From NCBI GenBank assembly GCA_014381755.1, contig JACNLB010000081.1, positions 1 through 56,590 on the forward strand: a stretch of 56,590 nucleotides of DNA. The letters run 5' to 3'. This document shows, in pieces, positions 1 to 56,590 of this stretch; positions within the stretch are counted from its first letter, which is position 1, and each line of letters starts with the position of its first letter. The translations under genes were made by a program, and so were the position numbers. The notes under the pieces are model-generated. The model searched no databases. It was given only the letters and a program-made list of their open reading frames with translations, and had not been told where the DNA came from. This DNA is from Fidelibacterota bacterium. Lineage in GTDB: Bacteria > Fidelibacterota > Marinisomatia > Marinisomatales > TCS55.

Positions 1-110
1 GATTAGGAGTATCGATTAAGATTAGGAATGTGGATTGTTCACATCCATCAAGGATACCGAATGTACTTTTCTTTGCCGGTTTTCAATCAAAGTCTTATAA
101 ACGAACTACC

Positions 111-171
111 TTGACAAGGCGGGAAAAACCAACTTTTGATAAACGAATAATTTTACTTCCCACCTTGTCAA
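111..171. repeat. 15-nt imperfect inverted repeat
   Basis: Left arm 111-125 (TTGACAAGGCGGGAA) and right arm 157-171 (TTCCCACCTTGTCAA) are complementary except for one position, separated by 31 nt. No T-run follows, so it is not a good intrinsic terminator. It could be the end of a small palindromic element or an operator. Function unknown. Confidence 0.55.
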
Positions 172-195
172 TTAAAGAAACTCTTAAATAATACT

Positions 196-265
196 GTCAT
201 CTTAACAAAGGTTTCTTGAGATTTTTCTTCCTCTCTCAAAAAGTCGGGGTCGTCATCAGAATAAC
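196..265. repeat. Dispersed palindromic intergenic repeat, copy 1 (degenerate)
   Basis: It begins with GTCATCTT and ends with ATCAGAATAAC, close to the GTCAT...ATCAGAATGAC ends of the copy at 2627-2736. It shares an exact 17-nt word (207-223 equals 2683-2699). It lies between genes, as do the other copies. Confidence 0.5.
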
Positions 266-314
266 TTTTATTTTTGTTTAATAATTCTTAATTTCTCCAA
301 AAGGGAAAAAAATA

Positions 315-2621
315 TTGCTCTCCTGTAAATCAAAATCAGGACTATGGATATACTGCCTTATCTTTGTCACGGTAAGCAGCGGGGAGGATGACATCATTTT
401 TGAGCGGAGTATCTCCATACGTGCGCCCCAGTACAATGCAAATCGTGATATAAGTGATACACTCGCTTATTATCCGGCTGATGGTAATTGGAGTGGGCAG
501 TTTATCATGAACCCCGGTGATGCAATGCTGATGTCGTTTAAAATGCCGAGTGATGGTGTAATAAAAGGAATCAATATACCGGTATATGAATGGGGAACCG
601 GCGACCAGGAGTTGACTGTGTCTGTGCATAAACTGCAATATCCTTATGATATTAATGATGAAGAATATCCAAATCTAATGGTTGGTAATAATGGCTGGAT
701 TGGTGGATATGACATGGATAGCACTGGAACTTTGTACATTTCCGGAAATGTGTATACTCCCGGGGGAACCCAAGGGATATGTGATCCATCAGACTTTTTA
801 ACTATGAATATAACCGATCCACTTTTAGTTGCTGAACCGGGCGTGGGGCCACCTGATGTTCCGCCCCAAGGTGTAGTCTGGCCCGATAGTGATAATGTTG
901 TATTAATGACACCGCAAACACATCCAGATTATATAACATCCGGTAACCTCAATAATTGGATAGATCTTCAGGATTTTGGTGATGAATATCAATTTGAGTG
1001 TTATGAATGGATTGGCATTCTATTTCAGTATACCGGTGATGGCGGTGGCGATAATGATAAAGTCGGTTTTTTCTATGAAGAAGGGGAAGGAGTTGTTAAT
1101 ACACGCCCCTTTTTAAAGTTTTATGACGATTGCGGCGGTACATCTGGAAACGGCGGTTGGCATATCCGCCACTGGATGATCAGGATAGAAATGGCCGTTG
1201 AAATAACAAGTGACAGGCCTCCTGTTTTTAATGAAGTATGTCCTCTTCCGACAACTTATCTAACATCCGATAGAACTGCTTGCATATTTTTACTAGATGA
1301 TAATCCGGGCGGCGGTCCTGCAGGAGTTGATTCTGTATTTTTTATGTATGCTTTAGACTCTACGTCAGGAACTTGGAATTCTATAGAAATGTATTTGGTA
1401 GAGGGGGATAGTATCGATGGGCAATGGGAGTGTACTGTTCCCGGCCAACCAACAGGAATATCTGTTTTTTGGTATATAAAATTCAGTGATGTTGGTAACT
1501 CCAGTTGTTATTCATATTTTTCTACAATCTCGTATTCTTATTCAATATTCCAAGTTGAACATGAAATGTTATTTATTTCTAATCAAAATCGATTCGGAAC
1601 ATGGATAACGAATTATTATTTATATGGCGGTACTTATTATAATTCTTATGATATATGGGATATTAATTGGGGAATCCCAAATGCAAGCTTGTTGAGTGAA
1701 TATAAATATATTATTGAAGTAACAATGGATGACCCTGTAGATTTAACTGTTAGCGATTCTTTGATGACAAGTGGCTTCTTTGATGATGATAGTTCAGGTT
1801 ATGTTTTAACAGGTGAAAATTGGATTCAGTTGCCCGTAGAATACACAACATATACTGCGGGTGATTTTGAATATGATATATTAGGATTAGCTGGAGCAGA
1901 ATCATTACATAATTGGAATAATCCTTGGGCAAGCGATGCAAAATTTAGATTTATTCCAATTGCAACTGATCCTATAAGTGGTGATTTATACTATTTTTTG
2001 GGTGATTCTCTAGATCTGAATTATGATCCCAACTATGAACTGGGGTTTTCTGCAAATCTTAAAAAACTATATCCAATCAATGAAAACTCAATCAGTATGT
2101 ACAGTATTACCGGTGCCTTGGATTCACTTGATATGCCAACAAATGATGATACTGCCGCAGTGGCTATTCACAGGGAATTACCATCCGGAGCTAAAGTTGT
2201 TTTTCTGGGTTATGATCCATTAAGTTTAAACACTTCTCCTTTATATTTTTGGATAGGTATCAGCTTAGTAGGAACATTGACAAAGGCTCTGGATTGGCTG
2301 CATAGGGGAAGTGTTAGTATTGATCCAGCTATTTCAATGCCAGAGAAATTTCGTCTCCATCATAACTATCCCAATCCTTTTAATCCAATTACCAATATTC
2401 ATTATGAATTGCATAAAAATACGGAAGTCAAAATCACCATTTATGATGTATTGGGCAGGGTAGTGAGGAAACTGGTAAACGGTAAACAGGTGAGTGGTAA
2501 ACATAAGGTGATGTGGAATGGAACCAATGACTTGGGACAGCCAGTTTCCGCGGGGGTGTATTTTTATAAAATGGAAGCTGGGGATGTCGTCAAAACCAGG
2601 AAAATGGTTTTGCTGAAATAA
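315..2621 (+). CDS. Secreted protein with C-terminal T9SS-type sorting domain
   Basis: I do not recognise the main body of this 768-residue protein. The TTG start is preceded by AAGGGA at a good distance and opens a short hydrophobic export signal (about residues 8-23). The body is rich in Asp, Gly, Ser and aromatic residues, as in extracellular beta proteins. From about residue 680 comes a classic type A sorting domain: the YPNPFNP motif, then VKITIYDVLGRVV and SAGVYFYKM, ending in basic and hydrophobic residues. By family knowledge such domains send cargo across the outer membrane through the type IX system. It is flanked by repeat elements and has no close neighbour, so it is probably transcribed alone. 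The secretion route is quite certain; function is unknown. Confidence 0.85.
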   Translation: MLSCKSKSGLWIYCLIFVTVSSGEDDIIFERSISIRAPQYNANRDISDTLAYYPADGNWSGQFIMNPGDAMLMSFKMPSDGVIKGINIPVYEWGTGDQELTVSVHKLQYPYDINDEEYPNLMVGNNGWIGGYDMDSTGTLYISGNVYTPGGTQGICDPSDFLTMNITDPLLVAEPGVGPPDVPPQGVVWPDSDNVVLMTPQTHPDYITSGNLNNWIDLQDFGDEYQFECYEWIGILFQYTGDGGGDNDKVGFFYEEGEGVVNTRPFLKFYDDCGGTSGNGGWHIRHWMIRIEMAVEITSDRPPVFNEVCPLPTTYLTSDRTACIFLLDDNPGGGPAGVDSVFFMYALDSTSGTWNSIEMYLVEGDSIDGQWECTVPGQPTGISVFWYIKFSDVGNSSCYSYFSTISYSYSIFQVEHEMLFISNQNRFGTWITNYYLYGGTYYNSYDIWDINWGIPNASLLSEYKYIIEVTMDDPVDLTVSDSLMTSGFFDDDSSGYVLTGENWIQLPVEYTTYTAGDFEYDILGLAGAESLHNWNNPWASDAKFRFIPIATDPISGDLYYFLGDSLDLNYDPNYELGFSANLKKLYPINENSISMYSITGALDSLDMPTNDDTAAVAIHRELPSGAKVVFLGYDPLSLNTSPLYFWIGISLVGTLTKALDWLHRGSVSIDPAISMPEKFRLHHNYPNPFNPITNIHYELHKNTEVKITIYDVLGRVVRKLVNGKQVSGKHKVMWNGTNDLGQPVSAGVYFYKMEAGDVVKTRKMVLLK

Positions 2622-2626
2622 TCATT

Positions 2627-2736
2627 GTCATCTTGAATCCTGACATTTATATAAGGGTAATAGATCTCAACCGTAGTCTAATAAAGGTTTCTTGAGATTC
2701 TTCACCCCACACTTCGTGTCAGGGATCAGAATGACA
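2627..2736. repeat. Dispersed palindromic intergenic repeat, copy 2
   Basis: This roughly 110-bp element has imperfectly complementary ends: GTCATCTTGAATCCTGAC at the left and GTCAGGGATCAGAATGAC at the right. It shares a 17-nt word with copy 1 (2683-2699). It sits directly after the stop codon of the secreted-protein gene, so it could also act in 3' end formation. Similar GTCATTCTGA-type palindromes are common between genes in FCB bacteria (family knowledge). Confidence 0.6.
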
Positions 2737-2850
2737 TGTCTTTTTTGTCAATTAACCGACAAAAAGTAAATATTTATTTAACAGCAATTCATAAAAGTTC
2801 TAAATTGGACGGCTTTATTTTTATAATTCAAGACACATTTGGAGTAATAA

Positions 2851-3177
2851 ATGTCAAACAGCTTACACGAATTTACAGATTCGAATTTTGATGCAGAGGT
2901 AGTCAAATCCGACCAGCCCGTTTTAGTGGATTTCTGGGCGGAATGGTGCGGCCCCTGCAAAATGATAGGACCGGTAGTTGAGGAGATTGCCGGCGATTAT
3001 GCTGGAAAAGTAAAAGTCGGTAAAGTAAATGTGGATAGCAACAACCAAATATCCATGCAATACCGCATAACCAGTATTCCAAACCTGCTTATTTTTAAGG
3101 ACGGCGGCGTGGTGGATTCCATCGTTGGCGCGGTTCCGAAGCAGGAAATAACAAAACGATTAGACGCAGTTCTTTAA
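2851..3177 (+). CDS. trxA: Thioredoxin
   Basis: Small cytoplasmic dithiol protein that reduces disulfides in client proteins (ribonucleotide reductase, peroxiredoxins, methionine sulfoxide reductases) and is recharged by thioredoxin reductase. The 108 residues match the usual family length. The active site WCGPC lies at residues 32-36 (Cys33 and Cys36), preceded by the conserved DFWAEW strand, and the cis-proline segment is visible in [13 protein letters not shown] ribosome binding site precedes the ATG. The reductase gene follows after 36 nt, so the two are probably co-transcribed. Confidence 0.96.
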
Positions 3178-3213
3178 CCGAAGACTGTTCTTAACCTACT
3201 AACTAACAGTTAT

Positions 3214-4146
3214 ATGAATCGTAAGGTCATCATCATCGGATCCGGACCGGCCGGACTCACGGCTGCAGTGTATGCAGCACGAGCCAATCTAGAACCTCTC
3301 GTTTTTGAGGGCAGCCAACCCGGCGGGCAGTTAACAATCACTACAGATGTGGAAAATTACCCCGGATTCCCTGATGGTATTATGGGTCCAGAGCTTATGG
3401 ACCTTTTTCGCAAACAGGCCCAGCGCTTCGGCGCTGAATGCCATTTTAAGCACGTATCCAAAGTTGACTTCAGCCAGCGCCCATACACAATATGGGTTGG
3501 TGACGAAGAATACACTACAGAAACCGTTATTATTGCTACCGGTGCAACCGCCCGGTTACTTGGACTCGAAGCAGAAAAAAAACTCATGGGACGCGGCGTG
3601 TCTGCCTGCGCAACATGCGACGGTTTTTTCTACAAAGATAAAAAAGTGCTTATGGTTGGCGGCGGAGATTCCGCAATGGAGGAAGCAACATTTTTAACCA
3701 AGTTTGCTTCTGAAGTATGGATTGTCCACCGGAGAGATGAATTACGCGCTTCCAAGATTATGCAGCAGCGAGCTTTTGATAATCCCAAGATTCACTTTCA
3801 TTGGAATTCGACTATTTCAGAAATCCATGGCACAGTTGAATCGGGAGTTACGGGTGTCACATTGCAGGATACAACCAATAATGAAACACGGGAAGAAGTG
3901 TGTGATGGCGTATTTATGGCTATTGGGCACATTCCAAATACCAGCCTGTTTGAAGAGAGTATGGAGTTAGACAAGAAAAAATATATTGTCACAAAAAACG
4001 GCAGTACAGCCACGGAACATCCCGGCGTTTTCGCCTGTGGAGATGTGCAGGATTCTTATTACCGACAGGCTATAACTGCTGCGGGCACGGGCTGCATGGC
4101 AGCCATCGATGCCGAACGATTCCTTGAAAATGAGGAACACTCCTAG
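3214..4146 (+). CDS. trxB: Thioredoxin reductase (NADPH)
   Basis: Flavoenzyme that passes electrons from NADPH through FAD and a redox-active disulfide to thioredoxin. At 310 residues it is the small bacterial type. Visible motifs are the N-terminal FAD-binding [10 protein letters not shown], the GGQL segment, the active-site disulfide CATC (Cys132 and Cys135), the NADPH-binding [10 protein letters not shown] with the downstream HRRDELRAS that recognises the 2'-phosphate, and the C-terminal FAD-binding GVFACGD. It follows trxA directly, giving a complete thioredoxin pair in one unit. Confidence 0.96.
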
Positions 4147-4193
4147 ACGAACATATTGACCTGCGATTCATTACTCAACGAAAGGAAAGAGTG

Positions 4194-4913
4194 ATGAATA
4201 GAAAAACACTTATTTTTGAAGTACAGGACCTGAAGAAGGTCTATAATCAACGCAACGTTTTGCAAATTGGCCGTTTGCAAATTCACAAAGGCACCATCTA
4301 CGGTATTGTGGGTCCGGTCGGATCGGGTAAAACATCATTGTTAAAACAGCTTTCCGGTATTGAAAAGCCAAACGAAGGAAAATTGTTATATGATGGAAAT
4401 GAATTTAAAACGTCATTATTCGGAAAGCTTAAAACACCGGATGAAATTAAATTTTTATCCATGACTGATTCCAAGAGTAAAGAAAGTGTATCTCGATTCT
4501 TTACAAGTAATCATGGAAAGCGAAGTGAAGAAATTCGGAAACAGTATTTTAATAATGGCTTTCGCCGCTTTATGTGGGATCAGACGGTTGATACATTGTC
4601 ACAAGGCGAGTTGAAGTGGATCCAGCATGTGGATGCTTTGGAAAGCGATCCCCGAGTGTTGATTATTGATAATTATGGATCCATGCTGGACGATGAAATG
4701 GAGAATGATATCAGTAATCGTTTACGGCGCATGAATCGCAATTTAGGTACGACGATTGTCGTGTCAGCAACCAACCCGGCTCGCATCCAAAAATTAGTTT
4801 CAGTCATGATATTTCTGGATAAAGGCCATATCGCCAAAATACGTTCTGCCAGTCAAAATAAACGACCTCAACGTAATCAAGGACGACAGAATCAGCGTCG
4901 AAATCGCAATTAA
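4194..4913 (+). CDS. ABC-type ATPase domain protein with altered Walker B
   Basis: A stand-alone ABC nucleotide-binding domain (239 residues from the ATG at 4194; a GTG at 4191 is also possible, but AAAGGAAAG at 4181-4189 suits the ATG). Walker A is GPVGSGKTS at residues 40-48 and the signature is LSQGE. Walker B reads VLIIDN, so the catalytic glutamate after Asp159 is replaced by Asn160; in ABC ATPases this normally slows or abolishes hydrolysis. The last 25 or so residues are rich in Arg, Gln and Asn and strongly basic, suggesting nucleic acid or membrane contact (inference). No permease gene adjoins; neighbours are trxB and a PspC protein. A transporter role is therefore unproven, and the true partner is unknown. 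Confidence 0.75.
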   Translation: MNRKTLIFEVQDLKKVYNQRNVLQIGRLQIHKGTIYGIVGPVGSGKTSLLKQLSGIEKPNEGKLLYDGNEFKTSLFGKLKTPDEIKFLSMTDSKSKESVSRFFTSNHGKRSEEIRKQYFNNGFRRFMWDQTVDTLSQGELKWIQHVDALESDPRVLIIDNYGSMLDDEMENDISNRLRRMNRNLGTTIVVSATNPARIQKLVSVMIFLDKGHIAKIRSASQNKRPQRNQGRQNQRRNRN

Positions 4914-4946
4914 GTTGATGGAATTTATTAGTAAATTAATCTGATT

Positions 4947-5582
4947 ATGAAACGTATCATTCGATCACGAAAAGACAGAATTATATCCGGAGTCTGCGGT
5001 GGCTTTGCCGAATATTTCGGTTTAGATCCATCATTGATCCGGTTAGGTTGGATATTTTTCACCTTATTTGGCGGGTCGGGAATACTGGCATATTTTTTAG
5101 CAATGATCGTAATCCCCGATGAATATTCAGCACCTCATTTTGACCGGGATGATATTACACATACGAAAAATGATAAAACCATCCTGTGGGGAGCATTGTT
5201 GGTTTTCGTCGGACTCATCCTGTTTTTCATGCACAATGATCTTTTACATATGATTTGGATTCGTTTTTGGGATAGCGGCATCAATCTTTTTCTGGCTGTC
5301 CTTATTTTGGGATTCGGTGTTTATTTACTTTATACAAAACGCTCTGATTTGGCTTCCTTGATTAATGAAGGAACGGGATTGCCATTGCATCTGTCTCAAA
5401 CTGACAGTAAAGTTGCAGGTGTGTGTGGAGGAATTGCAGAATCCATACAGATTGATAGTACCTTTGTGCGCTTCCTTTGGGTATTCGGTACATTCATGAG
5501 TGCAGGAATTGGCATCTTACTCTATCTTGTTTTGGCGTTGATACTGCCTTCAGAACCCACTGAACAAACAGATAACATTTAA
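4947..5582 (+). CDS. Membrane protein with two PspC domains
   Basis: Two PspC-type units are visible. The first is at residues 1-60 (ISGVCGGFAEYFGLDPSLIR then a hydrophobic span ending in IVIPDE) and the second at about 148-205 (VAGVCGGIAESIQIDSTFVR then a span ending in LALILPSE). Two further transmembrane segments lie between them (about 73-90 and 105-125). PspC proteins sense or protect against envelope stress, but this arrangement lacks the other psp genes, so the exact role is open. Its stop codon overlaps the ATG of the downstream kinase by one base, showing translational coupling. Confidence 0.85.
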   Translation: MKRIIRSRKDRIISGVCGGFAEYFGLDPSLIRLGWIFFTLFGGSGILAYFLAMIVIPDEYSAPHFDRDDITHTKNDKTILWGALLVFVGLILFFMHNDLLHMIWIRFWDSGINLFLAVLILGFGVYLLYTKRSDLASLINEGTGLPLHLSQTDSKVAGVCGGIAESIQIDSTFVRFLWVFGTFMSAGIGILLYLVLALILPSEPTEQTDNI

Positions 5583-6550
5583 TGGATAGCACACGTTTCC
5601 GTGCGTTGGCTGATCAATTCAGTCAAAAGCATATTCTTGTTATTGGTGATCTTATGCTGGATTCGTATATGTGGGGTGAAACCAATCGTATTTCTCCGGA
5701 AGCACCCGTTCCTGTCGTAACTGTCAAAGACGTAACCCATAATCCAGGTGGAGCAGCCAATGTAGGTTTGAACATTGCGTCATTAACCGCAAGCGTTTCC
5801 ATGGCCGGGGTCATTGGTAAAGACAGTCACGGTGAACAATTACTTAAGATAATGTCAGACCGGGGGATGAATGTGGAAGCAGTGGTAGAAGAAGCAAATT
5901 ACCCCACGACTGTAAAAACACGCATTATTGCCCAAAATCAACAAGTTGTACGCACAGATTTCGAATCATTGGATAGCATTTCAAGTGAATCAATTAATTC
6001 TGTAAAACGATCCATTGAAAAAAATATAAAAAATTCTGACGCAATTATATTGGCTGATTATAATAAAGGTATGCTGTCTGAAAAAATGATCACTTCTATA
6101 CTTTCATTGGCAAAAGAAAATAATGTGCCTGTTTATGTTGATCCAAAAAAGGATCATTTTTTCGCTTTCAAGGGTGTACGATTATTCAAACCAAACTCTT
6201 ATGAATTTTACCAAGCGATGGATTCAAATGACCCTGAAAGTGAAAGTAAAACTCTACAAGAAAAATTAAATGCAGATTATATTTTAGTTACTCTCGGCGC
6301 GGAAGGAATGTTATTAACCACAGCTGATACATCTATTAAAATTCCCACAAAAGCCCGCGCGGTACACGATGTCTCCGGAGCCGGCGATACTGTGATTGCA
6401 ACTTTTGCATTAGCTGAAGTTGCAGGAGCCACTCCGGAAGAAGCCGCTGCATTAGCTAATTTAGCAGCGGGTCGGGTGTGCGAAGAAGTGGGAGTTGTTC
6501 CTATTAACTTGGACATGCTCACTGAAATACTCAATCACCATCATTCCTGA
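5582..6550 (+). CDS. rfaE1: D-glycero-beta-D-manno-heptose-7-phosphate kinase (PfkB family)
   Basis: PfkB-type sugar kinase. The N-terminal part matches the kinase half of HldE/RfaE closely: GDLMLDSYMWGETNRISPEA, then NPGGAANVGLNIASL. The anion-hole and catalytic motif GAGDT ends in the proposed base Asp269. The product heptose 1,7-bisphosphate is used to make ADP-heptose for the lipopolysaccharide core (family knowledge). At 322 residues it holds only the kinase; the adenylyltransferase partner (rfaE2) is not in this window. Other PfkB substrates cannot be excluded from sequence alone, but the N-terminal signature favours heptose. Confidence 0.85.
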   Translation: MDSTRFRALADQFSQKHILVIGDLMLDSYMWGETNRISPEAPVPVVTVKDVTHNPGGAANVGLNIASLTASVSMAGVIGKDSHGEQLLKIMSDRGMNVEAVVEEANYPTTVKTRIIAQNQQVVRTDFESLDSISSESINSVKRSIEKNIKNSDAIILADYNKGMLSEKMITSILSLAKENNVPVYVDPKKDHFFAFKGVRLFKPNSYEFYQAMDSNDPESESKTLQEKLNADYILVTLGAEGMLLTTADTSIKIPTKARAVHDVSGAGDTVIATFALAEVAGATPEEAAALANLAAGRVCEEVGVVPINLDMLTEILNHHHS

Positions 6551-6589
6551 TTCTTCTTTTTCTGAACCAATGTTGTGATCAATTTCTCG

Positions 6590-8221
6590 ATGATTATTCA
6601 ACACAAACCCCTGTTAATTTTACTGACGTTCATATGTCAGCTCAACTCCCAGCCGGATAATCGCTATGATCCATTTGATTGGGTAATGTATAGACAGTTG
6701 GGCGAAATCACATCTATTACCGAAGGGTTTTCCTATATGTATATTGGAACGGAAAGCGGCGGAGTAGTACGCATTCAGCGAATAGGTCACAATTTGGAGG
6801 AATCGCTCACAACTGCTCAAGGATTGAAAAGCAATTTTATTTCGGCTGTTCATTTCGATCGACATACAGGAAATGTGTGGATAGCGGCAGGCGAGTATAT
6901 TCATTCCAGTCATACCCGGGAAGGGAATTGGTATATAGATAATATTGATGAATGGGGTTTACCTTTGAGGACTGTCATCATGCGCATGGGTTCTTCACCT
7001 AATTATATTTGGGTTCAGACAAGCAGCGGATACGTCAAACTGGATCATATTTCGGGAATTTTTCTAGGCACTTATACATTCCCCGATGAAAGCAATATTT
7101 TTTGGAGCATCAGTTCACAGTTTCCAGATTATTCAATTGATCGATTAAACGAATATTCACTTTCAGACGGCTGGTTGGTATTTGGCGATGGTGCAATAAA
7201 TCCCCATGGTAAAGATGTGCGAGCAACTACATTTTTTGAAGGACGTGAAGGAGATGTCGTTTTAGGTATGGCGGACGGTACAATTTTTATTGGTGATAAT
7301 CGCTTGAAGTTTTTAGATCCATTAACTGCCGGACTTGGGAACAATGATGTACAATTTATCTTGGACGAAAAGTCCTTTAGTGTTGGTGGTCGTTTTTCCA
7401 ACAGGACGCTTGGGTTTAGCTATTTTGATCCCAGGAGAGAGATTATGGAAATTACCGGTTACGATGATTATGCCAATCTAACCTCCGGACCTTATTATTG
7501 CGCAGTCCGTGCCGGCGATGAGATTTGGTATGGCGGAAATGAAATGATTTCTGTCTATGATGAAAAAGATGATTTTTGGCGAACTTTGGATGAAACTAGA
7601 GGATTCAGAGGGCAAATTATTACGGACATGGAAGCGGATAGTGAATTTGTATGGATTGCTTCATCGTCGGGAATTTCACGGTTAAATCAGCGCAGTAAAC
7701 GCGTGAACCAAATTGGGTTTGAAAAAATGTTTAATCATGTTTATATCTATGATATTGAACTCATAAACAACCAATTGTGGATTGCATCAAATTATGAATT
7801 GACCCTTGTTGACTTACGTGAAGAAAAAGTGACGAACTTTAAACATGTGGGTTCCTTGGGTGATATGGAAGGTATGGAGGATGTGCTTACAGGTTTTAAA
7901 GTCCTGGAGCACTATAAAAACCAAATAATGGTAAGTACAAATCATGGCGTATGGAGTTTTGATCTTATGTCAAAATCCTGGAAAGAGTTAGTTGATGCAT
8001 CCGTTTTTGCCGGCCGGGAAATCACAGCAATGGTTAGATTTAAAAAATTTATTTTTCTGGCAACTAATGATGGCTTTATTCGTTACGATTTAAAAGATAG
8101 ATTCATCCGTGATTATCACTATGATTTTCTAGGTCAGGTACACGATATGAACGTGGATAAAAAACATCTCTGGCTAGGGACATCTAATGGTTTAATTAAA
8201 TTTAAATGGACAAAAGATTGA
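6590..8221 (+). CDS. Secreted beta-propeller-like protein
   Basis: I chose the ATG at 6590, which gives a compact signal peptide (about 18 residues, ending near LNSQ); a GTG at 6575 would add five residues. The roughly 540-residue mature part contains many repeats of the type seen in sensor and PorZ-like propellers, each with an aromatic I/VW motif such as NVWIAAG, YIWVQTSS, FVWIASSSGISRL, QLWIASNYELTL and HLWLGTSNGLIKF. No sorting domain or transmembrane anchor follows. Its end overlaps the GWxTD-protein gene by 16 nt, so the two are co-translated and may act together in the envelope. Function not recognised. Confidence 0.75.
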   Translation: MIIQHKPLLILLTFICQLNSQPDNRYDPFDWVMYRQLGEITSITEGFSYMYIGTESGGVVRIQRIGHNLEESLTTAQGLKSNFISAVHFDRHTGNVWIAAGEYIHSSHTREGNWYIDNIDEWGLPLRTVIMRMGSSPNYIWVQTSSGYVKLDHISGIFLGTYTFPDESNIFWSISSQFPDYSIDRLNEYSLSDGWLVFGDGAINPHGKDVRATTFFEGREGDVVLGMADGTIFIGDNRLKFLDPLTAGLGNNDVQFILDEKSFSVGGRFSNRTLGFSYFDPRREIMEITGYDDYANLTSGPYYCAVRAGDEIWYGGNEMISVYDEKDDFWRTLDETRGFRGQIITDMEADSEFVWIASSSGISRLNQRSKRVNQIGFEKMFNHVYIYDIELINNQLWIASNYELTLVDLREEKVTNFKHVGSLGDMEGMEDVLTGFKVLEHYKNQIMVSTNHGVWSFDLMSKSWKELVDASVFAGREITAMVRFKKFIFLATNDGFIRYDLKDRFIRDYHYDFLGQVHDMNVDKKHLWLGTSNGLIKFKWTKD

Positions 8222-9480
8222 AGAATATTAAAACAGTACTTCTCATTATTTTGGTGTTGTCAGCTGTAAACGGCCAAAGAAACATGCGAGGTAAAAAAGA
8301 TTTAAAAGTATCGAACATAGAGCAGTTTCACCTTTTGGTGTCACCACAGGCATCATCAGAAACAGGAAAAATAAAACTTAATACCCATATAATGATTCCA
8401 AGTTTTTCTTTACAGTTCGTAAAAGAGAATGGTGGATTTGAATCTAATTTTGAAGCTCGCATTTCACTATTAGATGAAGATGGGCAGCAAATAGATCATA
8501 AATCAATACAGGAAACTTTGAACGCACCGGATTATTTAGAAACGGTCAGTAAATCAAACTGGTTTTTTATTGAGCATGATTTTGTTGTGGATCCCGGTAA
8601 ATATACAATTGTAAGTGAAGTGTTGGATATTGATACTCGCAATAGCGGTGTTCGAGAAAAGAAAGTGGATTTGACAAAATACACGGATGGGCTGAATTTA
8701 TTTCCGCCATTGGTTTTGGTAAATTATACGGGCTCATGGCAGGGTGGTGAGAAACTAATGGCCAGTTATCAAAATGAAATCAAATTCGTGCAGTCATTTA
8801 TTCCAATAAAAATTACAGGGAATGTTAGTGCTGGAGATTATTCACTCAAGATTGATTTAAAGACATCAGACGGAGAACCCATTTCATCTATTGATACTGT
8901 GTTTACAACTTCAGATAATTATTTCAATCATCAACTAATTTTACCCGTGGAAGAAATGCATGGCTTAAGGGCTAAATTGTATGTAATACTCAAGCAAGAA
9001 GGTCAATCTGAAAAACAAACGATTGAATTGAAAATCAAACGTCCGGGTGTTTCTTCTCACATAAGCGATGTGGAAGAAGCTATGGACCAAATGCGCTACA
9101 TTTTGACAAGCGATGAACGATCACAACTGTCAAAAGTTAAGAAAAAAGACAGGGAAGATTTATTTTATACATTTTGGAAAGAAAGGGATCCAACTCCGGA
9201 AACAGCCACCAATGAGCTTATGGAACAATATTATTCCAGGGTGCGATACGCCATTGAGCATTTCACATCTTTCACCCCGGGTTGGCGTACAGACATGGGA
9301 ATGATCTATATTCTTTTTGGGCCGCCGGATGATATTGAACGAATTTTCATGAGCAGCGATCGCAATGCCAATCAAACCTGGCATTATTACCGCATTAATC
9401 GCAGTTTTACATTTTTTGATGAAAATGGCTTTGGAGATTATCGCCTGACGACTCCTTATATTACGGGACGTGCTTGGTGA
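8206..9480 (+). CDS. GWxTD domain-containing secreted protein
   Basis: The protein (424 residues) has a short hydrophobic leader ending near NGQ (residue 24), a beta-rich middle of unknown role and a C-terminal GWxTD domain. The naming motif is GWRTD at residues 359-363, followed by MIYILFGPPDDIER. GWxTD domains occur mainly in FCB-group and Acidobacteria envelope proteins; no activity is established. The gene starts inside the preceding propeller gene and its stop overlaps the next start, a sign of tight coupling. Confidence 0.85.
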   Translation: MDKRLKNIKTVLLIILVLSAVNGQRNMRGKKDLKVSNIEQFHLLVSPQASSETGKIKLNTHIMIPSFSLQFVKENGGFESNFEARISLLDEDGQQIDHKSIQETLNAPDYLETVSKSNWFFIEHDFVVDPGKYTIVSEVLDIDTRNSGVREKKVDLTKYTDGLNLFPPLVLVNYTGSWQGGEKLMASYQNEIKFVQSFIPIKITGNVSAGDYSLKIDLKTSDGEPISSIDTVFTTSDNYFNHQLILPVEEMHGLRAKLYVILKQEGQSEKQTIELKIKRPGVSSHISDVEEAMDQMRYILTSDERSQLSKVKKKDREDLFYTFWKERDPTPETATNELMEQYYSRVRYAIEHFTSFTPGWRTDMGMIYILFGPPDDIERIFMSSDRNANQTWHYYRINRSFTFFDENGFGDYRLTTPYITGRAW

Positions 9481-10274
9481 GTACATTAGAGCGATTTTCC
9501 TACAGCGGGCTGGAATCTTATAAAAAATGCCCTGCACAATTCAAATTTCGATACATTGACTTCATCCGTAAACCAGATGAGGGGATTGAAGCATTTATGG
9601 GCAAGCGAGTCCATGAAGCATTGGAATTTTTATATAAGGAAGTTCAATCAGGACGCATCCCGATTATCGACAGCATCCACGATTATTATAAATCTATATG
9701 GACAGAAAAATGGCATGATCGCATCGCCATCGCGAAACGAGGTGAGCGCAAAGAAGATTATTTTCGATTAGGTGAAGATTGTATCGCCAGATTTTATCGC
9801 AAAAATCAGCCCTTTGCGGAACGCGTTGAAGGGATTGAGTTGGAAATGGATTTTATGCTGGGTGGAGATGATTCATATCGGATGAAGGGAATTATGGATC
9901 GGTTGGATCATGATGGGAATGGGAAATTTGAGATTCATGATTATAAGACAGGCAAACGTGCATTAAGCCAAGGTCAGGCAGATAAAGATGGTCAATTAGC
10001 GTTGTATCAGATTGCTCTTGAACAGCAGCGGGATGATGTAAAAGACGTTACACTCGTTTGGCATTTTGTGCGTTACGGAATTGAAATCAGATCAAAGCGA
10101 ACCATGGAACAATTACAGTTGCTGTCAACATCAATGCAAGAGCGGATAAATGAAATTCGTTTAAAAGAAAAGGAGGGAGCTGATTTTCCTCCAAAACCCA
10201 TGATACTTTGTAATTGGTGTTATTATTGGGAGGAATGCCCGGCGCAACACGGGACGAATCCGTATATTAGATAA
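9477..10274 (+). CDS. RecB-like PD-(D/E)XK nuclease with probable Fe-S cluster
   Basis: Nuclease of the Cas4/AddB/RecB-C-terminal type. The GTG start at 9477 overlaps the upstream stop as GTGA; a TTG at 9474 is the alternative. Conserved features in order: FSYSGLESYKKCPAQFKFRY near the N-terminus, GKRVHEALEFL, the catalytic core GIMDRLD followed by FEIHDYKTGK, and QLALYQIAL. One N-terminal Cys plus three C-terminal ones (CNWCYYWEEC) match the four-Cys iron-sulfur staple known in Cas4 and AddB. No CRISPR array or helicase gene adjoins, so a general DNA-repair exonuclease role is more likely than adaptation; this is inference. Confidence 0.85.
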   Translation: MSTLERFSYSGLESYKKCPAQFKFRYIDFIRKPDEGIEAFMGKRVHEALEFLYKEVQSGRIPIIDSIHDYYKSIWTEKWHDRIAIAKRGERKEDYFRLGEDCIARFYRKNQPFAERVEGIELEMDFMLGGDDSYRMKGIMDRLDHDGNGKFEIHDYKTGKRALSQGQADKDGQLALYQIALEQQRDDVKDVTLVWHFVRYGIEIRSKRTMEQLQLLSTSMQERINEIRLKEKEGADFPPKPMILCNWCYYWEECPAQHGTNPYIR

Positions 10275-10343
10275 TGGATTTCAAAATCAATAAAGGATTC
10301 GATTTATTTACATAATATAACTGTTATATTTTTCCACCCCATT

Positions 10344-10850
10344 ATGAAACTGAAACAAAACGAAATAAGCGCTATCAAGGATTTGCTGGCTTCTGCCGAA
10401 AATCGTTCTAACCAAACGTTGGAAGAATTACATCAAAAACTTTCATCCGGCAATTCTGTCGATCTATATGTTGATGGTGCGGCTGATCTCCATTCTAAAA
10501 CAGCCGGAATTGGTGGAGTATTTTATCAGGAAGGAGATGAAATTGCTTCTTTTTCTGAATATTATGATGATGCTACAAACAATGAAGCTGAATACAGTGC
10601 ATTAATCTATGGCTTACGTATGGCCAAGGAAATGAATGTCGCCAGCATTAGCATTTTTTCGGATAGCCAATTAATCGTAAATCAGGTAAATGGTGAATTT
10701 AGGGTAAAGCATGAAAACATGATTCCGCTTCACGCAGAGGCAACAAATTTATTGGATGACTTCGATTCATGGTCATTGGAATATATTCCGAGGGATGACA
10801 ATGCAGTTGCAGATAAATTGTGCAAAGCTGCTATGATGTCTGGTAGATAG
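10344..10850 (+). CDS. rnhA: Ribonuclease HI family protein
   Basis: RNase H fold enzyme that cuts the RNA strand of RNA-DNA hybrids. The acidic active site can be followed: Asp44 in YVDGAAD, Glu83 in NNEAEY, Asp107 in FSDSQL and an Asp in the C-terminal NAVADKL. The form resembles the YpdQ/archaeal branch rather than E. coli RNase HI. An extra N-terminal stretch of about 38 residues is charged and probably helical; it is not the classic hybrid-binding domain. Upstream is the RecB-like nuclease gene, 69 nt away. Confidence 0.88.
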   Translation: MKLKQNEISAIKDLLASAENRSNQTLEELHQKLSSGNSVDLYVDGAADLHSKTAGIGGVFYQEGDEIASFSEYYDDATNNEAEYSALIYGLRMAKEMNVASISIFSDSQLIVNQVNGEFRVKHENMIPLHAEATNLLDDFDSWSLEYIPRDDNAVADKLCKAAMMSGR

Positions 10851-10895
10851 AATGGTACATGGAAGATTTGTAATGTTTAAAAAGGAATATAATTT

Positions 10896-11960
10896 ATGAA
10901 AGCATTAATTACAGCCGGTGGGCACGGAACTCGATTACGTCCTATTACTCATACCCAGAATAAACATCTGATTCCAATTGCGAATAAACTGATGTTAGCC
11001 TACGCATTGGAATATGCGCATGACGCAGGCATTGATGAAGTTGGAATTATTATAAATGAGGGCGATACTTCAATAGCTGAAGCATTCGGTAATGGAGATT
11101 CCTTTGAACTTAAAATTAAATATATTGAACAATCCGCTCCTCTTGGTTTAGGTCATGTAGTAAAAATTGCTGAATCATTCATCCAAAGCGATCCCTTTGT
11201 TTTTTACCTTGGAGATAATATTCTTGTGGGTGGAATTAATAAATTTATTGAAGATTTTAAAGCCAACAGTTCAAATTGTCATTTGGTGTTAAGCAAAGTA
11301 CCTGATCCAAATCGTTTTGGCGTGGCAGATGTAAAAGATGGGAAAATTATTGGAATTGAAGAAAAACCTGATCATCCTAAAAGTAAACTGGCTGTTACCG
11401 GTATTTATGTTTACGATAGTCATATTTTTGAAGCAGTGAATAATATTAAGCCATCCGACCGTGGTGAATTGGAAATTTCCGATGCTCATCAATATTTATT
11501 GGAAAAAGGATACAGTGTTTCATATTCTGAAATAACAGGATGGTGGAAAGATACGGGAAAGCCATCTGATCTGTTGGAAGCAAATCGTCTTGTTTTGGAT
11601 AATATTAAAGATGAGCGTGAAGGTACCATTGATGAACAATCTACTGTCTCCGGAAGGGTCGTACTTGGTAAAGGATCTCACGTAATAAATTCAAATATAC
11701 GAGGTCCGGTTATTATTGGTGAGAATGTTACAGTTGATGGAGCTTATGTCGGACCCTATTCTGCAATTGGTGACGGGTGCAAGATTGTCAATAGTGAAAT
11801 AGAATATTCCATTCTAATGCATCAATGTAGAATAAGTAATATTTCCCGCCGAATTGAAGCGTCACTTTTGGGAAGTGATGTGGAACTTTTGCGGTCTCAA
11901 TCTAAACCGATCACACACCGATTTATCCTTGGCGATCAAAGCCGAGTTGAAATAGACTGA
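10896..11960 (+). CDS. rfbA: Glucose-1-phosphate thymidylyltransferase, long form
   Basis: Nucleotidyltransferase that makes dTDP-glucose (or another NDP-sugar) from sugar 1-phosphate. The nucleotide loop GGHGTRLRP lies at residues 8-16, with a catalytic lysine region NKHLIPIANK, LGDNI, and the sugar-binding GIEEKP and WWKDTGKP motifs. After about residue 245 follows a left-handed beta-helix of hexapeptide character (VVLGKGSHV, VIIGENVTV). This long two-domain form (354 residues) is typical of archaea and several bacterial phyla. AAGGAA precedes the ATG. The rest of the rhamnose pathway is not in this window, so the end sugar is unknown. Confidence 0.85.
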   Translation: MKALITAGGHGTRLRPITHTQNKHLIPIANKLMLAYALEYAHDAGIDEVGIIINEGDTSIAEAFGNGDSFELKIKYIEQSAPLGLGHVVKIAESFIQSDPFVFYLGDNILVGGINKFIEDFKANSSNCHLVLSKVPDPNRFGVADVKDGKIIGIEEKPDHPKSKLAVTGIYVYDSHIFEAVNNIKPSDRGELEISDAHQYLLEKGYSVSYSEITGWWKDTGKPSDLLEANRLVLDNIKDEREGTIDEQSTVSGRVVLGKGSHVINSNIRGPVIIGENVTVDGAYVGPYSAIGDGCKIVNSEIEYSILMHQCRISNISRRIEASLLGSDVELLRSQSKPITHRFILGDQSRVEID

Positions 11961-11964
11961 CCTT

Positions 11965-12738
11965 TTGGATAATCCAATCCTTGAATTAGAAAATGTTTCA
12001 GTATACTATCCCGGCCAGCGATTATTATTTAAAAAAAACCAGTTAACTCAAGCACTCCATTCGATTAACCTCACACTGCACCGAGGAGAAATTCTGGCCA
12101 TCGTTGGAGAAAGTGGCAGCGGAAAATCCACATTGGGCAAATCAATTGTAGGTCTCATTGAGAATTTCAACGGTAATTACATTTATAATCAACACGTGTA
12201 TAATCCCAATGCAATGAATTCATTGCGCAAAGAAATACAAATTATTTTCCAAGATGCATTGAGTTCATTGAATCCGCGAATGCGCATTGGTTTTGCAATA
12301 AAGGAAGTGATCAAACTCCATCACCCGGAAGTGGATAGTGAAATACAATTGTTGGACTTACTGAATAAAGTAGATTTGTCTGAAGAAGCGATAGAAAAAT
12401 ATCCGCATGAATTATCCGGTGGCCAGCGCCAACGTGCTTGCATTGCCAGAGCGTTGGCAGTGAAACCAAACATATTGATTTGTGATGAAATCGTTTCCGC
12501 GCTTGATGTCTCTGTTCAAGCCAAGATACTTAATTTGCTGATGAAATTGGTTCACGAAGATGGATTATCAATTTTATTTACAACTCATGATCTCCATGTT
12601 GTGGAGTCCTTTGCTCATAGGGTTATGGTAATGAAATCAGGGAAAATTGTAGAAAAAGGATCGGTACAAGACGTATTTCAAAAACCAGCAAATGAGTATA
12701 CTCAAACATTATTGCAATCAATTCCTGAAAAGGTGTAA
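11965..12738 (+). CDS. Oligopeptide/dipeptide-type ABC transporter ATP-binding protein, orphan
   Basis: ATP-binding subunit of the OppF/DppF type. Walker A is GESGSGKST (residues 48-56), the Q-loop segment IIFQDALSSLNPRM is characteristic of peptide importers, the signature is LSGGQRQR (from residue 150), Walker B is ILICDEIVSALD and the H-loop is TTHDLHV. At 257 residues it lacks the C-terminal extension of true OppF proteins (about 330 residues). The start is TTG, four bases after the previous stop. No permease or binding-protein gene is near, so its partner must lie elsewhere. Confidence 0.85.
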   Translation: MDNPILELENVSVYYPGQRLLFKKNQLTQALHSINLTLHRGEILAIVGESGSGKSTLGKSIVGLIENFNGNYIYNQHVYNPNAMNSLRKEIQIIFQDALSSLNPRMRIGFAIKEVIKLHHPEVDSEIQLLDLLNKVDLSEEAIEKYPHELSGGQRQRACIARALAVKPNILICDEIVSALDVSVQAKILNLLMKLVHEDGLSILFTTHDLHVVESFAHRVMVMKSGKIVEKGSVQDVFQKPANEYTQTLLQSIPEKV

Positions 12739-12743
12739 TTCAT

Positions 12744-12763
12744 AATGATAATCGATCATTTTT
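12744..12763 (+). terminator. Weak AT-rich hairpin with T-run
   Basis: Just after the ABC gene stop, AATGAT (12744-12749) pairs with ATCATT (12755-12760) around a 5-nt loop and runs into a short T-run. The stem is AT-rich, so it would be a weak intrinsic terminator at best. Confidence 0.3.
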
Positions 12764-12785
12764 GATTTAACTTTGTATCTTCATT

Positions 12786-12798
12786 TTGAACAGTTCAA
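12786..12798. promoter_or_regulatory. Perfect palindrome upstream of mreB
   Basis: TTGAACAGTTCAA is a perfect 6-bp inverted repeat around a central A. It lies 20 nt before the mreB ATG in the only real gap ahead of the rod-shape cluster. Operator-like; the binding protein is unknown. Confidence 0.4.
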
Positions 12799-12817
12799 TA
12801 ATCCGAGATAATAAATA

Positions 12818-13846
12818 ATGGGCTTTCTATCAGCAATTAACAATTCATTTTCATGGATTTCAGGCGATATCGCTATTGATTTAGGTACAGCCAATACATT
12901 GCTTTGGATAAAAGGCAAGGGTGTTATGATCAATGAACCTTCCATCGTTGCGCGCTCGGTCCATGATGGAAAAATTGTCGCTGTAGGCAAAGAAGCAAAA
13001 GCCATGGTTGGAAGAACTCACCGTGAGCTCGAAACCATTCGACCTCTACAAGATGGTGTTATAGCAGATTTTGATATGACCGATGGTATGCTGCAGGGGT
13101 TTATTCGCAAAATAAATATTAATCGTTTGGCCCGTCCCCGTATGGTGATTTGTGTTCCGTCGGGTGTGACAGAAGTTGAACGTCGTGCTGTAAAAGATTC
13201 AGGTGAAAGAGCGAATGCCAGGGAAGTATTTTTAATCGAAGAACCTGTTGCAGCTGCAATTGGTATTGGTCTCGATATTAGTCAACCCATTGGAAATATT
13301 ATTGTCGATATTGGCGGTGGAACAACTGAAATTGCTGTTATTGCCTTGAATGGTGTTGTTACTAAGGAAACCATTCGTATTGCTGGCGATGAAATGGATG
13401 AAGCGATTGTTCAGTGGTTTCGTAATGAACATAAATTAGAAATTGGTTTGGCAACGGGTGAAGCGATCAAAAAATCAGTTGGATCAGCCATGCGAATGAA
13501 AACTGAAAATATTTCAGTTAAAGGTCGTGATTTGGTCAGCGGAATCCCAAAAACAATTGAAGTTTCTTCAGATGAAATTCGCCAAGCATTAAAAGAAACG
13601 GTTAACAGTATTGTTGAAGCTGTCAAAAAAGCATTGGAAAGAACACCTCCGGAATTAGCATCCGATATTTTAGATAGAGGAATTATTATGACAGGCGGAG
13701 GTAGTATTCTTAAGGGCATTGATCAGATTATTCGTGAACGAACGAATGTTCCAGTTAATCGTGCTGAAGATCCTTTACTTTCTGTCGTAAAAGGAACCGG
13801 TATGGTTTTAGATGATATTCGTAAATACGAACCTGTTTTGATTTGA
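12818..13846 (+). CDS. mreB: Rod shape-determining protein MreB (bacterial actin)
   Basis: Actin-like ATPase that forms membrane-bound filaments and steers the elongation machinery in rod-shaped cells. The 342 residues are the usual length. Phosphate-1 motif AIDLGTANTL, the conserved DGVIADFDMT segment, VCVPSG-like ICVPSGVTEVERRA, phosphate-2 DIGGGTTEIAV and the adenosine motif MTGGGSILKG are all visible. It opens the mreB-mreC-mreD-mrdA-rodA cluster and follows a 79-nt gap holding a palindrome. Confidence 0.97.
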   Translation: MGFLSAINNSFSWISGDIAIDLGTANTLLWIKGKGVMINEPSIVARSVHDGKIVAVGKEAKAMVGRTHRELETIRPLQDGVIADFDMTDGMLQGFIRKININRLARPRMVICVPSGVTEVERRAVKDSGERANAREVFLIEEPVAAAIGIGLDISQPIGNIIVDIGGGTTEIAVIALNGVVTKETIRIAGDEMDEAIVQWFRNEHKLEIGLATGEAIKKSVGSAMRMKTENISVKGRDLVSGIPKTIEVSSDEIRQALKETVNSIVEAVKKALERTPPELASDILDRGIIMTGGGSILKGIDQIIRERTNVPVNRAEDPLLSVVKGTGMVLDDIRKYEPVLI

Positions 13847-13922
13847 TTCGGTAATTGATTGAATTATCTATTAAACGGTTACAATTCTTTCAGCAGATAT
13901 CAATAATTACTAACCAAATGTT

Positions 13923-14723
13923 ATGAGGAATATTTACCTCGCTCTAATTCGGCAACGTGATCACGTTGTTTTCTTTCTCGCAGTTCTCATTTCATTTACT
14001 CTAATTCTCTCGAATGATTCACGTGATATAGCTATCCTCCGAGGAAAAGCAAACGATTTCTTTTCCGTTTTGTATAAACCTGTGGCCTGGCTTCGTTCTA
14101 TGGCTATTGTTGAAGGTGAAGCAGCACTCCTGCGAGAAAAAAATATTCAACTACAATTGCAAATTGAATCCATGTTGAATTTAGCTGCAGAAAACGAGCA
14201 GTTAAAATATCTACTTAATTATAAGCGAGAAAGCCAACTTACTTTATTACCATCAAAAGTAATCAATAAAGGTATTTCATCAAATATGAGTACCATTACG
14301 ATTGATGTCGGGACAGATCATGGTGTATCACTGAATGATCCTGTTTTGACTCCTAAAGGAGTTATTGGTAAAACAATTGTTGTTGGACAGACTAGTTCGA
14401 TTGTTCAAGTTATTAGTGATGTGAATTTTAGATTAAGTGTGCACATAATGCCGTCTGGATCTGTGGGGATATTGCGCTGGGTATACGGTGACTTATGTGA
14501 AATTCGTGAAGTGCAGAAAAATTCAGAAATTAATATTGGTGATAGAGTATTAACATCAGGGTTCAGTGATATATTTCCAAAAGATTTGCCTGTTGGTGAA
14601 GTAATCGGCACGCGGGATGAAAGAGGTAGTTTTCAGAAAATTGTTTCTGTTCGATTCGCAGAAAAACTTGGTTCTTTAATAAATATATTTGTTATTACAA
14701 AAAACGATCATGCAGTTAAATAA
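13923..14723 (+). CDS. mreC: Rod shape-determining protein MreC
   Basis: Bitopic inner-membrane protein linking MreB filaments to the periplasmic cell-wall synthases. A transmembrane helix spans about residues 16-32, followed by a coiled coil (about 60-100, LLREKNIQLQLQIESML) and a periplasmic beta domain with the family motifs INKGISSN, IDVGTDHGV, GVIGKTI and ILTSGFSDIFPKDLPVG-like sequence. The length (266) is normal. It follows mreB by 76 nt and overlaps mreD. Confidence 0.94.
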   Translation: MRNIYLALIRQRDHVVFFLAVLISFTLILSNDSRDIAILRGKANDFFSVLYKPVAWLRSMAIVEGEAALLREKNIQLQLQIESMLNLAAENEQLKYLLNYKRESQLTLLPSKVINKGISSNMSTITIDVGTDHGVSLNDPVLTPKGVIGKTIVVGQTSSIVQVISDVNFRLSVHIMPSGSVGILRWVYGDLCEIREVQKNSEINIGDRVLTSGFSDIFPKDLPVGEVIGTRDERGSFQKIVSVRFAEKLGSLINIFVITKNDHAVK

Positions 14724-15201
14724 GTTTATTTTCATGCTATTATGTGTGTTTTTCCTTCAGTTTTATCTTGCTGAATTTTTGTCAATCAACATGATTCGAC
14801 CGGATTTTATGACAATATTTATACTTTATACTGCAATCAAATTCGGCCGCTTTTATGGAGTAATTGCCGGTTTTACGTTGGGATTATTAACTGATTTGAC
14901 GGGTGTGGGCTCCTATTTTGGATTATCGTCTTTAACATTTTCACTTACGGGTTATTTAACAGGTTATCTTAAAGATCAATATAATCGTTTAATTCCACTT
15001 TATTTTCATTTGGCTTGGATAGGAATCATTTTTTTGCAATTTCTTATATATAGCTTTGTAAGGTATCAATATTTATATGAGACTGATTTTATTTCATTTA
15101 TAGAAAAGTGGTTATTGACCATGGGATATACAATGGGTTTCATTCTTGTCCTCCAATTAATCATTCCATTTAAGAATTTTTACCATGCTGAAAGCAGCTA
15201 A
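14710..15201 (+). CDS. mreD: Rod shape-determining protein MreD
   Basis: Small polytopic membrane protein of the elongasome. I set the start at the ATG at 14710 (MQLNKFIFML), which overlaps mreC by 14 nt; an earlier start at 14689 is possible. Five or so hydrophobic segments are seen, with the typical PDFMTIFILYTAIKFGR and TDLTGVGSYFGLSSL stretches. Its position between mreC and the PBP2 gene, together with topology, supports the call better than sequence alone. Confidence 0.88.
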   Translation: MQLNKFIFMLLCVFFLQFYLAEFLSINMIRPDFMTIFILYTAIKFGRFYGVIAGFTLGLLTDLTGVGSYFGLSSLTFSLTGYLTGYLKDQYNRLIPLYFHLAWIGIIFLQFLIYSFVRYQYLYETDFISFIEKWLLTMGYTMGFILVLQLIIPFKNFYHAESS

Positions 15202-16960
15202 TCTAATTCCTCAAAGACGGTTTGTAGTTGTAAGCGGTGTCGTTGTTATGCTCATGTTTTCATTGGTAATTAGGTTTTTTTATTTGCAAGTATACTCTCA
15301 TGACACTTACAAAAAGAAAGCGGAAGTTAATCGTATTCGGGCTATACCTCTAAATGCACCAAGAGGATTAATATTAGACCGTAACGGTCAAATAATTGTC
15401 GATAATTATCCAACATATGTATTAACTGTAATTCCCGGAGAAATGATAAATAAGGAAAAGAATTTTCAGATTGTCAGTTATTGTACAGGTATTGACACAA
15501 CATTATTAAAAACCAATTATAAAAAATATTACCGAGGAAGATTTCTACCTGCAAGATTAGCCAAAGATTTAACGTTCGATCAATTGAGCAGGATTGAAGA
15601 ACATAAGCAGGAATTGACGGGTATAAATTATAACCAATTTCCTGAACGATATTTTTCAGAGAAAATAAATGCATCTCACTTACTAGGATATGTCAAAGAA
15701 GTTGATAAAGCCATTATTGAAGAAATAAACGAAAAAGAAAAATATATTTATGGAGATTTAGTTGGTTGGCGGGGATTAGAAAAAGTATATGAAAATAGAT
15801 TACGTGGAATAAAGGGCGTTCATTTTGTAGAAGTTGATGCTTATGGCCGAGAAATAGGTCAATCATCTGATTATGAAAAAGAAAATCCAGTTCCGGGAAT
15901 TGACCTGCAAACGACTCTCTTGATTTCACTTCAAGCAATGATTGAAAAGATGTTAGATGGAAAACGAGTAGTTGTTCTTGTTTCACTCCCTGAATCTGGT
16001 GAAATGCTGGCCATGGTCAGTAAGCCTGATTATCCACCTGATTTATTTACGGGTGAAACGACTGTAGATGATTGGCAGAAAATTATTAGCAATCCAGATA
16101 AACCTCTATTAAACAGAATGACACATGGATTATATCCTCCTGGATCTACATTGAAAATGATTACTGCAATGTCGCTGATGGAAAAGGGTAAAATAAATTA
16201 TTCAGAAAAAATAAACTGTAATGGTGCCTATGAGTTAGGTGACAGGATATTTCATTGTTGGAAAGAAGAAGGTCATGGTGAGATGGATTTAGAACAAGCC
16301 ATTGCTCAATCGTGTAATGTTTATTTCTATCATGTTGTTCAGCGCTTATCAATTGATGAATGGGCAAATGCATGCAATGAATTTGGATTTGGACAAAGAA
16401 CAGAAATTGATTTAGCATCTGAGGCAAAAGGTGTGGTACCAAACTCACAATTTATGAATAAACAATATGGTCGCTGGGGATGGTCAAAAGGTCATTTATT
16501 AAATCTATCATTGGGGCAAGGCGAATTGGTAGTGACTCCCATACAAATGATGCAATTTATAAATAATCTATCAATGAATGGCAGGGCACCATCTCTGCAC
16601 GTAGTTAAAGAAAAACCTCAAGTTAAACGTTCTGTCAATCGTTATACACACCAAACGTGGAAACGGATGAAAAGATATATGCAAAATGTTGTTTCATCCA
16701 CACATGGTACGGGAAAAAGAGCTAATCCGGAAATTCCTGGATTAAAAATCGCAGGCAAAACAGGTACTGCACAAAATCCTCATGGTGAACCACATGCATG
16801 GTTTATTGGTTATGGTGAAAAAAATAAGAAACAAGTTTCAGTAGTTGTTTTAATTGAAAACGGTGGACATGGCGGAGTTACAGCGGCTCCAATTGCCGGA
16901 CGAATATTCGATTTCCTTTTTTCCTCTAATGAAAATATGAACTTGGCATTCTCATTATGA
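15185..16960 (+). CDS. mrdA: Penicillin-binding protein 2 (elongation transpeptidase)
   Basis: Class B penicillin-binding protein that cross-links peptidoglycan during elongation, working with RodA. An N-terminal membrane anchor (about residues 13-32) is followed by the dimerisation domain with APRGLILDRNG and then the transpeptidase domain. The catalytic motif YPPGSTLK places Ser321 and Lys324; the second motif is SCN and the third is KTGTAQ. At 591 residues the length is standard. It overlaps mreD by 17 nt and rodA by 4 nt, so the cluster is translationally coupled. Confidence 0.95.
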   Translation: MLKAANLIPQRRFVVVSGVVVMLMFSLVIRFFYLQVYSHDTYKKKAEVNRIRAIPLNAPRGLILDRNGQIIVDNYPTYVLTVIPGEMINKEKNFQIVSYCTGIDTTLLKTNYKKYYRGRFLPARLAKDLTFDQLSRIEEHKQELTGINYNQFPERYFSEKINASHLLGYVKEVDKAIIEEINEKEKYIYGDLVGWRGLEKVYENRLRGIKGVHFVEVDAYGREIGQSSDYEKENPVPGIDLQTTLLISLQAMIEKMLDGKRVVVLVSLPESGEMLAMVSKPDYPPDLFTGETTVDDWQKIISNPDKPLLNRMTHGLYPPGSTLKMITAMSLMEKGKINYSEKINCNGAYELGDRIFHCWKEEGHGEMDLEQAIAQSCNVYFYHVVQRLSIDEWANACNEFGFGQRTEIDLASEAKGVVPNSQFMNKQYGRWGWSKGHLLNLSLGQGELVVTPIQMMQFINNLSMNGRAPSLHVVKEKPQVKRSVNRYTHQTWKRMKRYMQNVVSSTHGTGKRANPEIPGLKIAGKTGTAQNPHGEPHAWFIGYGEKNKKQVSVVVLIENGGHGGVTAAPIAGRIFDFLFSSNENMNLAFSL

Positions 16961-18189
16961 TTCAATTATTTTTTCAAAAATTTAAAGAATCATCCATTAG
17001 TTTAATAGTGATAGCGCTGTTTCTTACCGGAGTAGGGTTAATTACACTCAAAAGCATTAACACCGGTCAAGAGGGAACATTATTTCAGCTATCATTCTTT
17101 AAAGAATTATTTTTTCTTATACCCGCTCTAGTCGCTTTTATAATTGTATTTTTTATTCCAAGGCATACGATACATCGATTTATATATGGTTTTTATGGTT
17201 TTATGATTATTTTAATTCTGTTACCATTTTTAGGTAACGAAATTGCATCTACATACCGCTGGATTGACATTGGTTTACCCTTTGGGTTTCAACCTTCCGA
17301 ATTTGCAAAATGGATCATGGTCATTGCGTTGGCCCGTTATTTATCAGATCATAATTTGGAAATGAACCATTATTCAGCAAGTATAATACCTATCATTATG
17401 GTCATAATTCCGGCAGGAATTGTATTAAATCAACCGGATTTAGGATCAGCTATTATTATTTTAGTCCCCCTATTGCCGATGTTATATTGGGTAGGCGCAC
17501 GACCTTTCCATTTATTTCTTATGATGGCTCCTATGATTAGCATTCTGACAGCTTTTCATTGGATTTCATTTGCAATTTGGGCAATAATAATGATTTATGT
17601 TATTTATAAAGCAAAACCTAATTTAGTTTTTAGCATTTCTACATTTTTTGGAAATATTTTTTTAGGATTACTATCGCCGGTTTTATGGGGTATGCTAAAA
17701 GAATATCAACAAAAGCGAATATTAACATTATTCAATCCTGAAATTGATCCACTCGGAGCAGCCTATCAAATTATCCAAAGTAAAACAGCGATTGGAGCCG
17801 GTGGACTGTTTGGTAAAGGATGGGGACAAGGAACTCAAACTCATCTCAAATTTTTACCAGTTCAGGAATCTGATTTCATTATTTCAGTTATAGGCGAGGA
17901 GTTTGGTTTTATTGCCATCTTTATTTTAATAACATTGTTTTCCATCTTTATAATACGAACATTGCGTTTAGCCTATAATGTTGATGACCGTTTTTCCAGT
18001 TTGGTGTTGGTTGGATTAGGTACAATTTTTACGGCACATGTTTTTGTGAATTTTGCTATGACTGTGGGTATGATTCCTGTAAAGGGTCTACCGTTACCAT
18101 TTGTTTCATATGGTGGCTCATTTCTTTTATCCAGCTATATAATGGTAGCACTTATAATGAATTTGAGTATTGATCCCAAGGATTATTAA
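16957..18189 (+). CDS. rodA: Peptidoglycan glycosyltransferase RodA
   Basis: SEDS-family polymerase that elongates glycan strands from lipid II with PBP2. Many membrane spans are seen. Family motifs include FGFQPSEFAKWIMV, LNQPDLGSAI, the loop with GKGWGQGTQTHLKFLPVQES, DFIISVIGEEFG and the C-terminal GLPLPFVSYGGS. The 410 residues are normal for the family. It closes the rod-shape cluster; a 50-nt gap follows. Confidence 0.95.
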   Translation: MIQLFFQKFKESSISLIVIALFLTGVGLITLKSINTGQEGTLFQLSFFKELFFLIPALVAFIIVFFIPRHTIHRFIYGFYGFMIILILLPFLGNEIASTYRWIDIGLPFGFQPSEFAKWIMVIALARYLSDHNLEMNHYSASIIPIIMVIIPAGIVLNQPDLGSAIIILVPLLPMLYWVGARPFHLFLMMAPMISILTAFHWISFAIWAIIMIYVIYKAKPNLVFSISTFFGNIFLGLLSPVLWGMLKEYQQKRILTLFNPEIDPLGAAYQIIQSKTAIGAGGLFGKGWGQGTQTHLKFLPVQESDFIISVIGEEFGFIAIFILITLFSIFIIRTLRLAYNVDDRFSSLVLVGLGTIFTAHVFVNFAMTVGMIPVKGLPLPFVSYGGSFLLSSYIMVALIMNLSIDPKDY

Positions 18190-18261
18190 AAAGTACAATG
18201 ATCATTTACTGAATCCTCGGTAAATTCCCTGCCTATTCTTTTGCAAAAACAAAGATTATTT

Positions 18262-19077
18262 ATGTTAAAACGACTTGGAAAATTTGCTATCCTCTGTGCA
18301 ATCTTATTGAATACGATAAGTTTATCTGCTCAATCTGAATCTAAGCAGGTAAAGAGATTGAGTGATAAAGTAAGTCAGCAAAATACTCGGATAAATGAAT
18401 TGGAAACAAAACTGAATATTTTACTTCCTGAATTACAAAGAACACTCAAAGCGACTGTTGAAGCAAAAGAACAAACAGATTCTGTTTCAATCCTGATTAT
18501 TAATCGAATTAATACAATTCATAATAAAATAAGATTGTTAGAAGATAAAGCAGCCTATTCTGACAGCACAAATTTTGAAGTTTTAGCGCAATTAGTAATG
18601 ATCGAAAATAAAATTGTTACTCTTGCAAATAGTTTCACTGAATTATATAATGTTCGAAATGATCAAACTCCAGCTTCACCCAGTTCAAAGATCAGCCCCA
18701 GTGAGTATAAAAGACTTTATATCGAAAGTTTGAGCTATTTTCAAAATGGAATGTATAGTCAATCCATAAAAGGTTTTTCAAAACTCGTCGTTAGTGATCC
18801 ACAGAATAATCTTGCAGATAATAGTCAATATTGGCTGGCTGAATGTTATTATTCACAAAAGAACTATAAACGGGCAATTATTGAATTTGAAAAAGTGTTT
18901 ACATTTGCTGGAACAGATAAAGATGATGATGCCCAATTAAAACTGGGCTTGGCTTTTCAAAGTATGGGTAATCTGGTAAAAGCACGAGAAGAATTTCAAC
19001 GATTAGTAGACTATTTTCCAGGAAGTGAATTTTACGATCGTTCCAAAGAAGCTTTGAAACAATTAACAATTGAATAA
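18262..19077 (+). CDS. CpoB/YbgF-like periplasmic coiled-coil TPR protein
   Basis: The ATG at 18262 gives a clean signal peptide (MLKRLGKFAILCAILLNTI, cleavage near LSAQ); a TTG at 18241 would precede it with seven extra residues. A coiled coil follows (about residues 27-70), then a linker, then TPR repeats in the last 130 residues with YFQNGMYSQSIKGFSKLV, NSQYWLAECYYSQKNYKRAI and the final YFPGSEFYDRSKEALKQL typical of YbgF/CpoB. In E. coli CpoB coordinates cell-wall synthesis with outer-membrane constriction. No tol-pal genes are next to it; the cell-wall cluster upstream is consistent with a related role. Confidence 0.8.
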   Translation: MLKRLGKFAILCAILLNTISLSAQSESKQVKRLSDKVSQQNTRINELETKLNILLPELQRTLKATVEAKEQTDSVSILIINRINTIHNKIRLLEDKAAYSDSTNFEVLAQLVMIENKIVTLANSFTELYNVRNDQTPASPSSKISPSEYKRLYIESLSYFQNGMYSQSIKGFSKLVVSDPQNNLADNSQYWLAECYYSQKNYKRAIIEFEKVFTFAGTDKDDDAQLKLGLAFQSMGNLVKAREEFQRLVDYFPGSEFYDRSKEALKQLTIE

Positions 19078-19094
19078 CCGAGAAAAATAATATA

Positions 19095-19922
19095 ATGAGT
19101 AAACTCTTCTACATGACGACGGAAATTATTCCGTTTGCTAATACATCAAGTCTGGCTCCATTTTCAACAAAAGTACCTCTGCTAATGCAGGATAAAGGTC
19201 ATGATATCCGTACTATTATCCCAAAATACGGGTATGTCAGTGAGCGTAAATATATATTAAGAGAAGTGATTCGTCTTCGAGATATTCCTTTTGAGTATAA
19301 TGGAGAAGAAAAAGTCCTTTCTGCTAAAAGTGCTTTCATACCTAAAACACGCGTTCAGGTTTATTTTTTAGAAGATAACGAGTGGTTTAAGCCTCAAACG
19401 AATCTTGTATATAAATCAAAAAATGGTAGAATCCTGAGCGATAATGATCAGCGTTTCTCAATATTTTGTAAAGCGACTTTAGCTACACTACCTCACTTGT
19501 TCTGGAAACCGGATGTTTTCTTATGCAATGGGTGGCAATCATCTTTTGTACCTGCCATGTATAAAGAAGAATATGCTAAAAAGGATTTTTATGAAAATAT
19601 TAAAACAGTACTTATGGTACATAGCATGGATGATGAATATACAGATTTTGGGCAGAAAGCTTTTGAGAAAGCAGGGCTTGAAATCCCTAAAGCTATGAAG
19701 AATGGTAAGGTCAATGCATACGAAGCTGCTGCTGAAAACGCAGATATGATTATTGCACTGGAATCTCCATCTAATAATATTACTGAAAAATTGCTGAAGC
19801 TTCCTACAGTGAAAGCCAATAAGAAAAAAGTATTTACGGTTAAAGTTCCTGAAGAGGATTCATTAGATTATCAGCCTGTAGCTGATAAACTGGATAAAGT
19901 CCTTGAGAAACTTAACAGTTGA
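19095..19922 (+). CDS. Stand-alone glycogen/starch synthase N-terminal (GT5) domain protein
   Basis: The 275 residues align with only the first half of GT5 glycogen synthases (MSKLFYMTTEIIPFANTSSL, then GHDIRTIIPKYG, QVYFLEDNEWF, DNDQRFSIFCKATL, KPDVFLCNGWQSS). The C-terminal Rossmann domain that carries most ADP-glucose contacts is absent. The KTGG motif near the N-terminus, needed for ADP-glucose binding, reads NTSS here (Asn16, Ser18-Ser19). It is therefore unlikely to make glycogen. Short proteins of this kind are known in Bacteroidota, often beside a lipoprotein gene as here (family memory, not searched). A structural or sensing role is inference. Confidence 0.75.
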   Translation: MSKLFYMTTEIIPFANTSSLAPFSTKVPLLMQDKGHDIRTIIPKYGYVSERKYILREVIRLRDIPFEYNGEEKVLSAKSAFIPKTRVQVYFLEDNEWFKPQTNLVYKSKNGRILSDNDQRFSIFCKATLATLPHLFWKPDVFLCNGWQSSFVPAMYKEEYAKKDFYENIKTVLMVHSMDDEYTDFGQKAFEKAGLEIPKAMKNGKVNAYEAAAENADMIIALESPSNNITEKLLKLPTVKANKKKVFTVKVPEEDSLDYQPVADKLDKVLEKLNS

Positions 19923-19944
19923 TCTGACGTATATAATTCACTTA

Positions 19945-21204
19945 ATGAAACAATCAATCAAATTTAGACTCCTTGGGATCGGTCTAGTCTGTGTTTTTTA
20001 TGCAAGTTGTATGGAAGATCCGCTTAAAGCCGATTTAAACGAAAGTGATCTTAATCTTGAAACACAAGAACTCTACGATATTGAAGGAGTCACATACCAG
20101 GTTCCCCCAACAATTGGCAGCAAAACTAAATTGTATTTAGGTTCGGATGATGATTTTCTATATAAAGCTGTTTTATTAAAATCCTCCTTTTATTCTTATG
20201 AATCAAGCGCTTGGACATTATCATCATTTCTTGACACAACTGTAAAAATAGATAGTGCATATTTTACTATTAGAGTCGCTAAAGATACATTGGAAATACC
20301 CGCAACTTTTTCTATGTACTATTTCCCATTGAATGGACTTGATTCCGTTTTCAGTGAATCCCAGTCACATTATTTAAATTTTACTGACTCTGAAATTGCC
20401 GCAAGTGAATTCGTTTCAACTGCTACAGAAGAAAGTATTGAAGTAGATTCTATTACAACTAATTATACAGTAAAGTTTCCTGCAATCAGTTTATTTGATT
20501 CTACGTTTGCTGATACATCATTGAACTATTCGCTTATGCTAATCCTGGAAAATGGTAATGAGGAATTACATAGTTTTTATAGCAGGGAATATGATTATTC
20601 CAATTCCTTAACACCTAAATTAGAAGTCTATTTTCGACAATTTACTTATCCTGATTCAGCTGATACATCTGCAGATGTAAGTATTGATACACTTTCCAGA
20701 TCATTTCTTGTTTCTCAAGATTTAAGTATAATAGTTCCGCCGGATTTAACAGAACAAGATACATCTTATGTCACTATCAGCCGTGGAAAAGGATTACGCA
20801 GTTTAATTAAAATGGACTTTTTGGATTCTCTTCAATTACCGAAACAAACTAGTTTTGACAAAGCAGAGCTGACTCTATTCATGGTTCCGGATACGAATAT
20901 TTCTTCTTTCAGTATTTGGGCTGTACCTTTAAATGATACTATCATTTTACCTAGTTTTGAAAAATTAGATGAAGATGATTTTAATGTACATGCTTCACTT
21001 TTTTCCAGTGGATCTGTCCTAGACAGTAAAGTTGTTTTCAACATTAAGAACTTCCTTCAAAATCAGTACTTTGAAAATGTAGAGAATCTTGGTATTAAAC
21101 TTTATGGCAATATAAATAATAGTCTCAAAACTGAAGTTCATTTTTATTCTGCAGATCATGATTCATTATATCCTAAACTTTTTATTCAATATGTTGCTCC
21201 GTAG
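19945..21204 (+). CDS. Putative lipoprotein (DUF4270-like context)
   Basis: I chose the ATG at 19945: it opens a lipoprotein signal with the lipobox VFYASC (Cys22). The mature protein (about 400 residues) is acidic, Ser/Thr/Asp-rich and predicted beta-rich, e.g. KIDSAYFTIRVAKDTLEIP and SLKTEVHFYSADHDSLYPKLFIQYV at the end; the form resembles carbohydrate-binding or DUF4270 lipoproteins that often follow the GT5-only gene in Bacteroidota. The assignment to DUF4270 is a guess from neighbourhood and shape. The downstream barrel gene starts 14 nt before its stop. Confidence 0.7.
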   Translation: MKQSIKFRLLGIGLVCVFYASCMEDPLKADLNESDLNLETQELYDIEGVTYQVPPTIGSKTKLYLGSDDDFLYKAVLLKSSFYSYESSAWTLSSFLDTTVKIDSAYFTIRVAKDTLEIPATFSMYYFPLNGLDSVFSESQSHYLNFTDSEIAASEFVSTATEESIEVDSITTNYTVKFPAISLFDSTFADTSLNYSLMLILENGNEELHSFYSREYDYSNSLTPKLEVYFRQFTYPDSADTSADVSIDTLSRSFLVSQDLSIIVPPDLTEQDTSYVTISRGKGLRSLIKMDFLDSLQLPKQTSFDKAELTLFMVPDTNISSFSIWAVPLNDTIILPSFEKLDEDDFNVHASLFSSGSVLDSKVVFNIKNFLQNQYFENVENLGIKLYGNINNSLKTEVHFYSADHDSLYPKLFIQYVAP

Positions 21205-22447
21205 ATTCATTATATTATCATTATTTACTGTCTTAAGCGGACAGTCAATCCATAATGCGTTTGGTTTAGGATTAATTTCTTTTAATCATAATGCTGCATC
21301 GGCAGCTTTAGCCAGCCGCGGGATTATTCCTTCTTTTAATCATAATGTCTCACTGTCAAATCCTGTCACTTGGAACAATTTTAAATATGCATATTTATCC
21401 GGTAATTATAATGGTGATGAATTCACCAGTGATTTAGGAGTAAATGGATTATCTGGTGTCAGTAGTGCACAATTCACAGTTCCGATCGGTGATAAGTATG
21501 CTTGGGGATTTGGCCTAAAACCACTTTTCACCCAGCAATATTTAATTGAAGATGATCCAGTTGAATTCTATATAGATGATGATACTCTTTTAACGCAACG
21601 CTCTGCTGATGGTTCAGGTGGTATATCATCTTTGTATACAGCTATTCGATTCCCTTTAACAGTTCATGAAGGCATGGCGGTTGAATTGGATGTGTTATTC
21701 GGTTCTTTACGTAAAGATTCAAAGTTTAGTATCGATCAACGAACATACCATTATTTTCAACGACATTTATTTTCCGGTTCGCTTTATAAAATATTTTTAT
21801 CATCGGACAGGTTTAGTCGTAAAAATAGACCATTGAATATATATTTTATGTACAGTGGCGCAATTAATCCATTGAAAATAAAACATTATTCATTTCAGCC
21901 ATTTGAAGATATTAACAATAATGGTTATTATGATAATGCTGATAGTCCCACACCTTCAAGCGCTCCTTCTGCTGAAGTCAGTATTTATAATAATGTTTTA
22001 GATCCGTTTGAGATCGGTTTTGGTTTTGATATGTTAATGAAGAATGATCTTCATTTAATGATCGAAGCCCATAGTTGGAATGATAAGGGATATAAAGATA
22101 AAACTATTTTTCCATTGCTATCTTATTATGTAAATAAATCTCAACAAGTGTCATTGGGTTTAGCACAATTCTCACCGGAAATAGCATTCAAATTCGCTCA
22201 AAAAATACAATATAGAGGTGGTGTTTATTACCGTAAAGACTTTCTGGAAGAAATGGATAGTTATGTGAATGAAATTGGAATTTCTTTAGGGATTGGTATT
22301 AAATTTGGTGTTGCAAATAATCAAATAGATTTTGCGTATAGATATGGCATCCGTTCTAGCGATATAATTTCAGATGAAACAATCAATCATTTTACAATTG
22401 GCATGCAATTAGGTGATTTATGGTTCGTAAAAAGAAGACCAAAATGA
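21191..22447 (+). CDS. Putative outer-membrane beta-barrel protein
   Basis: The ATG at 21191 overlaps the lipoprotein gene and gives a signal peptide (MLLRRFIILSLFTVLSGQ). The mature part shows alternating hydrophobic strands with aromatic girdles, an N-terminal GLGLISFNHNAASAALASRG and a typical closing strand ending NHFTIGMQLGDLWFVKRR. It resembles the PorV/FadL-like barrels of FCB bacteria, but no family motif is decisive. An acidic insertion (DINNNGYYDNADSP, about residues 240-255) resembles a calcium loop. Probably paired with the upstream lipoprotein and downstream TPR lipoprotein. Confidence 0.65.
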   Translation: MLLRRFIILSLFTVLSGQSIHNAFGLGLISFNHNAASAALASRGIIPSFNHNVSLSNPVTWNNFKYAYLSGNYNGDEFTSDLGVNGLSGVSSAQFTVPIGDKYAWGFGLKPLFTQQYLIEDDPVEFYIDDDTLLTQRSADGSGGISSLYTAIRFPLTVHEGMAVELDVLFGSLRKDSKFSIDQRTYHYFQRHLFSGSLYKIFLSSDRFSRKNRPLNIYFMYSGAINPLKIKHYSFQPFEDINNNGYYDNADSPTPSSAPSAEVSIYNNVLDPFEIGFGFDMLMKNDLHLMIEAHSWNDKGYKDKTIFPLLSYYVNKSQQVSLGLAQFSPEIAFKFAQKIQYRGGVYYRKDFLEEMDSYVNEIGISLGIGIKFGVANNQIDFAYRYGIRSSDIISDETINHFTIGMQLGDLWFVKRRPK

Positions 22448-22458
22448 GGTAACTATCA

Positions 22459-23724
22459 ATGAAATCAATTCAATTTCACAAAATAATAACTGTAGGTGTC
22501 ATAGCCTTATTTTTTTCTATGTGTGTTCCACCGGAAGATGGGCAAGTAGATGAAGATGCAGCTTATGATGCATATCTTGACTCATTACGTGAAGTGCGTT
22601 GTCCAAGACTATTAAGCAGCGCAGCGGAATATTATAAAAACAGGGATTGGCAGTCTACAATTAATGCATATATAGAATTAGTGGATTTAGGATGCGATAG
22701 AGATGACCCTGAAGAAGTATACCAATATTATGCAATTTCGTATGAATATTTAGGATTATACGATAGTTCAGAATTCGTGTTGGTAAAAGGATTACAACAA
22801 CTCCCAAATAATGTACAATTACGAAAACGCCTCGTGTATGCATATTCAAAACAAGGTAAAACAGATTTACAGATTTCAGAATTGAATCGTTTAAGTGAAT
22901 TGATGCCAAACGATTTGGATATTAAAATGGATTTAGCAGAACTGTATGGTGAACAGGGATTTTATGATGATCAAATTGATTATCTAGAGCAAATTTTAGA
23001 TATAGACCCAACAAATGAAAAAGCTCAAAGTGAGATTGCACTTGTTTACGAAAAAACAGGTAAAGATCCGTTGGATGTTTATCGTGAACGATTTCGAACA
23101 AATCCTGATAATATTTCATATGGTATTGATTTAGCTGACCGTTTACTCAACAAGGATGAAGCGATAGAAGCAGTGGATGTGCTTAAAAAAGTGATTCGTC
23201 TTGATAAAACAAGCAAACTGGCATATCGGAAGTTGGGGCAGGCTCATTATAATGCAGACCAATTGGATGAAGCTTCAGATGCTTATGAAGAACTTTTCTT
23301 ACTCAATCCTCGAGATGTTCAGATAGCATTGAGAATATGTGATGTAAACATAGCTAATCAAAAATATGAAAAAGCATTACGTTGGGCGGATAAGGCTATT
23401 TCAATTGATAAGACTCGAGGTGAATCTCACGGTAAAAAAGGCAATGTATATTATAAATCATTCCAAGATTGTAGAAGTGCATCCATTTCCTTAGATGATC
23501 GGATTGTTGCAACGTTGGCTAATAGAAATTTTTTAAAAGCCGACGAATTGGGTTTCAGTCGATTTAATAGTTCTACATCTTGGTTAGAAGAAAATGAAGT
23601 CTTATTCTCAAAAGCTCAATGGTTTATGCTTGATGATGATGTTAAAAATCAAGGTTATGTTACACCAAGAAGTGGATGTTATAATTGGGTGAATGAAAAA
23701 CTCAAAAAAGATCCGAAGTGGTAA
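22459..23724 (+). CDS. TPR-repeat lipoprotein
   Basis: A lipobox LFFSMC (Cys22) follows a short hydrophobic signal. Then come about seven tetratricopeptide units (for example LRKRLVYAYSKQGKTDLQI, DLAELYGEQGFYDDQIDYL, YRKLGQAHYNADQLDEASDA). The C-terminal 60 residues carry a conserved Trp/Cys segment (KAQWFMLDDDVKNQGYV, GCYNWV). TPR lipoproteins act as scaffolds in outer-membrane assembly or secretion. It follows the barrel gene by 11 nt, so it may serve that barrel. Exact function unknown. Confidence 0.8.
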   Translation: MKSIQFHKIITVGVIALFFSMCVPPEDGQVDEDAAYDAYLDSLREVRCPRLLSSAAEYYKNRDWQSTINAYIELVDLGCDRDDPEEVYQYYAISYEYLGLYDSSEFVLVKGLQQLPNNVQLRKRLVYAYSKQGKTDLQISELNRLSELMPNDLDIKMDLAELYGEQGFYDDQIDYLEQILDIDPTNEKAQSEIALVYEKTGKDPLDVYRERFRTNPDNISYGIDLADRLLNKDEAIEAVDVLKKVIRLDKTSKLAYRKLGQAHYNADQLDEASDAYEELFLLNPRDVQIALRICDVNIANQKYEKALRWADKAISIDKTRGESHGKKGNVYYKSFQDCRSASISLDDRIVATLANRNFLKADELGFSRFNSSTSWLEENEVLFSKAQWFMLDDDVKNQGYVTPRSGCYNWVNEKLKKDPKW

Positions 23725-23745
23725 TGAAATAACGAAATCTATATT

Positions 23746-25044
23746 TTGTCTTATCTCAAAAACGCCGACTCTGAATTATTTGAAATTTTAATGCGTGAAG
23801 TGGGACGTGAGTTTTCGACCCTTGAATTAATTGCATCTGAAAATTTTGTAAGCTATCCAGTTTTGGAAATGGCCGGTGGTGTCATGACCAATAAGTATGC
23901 GGAAGGGTATCCGGGCAAGCGCTATTACGGTGGCTGTGAACATGTGGACGAAGCTGAAGATTTAGCGCGAGATCGTGCCAAAATACTGTTCAATGCTGAA
24001 TATGCTAATGTACAGCCCCATTCAGGCTCTCAAGCCAATATGGCCGCATTACTCACGTTTGTTAAAACCGGTGAAACAATCATGGGATTAGATTTAGCTC
24101 ATGGCGGACATTTAACCCATGGTAGCCCGGTGAATTTTTCAGGTAAACTTTTCAATGTTGTTTCTTATCAAGTTGATAGGGCAACAGGTCGGGTTAATTT
24201 TGATGAAGTTAGAAAATTGGCGAAAGAGCATAAACCAAAATTGATTATCTGTGGCGGCAGCGCTTATCCTAGGCATATTGAATTTGAGGATTTCAAAGCT
24301 GTTGCTGATGAAATCGGTGCATTTTTGATGGCGGACATAGCCCATCCTGCCGGATTGGTTGCAACCGGATTACACCCGTCGCCCATGCCGTATTGTGATG
24401 TGGTGACAACGACAACTCATAAAACACTTCGCGGTCCGCGCGGCGGAATGATTATGATGGGAAAAGACAGTGAAAACTCTTTTGGTGTTGTCGCTCCTAA
24501 ATCCGGGCGTGTTAAAAATATGTCAGAATTGATTGATTCCATGGTAATGCCTGGAATCCAAGGCGGTCCATTGATGCATATCATTGCTGCAAAAGCAGTG
24601 GCTTTCGGCGAAGCGCTGCAGCCGTCCTTTAAAGAATATACCAGCCAAATTGTAAAAAATGCTCAAACTCTTGCTGATGCATTTTTATCAAAAGATTATC
24701 ATTTGGTTTCCGGTGGAACTGATACCCATGTTATTTTAATCGATTTGACGAACAAGAGTATTACGGGTAAAACTGCTGAAAAAGCACTCGAAAAAGCAGG
24801 TATTACGGTAAATAAAAACATGGTTCCTTTTGATGAACGTAGTCCATTTGTTACAAGCGGAATACGGGTTGGAACTCCCGCGATTACAACTAGGGGAATG
24901 GAAGAAGATCAAATGCTTACAATTTGTGATTTGATTGATCAAGTCATCGATAATCCGGAAAATGAATTTGTAATAACAAACGTCAAGTCAACAGTAAAAG
25001 AGCTTTGTGACTCATTTCCTCTCTATGATGATCTGTTGAATTGA
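23746..25044 (+). CDS. glyA: Serine hydroxymethyltransferase
   Basis: Pyridoxal-phosphate enzyme interconverting serine and glycine with tetrahydrofolate; the main source of one-carbon units. Motifs: [12 protein letters not shown], the [16 protein letters not shown] segment, [15 protein letters not shown] and the lysine motif [14 protein letters not shown], where Lys226 would bind the cofactor. The 432 residues are normal. The start appears to be TTG at 23746; no upstream ATG in frame gives a better fit. Confidence 0.95.
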
Positions 25045-25084
25045 TCGTCTCTTATTTTTCAATATTTCCTCTAAATTCAACACC

Positions 25085-25936
25085 ATGTTAATAAAGTGCA
25101 ATTTGCAATTTGTATGCTTTTTCTTAATGAGCTTTTGGGTTTCATCCTGCACGACAGCTTATTATTTGGAACATCATCCCGATTTTGCTGAAGATATATT
25201 GTATCGTAAAGTTCTTTTAGCTGAAAAGAAACTGACAAGTGATGATGCCGAACTTTTTCTTGAAGCTGTAAAATTACGGACGCAATACACATACGCATTT
25301 ATTGTTGAAAAAGCTGATCGTATGATAGAAGATGATTATGAAGCCGGGAAAAATCTCTACTCCCATGCTTTGGCAAGCTTTGAGAAAGCGATTTCACATG
25401 GAAGAAAGGCTATACAACTTCGTCATCCTCAATTGCAAAAAATGGTGGATTGGATAATGGAAGATGTTACATTTACAGAAGATGATGTGCCTTACTTATA
25501 TTGGCTGGGTGCTGCCTATGGCGGTGCGATAAGTACGAGCAGGGGCAAGGCAAAATGGGTGATTCAACTTCCAATTGTCGGCTATTTATTAGAAAAAGCG
25601 CTGGAGATTGATCCTAAATGGAATTCAGGAGCTATTCATTCAGCCATGATTTCCTATTCTATGGCCCGGACAGACTTAATGGGTAATAATGTTGAACAAG
25701 CAACACGTCATTATAAACTAGCCATGATTTTTTCAAATGGACACGATGCAGGAGCAAAAGTTTCCTATGCGGAAAATGTACTCGTATCATTACAGAAAAA
25801 AGATGAATTTAGATTATTATTGAAAGAAGCTCTCAACATGGATTTAGATAATGATAAGAATTTGGCTTTGGGAAATATTATTGCTCGTGAACGGGCACTC
25901 TGGTTACTTTCAAGAACAGATGAACTGTTTTACTAA
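25085..25936 (+). CDS. TRAP transporter TatT-type lipoprotein component
   Basis: A lipobox SFWVSSC follows a hydrophobic signal of about 21 residues. The mature protein is all-helical with TPR-like repeats, matching the TatT component first characterised in Treponema pallidum, which binds the substrate-binding protein of a TRAP system. Conserved features include EAVKLRTQYTYAFI, DVPYLYWLGAAYGGAIS and PIVGYLLEKALEIDPKWNSG. Its stop directly abuts the ATG of the DctP gene, and the permease follows, so the three genes are one operon. Confidence 0.88.
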   Translation: MLIKCNLQFVCFFLMSFWVSSCTTAYYLEHHPDFAEDILYRKVLLAEKKLTSDDAELFLEAVKLRTQYTYAFIVEKADRMIEDDYEAGKNLYSHALASFEKAISHGRKAIQLRHPQLQKMVDWIMEDVTFTEDDVPYLYWLGAAYGGAISTSRGKAKWVIQLPIVGYLLEKALEIDPKWNSGAIHSAMISYSMARTDLMGNNVEQATRHYKLAMIFSNGHDAGAKVSYAENVLVSLQKKDEFRLLLKEALNMDLDNDKNLALGNIIARERALWLLSRTDELFY

Positions 25937-26950
25937 ATGAATACTCTATTACGATTACTATTTTGCCTCCTTTTAGTTGGTGAAATTAGTGCGAAAAAAA
26001 CCATTATAAAAATGGCAACTTTGGCTCCGGAAGGTACAGATTGGCATGGAATGCTTGTGGAAATGGGACAGCGTTGGAAAGAAGCGACCGACGGACAGAT
26101 TGTGCTCCGTATATATCCCGGCGGCGTTGTGGGCGATGAACGGGATATGATACGAAAAATGAGGATTGGTCAAATTCATGCTGCTGCGATTTCCAGTGAA
26201 GGGCTTTCCGAAGTTAATCCGGATGTGAATGGATTTGTTCTGCCATTGATATTTGATGATTATGATGATGTAGATTGGCTCCGAGAAAAATTATCTACTC
26301 AATTAGAAGAGGATATGAGGGAAAACGGTTTTGAAGTTCTATTATGGGCCGATGTTGGTTGGGCAAAATGGTTTACAACAGATCCCATCGTTTATCTCGA
26401 TGATCTCAAAGGAATGAAGATTTTTACCTGGGCCGGCGATTACCGTACTCAAAATTTATGGGAAAGTGCCGGATTTCAATCTGTACCTTTGGCTTCTATT
26501 GATGTATTATCAGGATTTCAAACGGGACTTATAAATGCTATTGCCACAACTCCGTTATATGCATTATCTCAACAATGGTTTGGCTCTGCAAATTATATGC
26601 TTGATATAAATTGGGGTTTGCTGACTGCTGGAGTCATTATTGATAAAAAAATATGGAATCGAATTTCACCTGAACATCAAGTAAAAATGAAGTCGATTGC
26701 TCAAGACATAGGATTAATGCACCAACGAAGTACCCGCCATCAGGATGATGAAGCCATTAAAGTCATGCAGGAATATGGATTGAAAATCCATCAGCCTACT
26801 CCGGATGAAATAGACCATTGGAAAAATTATTTAAAAACCTGGTATCCGAAATTGCGAGGAAAATATGTATCAGAAGAAATTTTCGATACGGTCATAGAAT
26901 TCATGGCTGAAAAAGATTCCTTGGATGCTTTGCACAAAACGTTAGAATAA
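25937..26950 (+). CDS. dctP: TRAP transporter substrate-binding protein, DctP family
   Basis: Periplasmic solute receptor of a tripartite ATP-independent transporter. A signal peptide (residues 1-19) precedes the mature protein with IKMATLAPEGTDWHGMLVEM, YPGGVVGDERDMIRKMRIGQ and the helix-linked LKGMKIFTWAGD region where DctP proteins place an Arg or aromatic clamp. The TatT-type partner is upstream; the fused permease overlaps its stop by one base. The substrate cannot be read from sequence; organic acids are typical, but TatP-type receptors may bind hydrophobic ligands. Confidence 0.92.
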   Translation: MNTLLRLLFCLLLVGEISAKKTIIKMATLAPEGTDWHGMLVEMGQRWKEATDGQIVLRIYPGGVVGDERDMIRKMRIGQIHAAAISSEGLSEVNPDVNGFVLPLIFDDYDDVDWLREKLSTQLEEDMRENGFEVLLWADVGWAKWFTTDPIVYLDDLKGMKIFTWAGDYRTQNLWESAGFQSVPLASIDVLSGFQTGLINAIATTPLYALSQQWFGSANYMLDINWGLLTAGVIIDKKIWNRISPEHQVKMKSIAQDIGLMHQRSTRHQDDEAIKVMQEYGLKIHQPTPDEIDHWKNYLKTWYPKLRGKYVSEEIFDTVIEFMAEKDSLDALHKTLE

Positions 26951-28758
26951 TGACTGAAGAAAGAAAACCTATAGTTCAACGTCTTCGATGGGGCGAGGAT
27001 ATTCTTGCATTAACTGTATTTTTCCTTTTAGCATTTCTTCCCACATTCGAAACAATTTCACGTTTATTTGGAGGGTCAGGTGTTCCCTCATCTCCTGTTT
27101 TGGTTCAGCACATGACATTATGGATTGGTTTTGTCGGGGCTGTCCTAGCAACACGTCAAAATAAATTATTGGCTCTAACGACAAAACCGTTATTTCAAGC
27201 AGATGAAGATTTCCATTTTGGCCGTTGGATTGCAAAAAATATATCGTTTATTGTTATCGTTTCCTTGATGTGGGGCAGTTGGAGTTTGTTTAAAGTTGAA
27301 TTCCAATATCCAGTCGATATTGCGCCAAATATTCCGCGCTGGTTTGCCCAAATGATTATGCCTGTGGGCTTTACATTAATGGCGATTCAAGTTTTCTACA
27401 GCAGTTTTAATAACCGAATGCTGCGCAGTTCCATGCTGATGATGGCAATCTTGTGGATGTTTATTGCATTTTCCGATGCGTTTAATGAAAATAGTTTTAT
27501 CCTCTTTATTGGCTGCACGGCAATTCTTATTTCACTTTATTATGGTGCGCCTATCTTCGTGGGTTTGGGAGGAATTGCCGGATTAATGTTCTGGAGCGAA
27601 TATATTCCTGTTGCAGCCATTCCTGCAGAAGCCTATCGTATAGTTGTTTCACCCTCATTGCCTACAATTCCCTTATTTACACTGGCTGGATATATTTTAG
27701 CTGAAAGCGGTTCTTCACAAAGAATGTTCAAAGTCTTCAGGGTTTTATTTGGCTGGATTCCCGGTGGAACACCCATTGTTATCGTTTTTCTTTGCGGTTT
27801 TTTCACTGCACTTACCGGCGGTTCTGGCGTCACAATTTTAGCGTTGGGTGGATTGCTTTATCCGTTATTGAGAAAAGAAGGGTACAATGAATTATTTTCT
27901 TTGGGTTTAATTACGGTTGCCGGATCTTTAGGTTTGTTGTTTCCACCCAGTTTACCGGCAATTCTTTTTGGAGTGACAGCTGGCGTTTCCGTAAAAGATA
28001 TATTCATCGCCGGGTTTATTCCCGGTATTATACTTGTTTTGGCTGTGGCAAGCTGGGCAATTTTTCAGGAAAAAAGTCAAAATCGTGAAACACAGCCATT
28101 AAAAATGAAAAATATAGGAGATGCTTTATGGGAAGCTAAATGGGAAATGCTCATTCCGTTTTTAGTGTTATTGGGTATTTTTGGCGGTTTTACAACATTA
28201 GTAGAAACAGCAGCTTTAATGGTTTTTTATACATTTATAATTGAAGTTTTTGTGTATAAAGATCTCAAGATGGGTGAATTCCCGCGCATCGTTTTGTCTT
28301 GTGCAACATTGATTGGAGGTGTGTTGATTATCCTTGGAGTAGCCATGGGATTAACAAGCTATCTCGTGGATGCGCAAATTCCAAGTTTATTACTTGATTG
28401 GGTCAAATCGACCATTTCGTCAAAATTCATTTTTTTGTTTATGCTGAATATATTGCTTTTAGCCGTTGGCTGCTTGATGGACATTTTTTCAGCTATTATT
28501 GTTATCGTACCTCTTATAATGCCTTTAGGTATTCATTTCGGTGTCGATCCGGTTCATTTAGGAATTATTTTTATAGCGAACCTCGAGTTGGGTTTTTTGA
28601 CTCCACCTGTGGGAATTAATCTCTTTTTATCTGCGTATCGTTTTAATAAAGATATGCCGACAATATATAAAGCAACATTGCCTTTTTTCCTTATTCGCTT
28701 TGTCGTCGTTTTACTCATTACCTATGTCCCCATCATTTCTCTTGGTTTATTAAACTAA
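26950..28758 (+). CDS. TRAP transporter permease, fused small (DctQ) and large (DctM) subunits
   Basis: This 602-residue membrane protein joins both permease subunits. Residues about 1-165 hold four hydrophobic helices of DctQ type (including LALTVFFLLAFLPTFETIS and MIMPVGFTLMAIQVFY). From about 170 comes the DctM part, with GAPIFVGLGGIAGL, LFTLAGYILAESGSSQRMF, GFFTALTGGSGVTILALGG, LGLLFPPSLPAILFG and FIANLELGFLTPPVGINLFL, all of DctM type. It imports solute with a sodium or proton gradient. ATG overlaps the dctP stop. Confidence 0.93.
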   Translation: MTEERKPIVQRLRWGEDILALTVFFLLAFLPTFETISRLFGGSGVPSSPVLVQHMTLWIGFVGAVLATRQNKLLALTTKPLFQADEDFHFGRWIAKNISFIVIVSLMWGSWSLFKVEFQYPVDIAPNIPRWFAQMIMPVGFTLMAIQVFYSSFNNRMLRSSMLMMAILWMFIAFSDAFNENSFILFIGCTAILISLYYGAPIFVGLGGIAGLMFWSEYIPVAAIPAEAYRIVVSPSLPTIPLFTLAGYILAESGSSQRMFKVFRVLFGWIPGGTPIVIVFLCGFFTALTGGSGVTILALGGLLYPLLRKEGYNELFSLGLITVAGSLGLLFPPSLPAILFGVTAGVSVKDIFIAGFIPGIILVLAVASWAIFQEKSQNRETQPLKMKNIGDALWEAKWEMLIPFLVLLGIFGGFTTLVETAALMVFYTFIIEVFVYKDLKMGEFPRIVLSCATLIGGVLIILGVAMGLTSYLVDAQIPSLLLDWVKSTISSKFIFLFMLNILLLAVGCLMDIFSAIIVIVPLIMPLGIHFGVDPVHLGIIFIANLELGFLTPPVGINLFLSAYRFNKDMPTIYKATLPFFLIRFVVVLLITYVPIISLGLLN

Positions 28759-28790
28759 ATGTGGGAACAATCACATGAAATATTCATTTC

Positions 28791-28824
28791 TTGACTATAG
28801 GCGAAATCAAAGGATATATTCGCC
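28791..28824 (+). promoter_or_regulatory. Sigma70-like promoter with overlapping dyad ahead of the PorV-like gene
   Basis: TTGACT (28791-28796) and TATATT (28815-28820) are 18 bp apart. A 6-bp dyad, GGCGAA (28800-28805) with TTCGCC (28819-28824), brackets the -10 region and could be an operator. It lies in the 160-nt gap before the 28919 gene. The native promoter consensus of this phylum is not known to me, so this stays tentative. Confidence 0.35.
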
Positions 28825-28918
28825 GGCGTTAAAAAGGAGCTAAATCGAAGTAAAATCGTTATAAATGAAACATGAATAACGAGACGGGCTTTTCCGTCGA
28901 TAACAGGAGAACATACCA

Positions 28919-30277
28919 ATGAAACGATTGATCATGGTCGTAACCATGGCCTTTTTAACATTATCTCGCCCTTTATACGGCCAAAGTGAAGCGGGAGCTA
29001 TCTTTCTGCTCATTTCCCCGGGGGCACGTGCAGGCGGAATGGGCGAAGCGCAAGTTGCTGTCGCTAATGATGCTTACGCCAGCTTTTGGAATCCCGCCGG
29101 ACTCGCATTTCTAGATGGTTCAGAAATGGCTCTCATGCATGTTAATTGGCTGCCCAATTTGGCAGATGACATGTACTATGAGTTTTTTGCTTATCGTAAG
29201 CATTTTCCTTATTTAGGGACTCTTGGCGGCCATCTTATTTACCTGAATCTGGGTGAACAAATTCGTATGGGTGAATCTGCGGAGGATTATTTAGGCACAT
29301 TTACAAGTTATATGACTGCTTTAACGCTGTCATACAGTTCACTGCTTACACCAAAATCATCTTTGGGAATAAATGCAAAAGTATCGTACCAGCATTTGAC
29401 GAATTTCGGTGCTGGAGGAGAAAAGGGCAAGGGAACCTCAATAGATTTTGGTTTTGATATTGGCTATTTAAGGAAAGAATTCCTGACACCCGATCTGACG
29501 ATTGGATTAACGGTTACGAATATTGGACCAAAAGTATCATTTATCGATCCGGCGCAAGCCGATCCGCAACCAACAAATTTTACACTTGGATTTAATTATG
29601 CTATCGTCAATTCGGAGTTTAATAAGCTCTATTTAGTCTATGATGTAGATAAACTTCTGGTTGCTGCTTATCCTGATATGGATTGGGATGGGGATGGATA
29701 CGTTGGCGGTTATGACGAAGAAGGTCATAAATCGGATAAAAATGCAGAATACAATAGTGATGGACAGCATGAAACAGCTCATTCCGATCCGATTTATATC
29801 GGAATATTTACGTCTTGGGTGGATGATTGGTTAATTGGTGGTGACATGGACATGACAAGAACATCAAGCGATGAATACGATCATATTATCGGTGGGTACG
29901 ATTGGGTAGATCACAATAACAATGGCGAGATTGACGCAGGTGAAGGTGAAATGATTGCCACGGGAGGTGAGCCCGGCGATGACGGTTGGGGAGCTTATAA
30001 TGAATATGGCCAAAAAGAAGTGGGTAGTGCTAAACGACGCACTATTATGAATGAACTTGATAAACTCGTACACAATGTTGGAATGGAATATTGGTACGGA
30101 AAATATTTTGCACTTCGTGCCGGTTATTATTATGATAAAACTGGAAAAATCATGAATCCTACTTTTGGTGTTGGATTACGTTTTGCAAATTATGGATTTG
30201 ATTTTGGTTATACATCAGGTGAGCCGGATCATCCACTTGCCAATACAATGCGTTTTTCTCTGAATATGGAATTTTAA
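28919..30277 (+). CDS. PorV/PorQ family outer-membrane protein
   Basis: Barrel protein of the family that includes the T9SS shuttle and attachment proteins PorV and PorQ. A signal peptide (residues 1-21, ending LYGQ) is followed by the family opening FLLISPGARAGGMGEA and DAYASFWNPAGLAFLDGSE. Closing barrel strands appear at the C-terminus (FALRAGYYYDKTG, NTMRFSLNMEF). Two inserted acidic loops look like EF-hand calcium sites: residues 253-261 (DMDWDGDGY) and 331-342 (DHNNNGEIDAGE). AGGAGA precedes the ATG. The next gene encodes a protein with a T9SS-type sorting domain, so cargo and secretion component are neighbours. Confidence 0.85.
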   Translation: MKRLIMVVTMAFLTLSRPLYGQSEAGAIFLLISPGARAGGMGEAQVAVANDAYASFWNPAGLAFLDGSEMALMHVNWLPNLADDMYYEFFAYRKHFPYLGTLGGHLIYLNLGEQIRMGESAEDYLGTFTSYMTALTLSYSSLLTPKSSLGINAKVSYQHLTNFGAGGEKGKGTSIDFGFDIGYLRKEFLTPDLTIGLTVTNIGPKVSFIDPAQADPQPTNFTLGFNYAIVNSEFNKLYLVYDVDKLLVAAYPDMDWDGDGYVGGYDEEGHKSDKNAEYNSDGQHETAHSDPIYIGIFTSWVDDWLIGGDMDMTRTSSDEYDHIIGGYDWVDHNNNGEIDAGEGEMIATGGEPGDDGWGAYNEYGQKEVGSAKRRTIMNELDKLVHNVGMEYWYGKYFALRAGYYYDKTGKIMNPTFGVGLRFANYGFDFGYTSGEPDHPLANTMRFSLNMEF

Positions 30278-30310
30278 ATTCCATAATGTTTATTTAACAC
30301 TATTTCCAAC

Positions 30311-33043
30311 ATGAAACGCTTTTTAATAGTATTCATCATATTGATGATATGTAATATGTTATCTGCAGAAATAACTGGAGATATTATAGTTAAAGTTATA
30401 CGTGTTTCCTTTCAGGGTGATAATCTTGATGGAACGACTGGAGATGGTGATTTTCTTTATTCAGCTGAATTAGATATGTGCTCGGAATACACAATTGATC
30501 CACTTCCTCATGATAAATCCTATTTTGAATCCCAATTAAAAGCAGTGGATTATTATTTCAGAACAGTCTCCTATGGAAAATTTGGTTTAGACCTCGATAA
30601 TTCCCAGGTATATCCGGATGAAAATCAATCGAGTTATGTGCTTTCAAATACAATGGATAGTTATCATCCCTATGGGGAAGACGATATATATGAACAAAGA
30701 TTGACTGAATTTTTTAAAGAAGCGGTAGAATTGGCATATACACAAGATGGATTTGAGCCGTCTAATGAGGATTTAATTGTTGTATTTCATGCGGGTATTG
30801 GCCAGGATTTTTCATTACCATTTTTAGATCCGACTCCAGAAGACATTCCGTCAACATATGTTGATGCTGTTATGCTTCTAACTTATAATAATGGACCTAT
30901 TGAAATTGGAAATTCCATTGTCGAACACGGTATTATTTTACCCGAAACGCAAAATCATCTTCTTTATGATATTGCTGAATCCATGTTTGCCGGGTCAGAC
31001 ACGCCGTGTGAATATCAATTTGGCTTAACAGGTACATTTGCTCTCATGATGGGTTTTGCCGTGGGATTGCCGCCACTATGGGATACGGAATCCGGTCAAA
31101 GCGGAATTGGCGTTTTTGGGCTTATGGATCAGGGATCGAATAACGGCAGGGGATTGGTACCTGCGCCACCGGATGCTTGGACACGGAAATTTGCCGGTTG
31201 GGAAGAGCCGATTGTGGTAAAACCGGGAACACATGTACAATTAGCCAGTCGATCAGAAAATAATTTGATTCAAGTAGATATCAACACACGTGAACATTTT
31301 TTAATAGAGAATAGAACAAACTGGTATAGGGATAGTGTCTCCATTGATTCAGCTCGATATCTTATGTACGAACAAAGCGGAAAAAATCGTTATCCGCCGT
31401 TCGTGGAAGTTTTGTTTGATTCTGTTAATATTGAGAAAGATACGAATGGTGTCGTAACGTCTGTTTCTAACTATGATATTGGATTACCTGCTTCCGGACT
31501 TTTGATCTGGCATATTGATGAAGATCGTATTAATGCTGGACTTTCCACATATTCAGTAAATGGAAATCGCGAAAAACGCGGTGTAGACTTGGAAGAAGCC
31601 GATGGGGCGCAGGATATTGGTTATCCCAACATTTTCCTCTTTGCGGACCCCACAGGCGGCTATTTTGGAGATATGTGGTTCCAGGGCAATCCTGAATACG
31701 AAGCACTTTATCCCGATCAAGAGGGGCTACCGTTGGAATTTGGGCCATTTACTCATCCCAATACGAAAAGCAATGACGGCGCCACAACCTATTTGAGCAT
31801 TGGCAATATTGGACTGCCTAATGATACCATGTCATTTTCAATTACAAACGCTATGCTTGCCGATGGATTTCCCGATACATCACTCCATTTTGGATTGATT
31901 CATGACTTTGACGAAGATGGAGTGATGGAAATAGTTGGAGGAAAAGACAGTCTCTGGGTTGCAGAAGAAGGGGACATATCAAATAAGTTATATTTTCATT
32001 CCTCTACAAGAGATATCTATGATTTGTCTATTGGGAATTTTGATGGAACAGATCGTTTGATTGTTTTAGAAAAAGACAGTTCAAATACATTAATCAGTTA
32101 TTTCGACTTCAATACGGTTCAACATACTTTTGATATTGTTTCTCTCGATACATTGAATTATACAAATGCTGTATTTGTAAATGATACTTCTTGGAACCAT
32201 CAATTTAAACCATCTTCAGATGATTTCTTTTATTCAGCAAAAGTTGTCAATTTTAACGGTTCAATCGATAATATAATTCAAGATTTGTCTCTGTCGATAG
32301 CAGATATAAATCTTGATGGCGAAGTAGAATATATTTTTGCTGATTATGGCAATCCATTTTATGATCCGCAACCATATTATGACGTATCGATTATGGTTAA
32401 ATATCTTAACAGCGTAACTGTTTCTGGATTTCCACTGGACTCAATATCAAATGGTCAACCAGCTTTAATCAAAAATCTTTTTGGTGATGAGCATCCCGAG
32501 ATTATTGTCCAAGATTTTAATAATGAGATCATGATCATCAATTGGAAGGGCGAACTTGAATATCGCTTAACTGATTATGGAGAACTCATTTGTTTGAGTG
32601 AATATGAAGGTCGAAATGCTATTGTGAGCGAATCCGCCATTTGGCTCTTTGATGAAGTGAGTGAGAATTATGGTAATGAGTGGACATCGACTCATCATGA
32701 TTTTGGAAATACGCGAACGCTACATTTAAACATACCCAAACGAACTCCGGAAGCAGCATTGATAGATAAAGACAAAACCTATGTCTATCCAAATCCGGTT
32801 TATGATGGGATCGTTAAATTACGCATTGCAGTTGAGTCGGCGGAAAAAGTGGAAATTATGATCTACGATTTTGCTGGATATTTTATAAAGAAGTATACCA
32901 TAGAGAATTTGACTCAAGGTATGATTCACGAGGAATTGTGGAATATAGATGATGTAGAGTCTGGAGTTTACTTCGCGAATATTACGGCAACGAACGGTAC
33001 AAAAAGTGAAACAGAGATTTTGAAGATCGGGGTGATCAAATAG
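30311..33043 (+). CDS. M6-peptidase-like secreted protein with sorting domain, catalytic motif lost
   Basis: After a signal peptide (ending LSAE, residue 20) the first 450 residues follow the immune-inhibitor-A/M6 pattern: a leading catalytic-domain segment, then GLPPLWDTESGQSGIGVFGLM and the downstream DAWTRKFAGW, which in true M6 enzymes flank the HExxH zinc site. Here residues 245-249 read LMMGF where HEFGH is expected, so the zinc ligands and catalytic Glu are missing. The later region has DxDxDG-like repeats (HDFDEDGVMEIVGG, ADINLDGEVEYIF) of FG-GAP type. The last 85 or so residues are a T9SS-type sorting domain (YVYPNPVYDG, VESGVYFANI). Probably a surface binding protein rather than a protease. 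Confidence 0.8.
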   Translation: MKRFLIVFIILMICNMLSAEITGDIIVKVIRVSFQGDNLDGTTGDGDFLYSAELDMCSEYTIDPLPHDKSYFESQLKAVDYYFRTVSYGKFGLDLDNSQVYPDENQSSYVLSNTMDSYHPYGEDDIYEQRLTEFFKEAVELAYTQDGFEPSNEDLIVVFHAGIGQDFSLPFLDPTPEDIPSTYVDAVMLLTYNNGPIEIGNSIVEHGIILPETQNHLLYDIAESMFAGSDTPCEYQFGLTGTFALMMGFAVGLPPLWDTESGQSGIGVFGLMDQGSNNGRGLVPAPPDAWTRKFAGWEEPIVVKPGTHVQLASRSENNLIQVDINTREHFLIENRTNWYRDSVSIDSARYLMYEQSGKNRYPPFVEVLFDSVNIEKDTNGVVTSVSNYDIGLPASGLLIWHIDEDRINAGLSTYSVNGNREKRGVDLEEADGAQDIGYPNIFLFADPTGGYFGDMWFQGNPEYEALYPDQEGLPLEFGPFTHPNTKSNDGATTYLSIGNIGLPNDTMSFSITNAMLADGFPDTSLHFGLIHDFDEDGVMEIVGGKDSLWVAEEGDISNKLYFHSSTRDIYDLSIGNFDGTDRLIVLEKDSSNTLISYFDFNTVQHTFDIVSLDTLNYTNAVFVNDTSWNHQFKPSSDDFFYSAKVVNFNGSIDNIIQDLSLSIADINLDGEVEYIFADYGNPFYDPQPYYDVSIMVKYLNSVTVSGFPLDSISNGQPALIKNLFGDEHPEIIVQDFNNEIMIINWKGELEYRLTDYGELICLSEYEGRNAIVSESAIWLFDEVSENYGNEWTSTHHDFGNTRTLHLNIPKRTPEAALIDKDKTYVYPNPVYDGIVKLRIAVESAEKVEIMIYDFAGYFIKKYTIENLTQGMIHEELWNIDDVESGVYFANITATNGTKSETEILKIGVIK

Positions 33044-33046
33044 TTT

Positions 33047-35989
33047 ATGCAGCGTATAAAATTCATGTGCTCAATGACCGTACTATCGGCCACACTTTTT
33101 GGTCAATTTCGTTACAACCATCCGGAAATTGATTGGCAGACGTTTGAAACAGAGCATTTTCAAATTCACTTTTATGACGGTACTGAAAGTACGGCTCGTG
33201 AAGGTGCTTATGTTGCGGAACAAATATTCCCTCACATTACAGGACTTTATGATTACGAACCTCAAACTAAGACAGACATTATTTTTACCGACGTTGATGA
33301 TATTTCAAATGGAGCTGCATATTACTACGATAATAAAATCATTATCTGGGCGTCACCGTTGGACTTCGAATTACGTGGCAGCCACCGCTGGCTTCAAAAT
33401 GTGATTACTCATGAATTTGCCCATATCGTCTCACTGCAAAAAGCCATGAAAGCGGGACTGAAATTCCCCGGAGCCTATTTTCAATGGATGGATTATGAAG
33501 ATGAAAAACGCCAGGATGTACTCTATGGTTTTCCTCAAAAATTGGTAAGCTATCCATTGCCGGGAGCTGTTGTTCCACCGTGGCTGGCTGAAGGATCCGC
33601 TCAATATATGTTTGATGGTGCAAATTGGGATCATTGGGATTCCCACCGCGATATGATTCTCCGTGATAGAGCATTGAATAATAACTTATTGTCGTTTACT
33701 GAAATGAACACATTTGGGAAAAAGGGCATCGGCAATGAGTCGACATATAATTCCGGTTTTGCACTATGCAGTTTTATAGCTGATAACTATGGTGCTCATG
33801 CATTGAAACAGATAATGGTCGAATTGTCAAATCCGCTTCAATTTTCAATTGATAAAGCAATTGAGAAAGCAACTGGAATTAGCGGATTTCACTTATATGA
33901 GGATTTCAAATTATCGACTGAAAATAAATACGCTGAATCAACTCAATCCATTAAATCGAATGAAGTTAAAGGTGAAGTGTTAGTCACGAAGGGAACAACC
34001 AATCTTCATCCTAAATGGTCGCCGGATGGAAAACAGTTCGCATATATATCAAATGAGGAAAATGATTACTTCGGTCAGACAGATTTATTTTTATACGATG
34101 TTGAAAAACGGGAAAGTGAAAAATTAGATGGGGGAGCATTGTTTGCTCCAGCTTGGCATCCTTCCGGCAATTATATTTATTATACCAAAAAGCCCACGAT
34201 TCCGAACAAGCACGGATCACGATTCTTTGATATTTACGTTTATGACCTTGATAAAAAGAAGGAAAAACGTTTGACCAAACATCAGCGTGCATATAACCCC
34301 GTTTTTATTTCCAGCGACAGTTCTTTAGCATTTTTATCCTCACATGACGGTAGTCAGAATATTTACCATTTAAATTTGAAAACAGACAAGATAAAGCTGT
34401 TAACAGACTTCGATGATCATTCCATTTTGCGTGGCTTGAGCTATGATAATGAAAATAATCGTTTAATCTTCAATCGTACACAACACCACTACCGCGATGT
34501 GTTTTCTTATGCATTAAGCGATTCTTTACTTGAAGAATTATTGAGTAGCGAATTTTGGGATGAGCGCGATGCAACATTTTCTAATGGACAGTTGATTCAT
34601 TCGGATGATCGTTCAGGTATTTATAATCTGCGTATAGAAGATAATCAATATGTGACTAATGTAACCGGTGGCGCATTTATGCCCGATTTAAATGATGAGG
34701 GTGAAATTGTTTATTCATTGTACGAAAACGGTCAATATAAAATTGCATTAATATCGAATCCTCACATTATTGAGAATGAAAGTGTGGGATACAGTCCGGA
34801 TTATTTTATGAGGAACTCTGATCATTCTGATGCAATAGTAAATAGTGATAATACTGAATCCAAAACATATACAGATGATTTTACAACTATGTTTATTTTG
34901 CCGAGACTGATGTTTGACTATAACACAGTAAAGCCAGGTTTTTATTTTTATTCATCAGAAGTGCTGGAAAGATTAAATGTATTTGGTGGTGCGACAATCA
35001 ATGATGTAAAAGATGTAGATTTATTTTTCATTTTTGAGTTTAAACGATTTTATCCAACTTTATTTGCAGAAGTATTTTATATAACACGGAATATTCAGCA
35101 AACAAACTTTTATTCTTCCTATAAACTGGATGATAATTTAAAATTTCGTTTAACGCAATTTAATGCAGGAATGCGCTTTCCATTATTTGGTATTTCACAA
35201 ATGGAATTAATATCAACTTGGCAAGTTTATAGAGCATTTGTAAAGGAAACGATTCAACAGGAAAATTTAATGGCCGGCGTTGCTTATGATTATTATAAGG
35301 GGTGGGTAAATGGTTTTAAATGGCAGCTAAACAATGTCAAAAGACTCGCTGACAGCAATATTAATCCATCTAAAGGATTTACTGCCCATCTATCGGTAAT
35401 GCATGAACAGAACGATTTTATTACCGGGTTAAATCTTTCCAAAGCGGGTACTTTGGTGGCTGATTTTGCTGATAACACTACATGGCGGATCAACTTGGAC
35501 GGTAGTTACCATTTCTCAATTCCCTATACGAATCGCTGGACAGTGTCTTTAGGAACGCAAATTGGCTGGTTATCGAATGATAATGTGGATCCTTTTTTCA
35601 ATTTCTTCGGCGGCGGAATGATCGGCATGAAAGGCTATCCTTTTTACAGTATTGAAGGAACACGTCAACTCATTAATGATATAACATTTCGAGTTCCGTT
35701 GTTCACACAAAAGCATATTCAATTGGGGTGGTTTATTATGCAAAACAGTGTTTTGGGTTTTGTTTATCAAAGCGGAAATGCTTGGAAAGGCAATTTTGAT
35801 TCATCAAAATTAATTAGCTCTGTGGGAATTCAATGGCGGATTAATGGCTTTTCCTTTTATAATTTCCCCACTGCCATAGAGCTTGAAATGCACCGGGGAC
35901 TCGATGTTATTGAAAAAATGGTTAATGAGGAAACATTCACATATGGTGATGAAGACAGATTTTATTTCAAACTCTTATTTGGATTTTGA
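33047..35989 (+). CDS. Metallopeptidase (MA-type) - TolB-like propeller - outer-membrane barrel fusion
   Basis: A 980-residue envelope protein with a signal peptide ending LFGQ. Residues about 20-290 form a gluzincin-like domain: HEFAH at 122-126 and the third ligand Glu182 in WLAEGSAQYM. Residues about 310-600 hold PD40/TolB propeller repeats (HPKWSPDGKQFAYIS, APAWHPSGNYIYYT, FISSDSSLAFLS). From about 640 to the end come beta-barrel strands of surface-antigen (Omp85-like) type, including GGMIGMKGYPFYSIEGTRQL. The peptidase would lie in the periplasm anchored to its own barrel. Zinc ligands appear intact, so it is probably active. The next gene overlaps by a few bases or abuts. Confidence 0.82.
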   Translation: MQRIKFMCSMTVLSATLFGQFRYNHPEIDWQTFETEHFQIHFYDGTESTAREGAYVAEQIFPHITGLYDYEPQTKTDIIFTDVDDISNGAAYYYDNKIIIWASPLDFELRGSHRWLQNVITHEFAHIVSLQKAMKAGLKFPGAYFQWMDYEDEKRQDVLYGFPQKLVSYPLPGAVVPPWLAEGSAQYMFDGANWDHWDSHRDMILRDRALNNNLLSFTEMNTFGKKGIGNESTYNSGFALCSFIADNYGAHALKQIMVELSNPLQFSIDKAIEKATGISGFHLYEDFKLSTENKYAESTQSIKSNEVKGEVLVTKGTTNLHPKWSPDGKQFAYISNEENDYFGQTDLFLYDVEKRESEKLDGGALFAPAWHPSGNYIYYTKKPTIPNKHGSRFFDIYVYDLDKKKEKRLTKHQRAYNPVFISSDSSLAFLSSHDGSQNIYHLNLKTDKIKLLTDFDDHSILRGLSYDNENNRLIFNRTQHHYRDVFSYALSDSLLEELLSSEFWDERDATFSNGQLIHSDDRSGIYNLRIEDNQYVTNVTGGAFMPDLNDEGEIVYSLYENGQYKIALISNPHIIENESVGYSPDYFMRNSDHSDAIVNSDNTESKTYTDDFTTMFILPRLMFDYNTVKPGFYFYSSEVLERLNVFGGATINDVKDVDLFFIFEFKRFYPTLFAEVFYITRNIQQTNFYSSYKLDDNLKFRLTQFNAGMRFPLFGISQMELISTWQVYRAFVKETIQQENLMAGVAYDYYKGWVNGFKWQLNNVKRLADSNINPSKGFTAHLSVMHEQNDFITGLNLSKAGTLVADFADNTTWRINLDGSYHFSIPYTNRWTVSLGTQIGWLSNDNVDPFFNFFGGGMIGMKGYPFYSIEGTRQLINDITFRVPLFTQKHIQLGWFIMQNSVLGFVYQSGNAWKGNFDSSKLISSVGIQWRINGFSFYNFPTAIELEMHRGLDVIEKMVNEETFTYGDEDRFYFKLLFGF

Positions 35990-35991
35990 TT

Positions 35992-36909
35992 ATGATGAAT
36001 AATACAATAATACTATTACTATTCAGTACAGTGCTGACAGCAGGGGATCTATATTTATTCGATGATCGCTTTCAGCCGGCATTTAATATGCATTCAACAG
36101 ATTTTATTTTGTCTGACACGACAGAAAAAGCTGAACCGGATTCAATCGTATTTGTTAATTACCCGGCTAAACCCATGTTGTATTCACTGATACTGCCCGG
36201 ATTGGGACAATATAAAAATGGTGATCCATTATGGAAATCTGCGATATTTGCCGGAGTGGAATTGGCCTCGATTGTTGGTTGGGTACAATGGAATAAACAA
36301 GCGGAAGATATTCGTAAGCAATATGAACTATTTGGGGATACACATTGGTCTTTAAAAAGTTGGGTAGAAAATACATTAGGCCAGTTTATCAATCCTTTGG
36401 AATATCCAGACTTTAAGTTGGATGGAACTCATAAACTTGATTTGCGCTTAACTGGAACTTTGGCTGAATTATATGGAGAATTTGTTTCTTCCGATTCATT
36501 GGTAAATCATTCTGATTGGGTTTATACAGGAGAAGTCTTTGTTTTACAGGATCAGCATTTTTATGAAAATATTGGGAAATATGATCAATTTGTGGGCGGT
36601 TGGGATGATATTCTTGAGTGGTACGTTGAAGAAAAAACAGTGGAAGACACCATTGAGATTATTCTCATGACGCCAAATAAAAATGATTATAACAATGATC
36701 GAGCTCGGAGCAATGATTTACTAACAATGGCAAATTATGCTGTAACTGCTATCATGTTTAATCATGTCATAAGTGGAATTGAAGCTGTTCTCACGAACCA
36801 ACGAAATGCCAGAAGTAAGGCAGAGCAATCTAAAACAGATGTGGGATTGTATTACGATCCCCGCAATAAATATGGAATTGGAGGTGTAACCATTTCTTAT
36901 AAATGGTGA
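35992..36909 (+). CDS. DUF5683 domain-containing protein
   Basis: The ATG at 35992 follows the upstream stop by two bases and gives a signal peptide (MMNNTIILLLFSTVLTAGD). The DUF5683 core is recognisable at about residues 55-110: KPMLYSLILPGLGQYKNGDP, then a hydrophobic helix with VELASIVGWVQWNKQAEDIR. The C-terminus has another hydrophobic stretch (MANYAVTAIMFNHVISGIEAV) and ends GIGGVTISYKW, like a barrel or membrane-associated strand. The function of DUF5683 is unknown; it is common in FCB bacteria. The bamD gene lies four bases downstream, suggesting an outer-membrane role. Confidence 0.8.
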   Translation: MMNNTIILLLFSTVLTAGDLYLFDDRFQPAFNMHSTDFILSDTTEKAEPDSIVFVNYPAKPMLYSLILPGLGQYKNGDPLWKSAIFAGVELASIVGWVQWNKQAEDIRKQYELFGDTHWSLKSWVENTLGQFINPLEYPDFKLDGTHKLDLRLTGTLAELYGEFVSSDSLVNHSDWVYTGEVFVLQDQHFYENIGKYDQFVGGWDDILEWYVEEKTVEDTIEIILMTPNKNDYNNDRARSNDLLTMANYAVTAIMFNHVISGIEAVLTNQRNARSKAEQSKTDVGLYYDPRNKYGIGGVTISYKW

Positions 36910-36913
36910 TAAA

Positions 36914-37657
36914 ATGAAAAAACGTTATTTTTTAATTATTTTCACATCAATTATTTTCACGTCGTGTTCATCTACAAAACCAGTGGATGAAGACCTCCAG
37001 GTTCAATTTGACCGTGCCATGAATTATCTGGAAAAGAAGCGGTATCTTCGTGCGCAAGAGGAATTTAACAATGTGGCCATAAGAGGATTACACACTGATT
37101 TGGGAGATGATGCACAATTTTATCTCGGCGAATCATATTTTTTAAATAAAGAATATGTTTTAGCAATTTCTGAATATGATCGCCTGATTCGTCGCATGGG
37201 ATTTAGTGAATTTGTACAGCAGGCACGCTGGCGTATTTGTCAATCCTATGTTGAACAATCGCCTAAATATTTTCATGAGCAGTCTTCCACAGATCGGGCA
37301 TTGAGCAAATTACAGGAATTTCTGGATGATTATCCAACATCAGAATTTAATGAAAAAGCTTTGGAAACTATCGCCGGCATGCGTAATAAACTTGCAACAA
37401 AATTGTACGAATCAGGCCGATTGTATATTAAAATGGAGGAGTATGAATCAGCGATTATTACGTATGAAGATCTACTTGCAAAATATTACGATACTGAATT
37501 TGTAGAAGATGCGCATTTCCAAATTGTGAAATGTCATAGCTTATTGGGTGATTCAGAGAAAGCTGCAGATTATCTGGAGAAAAACAGAAAACAATTTACA
37601 GATGAAGATCTTCTGGCTGCGGCTGAAAAACTCGTAAACAAAAAAGATAAGAATTAA
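36914..37657 (+). CDS. bamD: Outer-membrane assembly lipoprotein BamD
   Basis: Lipoprotein of the BAM complex, which folds barrel proteins into the outer membrane with BamA. The lipobox IIFTSC ends in Cys18. Then follow TPR repeats of BamD type: FDRAMNYLEKKRYLRAQEEF, DDAQFYLGESYFLNKEYVLA, the ISEYDRLIRRMG segment, LQEFLDDYPTSEFNEKA and YESGRLYIKMEEYESAIITY. At 247 residues it is the normal size. It lies directly after two envelope genes and before nadD. Confidence 0.93.
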   Translation: MKKRYFLIIFTSIIFTSCSSTKPVDEDLQVQFDRAMNYLEKKRYLRAQEEFNNVAIRGLHTDLGDDAQFYLGESYFLNKEYVLAISEYDRLIRRMGFSEFVQQARWRICQSYVEQSPKYFHEQSSTDRALSKLQEFLDDYPTSEFNEKALETIAGMRNKLATKLYESGRLYIKMEEYESAIITYEDLLAKYYDTEFVEDAHFQIVKCHSLLGDSEKAADYLEKNRKQFTDEDLLAAAEKLVNKKDKN

Positions 37658-37666
37658 ATTGTAACC

Positions 37667-38251
37667 ATGAAAAAAGTTTGCCTTTTCGGCGGCACGTTTG
37701 ACCCTCCACACATCGGTCATTTATTGGTTGCCCAAACAGTGGCGGAAGCTGAACATTTTGAAAAGATCACATTTGTTCTGGCCCATCACCCTCCATTCAA
37801 AAATAATTTTTCTAATGTAGAACATCGCCTTTCCATGTTAAAAATGGCTGTGTCCGGAAATCCGAATTTTGATATTTCTGAAATTGAGCTGGAAAGGGGA
37901 GGAGTCTCTTTCACGATTGATACAATTAAGGAATACAAGGAAATTGAAGATTTGAAATCAAATGAAATACATTATTTAATTGGAAGTGATTCACTTATGA
38001 ACCTTCACAAGTGGGATAGGGCAGATGAAATTTTGCAGGAATGCCAAGTCTTGGTTGCTATTCGACCGGGATTTAGACCCAGTTCTGTTCCGGGTTGGGT
38101 TTTAAGACAAATTCAATTTGCTAATATTCCCCGTTTCGAAATTTCATCCACCACAATTCGAAAGCGCTGGACGGAAGATAAAACCATTCGTTATATGGTG
38201 ACGCAGCCTGTCTGGGAATTTATAAACGCCCATAACCTTTACTCGAAATGA
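37667..38251 (+). CDS. nadD: Nicotinate-nucleotide adenylyltransferase
   Basis: Makes deamido-NAD from nicotinate mononucleotide and ATP in NAD synthesis. The nucleotidyltransferase signature GGTFDPPHIGH near the N-terminus carries the HxGH site, and the second signature ISSTTIRKRW near the C-terminus is the ISSTxIR motif. FTIDTIKEY and LIGSDSLMNLHKW are typical of NadD. The 194 residues match the family. It sits nine bases after bamD and overlaps the exchanger gene by 4 nt. Confidence 0.95.
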   Translation: MKKVCLFGGTFDPPHIGHLLVAQTVAEAEHFEKITFVLAHHPPFKNNFSNVEHRLSMLKMAVSGNPNFDISEIELERGGVSFTIDTIKEYKEIEDLKSNEIHYLIGSDSLMNLHKWDRADEILQECQVLVAIRPGFRPSSVPGWVLRQIQFANIPRFEISSTTIRKRWTEDKTIRYMVTQPVWEFINAHNLYSK

Positions 38252-39168
38252 CCTTAAGTATAACTCTATTAATTTTAGGTGGACTTTTCCTTTATTACGG
38301 AGCAGAATGGATTGTCCGCGGCGGAAGCCATTTTGCAGCCCGAATGGGATTATCTCCTTTGGTCATTGGGTTGACAATTATCGCATTTGGAACGTCCTTA
38401 CCGGAGATGGTTGTAAGCCTGGCGGCTGCGGTTAAAGACGCTCCGTCCATTGCCATCGGAAACGTAGTTGGATCAAATATAGCAAATGTCGGATTGGTAT
38501 TGGGATTAAGTGCATTTTTATTTCCCATAACGATTACCTATTTAAAAATACAGAAGGACCTGATCATTTATATGATTGCTGCTTTCGTGTTTACACTTTT
38601 TGTTTCCGATGGCTTGATCCAACGTTACGAAGGTGCAATCTTGTTTGGAGGAATAATTTTATATACGTGGTACGCCATTACCCATCCCCGCCATCGTGTG
38701 GAAAAAAATACTGAAGGTAAAGATTCAATTTCCAAATGTTTTATCTATGTTTTATTGGGATCTGTTTTTCTATATTTTGGAGCCACACTGTTTGTTGAGG
38801 GTGCAGTTACGTTGGCAGAGTTAATGGGGGTAAGCAATGTTGTGATTGGAATGTCAGTGGTTGCCCTTGGCACATCTTTACCGGAATTAGCCACATCCGT
38901 TGTTGCCGCATTTCATAAAGAAAGTGGTATTTCAGTCGGCAATATTATTGGATCAAATTTATTTAATATATTGTCTGTCATTGGGTTAGTCAGTTTTTTG
39001 CATCCATTGCAAGCACCTAAGGAAATAATGCATTTTGAAATTCCATTTATGCTGGCTTTTGGCTTTGTTCTTTTTCCTATCGCATTGCTCAAACAGCCGA
39101 TTTCAAAAGTATCATCAGCTATTTTGCTGATAGGTTATATTTCGTTCATTGTTTTACTGTTTAATTAG
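38248..39168 (+). CDS. Sodium/calcium exchanger family protein (CaxA/YrbG type)
   Basis: Membrane antiporter with two inverted NCX repeats. The first alpha repeat reads GTSLPEMVVSLAAA followed by IAIGNVVGSNIANVGLVLG; the second reads GTSLPELATSVVAA followed by ISVGNIIGSNLFNILSVIG. About ten hydrophobic spans fit the family topology, and 306 residues is usual. By family knowledge it exchanges calcium for sodium (or protons) across the inner membrane. It overlaps nadD by 4 nt and stands three bases before ftsE. Confidence 0.93.
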   Translation: MTLSITLLILGGLFLYYGAEWIVRGGSHFAARMGLSPLVIGLTIIAFGTSLPEMVVSLAAAVKDAPSIAIGNVVGSNIANVGLVLGLSAFLFPITITYLKIQKDLIIYMIAAFVFTLFVSDGLIQRYEGAILFGGIILYTWYAITHPRHRVEKNTEGKDSISKCFIYVLLGSVFLYFGATLFVEGAVTLAELMGVSNVVIGMSVVALGTSLPELATSVVAAFHKESGISVGNIIGSNLFNILSVIGLVSFLHPLQAPKEIMHFEIPFMLAFGFVLFPIALLKQPISKVSSAILLIGYISFIVLLFN

Positions 39169-39171
39169 ATA

Positions 39172-39825
39172 ATGATCCGATTAAAAAACGTATCTTATAC
39201 ATATCGAAAAGGCTTTGGCTTGGCGAATATCGACCTTTCTATCGAGGATGGCGAATTCGTATTTCTTATCGGTCCAACCGGTTCGGGAAAAACAACATTG
39301 TTACGTTTGATGCATATGGACATTTTTCCTGAAAGTGGAAAAGTAACTATTGGGGAGTTTGATTCGGACACAATTAAAAAGCGAAAAATTCCCACATTAC
39401 GCAGATCGATTGGTTTAATCTCTCAAAGTTATCATCTTCTTGATGATCGAAATCTTTTTGAAAATGTGGCATTGCCTTTGCATGTAATTGGCCACAATCA
39501 AAATGAAATTTCTGAAGCTGTGGAAGAAGCGTTGGATGAAGTAGGGCTTGCAGGGTTAGATGATCATTTTCCCCAAGAATTATCCGGTGGTGAACAGCAA
39601 CGAGCCTGCTTGGCCCGAGCATTGATTAAAGATCCGGAAATTATTCTTGCTGATGAGCCTACGGGAAACCTGGATCCGGTGACCTCTTTTGACTTGGTCA
39701 AATTACTTGAAGAAATCAACAGGGAAGGCACCACTGTCTTTATGGCTTCCCATAATTACAGCTTAATCAAAAGCCGCAATCATCGCATTGTAGAAATACA
39801 TGATGGAAAGCTTCGAAGCGCGTAA
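39172..39825 (+). CDS. ftsE: Cell division ATP-binding protein FtsE
   Basis: ATPase half of the FtsEX complex, which controls peptidoglycan hydrolases during division. Walker A is GPTGSGKTT (residues 34-42), signature LSGGEQQRACLARAL, Walker B IILADEPTGNLD, H-loop ASHNY. The first 30 residues contain VSYTYRKGFGLANIDLSIEDGEF, typical of FtsE. Its stop overlaps the ftsX ATG by one base, so the pair is coupled. Confidence 0.93.
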   Translation: MIRLKNVSYTYRKGFGLANIDLSIEDGEFVFLIGPTGSGKTTLLRLMHMDIFPESGKVTIGEFDSDTIKKRKIPTLRRSIGLISQSYHLLDDRNLFENVALPLHVIGHNQNEISEAVEEALDEVGLAGLDDHFPQELSGGEQQRACLARALIKDPEIILADEPTGNLDPVTSFDLVKLLEEINREGTTVFMASHNYSLIKSRNHRIVEIHDGKLRSA

Positions 39826-40691
39826 TGGACAAATTCTTATTTTTATTTAGTGAGGGATTAAAAAATCTATGGCGGCATAAATTAACTGTTTTTACAGCTG
39901 TTTTTTCTGTATTTCTCTCTTTGTCTACAATCGGTGTGTTATTTATCGCAGAGCAAAACACACATAAATTGATTGAATACATGCGTTCGAAATATAAGAT
40001 TGAAGTTTTTTTTGACGGAACAGTCTCGAATGAACAAGCTGAAAAATATGTTGAAGAAATAAGAAAAATTCCCGGAGTATATTCAACGACGCTGATTACA
40101 AAAGACGAAGCGCTAAAAGTTTACAGTTCACAATTTGGAGATGATTTAACTGAATTCCTTGAGTATAATCCTTTACCGCCCAGTTGCGTTGTAAACATCA
40201 AGCGTCAAAACGATGGAAAATTGAAAATTAATCCTATTATTAAGCGAATTAAGGAAATTGAGGGTGTGGATACGGTCAATCATCAAGGCAGGCTAATTCA
40301 CAGAATAGAATCGTTTTATGAACAAGGCTTATTAGGATTATCCGGTATTGCTTTTGCAATTATACTCGTCACCGTTATGATTATTTCCAATACGATTAAA
40401 TTGACAATTTATTCTAAAAAGGATTTGATCAAGGCATTAAAAATGATCGGAGCCACACATACGTTTATTCGCATGCCATTCATATTAGAAGGTGTATTCC
40501 AAGCTGTGATTGGTGCAGCGTTGGCATCAGCTTTACTGTATGGTGCAGTGGTTGGTGCAAATGAACTATTAAGTCAATTGACTGTTTTTACCATAAATGT
40601 AGAATGGATGTTTTTGAGTTGGTTATTTTTAATAGCAATTGTCATCAGCCTTTTTGGCAGCAGCCGAGCAATTTCCAGGTTTTTAAAGTAA
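39825..40691 (+). CDS. ftsX: Cell division protein FtsX
   Basis: Integral membrane partner of FtsE. It has a cytoplasmic N-terminus with GLKNLWRHKLTVFTAVFSVFL, a first membrane span, a periplasmic loop (about residues 45-170; FFDGTVSNEQAEKYVEEIRK, VYSTTLITKDEALKVY), and three C-terminal spans including ILVTVMIISNTIKLTIYSKK and the MKMIGAT-like region KALKMIGATHTFIRMPFI. The 288 residues are normal. Confidence 0.93.
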   Translation: MDKFLFLFSEGLKNLWRHKLTVFTAVFSVFLSLSTIGVLFIAEQNTHKLIEYMRSKYKIEVFFDGTVSNEQAEKYVEEIRKIPGVYSTTLITKDEALKVYSSQFGDDLTEFLEYNPLPPSCVVNIKRQNDGKLKINPIIKRIKEIEGVDTVNHQGRLIHRIESFYEQGLLGLSGIAFAIILVTVMIISNTIKLTIYSKKDLIKALKMIGATHTFIRMPFILEGVFQAVIGAALASALLYGAVVGANELLSQLTVFTINVEWMFLSWLFLIAIVISLFGSSRAISRFLK

Positions 40692-40731
40692 TTTTTCCTC
40701 TGAATAGCGTCTTGTAACCAAAATTGGAAAC

Positions 40732-40748
40732 AGTTTAAATTCTAAACT
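40732..40748. promoter_or_regulatory. Dyad ahead of hrcA (possible operator)
   Basis: AGTTTA (40732-40737) and TAAACT (40743-40748) are inverted repeats 5 nt apart, just upstream of the hrcA ATG at 40753. The expected CIRCE element (TTAGCACTC-N9-GAGTGCTAA) is not present in the 61-nt gap. This dyad could be an operator or chance AT-rich symmetry. Confidence 0.25.
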
Positions 40749-40752
40749 AATT

Positions 40753-41781
40753 ATGTATCTTAAAAAGTCAGATATATCTTCTCGCCAGCAGCAAGTTCTG
40801 AAAGCTATAATAGAGGATTACATCATGGATCATGTGCCGATTGGGTCAAATGTACTCAAGGAAAGACATGCATTTAATTATAGTCCAGCCACATTGAGGC
40901 ATACAATGGCTAACTTGGAAAAAAAGAATTTATTGATGCATACATATACATCATCAGGCCGCATCCCCACTGACCTCGGTTACCGCTATTATGTAGATCA
41001 TTTAATGCAGCAATCTGATAATGCACTGGAAAATTATACTAATGTTGAAAATAAACTGCATGAATCATCTAATAGTATTGATGATTTGCTAAAAACCACT
41101 GCTTCGATGCTATCGAAGATTAGTCATTTATTTGGTGTAGCCATGATACTGCAATATGAACGCAGTATATTGAATGAAATTGAATTAGTCCCTTTATCAT
41201 CAGATCGTCTTATGGTTGTATTGGGAATGAAATCGGGCGTTGTTCGTTCCATCGTCTTGAATTTGAATATGACTGTTAACAGCAATGAAATCATCAAAAT
41301 TACTTCACTGCTGAAGGAAAAATTATTAGGTCTTTCTCTAAAGGAAATCCAAGGAACAATTGCCGAACGAATGAAAGATTCACCTTTGTCTGATCATGAA
41401 ATAGTGCAAATTTTGCTGAATCATCCGGAAGAGCATTTCAACATCCCGGACAGCCAATTAATATTTACGTCTTCAAATAGAGAATTGTTGGATCAGCCTG
41501 AATATCAACAAGTAAATAATTTGCAAAAAACACTTGAAGCAATTGATAATGAAAACGTGACTCAATATTTCAAGACTCATTTGAATAAACAAAATAATTA
41601 TATGCTTATCGGCAATGAAAATATGGAAACGATCTATAATGATTGCTCCATAGTAACGCATGTTTTTGGCGGATCATCGTTTCAAGGCCAGATTGGCATT
41701 ATTGGTCCAACGCGTATCCCTTATGCCAATGTTTTAAGAATTCTAACCAATTTTACGGAGATTATGAATCGTGTCTGTTAA
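40753..41781 (+). CDS. hrcA: Heat-inducible transcription repressor HrcA
   Basis: DNA-binding repressor of class I heat-shock genes in many bacteria. A winged-helix N-terminus is seen (SSRQQQVLKAIIEDYIMDHV, GSNVLKERHAFNYSPATLRH), followed by the family motif SSGRIPTDLGYRYYVD and then a C-terminal regulatory domain ending in GSSFQGQIGIIGPTRIPYANV. At 342 residues the length is standard. It heads hrcA-grpE-dnaJ, overlapping grpE by 11 nt; dnaK is not in the window. Confidence 0.94.
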   Translation: MYLKKSDISSRQQQVLKAIIEDYIMDHVPIGSNVLKERHAFNYSPATLRHTMANLEKKNLLMHTYTSSGRIPTDLGYRYYVDHLMQQSDNALENYTNVENKLHESSNSIDDLLKTTASMLSKISHLFGVAMILQYERSILNEIELVPLSSDRLMVVLGMKSGVVRSIVLNLNMTVNSNEIIKITSLLKEKLLGLSLKEIQGTIAERMKDSPLSDHEIVQILLNHPEEHFNIPDSQLIFTSSNRELLDQPEYQQVNNLQKTLEAIDNENVTQYFKTHLNKQNNYMLIGNENMETIYNDCSIVTHVFGGSSFQGQIGIIGPTRIPYANVLRILTNFTEIMNRVC

Positions 41782-42310
41782 AACAGAAAAAAAGAAAAAC
41801 AAAAAAGCTGAACAAAAGAAAAAACTATCTAAAAAGGAGCAGAAGCTAGAAAAAAATATTGAAGAATTAACACTTCAATTAAGTGAAGTTGAGGATAAAC
41901 ATATTCGTCTAAAAGCTGAATTTGATAATTTTCGCAAGCGAAAAGAACAAGAGTTTATTAATCTCATTCGCTATGAAGGTGCTGATGTCATTAAGAATAT
42001 GATTACGATTGCAGACGATTTAGATCGCATGAAAGATGCTGTGAAACATCCGGAACACTCGGATAGTTCTGATTCCATAAAAAAGGGAATGGATTTAATC
42101 TTGCAAAAAATCTATAAATTATTTGAAGAACGGGGTATTGAATCGTTCTGCGACGTGGGAGATATTCTTAATTCGGAATTGCATGATGCATTAATGGTCA
42201 GGGAAGAAAAAGATAAAAAGGAAAATGAAATTTTGGAGGTGTTTGAGAAGGGTTATAAGTATAAAGACCGCATTATTCGTCATGCAAAGGTTGTGGTTAA
42301 TAAAATATGA
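41771..42310 (+). CDS. grpE: Nucleotide exchange factor GrpE
   Basis: Exchange factor that releases ADP from DnaK. The GTG start at 41771 lies inside the hrcA end. A lysine-rich N-terminus and long coiled coil (about residues 25-75) lead to the conserved DNFRKRKEQEF segment, then the C-terminal beta domain with NSELHDALMV and GYKYKDRIIRHAKVVV. At 179 residues it is normal. It overlaps dnaJ by 4 nt. Confidence 0.95.
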   Translation: MSVKTEKKKNKKAEQKKKLSKKEQKLEKNIEELTLQLSEVEDKHIRLKAEFDNFRKRKEQEFINLIRYEGADVIKNMITIADDLDRMKDAVKHPEHSDSSDSIKKGMDLILQKIYKLFEERGIESFCDVGDILNSELHDALMVREEKDKKENEILEVFEKGYKYKDRIIRHAKVVVNKI

Positions 42311-43428
42311 AAGATTTATATGAAGTCTTGGGAGTCAGCAAAAACTCTTCCAAAGACGAAATAAAAAAAGCCTACCGCAAAGTAGCGTTGAATAATCATC
42401 CTGATAAAAATCCGGATGATAAAGAAGCAGAAACAAGATTTAAGGAAGCTGCGGAAGCCTACAGTGTATTAAGCAGCGATCAAAAGCGTCAGCAATATGA
42501 TCAATTTGGCCATGCCGGTGTTGGCATGGGAGATCAAAGTCAAGGGTTTGGTGGAGGCGGATTCCATCACATGTCCATGGATGATATATTCAGCCAATTT
42601 GGTGATGTGTTTGGTGGAGATATATTTGGCAGCATTTTTGGCGGAAACAGGGGAGGCCAAACAGTTCGTCGTGGAAAAGATCTGCGAGCTACTCTCCAAC
42701 TAAAATTCAGCGAAATAGTTACCGGAATAGAAAAAACCATAAAAATTAAACGGTTGGAGCATTGTGATGCATGCCAGGGAAGCGGTGCCGCTCCCGGTGT
42801 GAGTCCTACCATGTGCCAGCAATGCGGCGGAGTGGGACGCATACGGCAAATGTCCCAGTCATTTATTTTTCAATCAGTTGTGGAAAGAGAATGTCCCATA
42901 TGTAAAGGGTCAGGAAAAGTCATCACAAAACCCTGTAAAAGCTGCAGTCAGGGGCTGGTTAGGAAAGGTGTTGCCGTAAAAGTAAAGGTTCCAGCCGGTG
43001 TAGAATCAGGAAATTATATGCGATTGGACGGACAGGGAAACAAAGGAGAATCCCGCCATCCTGCTGGTGATCTTGTAGTATTTTTTGAAGAGGAAAATCA
43101 TCCTCATTTTGTTCGTGATGGTGAACATGTATTTCTGGAAGCAGTCATTTCATACAGTATGGCCGCAATGGGCACTGCCATTAATGTTCCAACGATTGAC
43201 GGTAGTAAAGTCAGTTTAAAAATTCCAGCTGGTATTCAATCCGGACAAATACTGCGTATGCGAAAAAAAGGGTTTCCAATGTTGCGTAGTTCTTCACGAG
43301 GTGATCAATTAGTTCGTATACATGTTGAAACGCCATCCGGCTTAAATAAAAAACAAAAATCATTATTTGACGAATTGAAATCTCAAGAGAATAAAATAAA
43401 ACAGCCATTTCGAAAAATCAAACTCTGA
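42307..43428 (+). CDS. dnaJ: Chaperone protein DnaJ
   Basis: Type I J-domain co-chaperone of DnaK. The HPD motif is at residues 31-33 in the J domain (DLYEVLGVSKNSSKDEIKKA). A Gly/Phe-rich region follows, then a zinc-binding domain with four Cys motifs: CDACQGSG, CQQCGGVG, CPICKGSG and CKSCSQGL (the last lacks the usual final Gly pattern), and the two C-terminal substrate-binding domains. Length 373 fits. The ComEA-like gene starts on the last base of its stop. Confidence 0.96.
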   Translation: MKDLYEVLGVSKNSSKDEIKKAYRKVALNNHPDKNPDDKEAETRFKEAAEAYSVLSSDQKRQQYDQFGHAGVGMGDQSQGFGGGGFHHMSMDDIFSQFGDVFGGDIFGSIFGGNRGGQTVRRGKDLRATLQLKFSEIVTGIEKTIKIKRLEHCDACQGSGAAPGVSPTMCQQCGGVGRIRQMSQSFIFQSVVERECPICKGSGKVITKPCKSCSQGLVRKGVAVKVKVPAGVESGNYMRLDGQGNKGESRHPAGDLVVFFEEENHPHFVRDGEHVFLEAVISYSMAAMGTAINVPTIDGSKVSLKIPAGIQSGQILRMRKKGFPMLRSSSRGDQLVRIHVETPSGLNKKQKSLFDELKSQENKIKQPFRKIKL

Positions 43429-43859
43429 TGACTATATTTACTCAAAAAGAGAAGTTTATCTTTCAATTCTTAATCATATCAGTTGCAGTCGGGTTAGGTG
43501 TTGGCACAATCAGAAAAACATACTTTAAACCAGATTATTCCTCACAAATTGAAAATGAAATTTTAGAATTTGAATCTAAAAGCGCTGATATTGTATTATC
43601 TGATTTAAATAATTTTGATGCACCCTTATTAAAAACGGATGACATTAAACATAAGATTACCGTAAAATTGATTGATATAAATACAGCTCAAAAGAATGAT
43701 TTGTTAACGTTGCCGAAGATTGGCCCTGTTACAGCTGAACGAATTATAAGATATCGAGATGATTTCGGTTTATTTAAATCAATTAATGACCTAGTGAATG
43801 TTAAAGGAATTGGGCCAAAAACACTTGAAAAATTGAAACCCTTTATAAAAATAGATTAA
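43428..43859 (+). CDS. ComEA-like helix-hairpin-helix protein
   Basis: A single membrane anchor (about residues 12-28, FIFQFLIISVAVGLGVG) leads to a linker and a C-terminal double helix-hairpin-helix (about 80-143): IDINTAQKNDLLTLPKIGPV followed by GIGPKTLEKLKPF. ComEA-type proteins bind incoming DNA in the periplasm during natural transformation; similar HhH modules occur in GspK-like proteins. dprA, another transformation gene, is 6 kb downstream. The downstream membrane protein gene begins two bases later. Confidence 0.85.
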   Translation: MTIFTQKEKFIFQFLIISVAVGLGVGTIRKTYFKPDYSSQIENEILEFESKSADIVLSDLNNFDAPLLKTDDIKHKITVKLIDINTAQKNDLLTLPKIGPVTAERIIRYRDDFGLFKSINDLVNVKGIGPKTLEKLKPFIKID

Positions 43860-43860
43860 T

Positions 43861-44616
43861 ATGAAAATAAAATTAAGTAAACGACAGTTTCGTTCTGATT
43901 TATTGGAACTGTTTATTGCTCTCACTTTTATATTTATGGTCATTACCATTTATATTCCAAAAGCTATTTGGGAAGAAGAGAGTCAAGCAGAAAATCAGAG
44001 CAGATTTTATATGCAAAATATTTTTAATGTGGAATCATTCTACAGTACATTGACAGATTCCTTCAACGTGGATGGGCTTTGGGCAATTAATCTTATAAAT
44101 GCAGTCCGGGATTCAGTTATGGCAGACTCAACGTATTTGGGAGATAGAGTTCTGTCTTTAAGCGGTAAGGATGTTGCGGTTAACATCCCAAATGGATTCG
44201 ATGTTGATTTTGATACTACCTTTGGGTTTCCAAGAGTTCGACGGGATACAATAATGGATACTACGTATACAATTGTTATGTTTCTTGAAGATCTAGGAAG
44301 GAATGATACAATTTTTATCCAACATAAAAAGTTTACTGAATATGAAGAGAAGCCAAATTTTGTAGCAAAAATTGCTTCAGAATCAAAAGAAAGATCCGAG
44401 TTAACTAATTATTATGATTCATACCAACCAGATGAAACGATGCTTCATTGCCCATTAACAAATGAACTTTATAAAATTGACGTAGCTGACGATCGAAACA
44501 GTGTTCGTGTGGCTAGCCCAATTACTGATCTATATAAAGAACGGCGCTATTTAATATTTTCGTTTAAAGCACACAATCACGGATATATTAACGACGGAAT
44601 TCGCAGCTGGGATTAA
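43861..44616 (+). CDS. Membrane-anchored protein of unknown function
   Basis: I do not recognise this family. A single hydrophobic helix near the N-terminus (about residues 15-36, ELFIALTFIFMVITIYIPKA) precedes a 210-residue soluble part, predicted periplasmic. After the helix comes a charged helical stretch (EEESQAENQSRFYMQNIF), the arrangement seen in pilin-like proteins, but there is no prepilin cleavage motif. A conserved-looking HCPLTNELYKIDV segment lies near residue 200. It is packed between the ComEA-like and GspL/PilM-like genes, which suggests a shared export or pilus-type task; this is inference. Confidence 0.7.
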   Translation: MKIKLSKRQFRSDLLELFIALTFIFMVITIYIPKAIWEEESQAENQSRFYMQNIFNVESFYSTLTDSFNVDGLWAINLINAVRDSVMADSTYLGDRVLSLSGKDVAVNIPNGFDVDFDTTFGFPRVRRDTIMDTTYTIVMFLEDLGRNDTIFIQHKKFTEYEEKPNFVAKIASESKERSELTNYYDSYQPDETMLHCPLTNELYKIDVADDRNSVRVASPITDLYKERRYLIFSFKAHNHGYINDGIRSWD

Positions 44617-44634
44617 AGTTTTTAAGTTCTCGCT

Positions 44635-46347
44635 GTGATTTATCTCTCATTTAACGAATCGTCACTTTTGTGTTCTGTTTGGTCACAACAGAATGATAAA
44701 CCCTTCCTGACGCAAATAACTCTTATTCCCCTTACAGGTGATTTGGATGCTGCTCGGGGCGATGATTCCAAATTTAATGCAATTTTAGAGCAAGCATTCA
44801 AAGCCTTATCCAGTGAAATTCAACTGGATGGACATGATGCATATGTAACCATTCCGGATTATTGGGCACATCATGATTTTACAGAAGTGGATGCAAATAT
44901 GGGTTCGGATGATTCCTGGGAATTTATCTTATGGCAAAAGGACCAGCGTTTAGGAGAAAAAGCAATAGATTATCTCACCTATGCTGAAAACATTCAAGGG
45001 AATGTTAAACATGTAGTTCATCTTCCCACATTGCTTATGTCTGACATTAAACTGTCCATCAGTGAATATGGCGCTGAACCTATTTGGCTCGGGACTGAAT
45101 CCATGGCATTTACCGGTCCCACAAAACGAACATACGGTGTTATCAGCGAAGCTGGAAACGGATATGATTTATTTGTGATTAAAGGAAATGGCCTTTATGC
45201 CGGGAGTGCCAGACAGGTAAAAGGAGAGTGGAAAGTATCTAAATCATTTGGGTTTAAATCTGATTTAGAGGAAATATTAACTATTTATAAAAAAACTCCA
45301 CGGAAAAATTTAAGTCCTGTATATACACTCGATAGATTATCTGAAAAGAAGCAAGCACACTGGACAAACAATAAACTCCAGCATATTAAACCGTTTGATA
45401 AAGTCAGTGTTGAGAACGCGGATGATTTGGACAAAATGCCCTATCATTTGTTAGCCATTCAAAGTATCATGGTTGATGCCAAATTCAGCCAATCAAATAT
45501 GAATTTATTTTCTGCAGCTGGATTAATAGAAAAAATTGAAGCGCCGCAAATTGAAGAAAAGACTATTCAACAAAAAGACAAAGTAAAACCAAAGAAAAAG
45601 AAAAAGGTTAATAAAAGAAAATCATTTGATTTACAAAATGTTGTGGTTGTATTAACAACAATTATAATTCTTTTATCATTTGCTATGTCTATATATTTAA
45701 AAAAGTCAGAAGATAATACTAAAACAAAACGTGATGAAATTATTCAAAAAATAATACCTCAAGAAGAGAAAGTAAAATCCGTAAATGAACCACTTCAAAT
45801 TTTCCCGCAACCGCTTATGGATATTATGCAAAATTCAATTTCCATGATGAAAGGTATGCAATATGTATTCGAAAAATTTCCATTCAAGAATGTTATATTT
45901 CTTTCAGTGAGCGAAAGGGATTTACAATTGGAAATTGTTAATGGTGAAGAAATAGGTGTTGATTTGCTCCCATTAGGGTCCATGATTAATTATAATGTCA
46001 AAGGAATAGAATGCTGTGAAGGATTTAAACATTTTTATGATTTTCTATTACCTGAAACTTCAGAAATACTTTCTACTGAAATCGACAGTACTGAATCACT
46101 ACAAGCATCTTTTTCAAATTTAAATGTTCAAGTTGAAAAGCTTGACTCTATTGATAAAGGAAAATTCAAACAAACACCCTACATACTTAAAGCAAATAGT
46201 GAAGAAAAGATGAAAGCTGCTTTTTCTGTTTTGTTGCAGCAAAACCACAATATTTCATTAAGAAAAGCTGTGGTGAAAACGAACCCTGAATCAAGAGAAT
46301 CACAGTCTGTTTTTTATATATCCGTTTTTGAGTACAAAGGTGACTGA
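44635..46347 (+). CDS. GspL/PilM-PilN-like bitopic protein
   Basis: The GTG start opens a cytoplasmic domain of about 300 residues with a degenerate actin-like pattern (MIYLSFNESSLLCSVWSQQ, TYGVISEAGNGYDLFVIKGN). A lysine-rich linker (about 315-330), one membrane helix (about 336-357, VVVVLTTIIILLSFAMSIYL) and a C-terminal periplasmic domain of about 200 residues follow. This order equals type II secretion GspL, or a PilM-PilN fusion of type IV pili. Sequence similarity is weak by eye, so the call rests on architecture and on the ComEA-like and pilin-like neighbours. Its stop overlaps the rsmD ATG by one base. Confidence 0.55.
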   Translation: MIYLSFNESSLLCSVWSQQNDKPFLTQITLIPLTGDLDAARGDDSKFNAILEQAFKALSSEIQLDGHDAYVTIPDYWAHHDFTEVDANMGSDDSWEFILWQKDQRLGEKAIDYLTYAENIQGNVKHVVHLPTLLMSDIKLSISEYGAEPIWLGTESMAFTGPTKRTYGVISEAGNGYDLFVIKGNGLYAGSARQVKGEWKVSKSFGFKSDLEEILTIYKKTPRKNLSPVYTLDRLSEKKQAHWTNNKLQHIKPFDKVSVENADDLDKMPYHLLAIQSIMVDAKFSQSNMNLFSAAGLIEKIEAPQIEEKTIQQKDKVKPKKKKKVNKRKSFDLQNVVVVLTTIIILLSFAMSIYLKKSEDNTKTKRDEIIQKIIPQEEKVKSVNEPLQIFPQPLMDIMQNSISMMKGMQYVFEKFPFKNVIFLSVSERDLQLEIVNGEEIGVDLLPLGSMINYNVKGIECCEGFKHFYDFLLPETSEILSTEIDSTESLQASFSNLNVQVEKLDSIDKGKFKQTPYILKANSEEKMKAAFSVLLQQNHNISLRKAVVKTNPESRESQSVFYISVFEYKGD

Positions 46348-46853
46348 TGCGCATTCTTTCCGGCCGTTTCAAGGGCCGCTCAATTAAAACTATTTCGACT
46401 ACTTCTTACCGGCCGACGCAATCCCGCATCCGAAAAAGCCTCTTTGATATTCTCGGGCCTTTGGATGGATTATCATTTCTTGATCTTTATTCCGGCAGCG
46501 GTATTATTGGTTTTGAAGCAGCAAGCAGGGGCGCTGCCGATATAACATTTGTGGAAAATGATTATACTTCATTCAGGTTATTGCATGAGAATGCGGAGAA
46601 GTTTGATAAAAATATCTTTAAGTTAATAAAGAAAAAAGTATTGATTTTTCTAAACACACGTAATAAATATGACATCATTTTTGCAGATCCACCTTATGCG
46701 TGTAAAGAGTTGCCGGAACTGGTTAAATTGGGATGTGAACATATAGTATCTTCTGGAACATTTATCCTTGAAACTAAAACAGGAGTCAAATTACCTGAAG
46801 CGATAGATGTGAGAAAATATGGAGATACACAGCTAAATTTCTGGAAAATATGA
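46347..46853 (+). CDS. rsmD: 16S rRNA (guanine(966)-N2)-methyltransferase RsmD
   Basis: Methylates G966 of 16S rRNA using S-adenosylmethionine. The N-terminal MRILSGRFKGRSIKT and TRPTQSRIRKSLFDIL-like region (here YRPTQSRIRKSLFDIL), the SAM-binding FLDLYSGSGIIGFEAASRGA and the catalytic motif FADPPY are clear. The 168 residues are slightly shorter than the E. coli enzyme. It overlaps coaD by 4 nt, a pairing common in bacteria. Confidence 0.94.
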   Translation: MRILSGRFKGRSIKTISTTSYRPTQSRIRKSLFDILGPLDGLSFLDLYSGSGIIGFEAASRGAADITFVENDYTSFRLLHENAEKFDKNIFKLIKKKVLIFLNTRNKYDIIFADPPYACKELPELVKLGCEHIVSSGTFILETKTGVKLPEAIDVRKYGDTQLNFWKI

Positions 46854-47329
46854 AAAAAATAATTTACCCCGGCACATTCGACCCCATAACCAACGGTCAT
46901 TTGGATATCGCAGAACGCGCATCAAAATTATTTGATGAATTGATTTTTGTTGTTGCGAATAATCCGGATAAGGATCAGCTCTTTTCCGTTGAAGAACGTA
47001 TGGAGATGATTAGCAAATCAACAGATCATTTAACGAATATAAAAGTTGAATCGACTAAAATGTTAACAGTCGACTTTGCAAAGGATAATTCGGCGCTGGC
47101 TATTATTAGAGGATTAAGGCATGTCAGTGATTTTGAATTTGAGTTTCAAATGGCTATGATGAATTATCATTTAGCGCCGAAATTAACCACTATTTTTATG
47201 ATGCCAAGTGAAAAATATGTCCATTTGAATTCGACTGTAATAAAGGATATTGCAAAATTGGAAGGTGATATATCCGATTATGTTCCTGATTATGTTTTGG
47301 AGCAATTACAACTAAAATTGAATAACTGA
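46850..47329 (+). CDS. coaD: Phosphopantetheine adenylyltransferase
   Basis: Adenylates 4'-phosphopantetheine in the penultimate step of coenzyme A synthesis. The N-terminal signature YPGTFDPITNGHLDI carries the TxGH-type site, with the typical VEERMEMI, AIIRGLRHVSDFEFEFQMA and PSEKYVHLNSTVIKDIA segments. The 159 residues fit the family exactly. It overlaps rsmD by 4 nt. Confidence 0.97.
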   Translation: MKKIIYPGTFDPITNGHLDIAERASKLFDELIFVVANNPDKDQLFSVEERMEMISKSTDHLTNIKVESTKMLTVDFAKDNSALAIIRGLRHVSDFEFEFQMAMMNYHLAPKLTTIFMMPSEKYVHLNSTVIKDIAKLEGDISDYVPDYVLEQLQLKLNN

Positions 47330-47386
47330 TATTTAGTAAATTATCAGGCTTATTAAGTCTATTCCAATCTAAACTAATCAAACGAA

Positions 47387-47644
47387 ATGCCGACATACGA
47401 TTATATCTGCAAAAAATGTGGACATACATTTGAACTTTTTCAATCTATGTCCGACTCACCTCGTAAAACATGTCCGGTTTGTAAGGGTTTCGTCAGGAGA
47501 TTGGTAAGTGGCGGATCCGGATTAATATTCAAGGGATCAGGATTTTATTTAACCGATTATAAAAATGGTAAAGAGCCGCCAAAAGAGAAAAAAGAAACCA
47601 AGAAAAAAGAAACGCCTAAAAAAGTAAAGAAAGAACAAAACTAA
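47387..47644 (+). CDS. FmdB-type zinc ribbon protein
   Basis: Small protein (85 residues) with a zinc ribbon: CKKCGHTFE at residues 8-16 and CPVCKG further on ([10 protein letters not shown]), with the family opening [13 protein letters not shown] and [10 protein letters not shown] lysine/glutamate-rich tail of about 25 residues follows. FmdB-type proteins are thought to be regulators, but no general function is proven. It overlaps icd by one base. Confidence 0.88.
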
Positions 47645-48885
47645 TGTCTGAAAATAATTATTATACGATACCAGCTGAGGGTAAAAAAATTACAATCAAA
47701 GATGATCAACTTATCATACCAGATAATCCGATCATTCCATTTATCGAAGGTGATGGTATTGGCTCGGATATCTGGCATGCGACAGAAATGGTCATTAATG
47801 CTGCAGTCAAGAAGGCATTTAATGGTAAACGTAAAATCCATTGGATGGAAATTTTTGCAGGGGAAAAGTCTTATAATGATTATGGCAAATGGCTACCCGA
47901 TGAAACACCGGAAGCGATTCAGAATTATCACATTGCAATTAAAGGTCCGTTGACAACTCCGGTCGGCGGCGGTATCCGCAGTCTAAATGTATCCTTAAGA
48001 CAAATTTTGGATCTTTATGCGTGTATTCGTCCCGTCAGGCATTTTGAAGGTGTACCCAGTCCTGTTGCAAAACCTGGTGCACTCAATGTGGTTATTTTCA
48101 GAGAAAATACAGAAGATGTATATGCAGGGATTGAATGGGAAAGCGGTTCAGATATTGCGAATCGAATTATTAAAATGATTAAGGATGAGTATCATAAAGA
48201 TATACGGGAAAATTCCGGTATTGGCATAAAACCAATCAGTCCTTTTGGAACTAAGCGATTAGTCAGGAAGGCGATTCAATATGCCATTAATCATGATAGG
48301 AAAAATGTTACGTTGGTGCACAAAGGCAATATCATGAAATACACTGAAGGTGCATTTCGTGACTGGGGTTATGAATTGGCAAAAGATGAATTTTCTGATT
48401 TCACGATAACTGAAGCACAGTTCTGGGATGAGCATTCAGGTTTGGAAAGAGAAAAGGTTATTGTTAAGGATAGGATTGCAGATGCCATGTTTCAGCAAAT
48501 TTTACTTCGCCCGGCTGAATATAGCGTTATTGCGACCTCTAATTTAAATGGTGATTATTTATCCGATGCCTGTGCAGCTCAAGTAGGTGGATTAGGAATG
48601 GCTCCGGGAGCGAATGTATCTGATGACGCTGCATTATTCGAAGCAACTCATGGAACGGCGCCTAAGTATACAAACCAGGATAAGGTGAATCCCGGTTCAC
48701 TCATTCTCTCCGCTGTGATGATGCTGGATCACATGGATTGGCGCGAAGCGGGAAGTATAATTATTGATGCTATACGCAAAACCATCCGTCAAAAGAAAGT
48801 GACGTATGACTTGGAAAGACAAATGGATGGTGCAACTAAATTGTCTACATCAGGATTTGGTGAAGCAATTATTAGTAATATGTAA
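47644..48885 (+). CDS. icd: Isocitrate dehydrogenase (NADP-type)
   Basis: TCA-cycle enzyme that oxidises and decarboxylates isocitrate to 2-oxoglutarate. The 413 residues fit the bacterial homodimeric type. Visible are [34 protein letters not shown] with the serine and arginines that bind substrate, [31 protein letters not shown], and the later [17 protein letters not shown] and [12 protein letters not shown]. It is followed by a strong terminator. NADP preference is inferred from overall type only. Confidence 0.95.
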
Positions 48886-48907
48886 CCTAAAACACATTTT
48901 GTAAATA

Positions 48908-51009
<2,102 letters not shown>

Positions 51010-51057
51010 TCAGATTGCTAATTTCCCCGCCGTAAAATAAACATAACAACAAAACTT

Positions 51058-51151
51058 GGAGAGGTGGCCGAGCTGGCTGAAGGCGCTCGCCTGCTAAGTG
51101 AGTAATCGGGGATAACCTGGTTCGAGGGTTCGAATCCCTCCCTCTCCGCCA
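51058..51151 (+). tRNA. tRNA-Ser (anticodon GCU), CCA encoded
   Basis: Class II tRNA of 94 nt. Acceptor stem GGAGAGG (51058-51064) pairs with CCTCTCC (51141-51147), followed by discriminator G and CCA (51149-51151). The D arm contains TGGCCGAGCTGGCTGAAGG. The anticodon stem CTCGC/GTGAG encloses CTGCTAA with anticodon GCT, reading AGC and AGU. A long variable arm and the T arm with GGTTCGAATCC complete it. Its last 14 nt are repeated downstream as part of a 46-bp direct repeat. Confidence 0.97.
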
Positions 51152-51183
51152 ACCTGCGTCCCGACAAAGTCGGGATCTTCGGT
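51138..51183 (+). repeat. 46-bp direct repeat, copy 1 (tRNA 3' end plus trailer)
   Basis: It covers the last 14 nt of the tRNA-Ser gene (including CCA) and 32 nt of trailer, with a CCCGAC/GTCGGG hairpin at 51160-51174. Copy 2 at 51629-51674 differs at one position only (C at 51153, T at 51644). The offset between copies is 491 bp. Looks like a target-site or attachment-site duplication. Confidence 0.92.
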
Positions 51184-51302
51184 TGGCTGGCCAACTGCGT
51201 ATTCCTTTTTGGGATAGATGGTTGACGTGCTAACAAACAGCAACCGAAGGCAGTACAAGTAGGTCGGCTAGTTAATGAACAATCTTCAGTTAATTAGCCG
51301 AC
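51177..51302 (+). ncRNA. Structured non-coding leader of the GIY-YIG unit (hypothetical)
   Basis: Two nested or adjacent hairpins are visible. CTTCGGTTG-CTG (51177-51189, one bulge) pairs with CAGCAACCGAAG (51238-51249), enclosing a GTTGGC/GCCAAC hairpin (51182-51195), an alternative fold. A 13-bp stem, 51263-51275 with 51290-51302 (one G-U pair), closes a 14-nt loop. No reading frame is supported here on the plus strand. It could be a functional RNA or recombination structure; nothing proves transcription beyond read-through from the tRNA. Confidence 0.35.
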
Positions 51303-51335
51303 TATATTTATAACCCGTATTATAATGGAGTTGGT

Positions 51336-51578
51336 ATGTGGTATGTATATGCATTGGAAAATAAAAAGAAGAATTTTATTTATATCGGTTATACAAATGA
51401 TTTAAAGCGACGAATAAGAGAACATTTTGATGGTAAAACTCAATCGACTAAAGCGTATCTCCCTTTAAGATTAAGTGCTTATATCGCAGTAACAACAGAG
51501 CAAAAAGCTAAACGTTTGGAAAAATATTTTAAAACAGGATCAGGAAAAACGATCCTGAAGAAGAGAATCATCCAATAA
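51336..51578 (+). CDS. GIY-YIG (URI-type) nuclease domain protein
   Basis: An 80-residue protein made only of the GIY-YIG fold: MWYVYALENKKKNFIYIGYT holds the two motif halves (YVY and YIG), then NDLKRRIREH with the catalytic Arg, and a helix with KAKRLEKYFKTGSGK giving the usual Glu. Such small proteins (also named UvrC-like endonucleases) are frequent in FCB genomes. An ORF-near GGAG and ATG at 51336 are present. It lies between the repeated tRNA 3' ends, so it is the likely enzyme of the element; homing activity has not been shown for this form, to my knowledge. Confidence 0.88.
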   Translation: MWYVYALENKKKNFIYIGYTNDLKRRIREHFDGKTQSTKAYLPLRLSAYIAVTTEQKAKRLEKYFKTGSGKTILKKRIIQ

Positions 51579-51628
51579 AAATATTAGAGTGAGAATCCAG
51601 GCCAAACGAAGGCATAGCGCAGTTTGGT

Positions 51629-51674
51629 CTCCCTCTCCGCCAATCTGCGTCCCGACAAAGTCGGGATCTTCGGT
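51629..51674 (+). repeat. 46-bp direct repeat, copy 2 (tRNA-Ser 3' fragment)
   Basis: It repeats the tRNA 3' terminal 14 nt, CCA and trailer of 51138-51183 with one substitution. Sequence upstream (51602-51627) does not continue the tRNA but forms a small CCAAAC/GTTTGG hairpin. Therefore this is only a 3' fragment and not a second tRNA gene. Confidence 0.92.
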
Positions 51675-51684
51675 AGACTCCGCT

Positions 51685-51712
51685 AAAAACCCCGCATTGC
51701 GGGGTTTTTTAT
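51685..51712 (+). terminator. Strong Rho-independent terminator
   Basis: AAAAACCCCGC (51685-51695), a 3-nt loop ATT and GCGGGGTTTTTT (51699-51710) form a GC-rich stem with a U-run. It follows copy 2 of the repeat and was most likely the terminator of the tRNA-Ser gene before the insertion. Confidence 0.93.
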
Positions 51713-51738
51713 TTCATTAAAAAAGGATAATATCCATC

Positions 51739-51933
51739 ATGAATTCAAAAACATATAGCCTTGTTGCAGGATTATTGTTTGCCCTGGTTTGCCTCATGTA
51801 TTTATCTACATTGATAGGGAGTAATACAATATCAATCAGCGGTTACGAATTACCTCAAAGTGTACGATTGATTGCCATGTTATTGACCGGTTTCATGTCA
51901 TTCAGTGGACTGCGGCTTTTTAGCAAATGCTAA
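51739..51933 (+). CDS. Small membrane protein, unknown
   Basis: A 64-residue protein with two hydrophobic spans (about residues 7-25, SLVAGLLFALVCLMYLSTL, and 41-58, VRLIAMLLTGFMSFSGLRL). The ATG is preceded by AAGGAT at a workable distance. No family is recognised. It sits alone between a terminator and a palindromic repeat, so it would need its own promoter. It may be real or a chance frame. Confidence 0.5.
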   Translation: MNSKTYSLVAGLLFALVCLMYLSTLIGSNTISISGYELPQSVRLIAMLLTGFMSFSGLRLFSKC

Positions 51934-51938
51934 CACTT

Positions 51939-52051
51939 TTGTCATTCTGATCGAGTGAAACGAGAGAAGAATCTTAAGCGATAGTTTTTCTGTTAACACA
52001 TGTTTGAGAACCTTCTTCCTTACGCTTAAGCATTCGTTATCAGGATGACAA
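51939..52051. repeat. Dispersed palindromic intergenic repeat, copy 3
   Basis: Ends TTGTCATTCTGAT (51939-51951) and ATCAGGATGACAA (52039-52051) are inverted repeats with one mismatch. An inner pair, CTTAAGCG and CGCTTAAG, extends the fold. It resembles copies 1 and 2 at their ends. It fills the gap upstream of umuD, so any SOS operator would have to overlap it; none was seen. Confidence 0.65.
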
Positions 52052-52079
52052 CATAATAAATTCCTGCGTAATATTGTCC

Positions 52080-52541
52080 ATGAATGATCTGCGCTTAAAC
52101 AAGATTTCAGAATCAAATGAGTTGGAATTCTATTCCGCAGAAACGTCAACGGACCTAAAAATCCCCCTTTTTGAATCCAAAGTCAGCGCGGGATTTCCCT
52201 CGCCGGCAGATGATTATCTCGATCTGCCCATTGACCTGAATGAATTTCTCATCAAGCATCCCGCTGCCACATTTTATGTCCGCGTGAAAGGAGATTCCAT
52301 GGAAGGGGCCGGGATACAGAATGGAGATTTGCTTATCGTGGATCGCGCTGAAGAGCCACGAAGTAATAGCATTGTTCTGGGCGTTATTGACGGTGATTTC
52401 ACTGTGAAACGCATTCGGAAAAAAAGCGGCGAGTTATACCTCTTGCCCGATAATCCGGATTACAAACCAATCAAGATTGATGACAATATGGACTTCCAAG
52501 TGTGGGGGGTGGTAACCTACGTAGTCCATAAGCCGGAATAA
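52080..52541 (+). CDS. umuD: DNA polymerase V autoproteolytic subunit UmuD
   Basis: LexA-like S24 self-cleaving protein that, after RecA-stimulated cleavage, joins UmuC in translesion synthesis. From the ATG at 52080 (TTG at 52074 is possible) the cleavage site is Ala37-Gly38 in SAGFPSP, the nucleophile Ser73 is in GDSMEG and the general base Lys110 in FTVKR. The 153 residues are complete. The last 236 bp are repeated exactly at 54996-55231. The natural partner umuC is 2.7 kb away because other genes intervene. Confidence 0.94.
   Translation: MNDLRLNKISESNELEFYSAETSTDLKIPLFESKVSAGFPSPADDYLDLPIDLNEFLIKHPAATFYVRVKGDSMEGAGIQNGDLLIVDRAEEPRSNSIVLGVIDGDFTVKRIRKKSGELYLLPDNPDYKPIKIDDNMDFQVWGVVTYVVHKPE
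52306..52541 (+). repeat. 236-bp exact direct repeat, copy 1 (umuD 3' end)
   Basis: It starts within codon 76 of umuD and ends exactly on the last base of its TAA. I compared it base by base with 54996-55231 and found no difference. Right of copy 1 lies the LVIVD gene, right of copy 2 lies umuC, each with a 2-nt spacer and ATG. Confidence 0.95.
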
Positions 52542-52543
52542 AT

Positions 52544-54739
52544 ATGAAAATAATTAATTCTATTTTATTGTTTTTTAGTTTCAATGCAACATATTGCCAA
52601 ACGAGTTTAAACACATCAATAGTAGGACATTGGGGAACGGAAGCTTGTTATTCTATTCAAGCAACTGATAGTATAGTATTTTATGGACAAGGTGACACAT
52701 TGAAAATTGTTGATATATCCAGCATAGAAAATCCTATCCCACTTGGAAAAATAGCAATTTCTACTAATTCGATTATACTTGATATTGAAATAGTTGGCAA
52801 CTATGCATACGTAGCAAACAATTCTAATGGTTTCAGAATTATTAATATTTCCAATCTGTCAAACCCTTATGAAGAAGGGTACTTACAATTTGATGCTAGA
52901 GTATTGAATATAAATATCAAAGATAGTTATGCATACATAGCAAACAATTCCGATGGTTTGAGAATAGTCGATATATCAGATCCTTCAAACCCAGTGGAAG
53001 TAGGAGCATATGAATATTATTTTTATTTTAATGGTACTCAGGATGTAGTAGTAAAAGATGATTATGCTTTTATAGGACTTGGTGATGGTATGCGGATTTT
53101 GGATATTTCTGATCCCACAAGCCCTATTCATATAAGTACCATTTATATTTCAGTGGGTGTAAAAAATATAGCAATAAAGGATAATCATGTTTATGCGTCT
53201 GTCCTACAATACTGTAACATAATAGATGTATCAAATATAAATAATCCTCATATTGAAAGTAGTATCCATGTTGGATATTCTTCAGAAGGGTTAATGATTA
53301 ATGATAGTATTTTATTTATTGCCGGAAATGACTTTGGAGGGCTGGTTATAGCAGATATTTCTGATCCAAGTACTCCGGTGATTATTGGAAATACAGATAT
53401 TCCAGGTAGAGCTAAAAATGTAGCTATTAATGAAAACTATGCATTTATCGCTAGTAGCTTTGGTGGTGTAAGAATAGTAGATATTTCTGATTTAACTAAT
53501 CCTGAAATTTCAGGTAAAATAGATATTGGGTTTTATCCCCAAGGTGTTAAAATAGTTGACAGTCATATGTATGTAGCTGATGACACTGCCGGTTTAAAAA
53601 TAATTGATATATCGGACAGAACAAATCCAGTAGAAATAAGCCATTTAGGTACACCATTTAATAATAATATGTCCCATGGACCTGAAGGATATAAACAGTT
53701 AATACAAATTGAAAATAATATTGTTTATATTACCATGCAAACAACTGGATTGAGGATCATAGATGTTTCTGACCCCTATAGCCCAATTCACATAAGTAGT
53801 TACGATGCTAGTGTAGTATTAAATCTAGAAGTACAAGATAATATCGTATTCTTATCAAAGGTTGCAAATAATACAACAGATATTGTCCTATTAGACGTAA
53901 CAAATATTGAAACTCCAACTGAAATTAGTACAATCAACATAAGTGGAGTTTTGTATGGTATGGAAATTGTAAATGAATACCTATTTTGTTCAGAGTGGTA
54001 TTCGGGGTTCAGTATTTATAATATTTCAGATATATCGAATCCAATCCAAATTTCACATTATGATATGCCTGATGCTGGGTTGCAAGATATTGCCGTCCAT
54101 AACGATTACTTATATTTGGCGGAGGGTGGAGCCAGCATACATATATTTGACGTTTCTAATCCAAATTTTCCTATGGAAATAAGCACCTACCATACAAGTG
54201 AATATATTATGGGAATAAATGCATTAGAGGTCAAGGATAATTATGCTTATTTGGCTACATATAAAAAATTAATAATCCTTGATATTAGTGATCCATACAA
54301 CCCTGTTGAAGTTGGATATTTTAATCCTTATAAGGCATCAGTAAGAGATGTGATAGTTGGGGATAGCTTAGTATATTTAACTAGTGGTGACAATGGAGTA
54401 TATACTATTCGCAATGAACATCAACTAGCAATTGATACAAATTCGGAAGGTTCTCTACCGGATAAGTTTATTCTCCATCAGAGCTATCCCAATCCATTCA
54501 ATGGATATACGGTACTTTCCTATTCACTACCTCAAGAAAGTGATGTATTACTGAATATTTATGATCTCCAGGGTCGTTTGATCAAAACAGTGACGCAAGG
54601 TTATCGTAATGCAGGCAGATTCAAAATTTCATGGAACGGAACCAATAGCCAGGGTCAGTCTGTGAGTTCCGGTGTATATTTAGTACAACTGCAGACCGAG
54701 AGCCATGTCGCCAAACGCAAGGTGGTTTACCTGAAATAA
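52544..54739 (+). CDS. LVIVD-repeat secreted protein with T9SS-type sorting domain
   Basis: A 731-residue protein with a signal peptide (residues 1-20). About 13 LVIVD repeats of roughly 42 residues are visible, each ending in a unit like LRIVDISDPSNPVEVGAY, and probably form one or two beta-propellers on the cell surface. The C-terminus (from about 640) is a type A sorting domain with SYPNPFNGY, LLNIYDLQGRLIK and SSGVYLVQL. Its DNA is AT-rich, unlike the flanking caiB and umuC pieces. It lies between the two umuD repeat copies, 2 nt after the umuD stop. Ligand unknown. Confidence 0.9.
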   Translation: MKIINSILLFFSFNATYCQTSLNTSIVGHWGTEACYSIQATDSIVFYGQGDTLKIVDISSIENPIPLGKIAISTNSIILDIEIVGNYAYVANNSNGFRIINISNLSNPYEEGYLQFDARVLNINIKDSYAYIANNSDGLRIVDISDPSNPVEVGAYEYYFYFNGTQDVVVKDDYAFIGLGDGMRILDISDPTSPIHISTIYISVGVKNIAIKDNHVYASVLQYCNIIDVSNINNPHIESSIHVGYSSEGLMINDSILFIAGNDFGGLVIADISDPSTPVIIGNTDIPGRAKNVAINENYAFIASSFGGVRIVDISDLTNPEISGKIDIGFYPQGVKIVDSHMYVADDTAGLKIIDISDRTNPVEISHLGTPFNNNMSHGPEGYKQLIQIENNIVYITMQTTGLRIIDVSDPYSPIHISSYDASVVLNLEVQDNIVFLSKVANNTTDIVLLDVTNIETPTEISTINISGVLYGMEIVNEYLFCSEWYSGFSIYNISDISNPIQISHYDMPDAGLQDIAVHNDYLYLAEGGASIHIFDVSNPNFPMEISTYHTSEYIMGINALEVKDNYAYLATYKKLIILDISDPYNPVEVGYFNPYKASVRDVIVGDSLVYLTSGDNGVYTIRNEHQLAIDTNSEGSLPDKFILHQSYPNPFNGYTVLSYSLPQESDVLLNIYDLQGRLIKTVTQGYRNAGRFKISWNGTNSQGQSVSSGVYLVQLQTESHVAKRKVVYLK

Positions 54740-54741
54740 AT

Positions 54742-55041
54742 ATGAACCAATTCCACGAACTCTGCTACGGATTAAAGATCATTGAACTGGCGTCAGTTTT
54801 GGCCGGGCCGTCTGTGGGCGCATTTTTTGCGGAATTTGGTGCCTCGGTCATCAAGATCGAAAATCCCCGGACCAGCGGTGATGTGACCCGTTCCTGGCGC
54901 ACGGCAGGAGAACAGGGCGATTCGGATATTTCTGCTTACTTCGCTTCAGTGAATTTCGGTAAACAGTCACTGGCATTGGATATTTCCCAACAGCAGGGCC
55001 GGGATACAGAATGGAGATTTGCTTATCGTGGATCGCGCTGA
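54742..55041 (+). pseudogene. Truncated CaiB/BaiF family CoA-transferase fused to out-of-frame umuD DNA
   Basis: Residues 1 to about 85 match the start of type III CoA-transferases (LKIIELASVLAGPSVGAFFA, FGASVIKIENP, the FASVNFGKQSLALDI segment), whose full length is about 400. At 54996 the sequence switches to the umuD repeat read in another frame and stops at 55041. The catalytic Asp and the rest of the enzyme are gone. It is richer in G+C than the LVIVD gene. The remnant marks a deletion or recombination joint. Confidence 0.88.
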
Positions 55042-55231
55042 AGAGCCACGAAGTAATAGCATTGTTCTGGGCGTTATTGACGGTGATTTCACTGTGAAAC
55101 GCATTCGGAAAAAAAGCGGCGAGTTATACCTCTTGCCCGATAATCCGGATTACAAACCAATCAAGATTGATGACAATATGGACTTCCAAGTGTGGGGGGT
55201 GGTAACCTACGTAGTCCATAAGCCGGAATAA
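54996..55231 (+). pseudogene. umuD 3' fragment (exact copy of 52306-52541)
   Basis: It encodes the last 77 or so residues of UmuD in the original frame, including Lys110, but lacks the cleavage site and Ser73, so it cannot self-cleave. A TTG at 55019 could start a 70-residue peptide, without obvious ribosome binding site. The stop is 2 nt from the umuC ATG, which shows this copy keeps the ancestral umuD-umuC junction. Confidence 0.93.
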
Positions 55232-55233
55232 CC

Positions 55234-56496
55234 ATGTACGCCCTCGTTGACTGCAATAATTTTTACGCCTCCTGCGAGCGGGTTTTTGATCCCCGGCTGG
55301 AGAATCACCCCATTGTGGTTCTGTCCAATAACGACGGCTGTGTCATTGCCCGGTCCAACGAAGCCAAGGCATTGGGCATTGCCATGGGCGAGCCGGCCTT
55401 TAAAAAGGAGGAGGTCTACACCAAACACAACGTGGCCGTCTTTTCCTCCAATTTCGCCCTCTACGGCGATATGTCCCAGCGGGTCATGCGCACCCTGGCC
55501 CACCACAGCGCCGCCATGGAGATCTATTCCATTGATGAGGCGTTTTTAGAATGCAGCGGCCTCACGGCCGATGGCCTTGATCGATTCGGGTCCAGCTTAC
55601 GAAAAACAGTGAAACAGTGGACGGGCATTCCCGTGTCCATCGGTGTGGCGCCTACAAAGACATTAGCCAAAGTGGCCAACCACATCGCTAAACGACTCCC
55701 GGACAATTCCGGTGTCTGTGTGTTACGCAAGGAAGAGACCATTGAATATTGCCTGAAAAAACTGCCTGTGGAGAAGCTCTGGGGTGTGGGGCGGAGGTAT
55801 GCTCTTTTTCTCCGGTCTTGGGGTATCAATACGGCTTGGGACCTGCGATGTATGCCGGAAGGCTGGGTGAAAGATAATATGACCGTGGTGGGACTCCGTT
55901 TGCAGAAGGAATTGAAAGGGGAGCCCTGCATTCCCATGGAAGACCAGCCCCAGAAAAAGAAGGAGATCTGCACGTCTCGTTCCTTCGGCACGATGGTAAC
56001 GGAATTGGATGAATTAAAACAGGCTGTGTCCATGTATGCCACGCGCTGTGCTGAAAAACTCCGAACACAACATTCCTGTACCAATTTGGTGAATGTTTTT
56101 CTCCATACCAATCCATTCCGCCCGGACCTTCCTCAATACAAGAATGTTCGGCTGGTGCGCCTGCCGGTGGCGTCTAACAGTACATTGGTCGTGGCCCAAG
56201 CAGCGTTACGGGGATTGGAGTCCATTTACAGGGCAGGATATCAGTATAAAAAAGCCGGTGTTATTGTCAGCGGACTCGTTTCCGAAAATACGGTTCAGTA
56301 TAATTTATTCCATCCCACGGATGAGGATCGCCACATGCGCCTCATGAATGCCATGGACAGGGTGAACGACCGGGAAGGCCGGGACGTATTGCGTGTAGCA
56401 GAACAGGGTTTTGCCCGTCGCTGGACACTCCGCCAGGAACGGCTTTCACCGTGCTACACCACTCGTTGGGCCGATTTCATGACCATTGCAGTTTGA
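55234..56496 (+). CDS. umuC: DNA polymerase V catalytic subunit UmuC (Y family)
   Basis: Error-prone polymerase that copies past DNA lesions with UmuD'. The palm carries Asp6 in [13 protein letters not shown] and Asp101-Glu102 in YSIDEAFLE, the metal-binding acids. The fingers segment [13 protein letters not shown], the thumb HhH region with GVGRR, and the C-terminal little-finger and UmuC-specific tail ([19 protein letters not shown]) are present; 420 residues is full length. It is clearly higher in G+C than the chromosome-type genes upstream, a sign of transfer. The upstream gene is now a umuD fragment, with the intact umuD 2.7 kb away. Confidence 0.95.
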
Positions 56497-56590
56497 AACG
56501 ATTATTCCCTCCTTTTACAGGCAACAAAAAATTAGTGAAGAGGTAACGTTTTAAAAATAATGCTGTCAACCACCCCTTAATCCCCTCCTT
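56497..56590. other. Trailing intergenic sequence
   Basis: I see no gene, hairpin or clear terminator between the umuC stop and the window end. A C-rich run at the very end may be the start of a feature cut by the window. Confidence 0.5.

Follow-up and report, generated by a model that had tools for sequence, protein, structure and literature searches.

The mORFs of fungal mitochondria, found in atp6 of Allomyces and in atp6, atp9, cox2 and nad3 of Glomus, bring along a substitute for the end of their host gene, and the native end is left behind downstream (PMC3630166). Their hosts are mitochondrial protein genes and the nucleases are mostly of the LAGLIDADG type (PMC3630166). Phages T4 and T6 encode SegB, a free-standing GIY-YIG homing endonuclease, in their tRNA gene region; the enzyme cleaves tRNA-containing DNA and causes the tRNA–segB segment to be amplified in tandem (PMC2988022, PMC13096335). 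In the mitochondria of fungi and sponges, repetitive or double hairpin elements occur as short dispersed palindromes, also within rRNA genes, and are suspected of mobility (PMC2800124).

The locus and the family reported here can be compared with each of them. As in the mORFs, an endonuclease ORF separates a new 3′ end from a displaced one and the host gene is still functional. In contrast to the mORFs, tRNA and tmRNA genes of bacteria serve as hosts, the nuclease is a GIY-YIG protein of 80 aa, hairpins are found in the tRNA loops of the displaced end, and a 5′-end version exists. As with SegB, a GIY-YIG nuclease is encoded beside tRNA genes. SegB, however, is phage-encoded, and the accessible parts of the SegB papers report neither a replacement tRNA end nor hairpin-marked remnants (PMC2988022, PMC13096335), whereas both features are present here. 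The dispersed palindromes of our genomes resemble the mitochondrial hairpin elements in their shortness and in their occurrence in rRNA genes (PMC2800124), but they are bacterial and their number goes with that of a nuclease family. We read the locus, with a probability of about 0.6, as a minimal selfish homing-type insertion element, which resides in tRNA and tmRNA genes and whose only gene encodes a small GIY-YIG nuclease.

The window is the whole stretch of DNA that was analysed, 56,590 nucleotides (56.6 kb) from a draft genome (G000) of 2.19 Mb in 160 contigs; all of its features with a strand named here lie on the plus strand. An intact tRNA-Ser(GCU) gene is found at 51058–51151 (ARAGORN; Rfam, 55 bits) with its encoded CCA at 51149–51151. 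The left flank is dprA (49915–51009, Pfam DNA_processg_A), which served as the anchor for locating the same tRNA locus in relatives, and the right flank is a gene for an S24-type peptidase, LexA/UmuD-like (52074–52541, neighbour-gene domain search). The initial annotation had described a 46-bp repeat of the tRNA end with one mismatch, an 80-residue GIY-YIG gene between the copies, a structured leader and a terminator after copy 2, and all four are borne out. The repeat copies at 51138–51183 and 51629–51674 are identical in 45 of 46 positions (single mismatch C51153T; 491 bp from start to start). They are the sole ungapped 46-mer pair within 2 kb that reaches at least 45/46 in the entire window, and thus the repeat is not due to chance. 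The stand-alone nuclease gene occupies 51336–51578 (PF01541, 62 bits). The element leader in front of it (51152–51335) is strongly structured, with a folding energy of −71.7 kcal/mol (z = −6.4), and its hairpin GCCAACC/GGTTGGC (51148–51154/51181–51187) overlaps the CCA end of the tRNA. In the relatives L008, L009 and L050 this hairpin unit occurs in tandem. At these loci and at L010, arrays of about 40-bp hairpin units starting with GCCAAC are located between tRNA-Ser and the ORF, and the first unit pairs with the CCA end of the tRNA. The palindrome TCCCGACAAAGTCGGGA, which belongs to a dispersed palindrome family, is present at 51159–51175 and in a second copy at 51650–51666. An inverted repeat CCAAAC...GTTTGG takes the T-arm position of the displaced tRNA end (51602–51627); this hairpin is weak (z = −0.2) and among the weaker cases of the family. 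A terminator-type hairpin follows at 51685–51709. No intron family was detected in the window by Rfam and the ORF is intergenic, so it is not located inside an intron or intein.

The dprA–tRNA-Ser(GCU) locus is readable in 18 genomes. It is occupied in G000, G035 and G014. The same-genus genomes G036, G038 and G039 have an empty locus, as have other genomes of the family. The empty tRNA genes end with ...CTCCGC and lack an encoded CCA. In G036 and G038 a single tRNA 3′ end runs straight into the terminator, which is the empty site that the initial annotation had proposed to look for, and it agrees with the suggestion that this terminator fits the uninterrupted tRNA gene. Decayed states are observed too: G013 retains a degenerate element and G010 just the CCA and the leader hairpin. 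The empty junction CTCTCCGC|TAAAAA of G038 is the same as the junction behind copy 2 in G035. Thus the native end is marked by copy 2, and with the element comes a new tRNA end carrying the CCA that is absent from the empty sites; this stretch is too short for a phylogeny of its origin. From the G035 and G038 sequences, CTCCGC at 51678–51683, which abuts the terminator in the window, is probably what remains of the original tRNA end. The repeat had been described as 14 nt of tRNA plus 32 nt of trailer. Its extent is correct, but the 32 nt do not belong to the host, since the empty sites have neither them nor an encoded CCA. They are the start of the element leader. Copy 2 of the window, a tRNA 3′ end followed by a leader start, therefore resembles what is left of a second tandem unit; in G014 such a unit persists, with a truncated ORF. 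The comparison shows that the element sits at the tRNA 3′ end, with the cut-off native end downstream next to the native terminator. Because the element supplies a new 3′ end, here with the encoded CCA, the preceding tRNA gene remains whole.

The 3′ ends of tRNA genes and direct repeats are classic att sites, and the copies might be seen as attL and attR of an integrase island of which only a passenger gene is left over. We consider this very improbable. No integrase or transposase is present among the neighbour genes tested (IDH, Obg, DprA, the S24 peptidase and an LVIVD protein). The passenger gene invariably comes from one nuclease family, shares the strand of the tRNA and often follows it at a distance of 0–10 nt; moreover, there are 5′-end versions, and tRNA loops are the points at which the repeats are broken up. 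The island reading was dropped since no tyrosine or serine recombinase occurs in the neighbour genes tested and the element consists of one 80-aa ORF. An HUH Y1 transposase of the IS200/IS605 or RAYT/REP type is absent as well, the sole ORF of the element being the GIY-YIG gene.

The arrangement is not restricted to this locus. A search with the single protein gave matches in 16 of 40 genomes of the host family. With a profile of 39 relatives (A1), matches were obtained in 129 of 220 genomes, with up to 14 copies per genome; this survey covers one phylum, Marinimicrobia (Fidelibacterota), mostly as drafts. A same-strand tRNA or tmRNA gene lies within 500 bp in 108 of 131 sampled loci, upstream in 92 and downstream in 16, while none of the 131 lies beside an opposite-strand tRNA or tmRNA alone; 10 further loci are cut by contig ends. 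With about 40 tRNAs per 2-Mb genome, we estimate the chance adjacency of a random gene to a tRNA at around 1%. The ORF is located within 10 nt of the tRNA end in 37 of the 92 cases with the tRNA upstream. The isotypes hit include Ser, Leu, Gly, Pro, Asn, Ala, Met, Glu, Arg, Val, Asp and Lys, plus tmRNA. In the common form, an intact tRNA is followed by the ORF and a 3′ remnant. In the mirror-image form (Ser-GGA, Met-CAT and in part Asp-GTC), a 5′ remnant is followed by the ORF and the intact tRNA. The ORF is on the tRNA strand in both, and the remnant is the severed part of the tRNA. The arrangement thus recurs at about a dozen tRNA isotypes and tmRNA, together with its 5′-end mirror form, and a GIY-YIG gene with a repeated tRNA end and no integrase, which the initial annotation had suggested searching for at other tRNAs, is indeed found at many of them. 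The genome of the window itself has a second stand-alone GIY-YIG gene directly behind tRNA-Ser(CGA); its remaining two genes with a GIY-YIG domain have no tRNA nearby.

A scan of genome contigs with the single protein gave only two close relatives, and the viral contigs scanned with the one protein gave nothing. No match to the nuclease family was found in phages. Plasmids yielded only distant relatives; those inspected, which are related to UPF0213 and SLX1, are in ordinary gene neighbourhoods away from tRNAs, unlike the family described here. One of them, on a plasmid of Azospirillum lipoferum (L195), is a stand-alone GIY-YIG gene between sufB and sufC. Near-identical ORFs at L024 (G014) and L052 (G104) were considered as a transfer across families. 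This was rejected, since an identity of 88.7% runs along the whole stretch compared, and the contig G104:C190 is therefore probably contamination or misbinned, matching G014 of the other family. We found no paper on the nuclease or the insert family in the open-access literature, subscription journals being outside that search; judged from this literature, the family is apparently undescribed.

The displaced tRNA parts were each aligned with the corresponding tRNA, long gaps being permitted. They carry inserts that fold into hairpins, or palindromes replacing whole arms, at the tRNA loops. Among 64 distinct remnant inserts, 20 are exactly at GGTTC|GA of the T-loop and several more are at most 2 bases off; others fall in the D-loop or the anticodon loop. 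The T-arm is palindromic, with TTC|GAA at its centre. A signature search blind to position, for a T-arm split by a palindrome, was run over the 220 genomes and returned 37 places in 18 genomes, against 0 control hits. An intact same-strand tRNA stands in front of 30 of the 33 distinct places, and nearly all have the acceptor end of that tRNA. The clearest exception is L162 (tRNA-Arg), where an apparently older acceptor sequence is retained. The nuclease family is present in 17 of the 18 genomes with T-loop hairpin remnants (Fisher p = 0.0008). About half of the places have just a short gap instead of an ORF. The loci without the nuclease (L158, L162, L164, L168, L172, L199, L200, L203, L213, L214, L217 and L219) have at least one duplicated 3′ end with a T-loop hairpin, 8–182 bp past the intact tRNA. 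L203 belongs to the window's own genome (G000:C78:20160). L172 is especially clean, with a tandem duplicate of the tRNA-Pro 3′ end and trailer and the palindrome in copy 2 only. Since the ORF-less duplications match many local tRNA isotypes, duplication in situ instead of a travelling element is suggested in those cases.

A mechanism can be proposed in which the nuclease would cut an empty tRNA gene inside one arm, most often in the T-loop at GGTTC|GA, and the break would be repaired from an occupied copy. The recipient would then consist of the 5′ part, the new 3′ part with ORF and hairpin, and the displaced native 3′ part. The hairpin would mark the junction of the displaced end and disrupt the target sequence there. 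The new 3′ flank may hide the intact tRNA copy and, together with the hairpin, would spare occupied alleles from cutting; because the intact tRNA copy still holds a T-arm, self-protection must depend on the flanking sequence. In many copies the start codon is 0–10 nt past the tRNA, so tRNA 3′ processing would release a nearly leaderless mRNA, for which the tRNA promoter may be used. Repeated break repair at one and the same tRNA may give rise to tandem arrays and to scars without an ORF. Support for such cutting and repair is provided by other systems, namely the tandem amplification by SegB and the gene-end replacement by mORFs. Cleavage and transposition, and with them the term "self-contained mobile unit", are what we infer from the arrangement of the sequences. 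To be noted, the empty sites could instead be precise losses.

Full tandem units are found at L029, L104 and L143, and G041, a single-contig genome, has four ORF copies on a 692-bp repeat behind tRNA-Asp. The phylogeny of the nuclease, built on 74 columns, follows tRNA identity better than host family: the anticodon label changes 39 times on the tree (shuffled mean 93.7, minimum 87), and the host family changes 59 times (80 when shuffled). In G035, copies of one subfamily are located at two tRNA-Ser genes, Ser-GCU and Ser-CGA. At most sites in the family, ORF and DprA have diverged at a similar rate, which implies that the insertions are old and turnover is slow. Active mobility is therefore slow or old, most copies having diverged at the vertical pace, and the equal divergence of ORF and DprA fits old insertions that were kept vertically with losses. 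The initial annotation had named, as speaking against insertion, the case that all relatives carry the gene and both repeats at this locus with vertical divergence. Occupancy is patchy (G000, G035 and G014 against empty relatives), and the pace of the ORF is near that of dprA at most sites, with tmRNA as the clear exception. The two checks proposed there, for empty sites and for the arrangement at other tRNAs, both turned out in its favour. At tmRNA the ORFs of G014 and G022, which are of different genera, share 87% aa identity compared with 62% for DprA and 59% for MnmA, whereas G014 and G013 of the same genus share 73% for the tmRNA ORF and 88% for DprA. MnmA, encoded on the same contig as the tmRNA element, was taken as the host marker and shows that the contig truly belongs to the genus of G022 (78–88%); the PatB neighbour of L039 is uninformative. 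This comparison points to one clear horizontal transfer, in which the tmRNA element crossed genera, and it is consistent with cutting of an empty allele and copying into it.

The same data bear on a different explanation, that the ORF is a vertically inherited host gene with a cell role such as tRNA-gene maintenance or DNA repair, co-transcribed with the tRNA by happenstance, the repeats being by-products of local duplication. The vertical pace of the ORF speaks for it, and so does strong purifying selection: dN/dS of the family ORFs is 0.05–0.21 (0.21 for the window ORF against the G035 copy), which shows that the protein is kept functional. In addition, at the tRNA-Leu(CAG) locus the ORF persists in G027 (L021) and G021 (L068) where the tRNA gene is lost. 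However, the gene is patchy within one genus with clean empty sites, several copies per genome occur at unrelated tRNAs, there are tandem arrays and decayed copies, broken ORFs among them, and the tmRNA element was transferred between genera. A host gene of this kind is thus improbable, in our judgement, and the reading as a homing-type insertion is preferred.

Another objection concerns the protein itself. It is a bare GIY-YIG domain and keeps the catalytic residues: Y5, G18 and E62 are invariant and Y16 is nearly so in a 39-row alignment. With Seg-type homing endonucleases it shares the conserved catalytic residues, a location outside introns and inteins, and occupied and empty alleles at one locus. 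Unlike them, its sequence is not closest to I-TevI or Seg and the C-terminal DNA-binding part of the Seg/I-TevI kind is absent. The best sequence matches among solved structures are UPF0213 (YhbQ-like; 1zg2, E 4e-16) and SLX1 (7wme, E 4e-7), which score far above I-TevI (0.009); 1ywl and 7cq2 are also among the top-scoring structures. SLX1 works with a partner. Against the homing reading, then, the protein is nearer to the structure-specific UPF0213/SLX1 nucleases than to I-TevI and has no separate DNA-binding domain to recognise one tRNA.

This likeness suggests a two-part hairpin transposition, which is unlikely but keeps some weight. Here an SLX1-like structure-specific GIY-YIG nuclease would open DNA hairpins or cruciforms, and short palindromes (TCCCGA..TCGGGA and others) would be its mobile non-coding partners, inserting at hairpin tips. 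The arms of tRNAs would be such tips, and only insertions with a spare tRNA end would survive. Palindromes of the window type (TCCCGA..TCGGGA) are dispersed across these genomes, and in G062 they are found at helix tips of RNase P RNA (L225, rnpB) and 23S rRNA (L226). A flanking stem of at least 6 bp is present at 11 of 62 dispersed palindromes where 1.5 are expected; about half of these cases belong to repeated families, several being copies of a single repeat, so there are fewer independent events. The number of palindromes correlates with the number of GIY-YIG copies per genome (rho 0.68, 198 genomes; a first sample of 38 genomes had given a higher rho, 0.89), and the within-family partial r is 0.51, reached in 0 of 2000 permutations. 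The presence of the nuclease in 17 of the 18 genomes with T-loop remnants is in agreement with this. But this is correlation only, and it vanishes in families f16 and f29. G048 has 35 palindromes and no gene, whereas G057 and G058 have the gene and no palindromes.

The nuclease has a sister clade (L037, L066, L086, L099, L111 and L154) whose members bear terminal inverted repeats of 12–17 bp with the consensus CACCCCGTGAAATA and measure about 300 bp in total. They interrupt protein genes: twice a four-helix-bundle gene, at almost identical positions, twice an integron-type integrase, and a HepT-like gene (gene names assigned by eye from the flanking frames). Hairpin transposition was retained as an alternative because of the UPF0213/SLX1 likeness, the palindromes at helix tips, the copy-number correlation and this sister clade. 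Taken further, it would define a new class of mobile DNA, a tentative and rather doubtful proposal, in which small SLX1/UPF0213-like GIY-YIG nucleases read hairpins instead of sequence, and palindromic hairpin elements are carried by them to the tips of other hairpins. The form with the ORF would survive at tRNA genes by bringing a spare end, ORF-less palindromes would reside in rRNA, RNase P RNA and intergenic hairpins, and the sister clade would be a transposon of about 300 bp with terminal inverted repeats.

If the preferred reading as a homing-type insertion element is right, these elements would be among the smallest autonomous-looking mobile elements of bacteria, with 0.3–0.7 kb and one 80-aa gene. 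They would use tRNA genes without an integrase and keep an essential gene working via the end that they carry. About every second genome sampled in the phylum would carry them, and they would account for duplicated, hairpin-broken tRNA ends which are missed by routine annotation. The nuclease would also be a candidate enzyme, open to test, for the way in which dispersed palindromic repeats spread, a question raised in mitochondria as well as in bacteria.
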